NCBI GenBank assembly: GCA_004565275.1
Contig: SDOX01000011.1
Location: 80,724-144,723 of the forward strand
Origin: Nannochloropsis salina CCMP1776
Taxonomy: Eukaryota; Sar; Eustigmatophyceae; Eustigmatales; Monodopsidaceae
Length of the DNA stretch: 64,000 bases
Direction: 5' to 3'
Part shown: in pieces, positions 1 through 64,000 of the stretch
How the letters are laid out: each line of letters opens with the position of its first letter
How positions within the stretch are numbered: position 1 is the first letter of the stretch
Notes under the pieces: model-generated
Told to the model about the DNA's origin: nothing
Database searches by the model: none
The model's input: only the letters and a program-made list of their open reading frames with translations
Position numbers and translations under genes: made by a program

Positions 1-66
1 CCACCTTGTGGACTTCCTCTTGTCAGGCTTCCATTTCATCTTTCCTCATTCTCCTTCTCTGCTCAG

Positions 67-285
67 GAGTTCCTGTACATGAAGCTTGAAAAACGAACGC
101 CTCGGCTCTGGATCAGTCGCAGCGGCCTCCCCGCCCTCCCCGTGGAGTGCCTGCTAGCGATTGTTCGGTTCGTCAAACAGATCTTTGAGGGGGATATGGA
201 AATCGGAAGACTGGCGCAGAAGGCAGAAGAGACTGTTCTGGAGATCGTGGCTGAGCGGGGGGAGGAAAGGAAAGAAGAAGGATAG
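67..285 (+). CDS. 3' terminal exon of an unrecognised gene (partial)
   Basis: A pyrimidine-rich stretch ending TTCTCTGCTCAG at 66 looks like a splice acceptor. The frame opens with EFLYMKLEKR and runs to a TAG at 283-285. It encodes about 72 residues: a basic start, a hydrophobic stretch around LPALPVECLLAIVRFVKQIF, and a charged helical tail that ends in Glu/Lys-rich sequence. The rest of the gene lies upstream of the window. I do not recognise the family. The alternative is that translation starts at the internal ATG at 79, giving a 68-residue orphan, but the good acceptor just before the frame favours a last exon. Confidence 0.45.
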   Translation, partial: EFLYMKLEKRTPRLWISRSGLPALPVECLLAIVRFVKQIFEGDMEIGRLAQKAEETVLEIVAERGEERKEEG

Positions 286-1417
286 GTGGAGGGGGCGTGT
301 GGGGAGGGAGACCTGTCATCAAGAGCGTAGAGTGGCTCCAATTTGTGCATAAGTACATGATAATAGGAAGAAGGTGAAGCAAAGCTGTTTTCAAAGGTAC
401 ATACGGTGACAAACGGGAGGGGCAAGGTGTCCTTGAAGGACAAATATGTACAACGAACAGAAGGTGGCGAAGCGAGGGACAACATTGCATGCTACAGGAG
501 GCGCTGCAGTAAATTATTTTAGAGAGATACCTGGAACAGTAGTCGCCTCCCTCGTCGGAGCCAGGCGATTATCTCCATCGTTCTTTATATCTCTCCTCTC
601 GTCATTCCTAATTTTTAAAGAGCTTTATCGCACACAAAGAAGAAGTCAGGTTCGCGGACGGTTACATTCAGGACTTGCAGAGCCCACATATGTTGCATAG
701 CAGCGAGAATTTGCACATTCTACACACAGATGTATAGCATTACAAAAAATATTTTGGTACCTTCACTTACTATCTCCGCTTGGAGAGCTACATTTCTAGG
801 GTGTGGTGGTCATGTTGGAGGGACATAGACATAGCGATGGGGTATGCGCATTAATGGCACTACTCATAAAATTTCCAGTATTATCCTGTGCGAGACCTGC
901 TTGTCGTTCAGTCTTGAAGGCCAAAGAAAGAAGCAGACTTTGAACCCCCATCGGGGTGCTCTTCTCGCTCGGACAGCGGCTAATCGCTTTAACTCGTGCT
1001 CACGACTTGCAACTTTTGACATTATCAGCATATATATGCCTCAAAGGTCGTTAAACGAAAAAAAATCCTTAACCAAATGCCCCGGGAGGTTGAACCGTTT
1101 GTCGCCGGCCGTTGAGATCCGTTGAGAGGCGATGATCTTTCTGTTTCGTCTTGAAATCCGCCTCTGAATTACTGACCATCACGCCGTCGCTGGCCATCAT
1201 CAAGGATGAAATGGAGGGAAACATCTTGATTATAAGATTTACACACCAGCTCAGGGATTGTGTTTGTTTTCATCCGTCAATCTTTTCCTGGCCAGGTACC
1301 TCGCGGATTGCCTCGAGGACTTACTAACAAGCAGCCCTCTTCAAGCAAGCAAGTCAAAATTGTCCGCACGGACTCTTTCGACGCAAAGACTGAAAGGCTT
1401 TTATCTCAAGTGGTGAC
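286..1417. other. spacer, no gene supported
   Basis: This 1.1-kb spacer should hold the 3' UTR of the upstream gene and the promoter of the gamma-SNAP-like gene. An open frame from the ATG at 844 to 1125 encodes 93 residues of mixed composition with no recognisable motif and no splice context. I do not call it a gene. Confidence 0.4.
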
Positions 1418-3413
1418 ATGAGCACTTTTTCCAGTGACCGCAGCGCTCTTTTTGCCAAGAGCACAGACGACAAAGGGAGCAAGTCCACATCTCAGGTACG
1501 TGCTTGCTCTGGGGCTTGTCGCGTACGCTTAAATCCGGGGCTATCTCTCCTTTCGGCATTGAGCGTAGAAAAAAGAATCGATGTTAAAGCTGTACTGCTT
1601 TTCATTCTGTAACATCTTGCAGAATCGGCCCGGCACCACGAGCACATTTACAACACCTTCGGCAAGGGGGTCCTCCACTTTGTCTTCTACTCGCCACACC
1701 TATCTATCCTCTTACCGAACGGGCGATGTGGCAGCTGCTGTACCGAAGAGGATGAATCTAGAAAAACTTAAGGAAGCGGAGCAGTGGCGCGTGAAAGCTG
1801 TGAAAACGTTGAAAACCTCCTTGTTTGGAAATTGGCAGCCTGATTATCTGTCAGCTGCGCCGTATTTCGACAAAGCTGCATCGTTGTACAAGGCAGCGGG
1901 CGCAGAGGAGCAGGCAAAGGCAGCATATGTAAAATCCGCGGAATGCAACGAAAAAACTAGCACGTATGCGGCCGCGGCCATGGCGTACCGAAATGCTGCT
2001 CAAATTGCCAAAGTGGAGGAGGAGGAAGAAGCTGCCGGAGAGCTCTTGGCACGAGAGGCAGACATGTGGGTGCTACAGGGCGACGTGGGCCGCGCCGCTG
2101 ACTCCCTGATTAAAGCCGGAGTCCAGGTGGAAGACGCCTGCCCCAAACAGGCCGTTGCGTACTGCCTCCAAGGCGTTTCCTTGCTGGCACCCGGACAAAG
2201 AGAAAGCGTCGACCTCCGGAGCGCCCCCTTGGCCAGCGACGTTTTGAGCCGGTCCCTCAACCTGTGTCTTAGGAACGAACAGGTGCATCCCGCCCTCGAC
2301 ATCTCCGACAAGGCGGGGCGGGTTTTGCGGGCGCAGGGCCTGACCTCCTCTCTGTACAAGATGTACTGTACCACCACGGTCCTACAGCTGTACATCGGCG
2401 ATGTGGTCGCAGCGGACAAGACTTTCATGGAGGTGCATCTGCAGGACTCTGGGTACATCCGTTCGGTGGAGTGTGAGTGCGCCGAGAATTTGTTGTCAGC
2501 CGCCAAGGGCATGTCGAGGACGGCCTTGGAGGGGGCAGTCCACGCGCTCTCCCGGGCGTATTTGGACAACAGCGTCCTCAAATTCGCCCGACGCTTGACA
2601 GTGGATCGGATCTCGGGGGGACTGGGGGGGGAAGAGGAGGAGGAGGAGGAGGAGGAAGAGGAGGAGGGAAGGAACGGCGGACCGCAGCATGGGGGAATGG
2701 GCCCTTCTCTAAGTGCCCCCGAAGCCCCCCCTTCTCCTCCTCCTCCTTCCGGCCCTGAGCCTCCTGTGGCCAGGGACATTCCCACAGGGACACAGCTGTC
2801 GGGGAGGCCGCCTGCTCCCCCCGAGCCGCCCAAACCTGCCTCTTCCTCCTCCGCTTCTTCCGCTTCCTCCTCCTTCCTCTTCGAACGGAGCAAAGCAGAG
2901 GCACCGTCCCCTCCTCCCTCCACATTCCCCTTATCCCCTTCTAATCCAGGGGTGCGGCCTTTTCCTCCTGAATCTCCCTCGTTGAGTCAGAATTTCCTGG
3001 ACATGACAGAGCTGCAAGCCGAAGTGTTGAATTACGGGTGTCGGGAGGGAAGGAAGGAAGGGGAAGAGGGGGGGAAAGCGGGTGGGGACAGCTCTGGGGG
3101 AGGTTGGGGGGAGGGAGGTAGGGAGGGAGAGGGGGAGGACGAGCTGGAGGTCGCGATCCGGGAGGCGAAGGAAGCGGCGCAGCGGGCTTCGGCGATGGAT
3201 GTGATGGACGAGGTACCCATTGATGGGAGCGGAGGAGGAGGAAAAGGAAGGGGAGGAAGTGCAGGAGAGAGGCTAAGTGAGGGGGAAGAGACTTCGCGGA
3301 CGTGGTTGAATCCGTTCGACGAGCAGGAGGACGAGCGGGGGAGGGAGGGGAAGGGAGGCTTGGTGGACCTGGAGGAGGAAGAAGTGGAAGAGGAGGAGCT
3401 AGATCTGCGATGA
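1418..3413 (+). CDS. gamma-SNAP-like (soluble NSF attachment) protein with long low-complexity tail
   Basis: Two exons, 1418-1495 and 1623-3413. The intron opens GTACGTGC and closes CTTGCAG, and the frame is kept, giving about 622 residues. After a Ser/Thr-rich leader, the stretch from about residue 70 shows the TPR-like SNAP fold. The run from KTSLFGNWQPDYLSAAPYFD through the EQAK and AAAAMAYRNAAQIAK helices matches gamma-SNAP (NAPG) rather than alpha-SNAP. SNAPs link NSF to SNARE bundles so that the complexes are taken apart after membrane fusion. Known gamma-SNAPs are about 310 residues. Here the core ends near residue 350 and is followed by an acidic run, Pro/Ser-rich stretches and a Glu-rich C-terminus. 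If translation started at the ATG at 1752, the product would begin at the SNAP core. The tail could contain an unrecognised intron. Convergent with the UBX gene, 247 bp away. Confidence 0.8.
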
Positions 3414-3660
3414 GGCCGGAAGAAGGGAGGGAAGGAGGTGGAGGAGGGCTTAAGGTTTTGCGAGAATGGAAGGCGAGCAATGAGGGACGGGGTGGAGAAG
3501 CTCCTGAGGGAGGGTTCAGGGAGGACGCGAAGGGTCTGCGGATTGAACGAGGAAGCAACCAGGCGGAGCGCCCATTCCTTTATTGGTCGTGGTGAGGCCC
3601 GCCGCCAACATTTCCCGGACATTAGTTACTTTAAAAACCCATGCGGGACACCTCACAGCT

Positions 3661-5911
3661 TCATCCACGCTGGTTTTCTCCCCGCCCCCCCTCCCTCGCC
3701 TCGCCCTCCCCCCAAACCGCCTTCCCCCCTCCTCCCCCTCCCTCCCCCCCCCCTACCCCCCCCCGCCGGCACCCACCGCTGCTTTCTTCGTCAACGCCAC
3801 CCCCACGGGGTACGCTCCTCCTATCTCCCTCCCTCCCTCCCTCCAATCCCGCCCTCAAATACCTCCCTCCCGCCACCCCGGAAGCTGCTCCTTCCCAGGT
3901 CACGTGGATGACAGCCGCTGGGACCATCCCTCCCTCCTCCAGAACCATGCTGGTCTCCAAGACCCGCCGAGGAGGCGTGGTGTGTAAGACCAGCCGCCCT
4001 TCCTCCCCCACCGCCGCGCGCCCTTCCTCGTTCAAGGCCTCGTCCCACAGGACCCTCCGGACGTTACCGACCGTTTCTCGAGGATGGGCTTGCAGTTGCA
4101 GCACGTAACGGTCGGGAAAATGGAAACGGAGCAAGGTGTGCGGGTATACCTTGGCGCCTTCCAACGCCTCGATTTCCCGCTGGGCTCTTGTTCGGAAGGG
4201 AGCCTCCTCGTTGCGTTTTTTCACGGCTTGTTGACGTGCCAGGCTCTGGGCCAGGGTGCGCATGTCGGTGCTCGAGGAGGCAGGGGTCCAGGAGGAGGCA
4301 GGAGGGAGGAAGGGAGGGAGGGAGGCCGGCGCGAAGACTTGAAGGTCCCGTGCAGGAAGGGCGTGCTGGAGGGCAGCTTGTTTCTGCTTGAGCTCCGCCA
4401 ATTTTCTATCCGTGAGGGAGCAGCCGCCGGTGTTTCGGGGAGGCTGTGGCGCCAGGGAGGTAAAGGCAGGGCGATACGGGTCGAAGGCGGGGGAGGAGGG
4501 CGGGAGGGAGGGAGGGCGAGGGGCCGTGGGGGGGGCCGGGGGCGGCCCCAGGGAGAGCTCGAGGGTCTCTGCGAGGGGGAGGAGGAGGCGGCGGGCGCGT
4601 CGGAGGTGGGAGGCCTCGTGGGGAGAGCAGGGGAGGACCAGGCTCGTGGGGGACGCGGCGTCAGGGCAAAGGGGACCAGGCGGGTCAGGGACAAAGCCGA
4701 TGGCGAGGAGGAAGTCCAAGGCCCCCCGACGGGGGAGAATTTTGGCGCGAAAATGTGGATTGCTGCATTTGATGCGGCGGGGCTGGGGGTCGGTGGGGCG
4801 GGCGAGGAGGTTGTCCAGGTACCGAGAGAGGAGGAGGAGGCTCTCCCGCACGTCGCAGTCGAAGTGGGAGCCACCCAGGGCGGCCAAGGCTGCTTCGGCA
4901 TCTTCGAGGGAGGGAGGGGAGGGTGGGGTGGTCATCTCGCTGGCCTCCCTGGGGTGCGAAGAGGCCGTGCTCAGAGCCAGGTCCTCGTTCGTGTCCCTTG
5001 GCCCCTCTTTCCCTCCCTCGGTCCCTCCCTCGACCCCTCCCTCGACCCCTCCCTCCCCCCCCCCTTTTCTCCCCGGCCCCATCGCGTCATCCACCCGCGA
5101 CGGGAGGGGCGGAGGACGGACTGCATACTGTTCCCATGTTTTTCCTCCTCCTCCTCCTCCTCCACCTCCTGCTCCTCCCCCCCTTCCTCCCTCCTCCCCT
5201 CGGCCCAAGGCATAAGGGGAAATTTTCGCAGGAAGAACCGCTACGCGACAATGGAGGAGGGCGCTGCCCCCCCCCCGCAATCCCATAGACGCGAGAGTGG
5301 TCCGTTTCAACGTCTCCCAGCCTTGGAAACTCTGGCGGAGGTACACGATGCCGATGGCGGAACCCTCTTGAAAGAGGGCCGGGTCCAAGGGAGGGGACAG
5401 GGGGGAGGGCGGGAGGGAGGGCGGGGAGGAGCATTGGACCAGGATGTCGGCCAAGGAGGTCTCTGGATCAAAGCTCCCTGTGAGACGCCGCCCTCCCTCA
5501 AGTTGAAGGCCTACGCGGACCTTGTGCCCCGCGCCTCTGCTGCCTCCAGGTCCGGGCAGGGAGGACGAGGGCGTCTCACTCAATTCAAGCGCGGCGTTGT
5601 TCGGAATCCCCGTGAACCGAAAAGGTTGGGAGAGATCGATGGGGCCTTTTTTGTAGAGTAAGACGTAGCCCGGCCATGCTGCCTCACCAATGCCGTGCTC
5701 TCGACAGGCGTGCTGTCAATTTAAGGAGGTGCATCATGGCATTAGGGAGCGGGTGGAGCCACGTTGGAGACAGGAAGCTGAGTGACAAAATGGAAGGGGG
5801 TGAGACGACGTGCAAGCCGCTTGGACATACCTCGAGCGCGGTCTGCATGGTGCTGTTGGGCGAGCATTTTATTTGCTTTTTGCGGCCATTGAAAAGCACG
5901 TTCAGGGCCAT
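3661..5911 (-). CDS. TUG/ASPSCR1-like protein with UBL, PUB and UBX domains (Cdc48/p97 cofactor)
   Basis: Two exons on the minus strand: 5911-5831 (27 codons, MALNVLFNGRKKQIK...) and 5712-3661, about 710 residues. The donor is GAG|GTATGT and the acceptor TTGACAG|CAC, in frame. The joined N-terminus forms a TUG-type ubiquitin-like domain, shown by LLYKKGPIDLSQPFRFTGIP followed by NNAALEL. A second beta-grasp-like stretch (HKVRVGLQLEGGRRLTGSF) follows, then a Gly-rich linker. Around residues 295-370 is a PUB domain (NPHFRAKILPRRGALDFLLAIGF) and around 550-640 a UBX domain (LLRFHFPDRYVLQLQ). UBX and PUB are both known Cdc48/p97-binding modules. TUG proteins tether vesicle cargo and disassemble p97 hexamers. 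A PUB domain is not part of animal TUG, so the architecture is a mix. Ser/Pro/Gly-rich linkers carry microsatellite-derived sequence. Confidence 0.8.
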
Positions 5912-6393
5912 GCCGCTGCTCTCCGTTGAACGGGATGCTCTCTTCCTCACAGGCGGGCCGGGCAACTCAACCTGTGACACCGTTTAGGCGCCAACGATAG
6001 TGGAGCAGTGTGCATACATGTGAGTCATTGAAAGGCTTACCAAGATCACCACAAGTCGTGCCAGAGCCGTGGCGGGATTCATATCAGGGAAAAGAGAGGG
6101 AGGGGAAAGGAGGCGGTCAGCCCAATCCCCCCCCTGAAGTCCCTCCCTACTAATGGCAATGGTCGAGTCAATTCAGCCATATCGAACGCACACCAAGACT
6201 CCAGCGACGGCATCCGTGCTGAACGCAAGACACCAGCATGGCATTTTTCCAAGGCCCCCAAGGTCCTGTGGTATTCCCCTACGTTTTCTCGCCAAGACCG
6301 TCCAGCGACGAGCGCACGTTGCTCTCCTGGCCTCCCTCTCGCCTCCGCTAACACCCGTCATATTGCCCTTTTACACAGGGGAAGGGTGAAAAC
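5912..6393. promoter_or_regulatory. divergent promoter region between UBX gene and kinase gene
   Basis: The two start codons face away from each other across 482 bp, so both core promoters and 5' UTRs must lie here. No TATA box or other defined element stands out at a useful distance from either start. The assignment rests on gene geometry only. Confidence 0.4.
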
Positions 6394-8160
6394 ATGTCAG
6401 CTGAGGATGAGGAGCAGCGGAAGGTGCGTTGGTGGCATGTGTTGTAGCGGATTAATGGGCATGCCTTCTTGCAACAGAGATTCTAGCAGTCCTAGTAATA
6501 TCACCCCTTGCCTCCTGCCCCCTATTCTTTCAGGGCCTGAAGCCAGTGGTGGATATAGCCACCGCCGTACATATCGCACACCAGATCTGGGGACTACGTG
6601 TGGCAGACGATGACGACCCACCGCGCCCGCTTGAGTCCTATGACGACTGTAATTTTTACATGGTATGTCTAGTCTCGTCTCCTCACTCCCATTCTTGATC
6701 TTTCGTTTATCCTGTAAAAAGTGCCTGCTTCATTCCCTTTCTCATTCCATCCATTGCATAACTTGGTGGCCGATGAAGCATTTTAAAACTTATGGCCAAC
6801 GATTTGCATTCCGTCACCCAGGATATCTCATCATCCTGCCGCTCACTGACCCCCTTTGTCACCCACCCAATCCACACAATTCCCGTGCCCCTAGCCCGGT
6901 ATTTTGCCAGCCTCGCTTGAGCCTTCTCAACAACGCCATAAATACCTGCTTAAAATCCAAAACGGCGTGGAAAGTCGCACACCTGAGGTCCTGGCATTCC
7001 AGCACGCCACCATGGCGCGGTTGACCGCCGCTGGCCTTTCCTGCCCCCGTCCTGTCCCCCTCCCTCCTTCGGTCCCTCCCCCACGCCCTGCATCCACACC
7101 TCCCAGCACAGAGAAAGCCATGCCCCCCGCCTCCTCCCACACCGTCTTCCACACCCTCCCCGTCCGGGTAGGACCCGCCACTCCCCTGGCCGTTCGTCTC
7201 TTCCATTGGGTGGAGGGTACCCCCCTCGTCGACGTCCCCTTCCCGCCCCTCCCTCCTCCTTCCTCCCCCCCTCCGGCCTCCCCCTCTCCCTCCCTCCCAC
7301 CCCAGGCCGCCGCCCTGCTTGCAGCAGGGCGGTACCTCAGTCGTATCGAGCAAGCGCTCACGGGGTTCGACCATCCGGGTAGTCATCGTCGACACATGTG
7401 GGACGTGCGTCATTTCGCCTCCTTAAGACCCTGGACCAGGTACCTCCCGGAAGAAGGCGGGAAGCGCGCCTTGGTCGTCTCGGTCCTTGAAGCCTTCGTG
7501 CGGGAGGTGGTCCCCGTGGCGGAGGGCGGGGGGAAGGGCGGGGGGGAGGACGGGGGGGAGGGCCTTCGGATGGACTCAAGCCAAGCAGGGGAGGAAAGGG
7601 CCATGGCTGGTTTTCGGGAGGGTGTGATCATGGGGGACTGGAACGACGCCAACATCATAGTGGCTCCAAGAGCCCCCTCCCAGGTGCGTGGATTGATCGA
7701 CCTGGGCGACGCTCTCTGGACCTGGCAAGTCAACGAGGTGGCCATCGCCATGGCTTACGCCGCCGTCTCTGCCCTGGGGAAAGCTTACCCCGTCCAGGCA
7801 GCGGCCTTGCTTTTGAGGGGTTGGGCGGCGGGGAGCTCGACCTTGCCTCAGAGGGAGGGGGCCCACCTCCGCACCCTGACATGCGCTCGTCTTGCCATCA
7901 GCGTCACCTTGGGTGCGTACTCCTTCGCGCAAAATCCTGAGAATAAGTATTTGTTGATCCATGCCCAGCCAGCCTGGAGCGCCTTGAGGACCTTGTGGGG
8001 ATCGGAACGGAAGAGGGTGGAGGAAGTGTTTACGATGGCGTGGGAGGGAGGGAGGGAGGGAGGGAGGGAGGGAGGGGGGAAGGAGGAGGATGCGGTCTTC
8101 TGGGAGAGGATCATCTTAAAAGGCTTTCCTCTTGTAGGCGAGGAAAAAACAAATTGGTAA
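6394..8160 (+). CDS. hydroxylysine kinase-like protein (APH/choline-kinase fold)
   Basis: Three exons, 6394-6423, 6534-6662 and 6895-8160, give about 474 residues with frame kept at every junction (CGGAAG|GTGCGT, CTTTCAG|GGC, TACATG|GTATGT, CCCCTAG|CCC). The N-terminus has LESYDDCNFYM, matching the PSYDDQNF motif of HYKK/AGPHD1, then KYLLKIQN. The catalytic loop reads GVIMGDWNDANIIV and the metal-binding motif GLIDLGDALWTWQVNEVAIA. In animals this family phosphorylates 5-hydroxylysine with GTP; the algal substrate is unknown. The usual His of the HGDxxxxN catalytic motif is Met here. Pro-rich and GGRE-type inserts in the middle and near the C-terminus come from in-frame microsatellites (8041-8080). 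An alternative acceptor at 6910 would break the frame. Confidence 0.78.
8041..8080. repeat. (GGGA)n microsatellite inside a coding exon
   Basis: About ten GGGA units in frame near the 3' end of the kinase gene encode Gly-Gly-Arg-Glu repeats. The same motif recurs in many introns of the window. Confidence 0.85.
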
Positions 8161-8619
8161 AAGCTGATCGTGATCGGCTCGAGGTCGGTGTCTTTGGGCA
8201 CGCTGTCGTACCCGCGGGCCTCTTCTTTGGTTACAGGGAGTCTATTCACAGTGTATGGGACAGGCCCTTTCTATACATGACTGGAGGCATTGATGTACCG
8301 AAAGACTCATTGAAGACGACCTCGTCTGCATTTCGGCGAAAGCACTTTTTGCCGTTTGCCTCCCTCCCGCTCCCACGCCCGGAAAGGCCAAGAGGGAAAG
8401 CAGGGGGGGAACCCAGAAGAGGCAGGCTCCGGCCTTGCTCTCTATCCCTTCCTTCCCCCTCAGGGCAGGTAATGAATACGTATCGCGTCCCCATCTCCCC
8501 AGTCGATAGCTAGCGTTACCCGCACCTCCCTTCCTTCCCGCCCCATCACGTCATGGCCCTCCTGACCGCCTTCCGCCGACGGCCCTCCCCCCCGCCCTCG
8601 GCCACCGCCGCGCCCTCCC
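8161..8619. other. convergent 3' spacer, no gene supported
   Basis: This 459-bp interval separates the stop codons of the kinase gene and the amino-acid transporter. It should hold both 3' UTRs. I see no coding or RNA signal. Confidence 0.4.
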
Positions 8620-11057
8620 TCACGACTTGAGGAGCTCCCCGACCGTATTGATGCCGCACAAAAGGGTCAGGATACTCCCCCCCACGCACACACACCAGGC
8701 CCAAGCCCGTTTCACCCGTTGCTCCCGGCAGCCCACGCGTAAGTAAGCAAGGGGGGGGAGGACGAAGGAGATGGTAAAGCAGGCGAAGGAGCCCAGGACG
8801 GCCCATATGCTCGCCACCGAGTCGACCCGTATGGCCAGGAAAAGAATGGGGAGGAGGAGGAGGTAGGTGAGGAGGAGGAGGGGGAGGCGGTGCGTGGCGT
8901 TGGTAGGGATGGCGGGAGGGATGGCGGGAGGGAGGGTGGGAGGGAGGGAGGGGGGGAGGTGGTTCGGGGGGGGGGAGGAACGTGGCGGTGACGAATGGGA
9001 GGAGGAGGAGGAGGAGGAGGAGGAGGGGAGGGTTGAGGAGAAAGAGGCTGCGAATTCCGCCGGAGTCTCTTCTACCCCTCCCTCCTCCTCGTAAGCCACC
9101 TTCTCCTCACCGACCTTCTGGCCCACTCGCCTTCCCGCCCCATCCTCCCCCTCTGGCCCGTCCCGATGCCCCAGTAAATGCGCCCCCAGCCCTGCTTCCT
9201 CCCTCCCCCTCCCTCCCTTTCTCCCCATTTCCGTGCGCCACACCCACACGAGTCGGAGCAGGCTGTCGCGACACGGTATGAGGAGGAGGGGAAAGCAGAA
9301 GGAGAGTACCACGACCAAAGCGGCCCGCGCGACGTTCACCAAGGGGTCATCGGGAGGGAACGCCAGCAGGATGTTGTCGGGGACGGAAGTGTCCGCCCCG
9401 TCGCCTTCCTCCTCGGCACGACAAACAGCGTAGGCCCATCCGGAGAGACCGACCAGGGCGTACAGCACGTAGGTGGCCCCCATCGTGAAGTGAACGAGGG
9501 CATGCGCGCGCTCCCGGGTGGGACGGTGGAGCTCCCCGAAGACAGGGAGGAGGTTGAAGTGACAGAGGAAGGCGGCGACGAAGACGGGGAGGGCGGAGAG
9601 GAGGGAAGGGAGGGAGGGGGGGAGGGAGGGGAGGAGGGAGGGGGACGGGATCCCGTTCGTGTACAGGCATTGGTAGGAGCGGAATGCAAGGACGAGGGCG
9701 AGCACGACGATGGCAGCCATGGAAAAGACGGCCAGAGAGCCGATGGCGCCCAGACTGGTCGCGGTCAAGGGAGAGAGGGCGATGGCGAAGGCGCACATGA
9801 GGAGTTGCTTGGCTAGGAAGGAGATGGGCTGGAGGGAGGGCGGGAGGGAGGGCGGGGGAGAGGGAGGGATCAGAGGTATGCGCTCCTGGATGAGCGGATC
9901 GTGGGGTGAAGGAAACGGAAAGGAAAGCGGGAGGGAGGGAGGGAGTGAGGGAGGGAGGGAGGGACCTGGCCGTGAGTGAAGTACGCCTCCACGAGGGGGA
10001 CGAGGAGGCCCCGAAGGAGGATGAGGTATGCCACGGGGGTGAGGAAGCAGATGGAGAAGACGAAGAGGATGGTGGCCACTTGCACGGGCGTTCCAAATGC
10101 TAGAGACAGGGGAAGGAGGGGTAGTGGGAGGGGGAAGCGAGGATTTTGGGCTTAGTGCCGAGATGGGGGAAACCAGGCTGTGCATTCAATGTCCCGACCC
10201 CACGCAGGAAAAGAGAGAGTCCAATCGAGGCACGAGAGCCGTCATTGCGGCCACCGAAAACATTGAAGACTGAAAAGAGGAGCATCACATTGCCTGTGGC
10301 CCCCTATACCTCCCTCCCTCCCTCCCTCCCTCCCTCCTTCCCTCCCTTACTCCAGCCCACGTACCGGCCTTCATGACCCCTTCGTACGACTTCTGGCCCG
10401 TGCGGCGGCTGGCAGAGACCATGGCAAAGAGAGAGAAGTCAGTGGCAACACAGATCAGCGCTAGGACCAATATGCCCACCACACTCCCCGCCTTGGCGAA
10501 GGAGTAGGCCAGCGAAAGCGTTCCCCCCCCCACCACTGGTGCGAGAGGGAGAAGACAATGTGGGGAGGCGGCAAGCCGTGTGGAGGGGTTGTGTGTAGGG
10601 AAAGGAAGAAAATCAGGGCCGTAGAGAGGCAGGTGGGGATAAAGAAACTTCAACCACTCCTCAATCGTACATGGTCGCATGCTTTGATCGCCCTTCAAAA
10701 GGATGTTGGACGCTACTCTTTGCCCCGTCCGCTTCCTACCAAAAACACTCACGCAGCGGAAGCTTCGATAGGATCTACCCTGTCCATAAGCGACATACCT
10801 GTGTTCACCAATGAGAAGACCGCCGGCCGCAGCTGGGTTGTGCGCCAGCGCGAGTGAAAATCCAAGCCGTCAATGCCATGGAGCTGGCGGCAGGAACCCG
10901 CGCCTGCCGCTCCATCCTGATGCTCCTGACTCCCGCGTGACAAAGCAGTGTCCTGCAAGCTGCGATAGTCCATGTTATTGTGATACAAAGCACCGCTTTC
11001 GTGATTGTTGCTACCGCTATTGCTGTCGGTGCCGTGGCTGCGTGAAAAGCCCTGCAT
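8620..11057 (-). CDS. AAAP-family amino-acid transporter (SLC38/AVT-like)
   Basis: Four exons on the minus strand: 11057-10799, 10535-10365, 10099-9966 and 9885-8620, about 609 residues, all junctions in phase (AACACAG|GTATGT, ACCAG|TG, GGCCG|GTACGT, CTCTAG|CA, GGCCAG|GTCCCT, ATCCAG|GAG). A hydrophilic 80-residue N-terminus is followed by the family entry motif RPAVFSLVNTVVGGGTLSLA and YSFAKAG, then SYEGVMKAAFGTPVQVATIL. About ten hydrophobic segments follow, the last ending in CVCVGGSILTLLCGINTVGE. AAAP carriers move neutral or cationic amino acids with protons or sodium at plasma membrane or vacuole. The substrate cannot be read from sequence. A large Ser/Pro-rich cytoplasmic loop before the last three segments is microsatellite-derived. 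The GTCCCT donor at 9965 is weak but the join restores a continuous frame. Confidence 0.8.
10309..10348. repeat. (CCCT)n microsatellite in transporter intron
   Basis: About ten CCCT units on the plus strand. On the transcribed (minus) strand this reads GGGA repeats starting shortly after the GTACGTGG donor at 10364. This is one example of the G-run-after-donor pattern. Confidence 0.8.
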
Positions 11058-11545
11058 ACTTGTAGGACGTGTAAACAAGTTGAGGAAGGCAAATTACGGG
11101 AAGTGAGGCATTAAACTCACGACGCGACCAGTGTTCCCTTTCACCCGACAGGATGACTATTCAGACGGGCAAGTCAAGAGCACGTAGCAGTCAAAAGCGA
11201 ACACAAAGGCGCAAAGCATGAGGACTGAAGTTACACAAGGGCGTGCTTGTCATCGAGCTGCAGGCGGCAGCCTCCCTCGCAGCGATGCATTTCTGCGGGG
11301 TGGGGCCATTATCCCTTATTGCCTCCCCGCATGTTGTGAAATTTCCGACTCATTGCGAGGCCTAGGCATCACAAACATGGCATATTGACGTACTGGCCTT
11401 CGCGGCAGCCTAGAAGATACAAAGCTTGCAAGCTGATAGACGACTGACCGGAAAGTGACGCCAGCTACCACCACCTCATCGCAACACACATTGCACTCAC
11501 TTCAGGTACTTGCAATATCGAAAAAGGGAGCACGGCGGTAGCGGA
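11058..11545. promoter_or_regulatory. divergent promoter region
   Basis: This 488-bp interval lies between the transporter start (minus) and the start of the tiny spliced frame at 11546 (plus). No specific element is recognisable. Geometry suggests a shared upstream region. Confidence 0.3.
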
Positions 11546-11993
11546 ATGTTCTACACGATTATCAAGCGGATCCCAGGCAGCCAGGGCACCAAGGTAAGTG
11601 TCGTTTATTCGCATGTGTCCGAGCAGACTGGCAGCATATACCTCCCCCTCCTCAGACGATTAAAGCAACGATTGTCTACCCTTTTTGAAGGACAACAGTT
11701 ACTTGAACCCATTCTTTTTTTTCTTCCTCTCACGTTGCTGCACAAGGTCTTCGTCGGCACAACTCTCATGCTCACAGTGGGCTGTTTACCGTTCTGGATC
11801 AAGCGATGTACGTGAGCGGAAAAGCATCCTCCAACTTGTCCGTGTTCTCTTTCCGTTCTCTTTGATACTATTTCCTTCTTCTGGAACACCACGCAACTTT
11901 GGAACATTTTATTTTGGTGTGAGAGTAGGCATGGTCTCTTTCTCAATTTTCAAGTGACAGGTTTCAGCTGCTGGCTTAGAGTTCTTTCAGTAG
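11546..11993 (+). CDS. possible 44-residue single-span membrane protein, three exons
   Basis: Exons 11546-11593, 11747-11807 and 11968-11993 join in frame. Both donors are strong (AAG|GTAAGTG and CGAT|GTACGTGAG). The acceptors are CTGCACAAG and CAGGTTTCAG. The product starts MFYTIIKRIPGSQGTK, crosses a membrane once (VFVGTTLMLTVGCLPFWI) and ends KRSAGLEFFQ. This shape (short basic matrix-side start, one span, short tail) is typical of small respiratory-chain or translocase subunits, but I cannot name a family. Splice-site quality and the coherent hydrophobic exon are the support. The last exon is the least certain, because another AG a few bases downstream would give a different tail. Confidence 0.4.
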
Positions 11994-12985
11994 AAAGAGA
12001 AAAGTAATTTGTCTACTGTGTACTCGATATTTCTAGAGCCCTAACCCCACTGTATTTTGCACACCTTCCAGTCAAAAATTCAGAGAGCAGGGCGGGTCAT
12101 GATCTTTTCTCTTCAGAAAAACCTGAAGCGATCGAGCGTATGGAGGAAGAAAGGAAGGAGAAAATTCTTACAAAGGTTGCGTGAGAGTACATATCGCAAA
12201 TTGTATGAACTTAAAATAAAACTTGTTTCGTTGTATTGTTTCCACACGCTGGAACGTTGTCGGTGTCCCAACTTTACGTTGTAGTGTTGGTGGGAACACC
12301 AAAAGAATATCTTTCGCAACAACGCATTTTGGGCAGGAACGAGACCGAATGCCATTTGCTGAATGCATGTGGTAAATAGAGATCATGATGCGCCACATAT
12401 AATATGAAAATTAATGCGTAGCCTGCCTCAGAATTTTCGTGTGGTAGTGTGCTTTCCGTGTTGATCTGGGCGCATCAAAGTTTAGCTTGCCGGGTCCTCG
12501 TGTACGTTACCTCCTAGTTTGTGGAATATAAAGCCTGCAGCTTGAAAGCTTTCTGACATATATTTCAAGAATGGACTTGAGGCTCAATGAATACGTCTGT
12601 CTCGACGGTGGACTCAGGAAAATGCAACTTTACATCGGAGCGTCGCTGTCCAGCGTTTCCAGCAGGATAAAATTTCCTTCTCTAAGAATTTCCTTACTAA
12701 ATCCAATCGTCGGATCAGACAAAAGTAAAAGTAAGCGAGCCAAGTTTTGAAATACATTTTAATAGATTCCCGCTGCGTAGAGGGAGATTATTGCAGCAGT
12801 TAGGAGACCCCCCAAAAAAACCAAAAAACCGTTACACCGGCGATACAGAGCGATGCGTCCTGTTGGATGAAATGGTTGGTGATTCTTGTGTCACACGTCC
12901 CTCGTTTCGTAAATAGTGTACACTCTATCATGTATCGAACAAGTTGTCTTGGATTTTGTGAAAACATGATGGGGGGGCGGTCCAG
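11994..12985. other. AT-rich spacer, no gene supported
   Basis: About 1 kb of lower-GC sequence. A 57-residue open frame from the ATG at 12571 (MDLRLNEYVCLDGGLRK...) has no recognisable motif. The region should contain the promoter of the zinc-domain gene at 12986, and possibly an upstream exon of it. Confidence 0.35.
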
Positions 12986-13697
12986 ATGCCAACTCTAATT
13001 GATTTCCCTGCCTTCATCCCCTACAAGTGGTTCATGACAGAGCGCCAAGACTCAATCGTGGATCCAACTAAATTGACTTGCTTCACATGTCGCTTGTGCC
13101 GGTCAGCTCTCTTTAGCGACAAAGATTTGGAGCCTCACGCTACCGGGGCACAGCGCATCAATCGTCGCAAAGTACGTATAACCTCCTACCTTCGCCTCTT
13201 TTCACTGTGCCACGCTTTCCTTTCTTATAAGGCGTTTTACGTGGTTTTTGAAGCAGGTTGGAAGAAGCATGGATGCCTCTACTGCACACATTCAGGCGTG
13301 CACGTCCTACTTCTTAAATGAAGCCGCGATGGAATCTTTGGAGTGGGTGCGCGCGGCCTTACAGGCGCATGACGAGGCAATTGCCTCTAATTCTGCCGTT
13401 CAAACAAGCAGCGAAAGTATTGAGGGAAAGCTTGTATGCCCCAATGCAAGATGTGCTGCTCGATTAGGGAGCTTCAATTGGAGCGGTACACAGTGTTCGT
13501 GCGGCTCGTGGGTGGTACCAGCCGTTCAGGTGGTCGGAAGCAAAGTGGATCGGAAGGGGACTGAAGAAACCGAAGGGTTGATGGTAGTGGATTTCGGTGC
13601 GCAGATACGTAAAAATCTGGAAGTGCCCCAGCAGCAGGAAAATTGCACAGAGAAAGACAAGACAAGAGAAGGAAGGGAAGAAGCGACACGGTCATGA
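12986..13697 (+). CDS. YVH1/DUSP12-type zinc-binding domain protein without phosphatase domain
   Basis: Two exons, 12986-13171 and 13257-13697, about 208 residues (CGCAAA|GTACGT, GAAGCAG|GTT, in frame). The sequence matches the C-terminal zinc domain of YVH1/DUSP12: FTCRLCRSALFS with two close cysteines, then HIQACTSYFLNE, and the hallmark LVCPNARCAARLGSFNWSG followed by TQCSCGSWVVPA. In yeast this domain alone supports Yvh1's role in 60S ribosome maturation (Mrt4 release), independent of phosphatase activity. No dual-specificity phosphatase domain (HCxxGxSRS) is visible in this gene or in the kilobase upstream. The ATG sits directly behind CCAG, so an upstream exon is possible. The C-terminus after the domain is Lys/Glu-rich. 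Confidence 0.7.
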
Positions 13698-13941
13698 CCC
13701 AGCACCAAGAGTTTGGAACCTCGTGCTCAGACACGTCGTGGACAGACCAGCCGTGATAGTATGTACACCCTTTTGTATATCCCTTTGATAAGTTTCGATT
13801 CACATGCTTTTTAAGAAATGAAGGACCAGAATGCAAAATTCCCCTTCCAAGCATAGGGCTTGCACTTCCCACATGTTTGCCCTGCCCTGCAGTTGCAATT
13901 TTGTTCCTCGTATACTTTGCTTGTCCTTACGTCTCCTACAG

Positions 13942-14119
13942 AGATGTCCTTGTCCGTTTCGACAGCCGCGGGATTACGCGGCTGACGGATGTTTGGGATC
14001 AGGCGGGCATGGAGATACAGCTCAAGCATCTCCCCGTGCAGCCCCCTCTACATTATCATCTTTGCCACCTGGACGATCAAATCGCAATCACACGCTTGAA
14101 ACCATCAAAATACATGTGA
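13942..14119 (+). CDS. possible orphan 3' exon, unrecognised
   Basis: After a very pyrimidine-rich acceptor (TACGTCTCCTACAG, ending 13941) an open frame reads DVLVRFDSRGITRLTDVWDQ and continues about 55 residues to a TGA at 14117-14119. The composition looks protein-like. A donor GATA|GTATGT at 13759 lies upstream, but joining across it gives a different frame that reads through to 14205. I cannot decide which join is real. It may be a small gene of its own or a 3' alternative of the zinc-domain gene. Function unknown. Confidence 0.25.
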
Positions 14120-14414
14120 ATTATTTTCTTCATCGTCTGCCCCTCATTTATCTCCCGCCCATCTCCTGTCCTCGACCTCGGGCTTCCACCACGTCCGCAT
14201 TTTGATCAGCAACTTGCAGGAGAATTCATCCTCAGCCAGACTCACACAAGGACTAAAGCCACATCCAGATACACCAATCGGTGCGGTTCAAATCCTCTGC
14301 TCCAGAAGCTCACCCCGCACGACACATTCAGCAAATCGAGCCAGAATATCCTTTCCCCCCCCTCCTCCCTCCCTTCTCTCCTCCCTCCATCCCTCCTTCC
14401 CACCCCCCAACCGT

Positions 14415-16098
14415 TTACAGCAAGATGTCCACCAGCTTATATTGAATCGTCTCAAACGACATAAAAATAATGCCTTGTCCAGGGACCACCCTACCTAGTC
14501 GGGGAATCAGCCCCTTTAAGAAGACACCAGCCCCCTCGTGCCGCATCAATTGCTGGGCGCAATCAAGTGCGTTTTTATACTTGGCGGCGTCCAATCCCTG
14601 CATCCGGGTTTTAATCACGTCTGTGTCAAAGAAGGGAAAAAAGAAGAACCAGCGTCATGGTAAGGACGGAGAGGCGCCTAGGAGGAGGAGGAAAAGAGGA
14701 GGGCAGGGAGAGGAGAGCTGGACGGCCCACTTACCGAGAGGGTTATTGCACAGGGTTGAAAAGCAGCCGGCAGACATTCCACCGAGAAAGGAGGTGAGAG
14801 GAGTCAGGTTGTGCTGGCCGTTGTTGGTGACCCAGTTCTTGTACTCGTTGAAAAACATAAAACGCAGGCCCTGGTTCGATCCTTGCTTCATAATCGTCGC
14901 TCCCAAACCCTGCGGCGCAGAGAAAAGGGTCATTGAGGGTCGTTTGAAATCTCATTTTGGGAATGTTCCACGTGTACTCTCCTTCTCCCCAACCCGACAT
15001 CGCTCTCTTTGATTGCCGTCGTACCTGGTAGACACCCGCCATCCCTTCATGGGCCACAATATGCTTGACGCCCCCAAAGAAGCTCATGTTCAGGTGGATC
15101 AGCTTCGTTTTCACCGTCTCCACGGGCGTCACCACGAATATACTTTCGATGATGCCTGATGTAATCACACGAGACCAGGGTAGGGATGAGAAGGAGGGGC
15201 ATCGAGTAGGCTAACCTGTTCACATCTATTCGGCCAGAATGTCCTCCCTGTCACGCTCATTTCCCAACGTCCTCTCGTCCCTCTTCTCGAACGTACCTGC
15301 ACCCACACCAGCCAAAAAATTCTTGCCCGGGGTCAGCTTTCCCTGGTCGTCCATCAATTGCTTCTTGAAATAGGCGTTGGAGCCGAAGCGAATGCCCGCC
15401 TTGGGGAAGGCGCTGATCAATGTTGGGGTCAGACCTCTGTAGAGGGCCAGGAAACCGTGGTTTTGAACGGTGTATCGCATGCCTGTTGCATGGAGATTAA
15501 AGAGGGAATCGAATGCAAGCCAGGTTTCCCCCATTACTATTACAAATTCATTCATGCGCCACAGGCCCCATCTCTGAGTCTCATTTTCCAAAGAATCTCG
15601 CGTCTTATCCTCAATCCCGCAGGAATTATTTTGGTCTCTTCTTCGAATGACAAATGATGCTGTTCACCTAACATGATCACGCCATATTTACCTGATATCA
15701 TCCCTGTGAATTTAGGCTTTTCCCCGGCTGGCAACCTCTCCTGAAGCTGCAGCTGCGTTTTTATGTACTCCATCGGCCAAACACAGGTAGCCTCCATACC
15801 TGTCGAACGTAGTTTAGCATCGCAAAAAATGTGAGGAGGTTGCATCACCGACGCGGGGAAAAGTGCGTGCGCAACAGCATGTGTAACTAGAAAATCCTAT
15901 TGCTCTTCCCTTTTTTTCCTCCCAACACCTTTTCTTGGCCATGATGCCACAACCATGAGACTTACCACCTGCAATAGCTCCTGCCAAAAGAGATATGACT
16001 TGAGTAGGCTTTTTCTTGGAGGCGGATATTGCGGACGTGGAGACTGGCACGGGCACGAGGGGGACAGCGGCTGTTGTTGCGTCGGCCGTACTCGACAT
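14415..16098 (-). CDS. mitochondrial citrate (tricarboxylate) carrier, SLC25A1-like
   Basis: Six exons on the minus strand: 16098-15966, 15799-15692, 15482-15297, 15155-15025, 14909-14735 and 14620-14415, giving 312 residues with all phases consistent. Three mitochondrial-carrier repeats each show the PxD/ExxK signature: WPMEYIKTQLQ, TPVETVKTKLI and NPLDVIKTRMQGLDA. The stretches GATIMKQGSNQGLRFMFFNE and LIPRLGRV are specific to the citrate carrier subfamily. The protein exchanges citrate for malate across the inner mitochondrial membrane and so supplies cytosolic acetyl-CoA for lipid synthesis, which fits an oleaginous alga. The N-terminus before the first helix is an Ala/Val/Ser-rich leader of about 30 residues. 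Length is typical. The family assignment is firm. Confidence 0.92.
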
Positions 16099-20737
<4,639 letters not shown>

Positions 20738-21708
20738 AAGGAGTCATAAGAATGTGAGACTGAGTACCCACGTGCCTTCCCGATTGATACAAGGTAGCAC
20801 GATGGGTTAGGGAAGGCGTAAAGGCGGCGTCATTGGAAATGTTGCGAGTGCAGGGAGAACGAACCTATGTAAGTCAAAGGAAAAATTTCGATGAGCGCAA
20901 GGCATCAGTGCAGGGAGAGAGTAAGCTATGAGACAGAATCCAGATGACCACGCGTTGTCGAATTCATTTAGTTGGATAGGCAAAAGATAGTTAGGGTGAT
21001 CTTTACGGGATGGTATAGAAGACTTGGAAATATGGGTTAGGAAAGGCTACATGCGTTAAAAGGTGGGTATGCGAGGAGGTTAAATGAGCTCCGCAGGAAT
21101 CTATGAAAGAAATAAGGGATTTTATGTCATGACACACCTTTAAGCATTAGTTGCAGTAACGAAATGTTGAATTTGATGAGGAAGTTCCCAGCTAGTTTTG
21201 GGAAAGGATAAAAATTGCCGTCCATAGGTAAAGAGAGTCATATGACGATGTAATCGTTTCGTTGCCGCCCGAGCCGTTTTACATTTCCGTTGCACATTTG
21301 AATTTAAAGATTGCCCGGCTAAACCGTAAGGAGCTAGTAGTCTTGGTTTCGGAGGCCCTACACGTTTCTCAGCAATGCATTTGTGGTCTCATGGAATTTT
21401 GGATAAAGAAATAATTAGCATTTTCCTTTATCTCCGAGCTTGCCCTATCCTGCATAGTGTGTTTTTCTGTTTGAGTCTGACGTGCTGCACAATTGCTGCA
21501 TTCCCGCGTAGGAACAAAATAACGTTTCACCCTTGTATTAATAAGAAAATCTATCGTGATCGCATTTCTCCTACACCTTTCCTCAAACCTTACCAGCTCA
21601 AAGCTCGTCAAACAGGAAGCCGCGACAGAGGCCACATCTCCAATACTTTCATTAAGGCCCTCAGGGGGCATTGAAAAACCGCATAATAATTCGAGTGCTG
21701 AATATAGT
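20738..21708. other. spacer, no gene supported
   Basis: This interval contains the ThiC 3' UTR and the promoter of the ABCG gene. The sequence CTGAGTACCC about 20 bp after the ThiC stop superficially recalls a TPP-riboswitch core, but the partner helices are missing. No coding signal seen. Confidence 0.4.
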
Positions 21709-24700
21709 ATGGTGACAACCAATGTGTCAGCTTCTTGTGGGCAATCCAAAAGGAGTCTTGAACTCAAGGTCTTTCGTCTTCTGCTCGTCTTCGCCTTTGC
21801 CTCTTCTTACTTCTTCCAAATCGTCGATGGACAGCCGGATCTAGGGACCTGCGCTGTGGAGGGCAGTAATCCACTCACACCTGATCCTGTCACAAACGCT
21901 TGCGCTTGTCGCACTGGTTGGACTGGACCTGAATGCAGCGTCTGTACGGCAAGTTCAGCATGCCAGGCTGCGAGCGACCGGGATAATGAGGGCAATAGCA
22001 ACAACGTTTTGGGCACCACACGGATGTCGTGCGAGCGCTCTTTGGAAGTCATCGAGAAAACACATGGGGTGTGCCGCGTTACGACGCAAGCTGTCAGCAA
22101 CTTCTTACAGGGCCAAGCATTTGTAACCGCGCAGATCACAGCGGCGGGGGCTATGCATTTTGAGTTTGTGAAGGTACATTTCCGCTTCAAATCTCTCTCT
22201 ATGTCGAGCACAAGTAGCATCAGACCGTCGTTGAATTCTTGGATCACTTGCAGACTGTATTCGTTTTGTCCCAACTCGTCTCCTTCTCCCCCCCACCTGT
22301 AGGTAACTGGGGAGAGGGATGTCTACGCCTCAATGTTCCGTTGCAGCGGCGTCGGATGTACCCAGGTCAAAGATCCTAAGACAAACAAGATCCAAACTAG
22401 CTGCCCCGCGGCGCAATGCAATATGACCTGCGAAGTGGGCGGTCCCGACGAATCGTGCACTGAATTTGTTTCTAGCCAGATCGCCCAGGTCGGCACCAAA
22501 GGACCGGTGACGCTGACTTGCAATGACGAAGCAACTGCCCCGGCAAATGGGGCACAATGTATCGTTCACGAGAACTTGCTGGATTTCTACTTTCAGGTAC
22601 ACCCTTAAAGCGTCCTATCTCCACTTTAAGCAGCTCAATATGAGTTCTTTTCCTTCTTCGCTGTCGATCTTTTTCCCCTCAATCACAAACCATGTCGAAC
22701 GTTACGACATTTTTCAGAATCGAGGTTGTGCATTCCCTCTGTCCTCCATCACGAGGAGTTTTATCAAAATCTCGTTGTCCCTCATCATTTTCCTGATACC
22801 TTCTCCCTCCTCTTTGGGGCTCCGTAGGGGGTTGAGCTTGATGACTGCCACTTTGGCGAGTGTGCGCCGGCAGGGGCACGGGCGCATGTCGCGGAGGGAT
22901 CCGTAGCAGACTTCGCCCTACGCAATGAAAGTATCTTTCAAGAAAGCACCTACATCCTTGCCGGCTTCTATGGGGTCCTGGTTCTGGTGGTCATCTGCTT
23001 GGCCTTGGCGCTCTATTACGGACTGTCAGAATACTACTCTTTGAAGTCATGTGAGCATATGGTCGCTGGACTGGCTCCTGCGCACCTCGAACCTGTCCCC
23101 ACGGTCTTGACATTTGACCAAGTTGGTTACACATTGAAAGATAGGACTATTTTGAAAGGGATCAGCGGAGTCGCCCCTGCCGGTGAAATCCTAGCTATCA
23201 TGGGTCCGTCGGGTTCGGGAAAGAGCACCTTGTTGGACATCTTAAGTATGAAAGCCAAGTCCGGGAGGGTATCAGGTCAAATTTTTGTCAACGGTCAGCC
23301 ATTAAAGGCCTCTTTCAAGCAAAACATTGGCTTTGTCGCGCAGCACGACATGCTGTTGCCGACGTTGACGGTCATGGAGTCCTTGATGTTCAGCGGGCTT
23401 CTCCGCTTACCCCAACGACTCACGATGGCGGAAAAGACGCAGCAAGTCTTGAACGTCCTGCATGAGCTTCAACTCGTGCACATCGCGGATTCCAAGATTG
23501 GGAATGAAGTGAAACGTGGGATCTCCGGCGGGGAGAAACGACGCGTGTCGGTGGGGATGGAACTCGTGACCAGCCCGCATGCCCTCATGCTCGACGAACC
23601 CACGAGCGGATTGGACAGTTATAATGCTGATTTACTCGTCCAAATCTTGATGGACTTGGCACAAGCGCGCAAGACGGCTGTCGTCATGGTCATCCATCAG
23701 CCCAGCGCCACCATCTTTGCAAAGATAGATCGGTTGCTGCTGGTATGCAAGGGCGAGACCGTTTTCAGCGGATCCGGACACGACGTTCAGCCATACTTCG
23801 CCTCCATTGACCAACCAATTCCTCCTGCTTGCAATGCAGCAGACTATTTGATCGACCTGCTCTTCACGCATAACATGAAGAAGGAGGAGGACCTGCGGCT
23901 GACATTGGAGGCAGGAAGAGTCGCAAAGGAAGAACGTGGCTCCGTCGCCTCCAAGCTTGAGGAAGGCGCCATGGCGCCCGGGGCCGGGGCCGACAATCCG
24001 GAGGAGGATGACGATGCCCCACGAAGCCTCGCGGACGTGTTTGCTGAGTCTCCGTACGCTTCCCAGACCCAGCGCGAAGTGGAGGCACAAAGGGAGCCTG
24101 TACCCCCGCTTCGTCAAGACAGCAGCAGTAGCACCCCGCGTTCGCGCCCTTTCCTCTTGAAGAAGGCGTCGTCTTTGCGCCCGCTTCCCCCCACGCAGGA
24201 AGAGGTAAAGGTGGAAAAGGAAGCGCGGGTGTCCTGGCTTCTGGAGGTCTCGGTGGTGTCTCAACGAATGTTCAAGGACATGCTCCGAAAACCTACCTTG
24301 GTGGTGACGCATCTGATGGCATGCGTGTACTTCGGATGCCTCTTGGGTTTGCTCTACTTTCAAATCGAGATGGATGGGATCGCCGCGATTCAGAACAGGA
24401 TGGGCATTTTCATGCTCGAGTCCCTGTTTCTTGCATTTACGGTACGTACTGTGACAAGATTGATTTGGCCTGGTGCACGTTGCCTCGCCGGACGAAAGCT
24501 TGGCCGGGACGTTGCTCCTTCTCTGACACTTCCTTCGCTCACCATCCGAACATGTAGTCTGTCAGTGCCCTGCCTTTGTTCTGGTTGGAACGACCGCTCT
24601 ACATCCACGAGCGCAGCAATCGGTACTATGGCACCCTTTCCTACTTTGTGGCCAAGGTCTTCTCCGACTTGATTCCTCTTCGCGTCCTCCCTCCCTTCCT

Positions 24701-25480
24701 TATGTCCCTCACCTCTCACTACCTTGTGGGTCTTCGAGGCGGGATGCATTTCTTCACCTATTCCCTGGTTCTGGTGCTCATGACCTCGATCGCCGCCACT
24801 CTGAATTTAATCATCGGGATGTTGACCCGTAGCATTATGAGCGGGATCTTGATTGCGACAATTTGCATGATCCATCTGATCCTCTTGACCACCATCTTTG
24901 TGAATTTCGGTACGTGATTTCCTCCGTGTTATAGTCGAGCGTTGGCATGGCTATGGCGGGACAAAGGGGAGAAGGGAGGGCTCGGTAAGCGTTTTGTAGC
25001 TCATGCCACTTCATTTCCTCCTTGCTATATTCTACTTTGGTATGCGCCTACTTCAGACACCATGAAGGTCGCCTTCTTCCGTGGTTTGCGCTATGTCTCT
25101 TTCTTCAACTATGGATACGAGGCCTTGGTCGTCAATGAGCTCGGTAGGTCGTTCAGAGCGATGATACAGAATAGGGGGACAGGAGATGACAATAGGAGGG
25201 ACCACCCTCTTGTCATGTGCCAAGCATTAGCTGTGATGAGGTCTTGTATCAACCAGCAGTTCACTCATAATTGTTTGATTTTCCTTTCGTATCGTCTTTT
25301 TCCATAGCGGGCCAACACATTACCAATTTCAACATTCCGGAGGGGACGGTCGTGCTTCGATCTTTGGGTTTTCATCCCGACTTCCTTTATTTCAACACTT
25401 TCATGCTCTTTGCATACCTGATGGCGGCGTTGGGAACAGCTTATTTGGTCTTGTGCTTTTGCGTCAAGGAGCGTCGATAG
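21709..25480 (+). CDS. ABCG-type half-transporter with cysteine-rich N-terminal ectodomain
   Basis: Six exons, 21709-22173, 22303-22596, 22828-24441, 24558-24909, 25057-25143 and 25308-25480, about 994 residues, in frame throughout. A signal peptide ([16 protein letters not shown]) precedes a cysteine-rich EGF-like segment ([15 protein letters not shown]) and a second Cys-rich block. A first membrane span ([20 protein letters not shown]) leads to the nucleotide-binding domain: Walker [10 protein letters not shown], signature [15 protein letters not shown], Walker [13 protein letters not shown], switch His VIHQPS. A charged linker and the ABCG-type membrane domain follow, with the [20 protein letters not shown] re-entrant motif. 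This layout resembles yeast Adp1 and plant ABCG24/28. Substrate unknown; lipids are common for ABCGs. The last loop is shorter than in animal ABCG2. Confidence 0.88.
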
Positions 25481-26551
25481 CACAGAGCGGAAAATGAGTA
25501 GTTTTATTTGCACGAACTGTTGTTGAGTATTACATATATCTTTCCGTCCATGGTTCATGAAATAGCAAAGATTTAAACGTTGTCGTGACAATCATATTTG
25601 TGAAAGCCCGGGGGTGAATATAATTTAGTATGCGCTAGCGATTTCTGACAGTGGGCACGACATTTGATTGCAATTTAGATAGTAGGAAACCTGTTTGGTG
25701 GGGGGCCCATCTTTTTAGTCTCCTTTTCTTCATTTCTATAAAGTGAGTGGATATTTTATAATTTTCGTGTCAGTAAAGTTTTCATTGTTAGTTCAATTGT
25801 CGAGGACGCTGAAACTTGCTCCGGCAAACCCATTGACATGGTAAACGGCGCCAAACAAGCAATATCGACGGATTTGCTTTCCAAAGAACACGTACAGCCA
25901 CGTAGAAAGAATTTGTTGGGCAGACGCAGCTTGTCCCCCCCCTCCGAGCTCATGTGGGTTGGAGGTGGAGCATGTGATGCAAAAAGTACATTTGCTTTAC
26001 TCAACTCCATTATCGTTCTGTACACTGATACCATGCGATCTTTTGACCATTGCTTCGGCGATTTTCCATTTACGCAGGACTTAGAACGAAGACATTCGGA
26101 AAGTGCGGGGGAAAAGAGCATCCTTGAGTACATTAATAGATGAATATCAACACAGACTATTCAGCGGGTTCTGAATTGGGTGGACTACGGAGAAGGATTT
26201 ATCCGGCAACGAAGTCCCAAACACGCACTTATAATGCATTGTAAGAATATGTATAGCGACTTTTAAATGGATATGGCTGACTACAGCTTTACTAGTTATG
26301 TGCAAGCATTTGGCAGACCCTTCAAAGCCAGCCGATCCTCAGGGACAATTATGGCCCCATTCTCGACCCGCAGAACTAAGCCGCCTTTAAAATTTATTTT
26401 GCGTGCCAAAAGAAAGATCGCCGACCACAAGATACACGGAGACATGGTATCCGTGGTAGAAAGGCACGTTCTGCCATCCCCTAGAAAAAACAGATATTAT
26501 CACACTCACCTTTTTCTCAGCTTGAAAGAAAGAATGTGAGCCTGAATCGTA
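25481..26551. other. convergent 3' spacer, no gene supported
   Basis: About 1.07 kb, AT-rich. Frames at 25838-26143 (plus) and 26267-26539 (plus) reach 90-100 residues, but their composition is unremarkable and they lack recognisable domains or paired splice sites. I treat them as chance. Confidence 0.35.
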
Positions 26552-27154
26552 TCACTCCTGGTCACCTTTTTTCAAGTATGCTTGCCACCCATTCCATATT
26601 CTCCATTTTTGTTGTACTTCTGGGTCGTAGAGATCTTTTGGCAACTTCTTAACATCCAAGGCCGTCGCCACAGCCATTGTCTCGGGCAATTCAGCCTCTT
26701 CCTCGCACAAAATACCAATGAGAGTTCCTACTGGTAGGTTTTTAGAGGGGTCGCTGTGGAATGTGCAGGCAAGATATCCGTCCTCTTGCGCTTCCAAGAG
26801 GAGGGTAACCTCCCCTGCGAACTCCCCTTCACGGTGAGCTTCTTCCACCAATGTTGATGTGGTTACCTCGGCAATGATGTCATAGCATAGAAAGGCTTCA
26901 CCTGGAGCTTTGAGCCAGTTTATTTTGCCAGACTTCATATGCGGAGCGAGCTTGGGTAAAGGAATTAAAACGAGGTTTGACGAAATGCAACTAGTGGAGA
27001 CTTGAGGACATGATGAGGTGACACGCCGTGCCACAGGCTGATGACGAGTATACCGACCCAAACAAAGTGCACTATCAAATACCCTTCGCATAACCTTGAA
27101 AGTGCGATGATTTGTAAAGGTGACGATGACAAGGGCAAGGTAAGGGAACCGCAT
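26552..27154 (-). CDS. mitochondrial lipoyl-domain-like protein lacking the lipoylation lysine
   Basis: Single exon. The first ATG (27154) gives 200 residues; the ATG at 27091 gives 179 and starts a good mitochondrial presequence (MRRVFDSALCLGRYTRHQPV). The body follows the lipoyl fold of dihydrolipoamide acyltransferases: IPLPKLAPHMKSGKINWLKA at the start, then DIIAEVTTSTLVEEAH, then LLLEAQEDGYLACTFH and NLPVGTLIGILCEEE. In true lipoyl domains a DKA-type turn carries the lipoyl lysine between these strands. Here the turn is replaced by a longer Lys-free insert, so it cannot be lipoylated in the usual way. The C-terminal tail (LYDPEVQQKWRIWNGWQAYL) is amphipathic. No acyltransferase domain follows. 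A structural subunit of a mitochondrial complex is one possibility. Divergent from the next gene. Confidence 0.65.
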   Translation of the reverse strand: MRFPYLALVIVTFTNHRTFKVMRRVFDSALCLGRYTRHQPVARRVTSSCPQVSTSCISSNLVLIPLPKLAPHMKSGKINWLKAPGEAFLCYDIIAEVTTSTLVEEAHREGEFAGEVTLLLEAQEDGYLACTFHSDPSKNLPVGTLIGILCEEEAELPETMAVATALDVKKLPKDLYDPEVQQKWRIWNGWQAYLKKGDQE

Positions 27155-27362
27155 GCATGGATTATCAACTGATTCAACACCTTTGTCGACGGGTTTCGAC
27201 CGTTACGTTGCACCGTGGCCGTTAGTGGTGGTCGCAAAATTTGGCAAATTTTATTTCTTAAAAAGCATTATTAATGGTGCCCAGCAGTGTGCCTTCCATG
27301 GACTTTCATCTATACTAATATTTAAAAACACATATATGAGAATACACATTAAAGTTCATAGG
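27155..27362. promoter_or_regulatory. short bidirectional promoter
   Basis: Only about 210-270 bp separate the start codons of the lipoyl-like gene (minus) and the DPY-30/Arf-like gene (plus), so both must be driven from this interval. The TATTTAAAAACACATATATG stretch near 27318 is AT-rich and close to the plus-strand start. Inference from geometry. Confidence 0.4.
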
Positions 27363-28634
27363 ATGGCAAGTGAAGAGCCGGAAATTGATCCTGCCATCTC
27401 CTCGACCGGGTCAAACGATGTTCCTCAGCACTCTCCGTCCCTCAATCAGACGCGCGATTTTTTGGACCAACAAGTCAACGCGGTGCTCATGAAGGCATTA
27501 ACTGAGATCCAGATTCACAAACCCGAGGATGTCTGTCAAGCTCTTCTCAATTATTTCGAGGATCGGCAAGCAAATGCTGCGGGGATAACGGTCAACGCCG
27601 GAGGACAGTATTCATCCCTGTTTACTTCTGATAAAGGATGCGACATGCATGGCACGATAATCTTGTGGCTAGCTGATCTTCCAACAAAAAATATTAAGGG
27701 AAATAGCGGCGCCGTCGATAGATGGTATGCGGTGCACCACGTGCTGCCCATCCTTGCCCGTCTCCTAAAGCATTTTGCTTCTCAGTGGCCTTTTCCTGTC
27801 GGTGAGGCTCTCGACACGTGCGTCGTGGCTTTTTTGCTTGAGCATCAAGCGAATCAGAAAGGTAAGAGGCTGCCAGAGACATTCGAAGAAGCTGGGAAGC
27901 TGTTAGAAACATTCGAAGAAGCTGGTCAGCAGTTAGAGTGTACCACAAATTCGGATATTCCTGATATTCAGGGCCCCCAGCCACCGAGACTCGCAAATCC
28001 CTACACTGTCCTAGTCCTAGGATATGAGAGCTCTGGGAAATCTACCGTACTTGCAAGCCTCCAAGGTGATCCGTGCCCAACCCCGCTTCCCGCGTCCACA
28101 CTAAATTCGGTACCCGAGCCTGTCACGATCACGCTGGAAAGGCTCTTTGCGAACAGCCCACACACGACCCAGCTCCGGTTCCTCGATGTACCAGGTGACT
28201 CAGACTCACGGGAACATTTGTGGCCCTCCCTGTATCCAGAAGCGCAGGCTGTGGTTTGGGTAGGAGACGCAACTCAAGCCGGGCGGTGGGAGGAGGAAAA
28301 AGAAATTCTGCGCGGTTGCCTGGGCTCTCTTAATCTAAGAGGAAAACCTGTATGGGCTCTGATAAACAAGCAGGACACGGGCTTACCGCACCATAGCCTG
28401 GGAAGAGTGGAGGAGGAAATAAGGGGCTTGACGGAGTGTACAGAGATGAAGAAAGCAGAATATGAGGGGTCAGAAAGCGTGAAGGTCAAGGAGCAGATTT
28501 CCAGCGAGCGCATGACCTTGCGGGTGGATGGATGCATTGCCGAGGCCCGATGCAACTTCGGAGTCTTGGACCCGACCCTGGAGCAAGGGTTAGCTTGGCT
28601 TGTTAAGGCCATACAAGGACACGATGGGAAGTAA
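27363..28634 (+). CDS. DPY-30-motif plus Arf/ARL-like GTPase fusion protein
   Basis: Single exon, 423 residues from the ATG at 27363. Upstream in-frame sequence is not protein-like, so this start is preferred. Residues about 30-70 (FLDQQVNAVLMKALTEIQIH then KPEDVCQALLNYFEDRQ) match the DPY-30/RII-like dimerisation motif, a two-helix module known from adenylate kinases, Set1/MLL complexes and ciliary proteins. A linker with an internal duplication (ETFEEAGKLL / ETFEEAGQQL) leads to a GTPase domain: P-loop LGYESSGKST, DxxG-type RFLDVPGD and base-recognition ALINKQD, typical of Arf/ARL/SR-beta GTPases. There is no N-terminal Gly for myristoylation directly before the G domain. Function unknown; it may recruit the GTPase to a helical anchor. 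The clear motifs and spacing make a real gene likely. Confidence 0.72.
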   Translation: MASEEPEIDPAISSTGSNDVPQHSPSLNQTRDFLDQQVNAVLMKALTEIQIHKPEDVCQALLNYFEDRQANAAGITVNAGGQYSSLFTSDKGCDMHGTIILWLADLPTKNIKGNSGAVDRWYAVHHVLPILARLLKHFASQWPFPVGEALDTCVVAFLLEHQANQKGKRLPETFEEAGKLLETFEEAGQQLECTTNSDIPDIQGPQPPRLANPYTVLVLGYESSGKSTVLASLQGDPCPTPLPASTLNSVPEPVTITLERLFANSPHTTQLRFLDVPGDSDSREHLWPSLYPEAQAVVWVGDATQAGRWEEEKEILRGCLGSLNLRGKPVWALINKQDTGLPHHSLGRVEEEIRGLTECTEMKKAEYEGSESVKVKEQISSERMTLRVDGCIAEARCNFGVLDPTLEQGLAWLVKAIQGHDGK

Positions 28635-29503
28635 ACCGACGGAGTAACGGGGCAAATTGTGTCAACAAGCGCTACAGGAGGACGGAAATGTAACCCCAAT
28701 ATAATATGCTTCGGGAAGCTCCTCGAAATGCGCGCTGAACTTGTCATGGAAACCTAAGTTTTTCGCAAAGCACAAAGTACCATGGCCAGAATCAGGACTC
28801 GGACTTGGAGGGGGCGTGTCAATCGATTGATCAACAGTGCCCCTGCACGTCCGACGGCGATGTGAACGAAGAAGGGAAAATTATGAATATGTACACACAA
28901 CTTCGTCGATGGTCACTCCTTTCAAGGCAATTCTTTTTCTTTCCGTTACTTGATCATGGGCGCTATGACACTCTCAAAAAGCTCTTTCGTTCAAAATCGT
29001 GTTCCGGCCCGGCCATTCCGGGTATTTATATGTGTGACGATTCTTGCCTTCAGTTCATTCCTTCTTGCGGTCACTCCTCTCGCCCAGCCTCTCTACTTGT
29101 CGTAGACAGCTCATTTTGCTTGATGACGCCGCTCGACTCGGCAGCCCTCCTTTCCATTCCACCCTTTCGTAAAGCAAGTTATCAGAACAACTTCCAAGAT
29201 CCCTTCGCGAATTACATGAGGCACCGATGTGAGGTTCCAACCAAAACTGTAGCCGTCCCTTCATCCTCCTATTATCCCCCTTCCTCGCATTATTAAGAGG
29301 GAGGAGGGCTTCGATGTTAGAACTGAGCCCGTGTCGAGCGGACGAATCCTGGACTGTTGCTGATACTTTGCCTCATTTTCCTTCCTCCGCCGTACCGTCA
29401 CCACCGAGCCCTTTCAGAGATTACTTCGTCACGTGGAGGTCCTGGCAAGGGAGAATACGCAAATGGCCCCCCCATCTCTGGTGCCTGTCCCTCTCCATTC
29501 CGC
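28635..29503. other. convergent 3' spacer, no gene supported
   Basis: This interval separates the DPY-30/Arf-like stop and the TPI-GAPDH stop. An open frame at 28805-29296 (plus, 163 residues) is Ser/Pro-rich without a recognisable domain. I do not call it. Confidence 0.35.
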
Positions 29504-32988
<3,485 letters not shown>

Positions 32989-33860
32989 GGTTCTGATGAA
33001 CGACAAAGACTTACGTCGCGCGTTATATGTGTGTTGTGATGACGTGAACGATAAGATAAGACCTTCCAGACAGAGTGTTGACCATCAGTCGTCGGGGTTC
33101 GACCAATGCCGCGATCTCATGGAGGGATGATGTTGCGTCACTTTTGGAGATGAACCTTCGCATATTTTTTGTTCTCGTGTTCTACGGTTTGTCGGTGGCT
33201 CGAGGAGATCCTCTCGCTGCTTCAGTCGTTCTTATGGCTTTCGTGTTGCCATCGATCCCCTGAGTGTTCACGCCGACGCTGCCCTCGTTTGGAATTGCAG
33301 GATAAAATTCATGAAAAAAGAAGAAACTACGTCCAGGCAATTGCAATGTGAGATCCTCTAAATTTAACGAAGAAAACAAAAAAAAACGATTCACGCACGC
33401 GCAATTTTTGTTTTTTCGGGGTTTGTAGTACGTGGCTGCGCTCCGCTGGGCAGGAAGAAAAAGCGAAGAGGCAAGAACTTCCCATGGGCACATGCATCTG
33501 CGTAAGATACCAAAACCAAAAGGCACATGAAAATATAATAGCATGCTGCCAAGATGACGAACGACACGAACATCGACATGACAAGGGTTCGGGTGCACTG
33601 CTTGGAGCCTCGGTAAACTGTGGCCTTTCTGATTGAAGGGGCTTCTGAGAGCTTTGCCTCGCCTTGGGGTCAAAATTTCGGTCTCTCTCCTTCACCCCGG
33701 GCATTCGTCGTCCCGACATGCCGTGACCGGCCTACCCTGGCAGGCGCCCATGGACAGTGTTTCCGCATGTAGACTCATGTTTTGCACCATACACAGCGTG
33801 GAAGGCGCTGTGCACTGTCTCCTGATTTCATTGTTGGGTACAGTTGGAAGAAGCGTCTTC
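32989..33860. promoter_or_regulatory. divergent spacer with one possible tiny ORF
   Basis: This interval lies between the TPI-GAPDH start (minus) and the ABCG start (plus). On the minus strand the ATG at 33579 opens a 62-residue frame to 33391 that begins with a strong hydrophobic signal-like segment (FVSFVILAACYYIFMCLLVL) and ends in a basic tail. On the plus strand the ATG at 33150 opens MNLRIFFVLVFYGLSVARG and stops after 37 residues. Either could be a small secreted or membrane peptide, but nothing beyond hydrophobicity supports them. Confidence 0.25.
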
Positions 33861-36800
33861 ATGAGACGCGAAGAACATCAACAGCGGACCTGCGCTTCCT
33901 CGTTTCGACAGAATGATGTCAAATCCCCTCCTCTCCATAATTCCTGCACCATTTCCTTTGAAAATATCGGTACGTTTTTAATGAAATTGTGGATAAGCTT
34001 GAAACACTTTGGCGGATGGCAGGGAAATTACGCCAGGGAAGAGCAGGTCCCCTTCGGCATCTCCGAGGAGCATGGGTATAGGGTTTATATTTTCTTTCAT
34101 GTTTTTGGTCGATACCAGCGAGTTGAGATAATGTGTCCGTGCATGTTACCTGGTCATATACGTGAAGGCCGCACATATATTTAGAAAGATATGAGTGAAG
34201 CATGTGATTTTCAGGACTCCTTTTCCCACCTCTGTACAAGGCGACACTCTCATTTGGTGTGCCTTCAAAGCTTGCCCTCTTCCTTTCAATGGGTTACTTA
34301 AACATGGACCTGCATGGCGTGCTTACATTTTCCTTACCCCTGTCAGCGCCAGAGATCTTAAAATGCGTGCTCACCAGCCAGTATCTCAACCCCACAGTAT
34401 ACACCATCCCTAAGCCGTTTCTAGCCCCATCCCGTCCCTCTCCCTCGGGTGTCAAGGGGCGGAGAAACACAATTCTGCGGGGCATGAGTGGCATCTGTCG
34501 GGCGGGGGAACTCACCGCCATTTTGGGTCCCACGGGGGGGGGAAAAAGCACCTTGCTCGACGCCTTAGCAGGACGCAAGACTTTGGACTCAGGGGAAGTG
34601 CTCTTGAACGGCCGACGTCCCGGTGAAGATTTCAAACGCCTGACGGGGTATTGCGAACAGCAGGATTTCTTGCTGGGTACTTTGACCGTGCGAGAAACGG
34701 TCCGCTTCTCGGCGGAACTCCGCCTCCCGCCCACCTTCGCACTCCAGGCCACCCCAGGGGAACGCCGGAGGGAGATCGAAGCCCGCGTGGCTGCCGTGGT
34801 CAAAGAATTGGGCCTGGAGGCCTGCGCAGACACCATGGTGGGGACTCAGTTCGTGCGGGGTATCTCGGGGGGGGAGAAGAAGCGGACGAACCTGGCTCGG
34901 GAGCTGGTGACGGATCCGGCCATCGTCTTTATGGATGAGCCCACAACGGGTGAGAGAGGGAGGGAGGGAGGGAAAGAGAAAATGGCAGCTCCGGGCAAGA
35001 GTGACACGAGAACGGGAGGCCGTTGTGTGTCATGTGCGAATTCTTCCCCTTCTTCGCGTTGTTCATCTGCATCCCTCCGCTTTCCCTCTTTCCCTCCCGC
35101 CTGCCCGCCACGTCAGGCCTGGACTCTCAAACTGCCGGGACGGTGGTGGGGATCCTCGCCGGCTTGGCCACGCGTCAGCACAAGACCGTAGTCCTCTCCA
35201 TCCACCAGCCCAAGTACTCCATCTTCAAGCTCTTCCACTCCCTCATCCTCTTGCACGAAGGCAAGATGGCCTACATGGGCCGGGCCGCGGAGGCAGAAGC
35301 CTACTTTGAACGGCTGGGTTTCGAGCGGGAGGTCAGCAACAACCCGGCGGACTGGTTCGTGGACGTGTTGACCCTGTCCACGGGGCTGGGAGAGAAAGAA
35401 GACGGGAAGGAGGGCGGGAGGGAGGAGGGCGGGAGGGAGGAGGGCGTGGCCTTTTCCCTTCCGGGGAGGGAGTTGATGGAAGCCCAGGTGGTGGCGCTGG
35501 CGGTAGAGAGCGAAGGAGAGGAAACTAAGCAGCTGGTGCTCGACATGGACGTGGAGGCAGGGGCGGGCTTGCCCACGACCGAGAGCCGGCTAGGCGGCGG
35601 GAAGCAAGGAGCCGGACCGCCCTCCCCTCCTTCCTCCTCTGCTTCGTCCTCCTCCGCGTCCTCCACCCCTCCCTCCTCCTCCCCTCACGAGTGTCTTACC
35701 GAGATTTATTTGCAGTCACCCGAGTACAAAGCCCTGATGCTGGAGCTTGCTCAACTGAAAGGCAACGCGTCCTCCCTCCCGCCCTCCCTTGCCCCTTCCC
35801 GTGGGCCCTACGCCACCACCCTCCTGCACCAAATCAAAGTCCTTTCCCACCGGACGATGCTCTGCGCCTGGCGCAATCCGGCCAGTGCGATGATGCAGTT
35901 CTCGGCCATGCTCTTCTTCGTGGCGCTGATCGGGGGCATCTATTGGAAGATGGACCTGGGGCCCCAGGGGCTTCAGAACCGGATCGGGGCCTTCTTTATC
36001 CTGATCATGATGTGCATGTTTAGGTAGGAGGGAGGGAGGGAGGGAGACGGAGGGAGGAGGGAAGGGAAAATTGAAGGGTTGAGACCTGATGAGGGGTTCA
36101 GGGTCGGGGCTGTGTCCATCCATTGTCTCACCTCCATCTCATCCCCTGCCCTCTCTTATCCTCTCTCTCCACCCAGCAACATCTCTGCCCTGGAACTCTT
36201 CATCGAGGAACGGGCGGTCTTCGTCCACGAAAAAGCGAACGGGTGCTACCGCCCGGCTGCCTACTTTTGGGCGAAATCCCTCTGTGACATTGTCCCGCTT
36301 CGGGTCATACCTGCCGTCTTTTTTTGCGCGAGCGTCTATCCCATGATGGGTCTGAGAAGGTGCGTCAAGTGGTAGAGAAGGAGGGATAGGAGTGGAAGGG
36401 AGGTTGACAGGCAGGCTTGGATTTCCGAAGTGTAACGGTTTTTTAAATCCTGGCAGTTGACCCCACACACCGCCCTCCACTTTTCCTCCATCCCTGCCTC
36501 TCCCACAGCGGGTTCGACCACTGGCTCCTCTTTACGGCCACGGTCATCCTCTCGATGCTGGCAGCCGCCGCTTTGTGCCTGATGGTCTCATCGTGGGTGC
36601 CAATATTTGCCGTTGCTAACCTGGGGGTGGCGCTGATTTTTATCCTCTTCCTGATCACTGGAGGGGTGCTGATTAATTTTGAACAACTGCCGGCTTGGCT
36701 CCTTCCCTTCAAATACGTGTCTATATTCCGTTATGCGATGGAAGTGATGAGTGTGAACGAGCTGACCGGTCTCAAGTTTGAGTGCCCCCCGGGGGTCGAT

Positions 36801-36968
36801 GGAGAAGTACCCACGGGGTGTTTGGGCGGAAGCGGAGACGTGTACCTCGCCCTGCAGCATTACCCTAGATTCGCGGATTTGTGGAAGAATTTACTGGCGA
36901 TAGCGGGCATCTTTGTGGCGTGCATGGCCCTCACCTTCTTAAGTCTCAGGAGGATTCGCGTGCGGTAA
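33861..36968 (+). CDS. ABCG-type half-transporter (second copy type)
   Basis: Five exons, 33861-33969, 34398-34949, 35117-36023, 36177-36359 and 36509-36968, about 736 residues. The first junction (AATATCG|GTACG to CCCACAG|TATACACC) rebuilds the ABCG entry motif SCTISFENIVYTI. Walker A is GPTGGGKST, signature [19 protein letters not shown], Walker B IVFMDEPTTGLDS and switch His LSIHQPKYS. The membrane half shows ALELFIEERAVFVHEKANGC and six hydrophobic segments, ending FLSLRRIRVR. Unlike the ABCG at 21.7 kb it has no signal peptide or Cys-rich ectodomain and looks like a plain ABCG2/WBC half-transporter that must dimerise. A GGRE-rich insert follows the nucleotide-binding domain. An in-frame ATG at 33750 could extend the start by 37 residues. 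Substrate unknown. Confidence 0.87.
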
Positions 36969-37890
36969 GCGGAGGCAAGGGAGCGAGGGGGCGACCCACA
37001 GGGCCTGGGAACACAGCTTTCAGGTCCAATGGTAAGAGGAGCTGAGCGCTAGGAATGTTTATGAACTGTGGTAGGGCAAAGGGATTTACAAGGGGAAATG
37101 TACGAATTTGCCTGCTTGGGACCGTGACCAGTACTGAAAAATACCTCATAGAACTTTGGTCGAATGTAGATGCAGAATGGAAAGCAGTTGTCCATAGGGA
37201 TTATACCCTTTCTCGTGGAAATTTACTACAGGATTCTTAGTGACAGTGACAGCATTGTAGAAGTGACATCGTTAAGAGTTAATTGCACAAAGAAGTTAAC
37301 GGCAGTGCCTGCTCTACATAATGTGGTTATATTGGGAAACAAAACCATGGCAGGTCGCAAAGAAAAGAATTGAATCTAATGACTAGCTCTTTTTTCATTG
37401 CGTTGTTGTAGGTGCTGATTAATGCCTGAAAACAGGAAATTAGACTGCGCAATACACACTCAAGGACGGAGGTGGCAGCTTCGCTTCTATCGTCACCAGG
37501 GAGCGCGTCTAATGAATTTTGCCCTGTTCCTCCGCGCATTCACGCATCCTCTCAGCCATGACAACAGCATAAGTTGAAAAGAATTCTGTTTATTGCGTCG
37601 CGTCGCCTCAAATTCTGGTGTTATCCGGCTGTGTGCGTGATCACGACGGGATCTTTAATAGACCTCCTCGCCCTCTCGGTGGTGGGAGGCCAGCCCGCGC
37701 TTTCCTCTCTTGTAACTCATTCCCTTCGTCACAAAAATAGAGTAATTTGTCCGTCACATCAGCCCTTAAATTTCCTTTATCTTCTTTCAAACCCCATGCT
37801 ATGGCAAATAGGGTTCAATCGGGCTTATCTTGCGAAGACTCTCCTCGCAAGAGGAAGGCCTGAGGGAACGCCAGTTGGTTTGTCACAACA
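36969..37890. other. spacer, no gene supported
   Basis: This interval contains the 3' UTR of the ABCG gene and the promoter of THOC1. It is AT-richer than its flanks. No coding, tRNA or repeat signal seen. Confidence 0.4.
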
Positions 37891-39992
37891 ATGGTCAAGC
37901 ACGCTTCCACATCGGAGGCCTTCTGTCCAGGCGATGCCGAGGGAGCCATTTCTCGATTGGAAGAGTGCATCCGCGGGAACTATTGCAAGGGTACGGCCGG
38001 TTGGGGCGTCGTGCGTGAGACGGCGCACGAGGTGGCGGTGGCGGAGGCAGACAGACCGGTTTCTCACGACACGGACCTGATCGAGGTCGCTTTCCGCGCG
38101 GTCCTGGCTGGCATCGTCCAGGAGGCATTGGGAAAGGGGGAGGACGCGTTGGACGAGGAGAAATTTGGACTGCGGGCTTTGTTGGACCTTGCCCTCGACT
38201 TGGCCCAGGCCGGCAGGGAGGAGCAGGGGCCCGGCCTGGGTCTCCGCAGCGTCTTCTTCCTGTTAGAGGACATCTTCGAACTCTTGGGGGTGGAACAGAT
38301 ACAGAACTTTTGGCCAGAGGTGGAGAAAAGGGAGAGCGCCCTGTTCGGGCTCTTCAAAACGGCCCGGAAGAGCAATTTGACCATGCTAAAACTCTGCAAC
38401 TCCCTGCTGCGGAAGCTGTCCAAAGGCCACAACACGGCCATCTGCGGACGGATCATGATGTATTTGTCGCGAAATTGGGAGCTCAGCGATCCCTCTGCGA
38501 TCAATAAGGGGGGGATGGCGAATTTGAGCAACAAGACAGCTTTTGAGGAACCGGAGGACTTTGCTCGACAGCAGGCTCGAGAAGCAGAGAAGACACGGCG
38601 GGACGAGGAGCTGCGAGTGGCGGTGGAAGGACGGGGGGGAAAGGAAGGGGGGGGGAGGTGGATGAGGAGCCGATTGACTACTCGCTGTACAAGACCTTTT
38701 GGGGTCTCCAGGAGCATGTGAGTGACCCGGCGCGGCTCTTGCAGAGCGAAGAGGCCTGGTCGGCGTTTCTCCGGGACGCCAAGGTGGTCCTCCAGGCTTT
38801 TGAGGGGTTCACAGTCAGCGAGGAAGCAGTGGCCACGTTGTTGAACGGGGAGGAGGGAGCGGGGGAGGAAGGGGGGGAGAACGGGGGGGAGAACGGGGGG
38901 GAGAACCGAAATCTGGCCGAGACAGAGGGTGAGGAGAGGAAAGTAGAGGAAGAAGGCGAGGGTCAGAAGGGTGAGGCAGCCTCAAGGTCCAAGAAAACGG
39001 GGCTCAGAAAAGACGGGAGCGCATTGTCCCCGCCACCTTCCCCCCGCGCGACCCAGGCCCGACGCCGGCCTCCTGTCGAAGGAGGGAGGGAGGGAGGGAT
39101 GGAGGACGAGGGGGAGGGCGGGCACGGGCGGAGCATGGAGGCGTTTTTGGGGTGCAAATACTTGACCAACAGTCGCCTCTTCCGGCTGCAGCTCCATGAT
39201 CCCGTGATCCGGACACAGGTCCTAACACAGCTCCTCATCGTTTTGAACTACGCATCGGCGGCCACCGCCCTCGCGGTCGCCAGCCCCCCCGCCTCCTCCT
39301 CCTCCTCGGCCCCGAACCCTTCTCCTCCCAAAAAGGGCGCGAACGATTTGGCCAAGCATGCCCGGCGACTGATCCGGAACACGTCTGCCCAAGGGGCGGT
39401 CTATTTGGGTGTTTTGGACACGGTTTTGCACCGGGAGCAAGCCTGGTTGTCCTGGAAACGTTTGCAACGGTGCGAACCGCGGATTGAGAAGCCCCCCGCG
39501 CCCCCCGCCCGGACGGTGCGGACCATGGAGGCGGTGCGGCAGGCCCTGGCGGGAGCGGGAAAGCCGTCGGGGGTGGTGGCTCAGCAACAGAAAGCGTTTT
39601 ACGGGCGACCTTTGCCCGTACCCCGCCCCGTCAATTTGGCGGAGGTGGAGGCGGAGGTGGGGGAAGCGGTGGGGCGGACGTTTGAGAACTACGTGCGGCC
39701 TCGGATGGAAGAGGCAGAGGACCCACAGGCCTGCATTGATGAGGAGTACCACCCGCGGCACGAGCCTGTGTTTTGCTGGCGGGCGATGCGGTTGGGCTGG
39801 GCGGCTGATGCTCGGGTATTGGTGGGGATGGAAAACGCGTCGTTGGACGCCTTGTGCCGGAAGATGAAGGGGGAGGACGGCGAAGAAGACGGCGGGGGGG
39901 AGGGAAAAGGAAAAGAAGAGGGGAGGAGGAAGCGGAAGAGGAAGGAGAACGGGGAGGCGGGGGCCGAACAGGAAGTGGTGGATGGAACGTGA
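37891..39992 (+). CDS. THO complex subunit 1 (THOC1/HPR1-like), with an apparent frameshift near 38650
   Basis: The ATG at 37891 opens a THOC1-type sequence: FFLLEDIFELLGVEQIQNFW, FGLFKTARKSNLTMLKLCNS, LLRKLSKGHNTAICGRIMMY and LSRNWELSDPSAINKGGM. The frame runs into a stop at 38721, but the continuation DEEPIDYSLYKTFWGLQEHV, which matches the FWSLQ region of THOC1, lies in the frame starting about 38650. The switch falls between two poly-G runs (7 G at 38633-38639 and 9 G at 38647-38655), so a one-base homopolymer miscall is the simplest cause; a very short intron is the alternative. With one base restored the protein is about 700 residues, close to animal THOC1 (about 657). THO couples transcription to mRNA export and limits R-loops. 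The C-terminus is Lys/Glu-rich; no death domain is obvious. Confidence 0.8.
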
Positions 39993-40950
39993 CGGCCGAG
40001 GATGTCGGTCATTCTCGTGTTGGGGAAGGCACACAGACCGGACGAGAGGAAGGGTGAGAGGAAGGGAAGGATGGCAATCGTGGCCAGTGACCGGTCATGT
40101 GACGTTTAAAAATCTGCGCAATGTAAAGCCTTACTGACAGTGTAGTCTTACCGGTGATTCTTTGTTTTCTTCCATAGGGATGCTCACGAAGAGCGAGCAT
40201 TCTTCTCCTTCGTCGTGGCTCGTGCAGTTTTCGTAAGTAAGCCGTCTTCCATCCTGTCCTTTGGAGCAAAACGTGTCCACAAGGATTTCTTCCTCCCACG
40301 CACTTCTATATTTCTTTATGCGTTGCTTGTCATGCGAACACAAACATTGACGAAGCTTTCTTCCAGGCCCTCTATACGGCCTCCTCCTGATCCTACCTCT
40401 TCTCGAGCAACGGCTTGCCGCACTTTTCACATTGCTCGTCTTTTTTTACATGCATCGTACGATCGAGTCCGGGCATCGGACTCTCTAGCCGCAAGCAGAC
40501 TCACGTCTGCAAACCTTTCCTCTCGACGGCTTCCTTTCCCAAGCGCCCTGACACCACATTTTCACATTTTTCCCGTGTTCCTCAGCTTCTATCATCATAC
40601 ACACGCTCTTCCCATGGCTGAAGCCACTTTTAGTTTTCTTTCCTACAGTCATCGAATCTGGGGCTAGCACCTTGTATCAATTTCTCCTGAACCGCCGCTA
40701 TCGAGGTTTCTATTCGAAATACCTCTCAGTTTACTGATGAATTTCAAACAAGTAGGATCGTCCGAGTGGACTTTCATCCCTATATCCACAGGTATTATGT
40801 GTCAAAAGGCGGAGCATTCCAATTCCCCTTTTTTCTTCTCTCCTACCCACCATCGCCTCAAAGGAAGATGGATCCACCGGCCTCTTGACCCTGGCAGGTA
40901 CTCATTACAGCCGATCTCTTCAATACCCCTTTCCTCGGTTTCACCACTTC
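39993..40950. other. convergent spacer with a weak CxxC exon candidate
   Basis: This interval lies between THOC1 and the PP2C gene. On the minus strand a short frame reading MHVKKDEQCEKCGKPLLEKR (near 40390-40450) is followed directly by GTAGGATC, a possible donor, and would encode half a zinc ribbon. I could not find convincing partner exons. The plus-strand frame at 40215-40667 is Ser/Phe-rich with no motif. Confidence 0.2.
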
Positions 40951-43260
40951 TCACCTTCTTTCTCTGGGGGATGGCAGTCTCACGACCACACAAGTAATGT
41001 CATCGATGGATAGCGGCGACAAATATTCCCAACGGCTTCTGGCGAAGCTGACCAAGGCTGCTGCTGCCTTCCTGGGCTGCCATGTTCCTTCCTTTCCTCC
41101 TCTCTCCCTCATCTCCCCCGCTCGAGAGGAGGCTCGAGCATACCTATCTACAATCTCCACCGCCTCTTGGTTATCTACAACGTCCCACAGACCATCGCTC
41201 GCAAGAATCAGGAATGCGTCCTCCTCGTCCTCGACCTCCATCCCTTTCTCATGCATCACGCCCTCCCCTCCCTCCTCCTCCTCCCTCCCGATACATGTTT
41301 TCCCTCCCTCCCTCCGCCCGCCCTTCACGAGATACTCCATCACCTCGGGTTGACTCGTTCCCCCCACCGCGTGCACCGCCGTGTCCCCAAAGGACCTACT
41401 CATGGCGAGACCGTTCCGATCTCCCCGGTATTGATACCAGAGCCGGGCAGGGCCGAGCGTCACAGGGGGCAGGAGCTTGGGATCGCTGGCGTGACGGTGG
41501 TGGGAGGGGCCCGGGGAGGGATGGGGATAGGCGTATTGCCGATACCCGACCTGCCCCCCCGCGGCGAGAATGCGTCGGAATTCGTCGGGGCGGTCGGGCT
41601 TATGGTCCTGGGTGAGGGGCACGGCACGCACGTGTGGACAGGCCCTTCTCCTGGACCCGTCGCTCCTGCTGCCGTCGAGCTGGGAATGGGGAGTGTGCTG
41701 GGGGAGGGGGCTATCCAAAGGCTTTCCTAGAAGGTGCGCACCGACACCCAAGACACTCTCTTTCCCTTGTCCAGCGTCACTCTTCCCGGGGCCTGTACCC
41801 GGTCGGGACCGTCTCCGCCGTCCCAGCACACAACGTGAATCTCCAAGATTCGCCACGGTCAGCCGCATTCCCTCCTGCCCTTCTCCTTCCCCACTCGCGC
41901 GCGCCAGCACCAACACACAGGTGCAGCCCGAGCAGGCGACTTTCAGGGAAGGGCAGCTAGCCAGCTCTTGTTGCATGATGGAAAAGGCCTCAAGGACATC
42001 GTAGCCCGTGTTTCGGAGGTGACTGGGAAGATGGTGCCGCACGAATTGACTGACTAGGTGTCCTTGCTCGCCGTGGCCGTCGAGGACGGCGTACAGGGAG
42101 GCGACCGAGGCGGGCTTCAAAGGAGAGGCAGGGACTTCCGCCCCTGCCTCCCGCCGGGACGCCTCCTGCCCCACTTCCACCAGGAAGAAACTGTCCTGGT
42201 TCTGCCAGTTCGGATGGTTGGGCTTTAAGCCTGGAAGTGTGCAAGCTCCACTGGCCTGTCCGCTTTGAGAGGCGGACATCTCTGCTTGGGCGGGCGCTGG
42301 GCGGGGGGGGATCGTGAGGGAAAAGCCTCCCCACCTTACGTCCCCCGTAGAAAGCACCCGTCGGGCCGCCTTGGCGGCAGCAAACTTGGAAGCCGCCGCG
42401 AATAGATGGGCTGCCGTGTGCGTGCATGCTCCTCGGACATATATGGCCCCTCCCTGCCTGTCGTGGTCGGAGGGGCACATATCTCCCCCCCCGTGCGCTG
42501 CCGGTTGAATCGGGTGACGTAGGGTTGAAACAGCCCCGTCGTCTTGCACATGCATAGTCTCGTTCATTTGTGAGGACCCCTCTTCAGCGTGGCTTGCTTC
42601 GGCGTTTTGTCTCTCTGTCGAGGCAGGCCGCTTCGGACTCCTGGGGATGCCCTCGTGGCTTGGTCTCGCCCTTCCTGCGTCGTGCCTGACGCCCAGGCTC
42701 AGCGACGCGGGCAGTCCTGTGGATGTGGCCCCAAGAATTGACAAGCTGGAACCGTATGTGTACATGTGGTTCGCGTGACGCTGGTCTTTCGTGGATTCGC
42801 CGGGCCCCTTGGAGCACATCCTCCCCGCTTCCAGTATCGGCCTGTCCCCTTTCTCGATCCCACAAGAAGCAGGAGGTGGGGACGAAGGATAAGGATGATG
42901 CTGCTGGTGCCGAATGCGGCGACGGATGTCATGCGTGATGTGAGAAGAAGGGCCGCTTATCTTTGCCGCCATGCATCCTTCACTCACGCTTTTGCGCATA
43001 CGGGCATACGCGCTGACAAGTAATGGGGATGTTCGCCTTGGTGCGAGACTAGGTGCCACAGGAGGAGGTGCCATTCCTGCGGTGATTGCGGCTGTATTTG
43101 AGACTCGTGGTCTAAGATGTGCCATAGGTAAAACGGTGGGTATGTCCATGGAGTCCTGATAACACTTATCGGCAGTCCACTCGGTACGGGTTCCAGAGGT
43201 AGGCATCTGCACAGAGGAGGACGCGTTGAATGTACTATCTGACATTTTGGAGCCATACAT
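40951..43260 (-). CDS. PP2C-family (PPM) serine/threonine phosphatase
   Basis: Single uninterrupted frame of 769 residues from the ATG at 43260; an alternative start is the Met five codons in. The N-terminal ~340 residues are His/Pro/Ser-rich without a recognisable domain. The catalytic PP2C part follows: LYAVLDGHGEQGH near residue 395 (metal-binding Asp), TVANLGDSRCVLG near 475, RNGLAMSRSFGDTAVH, FLILASDGLWDVVDNQEAVE near 690 and the terminal SIDDITCVVVRL. The metal ligands DGHG, DG and DD are all present, so the enzyme should be active with Mg/Mn. Target unknown. A Glu-rich insert and an Arg/Gly/Lys-rich insert break the core. The lack of introns over 2.3 kb is unusual beside its neighbours. 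Confidence 0.88.
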   Translation of the reverse strand: MYGSKMSDSTFNASSSVQMPTSGTRTEWTADKCYQDSMDIPTVLPMAHLRPRVSNTAAITAGMAPPPVAPSLAPRRTSPLLVSAYARMRKSVSEGCMAAKISGPSSHITHDIRRRIRHQQHHPYPSSPPPASCGIEKGDRPILEAGRMCSKGPGESTKDQRHANHMYTYGSSLSILGATSTGLPASLSLGVRHDAGRARPSHEGIPRSPKRPASTERQNAEASHAEEGSSQMNETMHVQDDGAVSTLRHPIQPAAHGGGDMCPSDHDRQGGAIYVRGACTHTAAHLFAAASKFAAAKAARRVLSTGDVRWGGFSLTIPPRPAPAQAEMSASQSGQASGACTLPGLKPNHPNWQNQDSFFLVEVGQEASRREAGAEVPASPLKPASVASLYAVLDGHGEQGHLVSQFVRHHLPSHLRNTGYDVLEAFSIMQQELASCPSLKVACSGCTCVLVLARASGEGEGQEGMRLTVANLGDSRCVLGRRRRSRPGTGPGKSDAGQGKESVLGVGAHLLGKPLDSPLPQHTPHSQLDGSRSDGSRRRACPHVRAVPLTQDHKPDRPDEFRRILAAGGQVGYRQYAYPHPSPGPSHHRHASDPKLLPPVTLGPARLWYQYRGDRNGLAMSRSFGDTAVHAVGGTSQPEVMEYLVKGGRREGGKTCIGREEEEGGEGVMHEKGMEVEDEEDAFLILASDGLWDVVDNQEAVEIVDRYARASSRAGEMRERGGKEGTWQPRKAAAALVSFARSRWEYLSPLSIDDITCVVVRLPSPRERR

Positions 43261-44025
43261 ATCAACCTGTAATAAGTGACGTAAATTTTGCGGCGGCCAT
43301 GGGGGAAAATGGACATAAGAGAAAGAGGATCATGGTCGCAGACGTTATGGGTGGGACGCCGTGGGCCAGAAGTGGTGTTGCTTCAACAACCACATCCTAG
43401 CAATTGCTAACCCTAAAAAAGACAGTCACCCTCCACCCACGATACAAATGCTGAGAGGGTATCATATGTGGAATTGTGGCGGTGGCTCATGATCTTCCTT
43501 CACTTGATGGAGCTGAATACGCAAGATGAAAGGATCCCGTCCAACATGGCGGCCGGGAGCGGCGGGCAACCGTTTCACTTTCAAATTACCTCCCCACCCT
43601 TTTCCCGGGCTTACAAGCCGACGAAACTGCAGCGCAAAACACGATGGCAGTGCATCCTTGCAAGACAGGTAAGACACTTGTAGTCATTGTGGTTTTCATT
43701 TAGTCGACTCGGTGGAACCCTTGAATGCTCGCGGGGTTTCAATGACTCCCTACTGTGTCTTATCAGTATTAGGGGGGAAAACGACTGCCATGAAGAAGTA
43801 CAAGTATCACATGAAGGGAAGAGACTTGCTGCGCAGAAGTAGATGTATACAAGGTAGATTCCAAGCATGAACTTGCTGTGGTCGCACATTTGAAAGCAGC
43901 ACAAATGTAGAGAAACTCAGTGCGGGACAACAACGTCTGAGAAAAGGTGTTCGACGGTATGTTATTAACAAGCCTTCAATCGTCAAGGTAAATTCTACCA
44001 AATTCTTGCATCCGACGTGGCATTT
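43261..44025. other. spacer with a possible plus-strand first exon
   Basis: On the plus strand the ATG at 43508 opens MELNTQDERIPSNMAAG and runs to a good donor (GACAG|GTAAGACAC) at 43671. Joining to the acceptor TTCATTTAG near 43703 would end the protein after six more residues, giving about 60 residues with a basic C-terminus (YKPTKLQRKTRWQCILARQ). No family recognised. The remainder is 3' flank of the membrane-protein gene. Confidence 0.25.
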
Positions 44026-45284
44026 TCATTCGTTATGCAAATTCCGCCGTGGCCTTCTCGCATCCCCGCCCTGCTCGAGACGGTTGGCGTTGTTTAAGAG
44101 GGCCTTGACACCCACATAAACGGTCGCACCCGCCGTTCCATACAACAGGGTGAGATAGGTAGCTACCATCGCAGTGGCGCTAATGACTGCCCCCGCGAAA
44201 AAGAAAAGGCCGGTCACAAGGTCCGGAGAATAAGCACGGATGAAGGACCAGAGGGAAAAAGTGAAGCCGGTCAAGGCGACGAAGAGACCCATGGCCATGT
44301 TCAGCAGGAAGTGCATCAATATCTAGTGCGTCGGGGATGAGGACGAGAGCATCATGAGACAACGCCCTGTGCACATTCGTGCAACTAGCTTCAATAGGAC
44401 AGATTTACAAATTGCCTTACACCGCAACCATATCGCCCTCCCTTCCATTTACCTGCAAAATGTACTCCAGCAAACCCTCGTCACGACCCATGGCGCGAAA
44501 GCCCATAAAAAGCATATCAAACATGGTCTGACGCTGGCCAAAAGTCTTGCCCCATTTGAATGATTTCCAGAAGAGCTGTTTGCATTCTTCCACGCCGTAT
44601 GTAGAGAAAAGACCAAGGTGCTTGTTGGCCTCGCGTTGCTTCTTTTCTTGCTCCCTTTCTAGCTTCTGCAGCTTGGCCAGGGCCCTGTTCCACACCTCCT
44701 TATTGGACTTCAGGTAATACAAATGTCAACAGTTAAGCGATGAGACGCTAGTACGACACTTTCTTGATAATCTTCGGCTAAGTTCCCGCCCTCCGTCCAG
44801 AGATTTACCAGACGGGTGCACCCCCACAAAGCGCTCTGGACCTACCTGGCACACATGATCGCAAGAAAACCAGCCTTTGCTATGACGAAACTGCTCCTCC
44901 GCTACCCATGCATCGTTTTGAAGCCTGTAGAGCTTATTGAAGTCGATCGACTTGACGGCTTGATTGTATTTCGTCAAGTTTTCATCCGGGACAGTCAGGC
45001 CTCGAAAAAAGGTCAAAATGATGAGACCCGCCACCCACATGGATGAAATGACATAGTGTTTCTTCGCCAGCCGGACAGCTCCCTGAGTGAACATAAAAAA
45101 GCGGTGTCAGAAGGGCGGTGGTCTGAGACCACACAACTTCAAGAGGGAGGACCGCCAGGCACACTGCCGAGGAAAAAAGCCTTACCCGTGCCACGATCAT
45201 GGGTAAGTCCGCGGTGGGATCCACCCTACGTATCTCCTGCTGGTATGCCGGAGGCATGGTGGCGCTGTTGCCAGAATTGTACAT
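44026..45284 (-). CDS. unrecognised multi-pass membrane protein
   Basis: Four exons on the minus strand: 45284-45186, 45082-44846, 44707-44453 and 44322-44026, about 295 residues, every junction in phase 0 (GCACGG|GTAAG, ACTCAG|GGA, GCCAG|GTAGGT, CTGAAG|TCC, TTGCAG|GTAAAT, ACTAG|ATA). A soluble start (MYNSGNSATMPPAYQQEIRR) precedes one span (YVISSMWVAGLIILTFF), a long charged middle with conserved-looking Trp/Phe positions (CKQLFWKSFKWGKTFGQRQT), and three further hydrophobic segments (NMAMGLFVALTGFTFSLWSF, LVTGLFFFAGAVISATAMVA, LLYGTAGATVYVGVKAL). The basic C-terminus ends RRPRRNLHNE. The exon structure and composition make it a solid gene, but I cannot name the family. Confidence 0.65.
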
Positions 45285-45794
45285 GCTCTGTCGAATAGCC
45301 AATATGTTTAGCAACTTAGGGACGCAAAGTGGAGGGCAAGCGGTAGAGATGCTAGTGACACCGTGTGGGTCGTCGTAAAGGTAAGGAGCCCCTTCTCAAG
45401 CAGTAGCCTGCGCAGGGACAGGACTTGTACTATCTGGGCACAATGGTATGGCATTTCCCCCTTGGCGGAAGAAAGCACATATGCTTAAATCCCTTCAATT
45501 GCCTGGCGCATCTTGACTACGTGCATCTTGATCAGTGTTCAGCGAGTGCTCTTTGCGAACGGAACATGGACTTACACTTGTTTTTTAATGGATTGGAACT
45601 TTGATATGTACACACCGACAGACCATGCTTGAGACTACGAACGTCTCGCGCGAGCATGAAGACAAGGTAGATTTTGGCCGACGCGCTAAATCGACAGGAT
45701 TTTAGCCGTCCAGGGTTTTAACCTCCCCGTTTGCTTCCTCTTCGACAGAGGTTGAGGCCAGCTTAGCATTTTCTCAGACGTATCGGTTCAAAGC
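45285..45794. promoter_or_regulatory. divergent spacer
   Basis: About 510 bp between the membrane-protein start (minus) and the hypothetical gene at 45795 (plus). It should hold both promoters. No element recognised. Confidence 0.3.
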
Positions 45795-46838
45795 ATGGAG
45801 TGGGAAATGAGTTTCACGGCTCAAAAGCTGATGCAAGCGCGGCGGATGCAGCAATTGCAGATGGTGGAGCGAAACATCGCTATAGACAGGGACGGAGGAG
45901 GGAGCAATGAAGACAAGGACTTGAATAATAGGTTAAGCGGAAGTGACAGCGAGGAGTACAACGACGAAGAATCAGCAATTTCACTACTACGTGGAAGGTC
46001 AAAGCATATTTATCCTGCGCGTAGAGCGGGTGGAAGCAGGGAAAATGGCCCCTCTAGGGAAAATCGGGTTGAGCGCGGAAGGGAACGGCCGCCCTGGGTA
46101 CAGCACCCTCTCTCCCTTTTCCTGGGGGCCTGCTTTCCCTGCCTTCTCCTTGCACGTGCCGCAAGTCTACTGGCGCGAAGCCCGATGGATGCAGGTAACA
46201 GGGGCAAGTCGCCGTGTAACGGCTTAGACATGGATGGGTGGAAAACCTGTCTTTCGGCGGCTGTCGTGGCCATGGCGTGCCCGTTGCCCTGCCTGTGGCC
46301 CTCTTTGTGGTGGTGGAGGAAGCGACAGCGCCACCGGATCCTCCAGCGCTTTCCTCACTTCCCCGACCCTGTCCCCACGTCTTCCTCCGGCACAACCGGG
46401 TCAGATGGCCGGAAGATGGGCGTGCTAACGGCCTGTCAGCTGTGTGCCCCCTGCCCCCTGGTAAGCGAAGTCGCCTTCTTGGAAGAGGTAGAGAGACTCC
46501 AGAGGGAGAAGGGGAGGCTCTCAGGCAGCACGGGGACGGAAGGTGATGACGAGAAGGAGTGTCTGGACCCAGGCAAGTCCATGGTAACGTGCAACCTGAG
46601 GAACGACAGTGCCTTGAGAGATTCGCCCGCGAGGCCTATCCCTCCGGCCCCCGCCGAGGGAAGAAAGGAATGGGGGGGTAAGCGGAGGGATTCTGTGGCA
46701 CAATGGCAGGCGTTTGAGAGCTGGGATCTCCGCCCGGTGGATGGCGGGACCACCGCCGTCGCGGCGACTGGACCGAGCCTGCGGGCGGTGGAAAACGAGA
46801 AGGATACCCGGACAAGTTGGGGAAGGGGGGAGGAGTGA
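45795..46838 (+). CDS. hypothetical protein with hydrophobic Cys-rich segments
   Basis: Open frame of 347 residues from the ATG at 45795. It starts with an amphipathic Met/Gln-rich helix (MSFTAQKLMQARRMQQLQMV), then an acidic stretch, two hydrophobic Cys/Trp-containing segments (SLFLGACFPCLLLARAASLL and CLSAAVVAMACPLPCLWPSL) and a hydrophilic tail. No family recognised. Long alternative frames overlap it on the same strand (for example 45943-46227), so an unrecognised intron is possible and the middle may be mis-framed. I rate it real mainly for the well-formed N-terminus and its position between two good genes. Confidence 0.4.
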   Translation: MEWEMSFTAQKLMQARRMQQLQMVERNIAIDRDGGGSNEDKDLNNRLSGSDSEEYNDEESAISLLRGRSKHIYPARRAGGSRENGPSRENRVERGRERPPWVQHPLSLFLGACFPCLLLARAASLLARSPMDAGNRGKSPCNGLDMDGWKTCLSAAVVAMACPLPCLWPSLWWWRKRQRHRILQRFPHFPDPVPTSSSGTTGSDGRKMGVLTACQLCAPCPLVSEVAFLEEVERLQREKGRLSGSTGTEGDDEKECLDPGKSMVTCNLRNDSALRDSPARPIPPAPAEGRKEWGGKRRDSVAQWQAFESWDLRPVDGGTTAVAATGPSLRAVENEKDTRTSWGRGEE

Positions 46839-47269
46839 GGTTGGGGGGGAGGTGGAGGGGAGGGAAGAAGACGGGAGGCCAGCACGAGAAGCGAGGAGAG
46901 GGCAACGTCGAGGAACGGAGACAAGGTGGGAACAAAAAGTGGCGCCCTGGGGAGAAGAGCTGAGCGGGGAGGGGGGCAGAAAGCCCAGACGTGGAAGGTA
47001 TCCCCTGCAGGGAAGGATGTGCATGGGCCGACGGCTCGACCGGCCTGCGTGCGGACGAGGAGGTAGAGACCCCCCCGCTTCATATTTGAGAGTGAAAGCA
47101 CCATCTGTCATGCCCGCCTCCGGGTGCACGCATCTGGAGAGGGAACGCACGAACCGTAAGCTCAACCGTTTCTTTCTTTTTCCTTTCGTGTCCAACCGGT
47201 TCAGGGCGACCGTCCCCCCCCCCCCAGACCCTCCCCTCTTTCCTCCCCAACCTCCCCTGCGTCTGTCCA
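46839..47269. other. convergent 3' spacer, no gene supported
   Basis: GC-rich interval between two convergent stops. Long frames on both strands are low-complexity. No domain recognised. Confidence 0.35.
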
Positions 47270-48565
47270 TTAGCTCGACCCGACCAGGCTTTCATGCATA
47301 AGCACATATTCCCGCGAGGAAAGGCCGAATTGGATCGTGTCCTGCGCCCGCAGTTCCACGTACCGAGCGGGGGGAACCTCCTCCCCATTCAACCTGGTCT
47401 TGTTCACGGACTCCAGATCCATCAGGTAGGGCTTCACCTCGGCCCCCTCCTGCTTTTGGCGGAACTGGAGGACAGCGTGCTGCTTGGAACAGGAAGGATG
47501 TTCCACCTTCAGATCGGCCACACCGTGCCGCCCCACCAGGTAGGCGCTCTGACGGTGCAAGTGGAGGGTGTCCTTCAACTCCCCCTCTTTGAAGACGTAC
47601 AACCGCCAGCCCCGCGAGGGGAGGCGGGCGTCGTCCGGCTCGCTCCACTTCAACACCACGCCCTTGTACACGTTCCCCGTCTGAGCATCTTGTGCCAGCG
47701 CGCCAGTCAGGCCGAAATTGGGTTTGGCCACCAAGGTCGGTGCTTTCTCCTCCCCCTTTCCTCCGTCCTCCCCTCCGCTTGACGCATCGCCGTTCGACGG
47801 GAAGGTGGCGGGCTTGCCCCATTCACTGGCGGGAAAAATGATTGAGGTTAGGGAATAGGGTCAAGGATAGGGTTGGCACCGATGGAAAAGCGTTATTAAG
47901 GGGAAAAGAGAACGACAAGACCGATGTCCACGGGGACCTATGCCTCTGCTGCACGCACCGTAGCTTCCCGCCTCCGCCTTTTACTTTCCCCCCTCCACTC
48001 CATTTAGTGCCACAGTACGCCCCTATACCCCCCCTCTCCGGCCCTGCACTTACTAGCGTTCTTCTTGCCCATGGGACGGCTTTCCGCCCGGGACAAAAGC
48101 CTCGCGCTCTCTCCCTGCGCCTGCCTGGGCTCTTGCCTCGGTGCTTTTCCCGAGTCGTGCGCCACGACCGTCCCTTTCACGCTCCTGCATGCCGCTATCC
48201 CTCCTCTCCTCTTCGTAGCGCCCGTTTCCTCCCTTCTCCCCGCGTGAGAGGCCCTCCTGCCTTCCTCGTCCCTCTTCCCACCGTGACCTTTGCCTCTGAG
48301 CCTGGTTTCCCCCTCCTGGCGCTGGAGATTCTTCCCTTTCTAAATTTCGATGCCTCCTTCTATGATCTGTGTCCCCTTCCTCATTCTCTTGGCTTCGTCT
48401 CCTCCTGCGGCTTTGACCTTTCCGGTCCCGGTCCCCCCGATGGGGACTGTGGTATCGTGACGAGGATAATGGGGAAGAAGTGCCATATCTGCTCCGACTC
48501 CCGCTCCTCCTCTTCCGCTGTCGATGTGAGCTACGGCTACGGCTTCGGCTGCGACTACGCGGCAT
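47270..48565 (-). CDS. SNIP1/DAWDLE-like RS-rich FHA-domain protein
   Basis: Two exons on the minus strand, 48565-48054 and 47825-47270, 355 residues. The junction CGCTA|GTAAGT to CCGCCAG|T rebuilds the family motif YEWGK, followed by KPNFGLTGALAQD. The N-terminal half is an Arg/Ser-repeat region (MPRSRSRSRSRSSHRQRKRR), the C-terminal half an FHA domain with YLVGRHGVADLKVEHPSCSK, QHAVLQFR and GLSSREYVLMHE. SNIP1/DDL binds phosphothreonine through FHA and works in the nucleus with the spliceosome and in microRNA processing. The usual GNGT turn is VNKT here, so phosphopeptide contacts may differ. The short length compared with human SNIP1 (396) is normal. Confidence 0.9.
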
Positions 48566-49170
48566 GCGACAAGGTCGTGGCAAAACGGGAGACAGGAAGC
48601 AAATGGAGTGTTATGAGAAAGGCCTCCTCGTTCGTGACTCCGCTGCTCCTCCTGTGACCATGCGAAGGAGAGAATGAAGTCAGCAAATAAAGAGTAAGAA
48701 AATGGGAGCAGTATTGTTGGTTTAAGGGGTAACTTTACTTCGTGTGTGTGTGTGTGTGTGTCGACAGTCCAGAAAATAAAGGTCGGTTCTCCTTGCGTGT
48801 ACTGTCGGTACTTCATATCAGGCGATATGAAGCGACTGGGGCGACGGGCTTCAGCTTTTTCCTCTCTCATGGCCACTGTCATCCCCTGAAAGAACCCCAC
48901 AGTCACCCCCTGAAAGAACCTCGTCGACCGGTATGTATGCCAGGTGTCGTATTTGAAAATACTGTGGTAGTTCCGACGCGTGACGTGTTCTATCGTGGTG
49001 CACGGGCAAGGATGAGCAGGACTTCATCGGCTTCTCATGACTACTCTCCTCCCCTTATTTATTTTGATCTACGTGCTACATTCCTGTGCGCTCTAGGGTG
49101 CGTGCGCGTGAAGGACGGTAGCGTCCAAAGCACCCTGACCATCATCAGCAGTAACGCCAATCGTACATTT
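48566..49170. promoter_or_regulatory. divergent promoter region with simple repeats
   Basis: About 600 bp between the SNIP1-like and TAF6 starts. It contains a (TG)n run at 48742-48760 and a short tandem repeat of CCCCTGAAAGAACC (about 48880-48925). No defined promoter motif recognised. Confidence 0.45.
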
Positions 49171-51148
49171 ATGGCTACGACGGGTCCGGCTAAGAAGAGT
49201 AAGCGGACTCTCCCGGTAAGCAAGGCCCCCGTGCTCGGGCCAACAGGACTCATCTCTCCCCAGGCTATACAAGCTGCGGCAAAAAAATTGGAACTCCCGG
49301 AGGTAAGCATATGTTTCGGTCTGGCAAAGATCGGTACATGCCCACGCAACCGCTCTTAATGTTGGAATTCAATGTTGTCATCGAACCTCCTCTCTCCCCC
49401 TCAGCCCCCCCCCACGGTCTAATTCACCTTCCTAAACCCGTTCTCCCCTCGCATCAGATCGACCAAGAGGCCGCATCTTTTGTCGCCACTACAGTCGAAT
49501 ATCACCTCCGCGAGATATTGGAGGACGCGATCAAACTGCAAAATCAAAGCAAACGCCATTCCTTGACGGTCGATGACCTGAATTTCGTCATGCGCCTTCG
49601 TGGGCAACAGCCTCTGTACGGCTACGGCACCGGGGCGGCGGCAACACAGGAAGTGACGACAACGGACGGAGAGCAGGCCACGGTGGTCCTATCGGGCCTG
49701 GGAGAAAGAAAAGAGACGCTTGTGCGAGCCATGCAGACGGAGCTACCCAAGGTTGTGGGCAGGATGGGAGGGAATGGGTGGAAGGGTGGGAGTCCGTAGC
49801 CGACGGAAGGTGCTTTGAGATCCCATTGGCAGTTCCGTGTAGTCCATGTGGTGTTATCTGCTTAACTTGTCAGTGTCGCATGCAAGTCGTCTTTCCCAAG
49901 CTCTCTCTCGGTCACACCTCGCCTTCTTGGCCTTCGAGTTTCGACTCATTCCTCTCTCCTCTCTTCCCACCTTAGCTTCCCCGTGAAGTCGGGCTTCTTC
50001 TCCACTGGCTCGCTGTGGATGGTGTGCAGCCTCGCACCCCGTCCAACCCGTCTCCCCCCCCCCTCAATGCCCCCCCCGCCCCCCTTCAGGTGGAAGGTAA
50101 CGCCTTAGTGGTCCCAGAGGCCTCGCACCCCCTCTCCCAGGAGCTCTGGCTGTACTACAAGAAGCTCGTACAAAGCCTCATGTCCCCCGCCACGCCCGAA
50201 GCGGAGCGTCGGGCCTACTACGTGGGTGTAGGCACGGAAACGGGGCTGCACGAGCTTGTCCCCTACCTCTCCCTCCACATCCACAACACGGTCACGGCCG
50301 CGGTCGGGGCGGGGGGCCGGGGCTCGCTCGACCCGCTCTGGGCTGTCATGCGCGTGTTTCGCTGCATGGTGGTGAACCCGCACATGCACCTAGACCTGTA
50401 CTTGCACCAAATGCTTCCAGGCGTAATGACCGTGATCGCCAACAACCGGCTGGGTTCCCATGGCGAAGGTGTCGCGGGCCTGGCTGCGTCCAAAGAGACG
50501 AAGGGAGGGAGCGGGGCAGACTGGAAGGCGGGCAACGGGTGGGGACAGACGGGGGGAGACGGGGCGGGTGACCACTATGCCTTGCGGTCTTTCGCCGCCC
50601 AGACCCTGGCCATGCTCGTGAGGAAGTACTCGGGTGTCTACCGTCCATTGGCTTCGGTGATCTGCAAGACGTTTGCAGAGCGGGTGGACGAATTTTTGAG
50701 CGTCGAACCTCCTGACAAGGGTGCCTTGGCTACGCTGTATGGGACCATCGTAGGCATTCGGCATCTAGGGGTAAAGCCAGTCGAGGTGGTCCTGCTTCCC
50801 GTGGCTGGGCAGCTGCTAGAGCGGCTGAAAGGGATCATGGAAGATCGAGGCGTGAAGTTGAGGAAGAGAATGGAGGCACAACATTGCTACACTGCCCTGG
50901 TTCCGGCAGTGGGCGAAGCGAGGGAGAGAGAAGTGAAAAAGTCTTTGAGCGCCGAGAGGGTCGTGTCTTTCGGAGAGGTGGGGGTTAAAGTCGAGTTAAA
51001 TGGAGAAAAGAATGAGGGCGGGAGGGACGGAAAGACGACAGGACTAGGAATAACAGGAGAACAGTGGGAAGGACGTATCGGGGCAGAGGCATTCCTGCCT
51101 TACGCAGCGCAAAGCTTGTGCTATCCTGAACTTCTTCTGGTTTTGTAG
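49171..51148 (+). CDS. TAF6: TFIID/SAGA subunit TAF6
   Basis: Three exons, 49171-49302, 49458-49751 and 49976-51148, 532 residues in frame (CCGGAG|GTAAGC, GCATCAG|ATC, CCCAAG|GTTGTG, CACCTTAG|CTT). The N-terminus forms the TAF6 histone fold: AIQAAAKKLELPEIDQEAAS, REILEDAIKLQNQSKRHSLT, DDLNFVMRLRGQQPLYGY. Then comes the linker LPREVGLLLHWLAVDGVQPR and the HEAT-repeat domain with LYYKKLVQSL, NPHMHLDLYLHQMLPGVMTV and DHYALRSFAAQTLAMLVRKY. TAF6 pairs with TAF9 and is shared by TFIID and SAGA. The C-terminus is shorter and more divergent than in animals. A 53-bp segment in exon 1 is bounded by GT and AG but is better kept as coding. Confidence 0.92.
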
Positions 51149-51757
51149 CATAACACAAAACTTGGATACAAAGACGGGACAAATGACAAAGGATGTAATA
51201 TTTAATACTTCTGTTATGTGCAATTGTCGTAGTTCTTCGTTGGGGGCGATGGCGTGTTGTCGAGGTGGGGATGGCCGGCTACAGTCTAAGGCTCCTCAAA
51301 AAATAGACCTCTTCACATTTAAGGGCATTCAGACGGACGAGAATTCCTCAAATATTTCACCTGCTTATGGATCACATATGCTGCTGAACCATGCGAGGGA
51401 TAGGCCCTGAACTTGGCAAGGAGAAACACTCAGTGCAGGCGCTGGGAGACCGTTTTTATTCTAAACTGCAACACACATTTCAGCGACCGCCATACGACTT
51501 TCTCCTGTGTCACATATTTACAATCTCAATTGGAATCTGCATGCGAACCTGGGCGTGTTTGGTTATGCACGTCATCCGATCGTCGTGAGCGAATTATGTC
51601 TGCCTCTTGTCGTACATGTCGCAAATGGAAGACATTTGTGCCATGACAGTGGTCTCGCCATCATGTCCTACCCCGTCATCACCGTCCCACCGCGCATCCG
51701 TCCACCCAATAATCGCTTTTACTCCATCTTCCCAAGCAGGAGTAGACCCGACGAATC
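51149..51757. other. spacer, no gene supported
   Basis: This interval contains the TAF6 3' UTR and the promoter of the methyltransferase gene. AT-rich. No feature recognised. Confidence 0.4.
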
Positions 51758-52747
51758 ATGAAAAATCTCTGCTGCAATGTTGCATTTTCAATGCTTGGCT
51801 TGGTCATCGGCCAGAGTGGAGCTTTTTTGAGCCCTCTACCTTCCCAAAAGCTCCTGTCTACGTCATCCCTCTCCCGGACTCGTCATGCGTACTCCTTGGT
51901 TATGGGGTTGGATGTGACCTCGACACTGGACATCTTGCAGCACACCGGAAATACACTGTTGGCGTACACAGACGACACAAAGCCGACTCTGAACGCTGAG
52001 ATCATCGGTGTCAGCTCCATTGGCGTCTTTGCTGGTCTTGCGGGCATCTTTGCGTTGCTGACCAAGAACTTGAAGAACAAAAACTTTGCCTTCACCCTTT
52101 CTGAAGATGAGCAAGCGGCAGTGGATGCAGTGGAAGCTTTGTATGATCCTAAGGAGGAGGATTTGGCTCTAACTGAGGCCGGCACGGTGGGGTTTGTCAG
52201 GAGAAAGCAGCTTGCCGAGAAGGCGAAGGAATCGTACCAACAGGGGAGGGATGACCGCGAGGTGCGCGACAAGACGCTTTACTACGCAGAAATCGATTTA
52301 GCCTTCTTGGCAGTCTTGCTTGGAGCATCAAAGCCATCTGGAAGCGGGGTATTCTATGACCTGGGATCGGGCGTGGGACGGGCAGTCCTGGGAGCCGCCA
52401 AGCTCGCACGGTGGAAGAAAGCCATCGGAGTAGAATACCTTGGAGGTTTACATAAAGAGGCGATTAAATACGAAGGGAAGTTCAAGCGATTGAGGGGATC
52501 CCCAACTCAACTTGTCAACAAAGATTTCGTAGACGTCGACTTGTCGGATGCGGAGGTTGTGTTCATTTACGCCACTAAATATTCGAGGGACATCGACGAC
52601 GTTTTGGCCACAGCGCCAGTAGGTGCTCGCATCATTAGTTTGGATCGACGTCTGAACGCACGACAATATAAGTTGCTGAAGACAATTGAGGACCCCAGGG
52701 GGGATTTGCAGCTAGTCTTCGGATACGTGTATGAAAAGACGGCGTAA
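51758..52747 (+). CDS. plastid-targeted DOT1-like SAM-dependent methyltransferase
   Basis: Single exon of 329 residues from the ATG at 51758. The N-terminus is a signal peptide (MKNLCCNVAFSMLGLVIG) followed by QSGAFLSPLPSQ, which fits the ASAFAP-type motif with Phe used for import into secondary plastids. The catalytic part follows from about residue 190: motif I VFYDLGSGVGRAVLGAAKL, then GVEYLGGLHKEA, and LVNKDFVDVDLSDAEVVFIY. These match the fold and spacing of DOT1 (histone H3-K79) methyltransferases, but the protein is small and predicted for the plastid, where there are no histones. Other class-I methyltransferases cannot be excluded. A hydrophobic stretch (SSIGVFAGLAGIFALL) near residues 85-100 may be a membrane span. 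Substrate unknown. Confidence 0.75.
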   Translation: MKNLCCNVAFSMLGLVIGQSGAFLSPLPSQKLLSTSSLSRTRHAYSLVMGLDVTSTLDILQHTGNTLLAYTDDTKPTLNAEIIGVSSIGVFAGLAGIFALLTKNLKNKNFAFTLSEDEQAAVDAVEALYDPKEEDLALTEAGTVGFVRRKQLAEKAKESYQQGRDDREVRDKTLYYAEIDLAFLAVLLGASKPSGSGVFYDLGSGVGRAVLGAAKLARWKKAIGVEYLGGLHKEAIKYEGKFKRLRGSPTQLVNKDFVDVDLSDAEVVFIYATKYSRDIDDVLATAPVGARIISLDRRLNARQYKLLKTIEDPRGDLQLVFGYVYEKTA

Positions 52748-53817
52748 ATTGATCACAGAGTGCAGGAGATCGGGACGTGTGGGAACCGCAACAAAGTTTT
52801 TCTAACACACAAATTCAAAGAATTGATTGGTTTTAACAAGACAAACATAATGTATGAAATACGCTTCTTGTCCTTGCTTGGCTTTCCTTCTGCCCCGTCG
52901 AAATGCGTGAAGGTTCTTATCTACAAAAACATGATTTGTGAAATACCTCTCGTTTCTTTTGCCACTTCGAAATGCGTGAAGGTTCTTTTCTACAAGTGTA
53001 TGGTTTATGAAACGTAGTGTTTGTCCGTTTTGTGTTTTTTCTGTTGCCACTTCGGAATGCGTGAGGATTTTTCCATGGAAAAAATAAATACAACCGTGCT
53101 AGAGTCACGTGATAGCCATACCGTCACTCGCTACCTTTTATTTTGCACGCTTCGACAATTTCACAACATGTCTACAACTTTCCAACCACCGAGCCAAACA
53201 AAAATCTCACACAACACGGAGAAAAATCCCAAACAGGGTGACATCCTGGTGTATGTGTCGCTCATAGCGTCGTCCAGGCGAGCGTCCTGTCACGGCATGA
53301 GATAGCCACGTACTGAAGATCTGAACGGGGCACTGCAACCCACTTGGCCACCCACATAGAAAGTCAACAAACCGCACTTTCCCCCAAACATAACCGAAGA
53401 CATGAAGCATGTCTTTGTCTTGCCTGCATATCAGCATTGAGTTGGGAAGGGCGATGGGTGCGGCACATGTTTTTGTGGGTCATAGCTGCGTCCTGTCGAT
53501 CTCTTTTTCTTGCTCGTCATCACGGGAGGGGACGACGCGGTACTTATCATGTGCTTGCTGTGGCGTTTCTTTTCATGCCTGTTTTTTCAAAGAGGACAAG
53601 ATGTTTGACCTCATTCTCTGCAGTATACGTACGTTCAAACACAGATAAGACAAGCCTTCAAGTCGATTTCCAGGTATCACTAATTTGGCACCTACTTGCC
53701 TGATCTACAATCGCTTGTCCTCCCCCGTCCGCCCCCCGATCTCCACTAGCCGGGCCAACCCCTCTTCAAACCCTTCTCGTTTTACGAATCCATCGCTGTA
53801 GAATCTCCAGTCTAAGC
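52748..53817. other. spacer with a three-copy repeat
   Basis: About 1.07 kb between the methyltransferase stop and the KCS start. It contains the degenerate repeat at 52850-53085. The frame at 53344-53703 is hydrophobic in places but lacks a recognisable domain or a good start context. Confidence 0.4.
52850..53085. repeat. three-copy degenerate direct repeat, unit 70-85 bp
   Basis: The core AATGCGTGAAGGTTCTT occurs after 52900 and 52970, and a diverged form (AATGCGTGAGGATTTTT) after 53055. Each copy is preceded by a CCACTTCG-like block and by TGTGAAAT/TATGAAA. It lies just 3' of the methyltransferase gene and is non-coding. Confidence 0.75.
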
Positions 53818-55789
53818 ATGGGTGAACTAAATAGACGCCACATTCATGCCTCCTCCTCCTCCCTCGCCTCGTCCACCTCGTCCTCACCCCCTCCCACCCC
53901 CACCGGATTACGACACGCTGTCTCCTCCTCTTCCTTGGCAGGCTCCGCGGGTGGTCTTTCCTACGAAGACCACTTGTCAGCATCCTCATACCGTGCCCGA
54001 CCTTCCCGATTCCTGAAATTGGTGAACTGGTGGCACATGATCTCTGTCTACTTCCCTGCCATCCTCTACGCGCTAATTGCCATCCTGGTCGCCCAGGTAT
54101 TCATCGACGTGTCAGACCATGGGCGCGAGATCAAGGTATGGACATGACCATCGCGCGAAAAAAACCCTAGTCAAGCGTGTCGAAGGCAGAGTAGAGGGAG
54201 GCTTCCCATGCCAGGCTTTCACCCCTCTCCACCGGTCCTGCTCCCCGTTGACCCCTCCCTTCCATTCCCCCCCTCTGCCCCCTTTTAGGAATTCGTGCAC
54301 ATGGTTGAATCGGTCAAGACTGTTGGCCTATCGCTCCTCATGAAAGTCACACCGCTCTTCATCCTTGGCCTGTGGTGGGCGACGCACCGGCATCGGCCCA
54401 TCTACCTGGTCGACTTCGCGACGTACAAGCCCCCGCCCTCGTGGAAAGTCTCCCAAGCAGACGTCTTGGAAATCATGCGCAGGAAAGGCTGTTTTACCGA
54501 GAAATCGTTGGAGTTCATGGAGCGGATCTTGCAGAATTCTGGGACAGGGCCCAGCACGGCCTGGCCTCCTGGAATTTTGAAGCTGTTGCGGAGGGAAGGA
54601 AACGGAGAGGGGGAGGCGGGAAAGGAAAGAAATGGAGGAGTGGAAGAAGATCCGAATGGCGAAGTGGTGGCGGATCAAACGGAGGAAGGGGCGCGGGAGG
54701 AGGCGCAGGCGGTGATTTACGGGGCGGTGGAAGATGTGTTGGCCAAGGCGGGGATACGCCCTCGGGACCTCGACATCCTAATCATCAACTGCTCCCTCTT
54801 CTCCCCCACCCCTTCCCTCTGCGCCATGGTCACCCACCACTTTCAAATGCGCCAGGACATCCTCTCCTTCAATTTGTCGGGCATGGGGTGTTCGGCAGGT
54901 CTGGTCTCCATCGATCTGGCCAAACGCCTCCTCGAGTCCCGGCCGCGCTCTCGGGCTCTCGTCATCAGCACCGAGAACCTCACGCAGGCCTTTTACCATG
55001 GAAACAACCGGGCATTCCTCCTGCAAAACACCTTGTTTCGATGCGGGGGTGCGGCTGTATTGCTCTCGAACCGGGTCCAAGATGGCCTCCGGGCCAAGTT
55101 CAAACTCTTGCACGTCGTCCGGACGCAGGTAGGGAGGGAGGGCGGGAAGGAGGGCGAGAAGGAGGGCGAGAAGGAGGGCGAGAAGGAGGGCAGGATGCGT
55201 AATTGAGAACTAATCCTCGTTTTCTATGGTGCAGGGCACGGACAAGCATTCCTACGACGCCGTTTACTCGACCCAGGACGAGGAAGGGGAGAAGGGCGTG
55301 CGTTTGTCAAAAGAAATCGTCAAGGTGGCGGGGCGGTTGATGGAGAAGAATCTGACGGCCATAGGGCCCAAGGTCCTCTCTTTGGGCGAGATGGGCAAAG
55401 CGATGGTGACCCTGGTGGCCCGGAAAGCGGCCCATGCGCTGCGACGCGCCTGTAAAGCCCGGGGGTGGTCGCGGTTGCAACGCGCCGTGCCTGAGGTCAA
55501 AGTCTACACTCCGAATTTCTCGAGATGCGTCGATTTCTACTGCTTGCACGCGGGGGGCCGGGGGGTCTTGGACGGCATCGAGAAGAATTTGCAGCTCCTC
55601 CCGGAGCATTTGGAGCCTTCCAGGATGACCCTGTACGATTACGGAAACACCTCCTCGTCGTCCATTTGGTATGAAATGGAATACATTTGCGAGAAGATGG
55701 ATTTGCGTCGGGGCCAACGGATCCTACAAGTCGCGTTTGGAAGCGGCTTCAAGTGCAATAGTGCAGTATGGGTCTCGTTGCATGTCTAG
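53818..55789 (+). CDS. 3-ketoacyl-CoA synthase (FAE1/KCS-type elongase)
   Basis: Three exons, 53818-54135, 54289-55128 and 55235-55789, 570 residues (ATCAAG|GTATGG, TTTTAG|GAA, ACGCAG|GTAGGG, GTGCAG|GGC). KCS condenses malonyl-CoA with acyl-CoA in the first step of very-long-chain fatty-acid elongation in the ER. Two membrane spans (VYFPAILYALIAILVAQVFI and LLMKVTPLFILGLWWA) precede the catalytic part: FATYKPPPSWKVS, ILIINCSLFSPTPSL, the catalytic Cys in NLSGMGCSAGLVSIDL, the His in LHAGGRGVLDGIEKNL and the Asn in YGNTSSSSIWYEM. GSGFKCNSAVW closes the fold. All triad residues are present. The Ser-rich N-terminus and a Glu/Gly-rich insert before the nucleophile are extra. Products may feed cell-wall lipids or algaenan (inference). 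Confidence 0.93.
55131..55200. repeat. GGGA and GGGCGAGAAGGA minisatellite in KCS intron
   Basis: Immediately after the GTAGGG donor at 55129 come GGGA units and four near-identical 12-bp units of the form GGGCGAGAAGGA. Another G-run at the 5' end of an intron. Confidence 0.85.
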
Positions 55790-56414
55790 AATACGCCCAG
55801 ATATGTGCTTGGCCTTCGATGCTCTCTCGTTAGGGTGCACCCATTCCCCCCTATAAACCAGCACCCCGCCTGGTGTCAGGGACGTGAAGGCATACCCATT
55901 TAGAGAACATGGGGAGACTACTCGGATGGACAGCGCTTGTACAAGTGTGTGAATGTGCGGAGGAGCCGATCAAAAATTGGACTGAGGTTAGAAGAGAGCG
56001 TAAGGATGGAGGGAGGGCGGGGACGACTGTGGTGAAAGAAATGTGGTAGTGTCCCGTGTCCGAATACGAATATCCGTAGATGTGGGTGTCTGTTTGTGTC
56101 CGTGTAGATGGTAGTATGTTTCCCTCTTCCTCGTGTGGGTGCGTCGACTCCAACATAATTTCTTTTACCTTAGCCATCGACGGTTCGTACCTAGTGTTAT
56201 TGAGAAATTAGCAGCTGTCTGAGGAGTACATACATTACTTTGTCAGTAAAATTAAGAGAAGAAAAGAGTAAGAAAGGAAAAAGTCGACTAGTGACGGACG
56301 ATGTCGTGGAGCCTCGGTTACCCTAACATTTTGGCTTTCGTATGTGCTTCAGCTTCCGCATGGTCTAGTCAAAAACCTTTTCCCTTCGCATCTCCTTGCC
56401 CCTTTCCTCCATCC
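55790..56414. other. convergent 3' spacer, no gene supported
   Basis: This interval contains the 3' flanks of KCS and of the TauE-like remnant. AT-rich in part. No feature recognised. Confidence 0.35.
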
Positions 56415-57025
56415 TCACTCACACAACCGCCCGAATGCCCTGGCCGCCTCCGGATTTTCTACCAAACGTACGCTTGCCTGTAGACCCATTGTGAAAGTGC
56501 TCAACGTGATGACCGCAGCGATGCTTAGCATGGACAAGACCTGCCTCAGCTTTCCCCCCAACGTCCTGGTCGCTGCCCAATTTGTCGCAAAAGTGACAAT
56601 CCCTCCAAAGCCGAACAAAGCGAGGCCGTAGTGCACGGGCATAGAGCCAAACAAGGAGAGAGCCAGGCTGGAAGAGGCGGAGGTGAACATCACTATCTGC
56701 GCGACAGTGCCAGACACCACAGTTGGAGGGGTCTCTAGCATCCGCCATCCTCTTGAACTACATTTATGGAGCGTGATACTGTTTGATAGGAAAGAAAGCT
56801 ATACAGCACTACTAAAATTACCTCAAGAACCACTCCAGGCAATAATTTATTGGCGAAAGAGCCGAACACGGAACCAAAGATGACAACAGGTTCAAAGAGC
56901 AATATCAAATCCCAAGCAATTAGAGGCCTGTCCACGTAAGGGTTCCGTGTTTGACTGGCAAACCAAACATTTGCGATGACACCGCCAAGAATGGTCGCAT
57001 TAGCTAGTGCCACGGCCTCTTTCAT
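56415..57025 (-). pseudogene. TauE/SafE (sulfite-exporter-like) transporter remnant
   Basis: Two pieces on the minus strand in different frames. Piece A (57025-56735) reads EAVALANATILGGVIANVWF, PLIAWDLILLFEPVVIFGSV and LEVILVVLYSFLSY, which matches helices 2-3 of TauE/SafE proteins (compare the PLIDYDLALL region in plants). Piece B (56741-56415) reads TVVSGTVAQIVMFTSASSSL, VHYGLALFGFGGIVTFATNW and SMLSIAAVITLSTFTMG, matching the last helices. The N-terminal GGGxxxP helix and the middle third of the fold are absent, and the pieces abut with a frame change, so this looks like a degraded or internally deleted copy. Alternative: a gene whose other exons I cannot see. The family moves sulfite or organosulfur anions. 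Confidence 0.5.
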
Positions 57026-57935
57026 GTGGAAGTGGAGGAAACTTCTTGCTGGTCACGCATAAGGTCTTATTTGTCGGGAACGTATGGGAACATAAATCGT
57101 TTCCCTCACTCCCTGATGGCTCTTGGGTGCGCTTTTTGCTTCAATCAACATTTCTTCTTCTAACTTTGTTGTCGTTGATCTAATGCATAATAACAGGCAC
57201 CCCAAGCTGTTCAAAGATGCCTAAATCAAATTGCTGGTTTCAACCACTTCCAAATTCTTCGGTAGTGGGTGCCTCTTAGTCTCGCATTTATGGAAAACGA
57301 CTTCAAGCAGTGTAATCCGGATACCACCATGGCTAAGCAATGGATTCCAAACCGGTTTGCTTGCACAAAGAGCCAAAGTAACATTAAATAACAGGGGTTT
57401 AAAGATGGTGTGAGCTCGCAAGGGAACTTTGCTGTCAAGCACCAGTCGAGGATTCAGTAAGTCTCAACGGAAAACTTCGGGTCTCATGTCTTACAACAAA
57501 CCAAAATATTTCTTGATATAAAAGCTATACATTGAGTCGTGACTAAATACGAGGAAACAGAACATCTGGCCATGTGCCCCGTTCGGCTGCCACCCGCATG
57601 CTCCGTCTTTGTGTGTTTTTGAGTGACGACGGGACGAAGGATTGAGATGTCAAGCCTGATGCCTTCATCGCACCAATAAGAATTTCCTTCTAAAAGTGAG
57701 AAGTCAAATGAAGGGGCGAGGACACGGATGAAGCACCCCCTTCTCTGAGTTGGTCCAAAGTAAAGAATGGCTTCAACATGTACAGCCTCCCTTCCCAAAA
57801 AGCATGGCCTCAGCGCCTGAGATCGTTCCCCAATACATTGTGCGTTGCCCGCATATACAGCCCAAATCCACACTATCGCCTCCTCCGGCCTCCTTCCACG
57901 CCCGCGCCTGCCCGCCCCTGTCCCCGACCGCCTGA
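57026..57935. other. spacer, no gene supported
   Basis: AT-rich interval upstream of the TauE-like remnant and downstream of MAK16. I looked on the minus strand for the missing first TauE helix and did not find it. A minus-strand frame at 57484-57873 is unremarkable. Confidence 0.4.
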
Positions 57936-59251
57936 CTACGATCCTCCTACAGTCTCCAACCCTGCCGCCTCCTCCTCGTCCTCGTACTCGATCTCCACGT
58001 GCGGGTACGACGGTTTCTTCCCCTTCTTCGGTTTCTTAAGGTGACTGCGACCCCCCGTCTTCCCCTCTCCGCCTTCCTCCCCCCCCCGTCCCCGCTTGTT
58101 CCCCTTGGCCTCTGCCCTCAACACCGCCTTTGCTTTCACTTCGTCGAAGTCCTCCTCCTCTTCCTCCAGCAGATACGAAGCCCCGTCCTCCATATCTTCC
58201 TCCTCCTCGAAGTCCCCTGTTACGAATTCCCTTTCCTCCTCCTCCTCCTCCTCCTCTTCACTCTCCTCCTCCTCTTCCCCCTCCACGTACTCCTCCTCCT
58301 CCTCCTCCTCCTCCTCCTCCTCCTCCTCTTCGTCTTCTCCCTCCTCGTCCAACACCTTGTGATAGGTCGTTTCGGGGAAATTGTAGATATCTCCGTAGGT
58401 CCCTTGCCGCAGACGAGCCAATAACTCCTTCTCGATATTTTGCTCCAGTTTCGCCGCCGCCAGCGCCTTCGCCTCCCGCTTTTTCTCTCGGCGATCCACC
58501 TGGTGCAACCCCGCGAAAAAAATTGACAGGTTCTCGTTTTAGTGAACGCTACCTCCCGTACATGGTCTCGGTTTGGCCTCCGGCGGCCTCCTCCCTTCCG
58601 TCCTCTCTACCTCCCTCCCTTCCCCCGTCCTTGCCGTACCTTCTTGTGAATGCCGACTAGCTTTGGCTTGTTCGCCTTCAGCTTCAATTTACGCATACGG
58701 ATCAAGTACTGGTGTATTTTGGTCAAGCGCTGCTTGTTACGATGCTGCAAGTACTTGGGAAAATACTCCAATTCCTCCGACACTTTTTCCAGGGCCTTGG
58801 CATAATTGCTGGGCAGTCGAATCTTCTCCCACAATTTGGCGGGGGTATGGGCGCGTTCAGCAGTCTTAAGCAACAGGTAGCAGTGCCCTTCCTCCTCCCG
58901 GATGGTAGCGTAACGGCTGTTTGCTAACGGACAGGCGGAACGGAGGCAGAGGCCCGTCACGTTGTAGGGGTTCCGGCAAAAGGTGTGCTCTTTGGCATTG
59001 AGTCTAAGGGGTGGTAAGGGCGTTTGTTCATTGAGAAAGGAGGAAGCTTGAGGGAAGGAGAAAGGGCGATATGGCGGAAAAGGGGAGGGAAGGTGGAGGC
59101 AAGACCGTCATGACCGTGGCGGAAAGGCAACAAGGCAAAACCCGGGTGAAAAAACACGCACAGGTGCCATTGAGGTCGTTACGTACTTAGATTTGAAGGA
59201 GCAAAACTGATGGTTGATGATTTGCCAGATGATCTCGTCGGGAGCGCTCAT
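57936..59251 (-). CDS. MAK16: MAK16 ribosome biogenesis protein
   Basis: Three exons on the minus strand, 59251-59187, 59003-58640 and 58499-57936, 330 residues (TCTAA|GTACGT, CCTTAG|A, AAGAAG|GTACGG, CACCAG|GTG). The conserved start reads [18 protein letters not shown], then [20 protein letters not shown] with the metal-binding cysteines, [53 protein letters not shown] and [20 protein letters not shown]16 is a nucleolar factor of early 60S assembly with RPF1. The acidic C-terminal half is a long Glu run encoded by a GAG/GAA microsatellite at about 58210-58340, followed by a basic Lys/Gly-rich end. Family identity is firm. Confidence 0.95.
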
Positions 59252-60228
59252 GGCTACCGATAAAGTGGTGCTGGCACGGCTTTTAATCTACGGTACAATC
59301 TGCTGGCACGAAATGCTTTCGTAGATGCCTTTCGAACCTGAAATGTTGTATTAGAAAGCAAAGGGGATGAAGTGATTAGCTGAGTTAAATGGGGACGCAG
59401 GCATACTGTGGTAGTACGAAATACTCAAGGCTCCTATAGGGGTACTATAACGCGAGAGCCTGCAGTGAAAGGAAGTGCTTCCTAGTCTGGACGTCAAACG
59501 CCTTTAAATCACAAAAAGATGGCCACTTCTCATCCATAAGAGATCTTGTAGATGTCACAGGACGCCTTTTTATGTAATTGAAAAAAAATGAATGCCTGAA
59601 AAGGAACAAGAGGCAACCAATAGCCTAGCCAGCGGTTAGATATCCTGCATTAGGCCCTAATGAAGGGACAGGTCATGACTCCTCCCACACGTCGTACGAA
59701 TAATTTTACCGTCAACGACCTGTACCCAAACTTGTGCACGGGTGTGCCCAGTAGAGTGGAAAAGGTGCCTGGCAATACTCATGGAGAGGGTCTTTGTCGG
59801 CCCACGGCCACACGAGTCATGTTTGAGGCGAGCTGGAGAGGGATGGTGTAAAGCGAGGGGTCTGACAGAGGTAACGTTCCCTGCTCCCTCATTCACCGTG
59901 CACGCATCAAAATGTACAAGGACAGTGAAGAAAATGTTGTCATGGTGGTTTTTAAGTCCTTCTTTACATGCTTTTTGCTACAGCTAGTGCGTGTGGGAGC
60001 TCCTTCCGACCTCCTCTCCCTGTGCGTGGTTGCTACCCGAGTATCCAATCAGGGCGCAAGTCCGTGAATGACCTGGTGCGACATAAAAAGCAGAACACTG
60101 AAGCATCCGAGAACGATCAGTGTACTGTCTTTTTATGAGTCAGCATCTTGCACGTGGGGAGGCTGACTTTGTCATGTGGATGCACAGGTCTCTCATTATC
60201 TTTCTTCCTCCCTGCCCTCTCAGAGACG
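59252..60228. promoter_or_regulatory. divergent spacer
   Basis: About 980 bp between the MAK16 and zinc-ribbon/RRM starts. AT-rich. No defined motif recognised. Confidence 0.35.
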
Positions 60229-62006
60229 ATGGTCAACTCAAGTCGCATAATAAATGGGGCCCTCTTCCTCGCTTTTGTGGTTACTTTGACACAAGGATAT
60301 CACTTCCCGTCCACGACACGAAGTTTGCAGCGGAGGTGCATGAGAAGTGTGTCCCGCTACCATGCCGCAGGTAAGGGTTCTCCAGACTATCACGGCGGTA
60401 TCTGCTAAAGTCACACTCATGGGATCCATTTTCACATCGGGAGGATGAATCCGCGTTAATATGACGGCTGCAGCGAGTTGCCTGTACGCTCCTGCAAATC
60501 GTTTTGCATTCTCTATCCCTCCACTGCACCCCTACCAGGCACCCATCCTGATCCATCACGCTTCGGCCGCCTTTCCTCCCCCCGATCCCCTCACCCACCC
60601 TCAGGAAAACCCCGAGCCCGCCACAGCCTCCTTCCTATGCCTTCATCCATCTCCGACTTCCTGGACGACACGGCCGACGTGGACAAGGAGCCCCGGCCTT
60701 CGCCCGCGGCCGCTGTGGGAGTGGGTGACGCGGCCCCGAAAAGCGACCCAAACGTGCAATATTTCGTGCGGTGCGGGCGGTGCAACGCTGCCTACGCCGT
60801 GGGCGCGGACTTGGTCCGTCCTGAGGGGGGGAGGGTCAAGTGCGAGGTGTGTGGACACACCTGGTTCCAAGCTTCCAACCGGCTGCAGGTCCTGAGCCCA
60901 GGCTATGTGCTCAAGGTGGGTGGGAGGGAGGGATGGAGGGAGGGAGGGAGGGAGGGAGGGAGGGAGGGAGGGAGAAATGGATTGAGGGTGCCGGAAATGC
61001 TCGCACTGGGACAGTGTCTGGATGGAGGACTGGAAAGGGTCGAAGAAATAGAGAAAAGGAAGGGAGGGAGAAGTGTCGCGTCAGCGGCGGGCGTGAGCAA
61101 GGCGGGGGATATGCAGCGTCCTCCCTGGAGCTTGTGCCTTTTCCCCTCCCATGACCTTTCCTGTCTACTCCCACGCAGGACTACCCGGAGGATCTGAAGG
61201 AAAAAGTGGCGGAGAACGTCCGGAATAACAAGCACCCCCTGGACACGAGCGCGGCCAAGGGGGCCATCTCGGTCTTTGTCGGCAATTTGCCGTTTTCGGT
61301 GCGTGCGACAAGGGAGGGAGGGAGGGAGGGAGGGAGGGAGGTGTCGAACCCAGGGTGATTCGCGCGGGTCGGCTTCTGCTGCCCGCGCGCTGGGGATGGT
61401 GCTCCACTCTGACGGTGGGTTCCCTCGGGAGGAGGACCTGATTGTGCTCGTCGGCAGCGCGGATTTTGCTAGCAGAAGCGTAACCTTCCCTATCTTTCCT
61501 TATTCTTCTCCCTTTCAGATGGCGGAGGCGGACGTGCAGGAAATGTTCAGCGAGCACGGGGGCGTGGTGTCTGTCACCATCGTCAAGGACCAGCTCAACC
61601 GCTCCAAGGGCTTCGGCTTTGTCGAGGTCTGTCAAATGTGCCGGGGGGGGGGAGGAATGGGGTGCTCTGTCCCCTTAGAGTACAGGGCCCTGGCCAGGGC
61701 GGGGGATGATGGAGATGGAAGAGAGTGATGAGCCGGGAAGAGTCGCGAGTATAAGATGGATGTAACTCCTGTGTTCCCTCAGCCTCCTTTTTTTCGTTTC
61801 TTTTCAATCCTCCCATGGCCCCGTGCGCACAGATGGCGGACAAGGAAGAAGGCGAGCGCGCCATCGCCGCCTTGGACGGGAGGGAGATGGACGGGCGGCC
61901 CATTAACGTGCGACTGGGGACCAGCAAAGCCCAACCCAGGATGCGCAAGGAGCGGACGCAGATGAAAAGGGTGGGCGGAGGGGGAACGGGAGGCAGCGAA
62001 GAGTGA
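60229..62006 (+). CDS. MJ0042-type zinc-ribbon plus RRM protein with plastid-type leader
   Basis: Five exons, 60229-60370, 60605-60915, 61179-61298, 61519-61626 and 61833-62006, 284 residues, in phase (GCCGCAG|GTAAGG, CCCTCAG|GA, CTCAAG|GTGGGT, CACGCAG|GAC, TTTTCG|GTGCGT, TTTCAG|ATG, GTCGAG|GTCTGT, GCACAG|ATG). A signal peptide (IINGALFLAFVVTLTQG) then YHFPSTTRSLQRR suggests import into the secondary plastid. Residues about 85-120 form a bacterial-style MJ0042 zinc ribbon: VRCGRCNAAYAVGADLV and VKCEVCGHTWFQ, with four cysteines in two CxxC pairs. The last 110 residues are an RRM: RNP2 ISVFVGNLPF and RNP1 SKGFGFVEM. A role in plastid RNA metabolism is inferred. Introns 2 and 3 begin with (GGGA)n. 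Confidence 0.82.
60920..60974. repeat. (GGGA)n microsatellite at 5' end of intron 2
   Basis: Thirteen or so GGGA units start four bases after the GTGGGT donor of the zinc-ribbon/RRM gene. The next intron has the same at 61311-61341. Confidence 0.9.
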
Positions 62007-62699
62007 TAGAGGGAAAGTTTCGTGATGTAGGTGGGATGTAAGGAGGCTGGAACGAGGAGGGGCAGCGCGAATGTGAGGGGGCACGCGAATGTGAGGCAAG
62101 GAAGACGGAGGGGAAGGACGGTGGCAGTGGGAAGTACACCAGATGGGGGAAAAGGAAGTAAATGGCTGTTTGGGGGCACGTGCTGGGTGTAAAGTGTGCC
62201 TTTTGTCGACGAGAGAGACATGAATGTGAGAGGCACATTTATGCAATAAATAAACATTCCCATTTTTCTGCATGGTTGTGAACTAGTGGTCTCTCCGTGT
62301 TTCGACGGGTGCCGCCGGAGTGGCACAACACTTGTCTTACAAAGCAATCCTTTCACCGCTTCAAAATGCAAACAATTTGTGACCTCCAGTTACCACAGTA
62401 CCGACAGGCATGCGTGAAGACGTGTGCATGCTTCTGTTTTGGGGACCTGTATATTATTGAACGGGACGGACGTTGTCGACGTGTGCGTTCGCCAGAGGGC
62501 AACTTGCCCTTCCGTCCCCGTTCATGACTTGCTCGTAGAAGTGTTTACACGCATCCCCACCAGCGTGTGTCCACACCGGGCAGTTTCGAGACCCATTCAA
62601 AATAGGATTCATGTTCTCGCACCCTTATTTGTGGCCACCAGCCTGACTTTCCCCCGTCCCATCCCCCTACCCTGCACGCAGGGAGTTCCCAGGCCCACC
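62007..62699. other. spacer with poly(A)-signal-like sequence
   Basis: The sequence GCAATAAATAAAC at about 62242 is a plausible polyadenylation signal for the zinc-ribbon/RRM gene. The rest should include the promoter of the TBC gene. An acceptor-like CCCTGCACGCAG at about 62680 may mean the TBC gene has an upstream 5' exon. Confidence 0.4.
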
Positions 62700-64000
62700 A
62701 TGGACGACTTCCTTGGAAAATTGGCAGACACTTCCACAGCCTGGGATGAGCAGCAATTGCATGTTTTAAAGTCTCTGGCCCTGGAAAGGTCAGGTCTTCC
62801 ATCGCACGCCCGGGGGCTGGCGTGGCGGTTCTTTTTGCACGTCTTGCCTCCCACCCGAGAGGGCGGGGCCTCCTTGGCCAGAGATAAATTGGGGGAGTGG
62901 CCCGTGCGGTTACAGGCAGCACGGCAACAATATGCGGACTGGAAGCACCAGCTGTATCCAGACTTTTCTCGTGTAAGCAAGGAGGGCGATGATGACCCGT
63001 TGTCCGCCTTGACGGCGGCCCCGAAAGAAGAGCTGACGAGGGAGGAGGTTGAGGAAGGGATAGACGGAGAAGAGACAACGAACGAGGGGAGCAAAGACAA
63101 GGAAGGACCGCTGAGGAGGGAAGGAAGTAAGGCGAGGAAGCCAGGGGCCGGAAAAGGTGGAGCGTGGAGGAGGTACTATGCGGGGTTGGAGCTGCTGGAG
63201 GAAGTTCGGCGGGATTTGTCACGCTTGTACCCTCTGGGCGTGGACGAGGCGCATTTTATGCGTCCGAAGGCTCAAGAAATGCTTCTGGCCGTTCTGTTTG
63301 TGTGGGCGAGCTTGCACCCGGCCACGAGCTACCGGCAGGGCATGCACGAAGTGGCGGCGGTGTTGTTGTACGTGTTGGAGGCCGAAGGGGGGGGTGGAGG
63401 GCGGGAGGGAGGGCAAACGGGTGGTATCCGGGACGAGAATGGAGGAGTTTCAGGCCCCATGGCGTATATCACTGACCCGCAGTACCGAGAACATGACCTC
63501 TTCCTCCTCTTCGATCGCCTCATGCTGGACTTGGAGCCCCTGTACTATGTGGAGGCGCCACCCTCCCCTCCGACCTCCGCCCCTTCCTCCGCCGACACCT
63601 CCACCACTTTCTCCTCCTCCTCGCCGGCCCACCAAGACGCCCCGGTCATCCGCCTCTCTCGCCGTCTCCAAGGCACCACCCTGGCATTAGCGGACCCGGA
63701 GGTATTTGAAAATTTGAAATTGCTGGAGGTCACGCCTCAGCTGTATGCGATCAAATGGAGCCGACTTTTGTTTGCGCGGGAGTACACGATGCAGGACCTG
63801 CTGCCTTTGTGGGATGCAATGCTGGTGATGAAGGAGGAAGGGAGGGAGGGCGAGGGGGAGGGGGAGGAGGACGGGGAGGAAGGGAGGGAGGGCTTGGTGG
63901 GCGTGGTGGAGGAGGTGGGGGTGGCGATGATGGTCCTGGTACGGGCGAAGCTCTTGACGGACGACGTCTCCTCGGTCCTGAAATCCCTCATGTCCTTTGC
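62700..64000 (+). CDS. TBC-domain Rab-GAP, TBC1D5-like (5' part, runs off the window)
   Basis: From the ATG at 62700 one open frame continues to the window end (about 433 residues, no stop). The sequence begins MDDFLGKLADTSTAWDEQQL and has SGLPSHARGLAWRFFLHVLP, the RxxAW-type entry of TBC domains. An acidic insert (about 63040-63150) precedes EEVRRDLSRLYPLGVDEAHF, then SYRQGMHEVAAVLLYVLEAE (the YxQGM motif), REHDLFLLFDRLMLDLEPLY and the TBC1D5-typical TPQLYAIKWSRLLFAREYTM with DLLPLWDAML. TBC proteins speed GTP hydrolysis on Rabs; TBC1D5 acts on Rab7 with retromer. The arginine-finger motif (IxxDxxR) is RRDLSR here, slightly degenerate. The C-terminus lies beyond the window. Convincing family match. 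Confidence 0.85.
   Translation, partial: MDDFLGKLADTSTAWDEQQLHVLKSLALERSGLPSHARGLAWRFFLHVLPPTREGGASLARDKLGEWPVRLQAARQQYADWKHQLYPDFSRVSKEGDDDPLSALTAAPKEELTREEVEEGIDGEETTNEGSKDKEGPLRREGSKARKPGAGKGGAWRRYYAGLELLEEVRRDLSRLYPLGVDEAHFMRPKAQEMLLAVLFVWASLHPATSYRQGMHEVAAVLLYVLEAEGGGGGREGGQTGGIRDENGGVSGPMAYITDPQYREHDLFLLFDRLMLDLEPLYYVEAPPSPPTSAPSSADTSTTFSSSSPAHQDAPVIRLSRRLQGTTLALADPEVFENLKLLEVTPQLYAIKWSRLLFAREYTMQDLLPLWDAMLVMKEEGREGEGEGEEDGEEGREGLVGVVEEVGVAMMVLVRAKLLTDDVSSVLKSLMSF

Follow-up and report, generated by a model that had tools for sequence, protein, structure and literature searches.

The predicted protein described here, encoded in a 64,000-nucleotide stretch of contig SDOX01000011.1 of Nannochloropsis salina CCMP1776 (the window, from whose first letter positions are counted), is most likely a divergent Arl13, because the best solved relative of its G domain is ARL13B (39 of 115 residues identical, about 34%). 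The explanation we favour, and hold to be probable, is that this Arl13 carries the N-terminal D/D extension known from a subset of Arl13 proteins in ochrophytes and oomycetes, docks by means of it, and perhaps does so in a reduced flagellar stage that has escaped observation. The fusion architecture is documented in relatives; the genomic setting is unusual. An earlier note on this DNA had joined a DPY-30/RII-like helix pair (about residues 30-70) to an Arf-type G domain with the motifs LGYESSGKST, LDVPGD and NKQD. All three motifs were found in the translation, and the presence of a Dpy-30/RIIa-type motif and an Arf-family G domain in one predicted ORF was confirmed, with Pfam matches at residues 29-61 (below the cut-off) and 214-340 (Table 1).

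Table 1. Features of the predicted D/D-Arl13 gene, in window positions.
Feature	Positions	Strand	Basis
ORF, 423 aa plus stop: D/D domain(s) and Arl13-like G domain	27363..28634	+	Open frame, Pfam, codon usage
D/D-1, putative Dpy-30/RIIa-type helix pair, residues 27-66 (helices 27-48 and 54-66; Pfam match 29-61)	27441..27560	+	Sub-cut-off Pfam, DPY-30 alignment, model of pLDDT 36
Candidate D/D-2, second helix pair, residues 116-166	27708..27860	+	Models; not significant by sequence
In-frame 30-base tandem duplication in linker (ETFEEAG twice)	27875..27937	+	2.1 copies, 87% matches
Arf-family G domain, residues 213-419, closest PDB sequence ARL13B	27999..28619	+	Pfam covers 214-340; remainder by eye
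P-loop GYESSGKS	28020..28043	+	Read in sequence
Switch II DVPGD: DxxG kept, no catalytic Gln (Arl13 trait)	28185..28199	+	Read in sequence
NKQD guanine-specificity motif	28365..28376	+	Read in sequence

The frame runs without a stop over all 423 codons, and an alternative start, an ATG at 27153, lies 70 codons further 5′. Codon usage, scored with a model trained on dynein genes of the same genome, reached 0.136 bits per codon, compared with -0.146 to 0.038 in the five other frames. Among nine 50-codon blocks of the ORF, only codons 201-250 scored negative, and codons 251-300 scored under the downstream non-coding control (0.040), so that the weak stretch, residues 201-300, coincides with the junction of the linker and the G domain. 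This dip, in a fusion predicted from DNA sequence, is what could be said for an ORF joined in error or for a pair of neighbouring genes. Such an artefact is nonetheless very improbable, given the single stop-free frame and the equal fusion in relatives described in the pertinent sections of Vargova et al. (2021, PMC8358228). The gene had been called intronless, which agrees with the open frame but must be qualified by one in-frame candidate GT-AG intron of 75 bases (27862-27936) spanning the linker duplication; on inspection of the sequence, the donor at 27862 otherwise forms GT-AG pairs that are mostly very short or frame-breaking. Splicing of the candidate would remove the duplicated linker and leave both domains joined. 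The duplication itself, reported earlier as fresh, is indeed an in-frame tandem repeat, but it is only moderately fresh, because 26 of the 30 bases of the unit are identical between copies. A search of the genome (26.5 Mb, 103 contigs) with the whole protein found no second copy of the fusion, the sole other match being a weak one (E 7e-4) to an Arfrp1-like gene, and none of seven pattern matches in viral contigs was a relative.

The first D/D motif was matched by positions 1-33 of the 42-position Pfam Dpy-30 profile with an E value of 7.4e-4. Profile searches with Dpy-30 and Arf had been proposed as a check in the earlier note; the Arf match exceeded its cut-off, whereas the Dpy-30 match, at 19.6 bits, fell short of its cut-off of 22 and still did so when the N-terminal half was searched alone (20.7 bits, E 3.4e-4). 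The motif aligned without gaps over the helix pair with the genome's own DPY-30 (L001; score 50, attained in 0 of 2000 shuffles) and RIIa-guanylate kinase (L034; score 36, attained in 1 of 2000), by a pairwise shuffle test that is itself weak, own DPY-30 against own RIIa kinase giving 613 of 2000. It resembles the DPY-30/RIIa D/D family in this alignment and differs from it in scoring below the Pfam cut-off. A genome-wide Dpy-30 profile search at E <= 0.001 listed the true DPY-30 alone, without the locus at 27363-28634, and a PDB search with the N-terminal half returned three chance matches and no DPY-30 or RII chain. Structure prediction of the N-terminus, likewise proposed earlier, did place a helix pair there in the single-sequence AlphaFold model of the whole protein, but at a pLDDT of 36, too low to confirm it. 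Judging from its profile match, the guanylate kinase (L034:1129-2187; G000 C52:896595), with an N-terminal RIIa-type motif at 24.3 bits against a cut-off of 22.4, is another docking-domain fusion in this genome.

The second helix pair was predicted when residues 112-172 were modelled by themselves, as two helices at pLDDT 69, and also appeared in the low-confidence whole-protein model. Foldseek with the separate model gave no matches, and Pfam detected neither Dpy-30 nor RIIa on this pair, returning one chance match (E 0.13). Against the own DPY-30, its alignment used a register other than that of the D/D and had a score attained in 64 of 2000 shuffles; against the own RIIa kinase the figure was 1877 of 2000, and the comparison of D/D-1 with D/D-2 as an internal repeat gave 272 of 2000. 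With hhalign, D/D-1, DPY-30 and the RIIa kinase together, set against residues 116-166, yielded 0.2%, compared with 0.1% for the G-domain control, and the best alignment placed VNAVL over VLPIL, proline over proline. As modelled, the second pair fits the published tandem-D/D layout as a candidate only.

For the G domain, the Pfam Arf match (E 2.3e-12, 47.2 bits) was above its cut-off, and NCBIfam gave small_GTP alone (23.4 bits, cut-off 42.5). Among the best 60 of 164 matching sequences in a PDB search of the protein, the top two were ARL13B (4m9q and 5di3 chain B, identical over the stretch compared), ahead by about 11 bits of other Arf-like proteins, which began at E 1e-4. Both entries we take to be Chlamydomonas ARL13B. 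When seven Arf-family sequences were compared, ARL13B scored highest (133, next 118), and in an eight-row tree the protein lay nearest ARL13B by path, with 0 of 5 inner branches starred and 4.96 changes per column on its own branch. An arginine preceding the switch II tryptophan is conserved in the ARL13B alignment and presumably is the counterpart of human R79. In trypanosomes the counterpart of R79 is required for rescue, and a switch II without the catalytic Gln of DxxGQ is an Arl13 trait, according to the sections of Zhang (2018, PMC6140319) used here. The roughly 34% identity and the absence of supported branches leave some room for a lineage-specific Arf-like GTPase that is not Arl13 and gained its D/D domain independently. 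We consider that improbable in view of the lead of ARL13B in the PDB search, the Gln-less switch II and an architecture equal to that of stramenopile Arl13 as laid out in the relevant part of PMC8358228. Downstream of the G domain there is no coiled coil, the stop at 28632-28634 lying directly 3′ of that domain, and no coiled-coil-like extension was seen by eye in the three forward frames over about 1 kb from 28501 on.

The earlier note knew of no pairing of a DPY-30 motif with an Arf-family GTPase. The pairing is not new, because D/D-Arl13 proteins have been published from kinetoplastids, Euglena, oomycetes and ochrophytes (PMC6140319, PMC8358228). Its comparison with the anchoring of PKA by RII has proved apt, D/D docking being in print for Trypanosoma brucei Arl13. 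In the portions of these two papers that concern domain layout, the N-terminal D/D of T. brucei Arl13 is described as self-associating and as needed for axoneme docking and flagellar enrichment, with the coiled coil also indispensable (PMC6140319); kinetoplastid and Euglena Arl13 have one D/D copy (PMC6140319, PMC8358228), and a subset of oomycete and ochrophyte Arl13 has two tandem DD_RI_PKA domains (PMC8358228). The same portions of PMC8358228 hold the stramenopile D/D to be an independent gain, refer in the methods to an N-terminal extension as conserved, and treat the coiled coil after the G domain as ancestral, 11 of 70 Arl13 genes departing variously from the ancestral layout. The part of Elias et al. 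(2016, PMC4736243) bearing on this protein names ARL13 only in a general list. Our protein shares with the stramenopile tandem-D/D form (PMC8358228) an Arl13-like G domain preceded by an N-terminal extension of D/D type; it differs in that its second D/D is a candidate helix pair, in having no coiled coil, and in that Arl3 was not recognised. With T. brucei Arl13 (PMC6140319) it shares an N-terminal D/D, a switch II without Gln and the absence of a long C-terminal tail, whereas the trypanosome protein has a coiled coil and Arl3 partners and acts in a conventional flagellum. The ARL13B of the two PDB entries resembles it in the G domain and, unlike it, is without D/D; that protein possesses the coiled coil and is an activator of Arl3, according to work cited within the portion of PMC6140319 used here.

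Scanned with the Arf profile, the genome yielded 35 matches, many of which are single exons. Among the 30 that were read (the remaining five, scoring 16.1 to 21.9 bits, had no loci given), no Arl3-like or Arl6-like gene was recognised. The one closest to Arl3 (L005) is an Arl2 according to a PDB search; only Arl2 and one Arf were verified against the PDB. Others of the 30, besides the ORF and Arl2, we take to be of the Arf, Arl1, Arfrp1, Sar1, Rab, Ran, Rag and G-alpha types. A genome profile search, run with no positive control, found no GMP_PDE_delta, presumably a family of Arl3 effectors. Two Arf1-like genes (L010, L019, L021, L026, L028, L029, L033; G000 C77:53075-56584) are apparently close together on opposite strands.

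The same genome (26.5 Mb, 103 contigs) was scanned with 11 Pfam families and the ORF protein itself. Four dynein heavy chain loci were identified (L037/L048, L038/L050, L039/L052, L040/L054; G000 C99, C35, C52, C78), a number that is nominally a lower bound, even though no more than four candidates came up in the first pass and every one was scored. Queries of 3330, 3300 and 3329 aa from three chains and 1506 aa from the fourth were searched against the PDB. One locus best matched an 'outer arm dynein beta heavy chain', another a 'dynein heavy chain, outer arm protein' or alpha chain followed by DNAH5 among others, a third the gamma heavy chain of the outer-arm complex (one entry being also labelled inner-arm I1), and the remaining one cytoplasmic dynein 1 (DYNC1H1). 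No inner-arm heavy chain and no DYNC2H1 (IFT dynein) was present among these four loci. The genome also contains genes for IFT140, IFT144/WDR19, IFT57 (matched over positions 1-184 of 360), IFT46 (three exon pieces, one of them above the cut-off) and SAS-6 (positions 55-135 of 135; L045, L046, L036, L041-L043 and L044 for the five genes), and the four family searches behind these five genes gave no matches above cut-off in their 14 named control genomes. RSP4/6 had no match in a profile search without a positive control, and for RSP3 the match, in a 757-aa ORF (L035:607-2877, minus strand; G000 C47), scored 19.9 bits, below the cut-off of 26.4. The docking partner suggested in print may therefore be absent; the RSP3-like ORF could possibly be a divergent D/D partner.

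The earlier note had set aside a ciliary role on the grounds that Nannochloropsis-type algae lack flagella. That argument is weakened by ARL13B as the closest relative, the outer-arm dyneins, the four IFT genes and SAS-6; it keeps some force in that an axonemal dynein persists in non-flagellate algae. According to the relevant section of Wickstead and Gull (2007, PMC2239267), such algae retain one inner-arm (axonemal) dynein, so that a flagellum is not proved by the presence of axonemal dyneins alone. That section also assigns Thalassiosira pseudonana matching dynein classes and gamete flagella without inner arms or DYNC2. In the part of Guo et al. (2019, PMC6610115) used here, 29 flagellum-associated genes are counted in N. 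oceanica and 17 in N. gaditana, and flagella are concluded to have been lost; in the table, inner-arm genes number 4 and 2, and radial-spoke genes 2 and 1, in the same order of species. These inner-arm counts are hard to reconcile with outer arms alone, except if the genes do not encode heavy chains. The excerpted text on Monodopsis, whose zoospores have never been documented, reports flagella-related genes, and meiosis genes taken to suggest cryptic sexual stages (Yang et al. 2021, PMC8570151). Overall, the gene inventory of N. salina leans towards a hidden, reduced flagellum.

In the explanation we favour, the D/D domain would dimerise the protein and the dimer would grip an amphipathic helix belonging to a protein of the flagellum or basal body, both by extension from T. 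brucei Arl13; docking would hold the G domain in place, as in that protein, and the G domain, with its P-loop and NKQD, should bind GTP. Most likely it would serve an unobserved, reduced flagellum or the basal body of one, because a flagellar gene set is kept, in which outer arms alone are represented among the axonemal dyneins found. Activation of Arl3 as its exchange factor is unlikely, because no coiled coil was found, nor an Arl3 among the 30 Arf matches read, and a docked GTPase switch with another target would be the likelier role. A more specific proposal, an outer-arm-only flagellum like that of Thalassiosira gametes, run by a D/D-docked Arl13 without Arl3 or the Arl3-activating coiled coil, is tentative and stands well short of an even chance. 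Likewise well short of an even chance, we think, is a relict Arl13 whose flagellum is gone and which either has been exapted as a cytoplasmic protein anchored elsewhere by its D/D (at a spindle pole or SAS-6-containing centre) or is drifting towards loss. The long branch, the missing coiled coil and an Arl3 not recognised in 30 of 35 Arf matches would suit a relict, as would the published loss of most flagellar genes in Nannochloropsis (part of PMC6610115), the absence of RABL2 given in the pertinent section of Elias et al. (2016, PMC4736243), the lack of any flagellated stage on record in the portions of both papers used here, and the axonemal dyneins of non-flagellate algae (PMC2239267, in the section cited above). 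Against it stand the intact GTPase frame and the three outer-arm heavy chains in open frames of 4191, 5039 and 4570 codons, whose length points to selection on all three. As an Arl13 with a partial flagellar gene set and neither a recognised Arl3 nor a coiled coil, the protein offers a test of what Arl13 does beyond Arl3 activation. It also raises the question of a flagellated stage concealed in these algae, whose existence would matter for sex and for the breeding of production strains.

Around the locus, GC content over the window is 54.7%. A head-to-head neighbouring ORF of 200 aa (26552-27154, minus strand) has no Pfam match and looks lipoyl-domain-like by eye only, and positions 31880-31979 are a run of exactly 100 N, probably either an assembly gap or withheld sequence.
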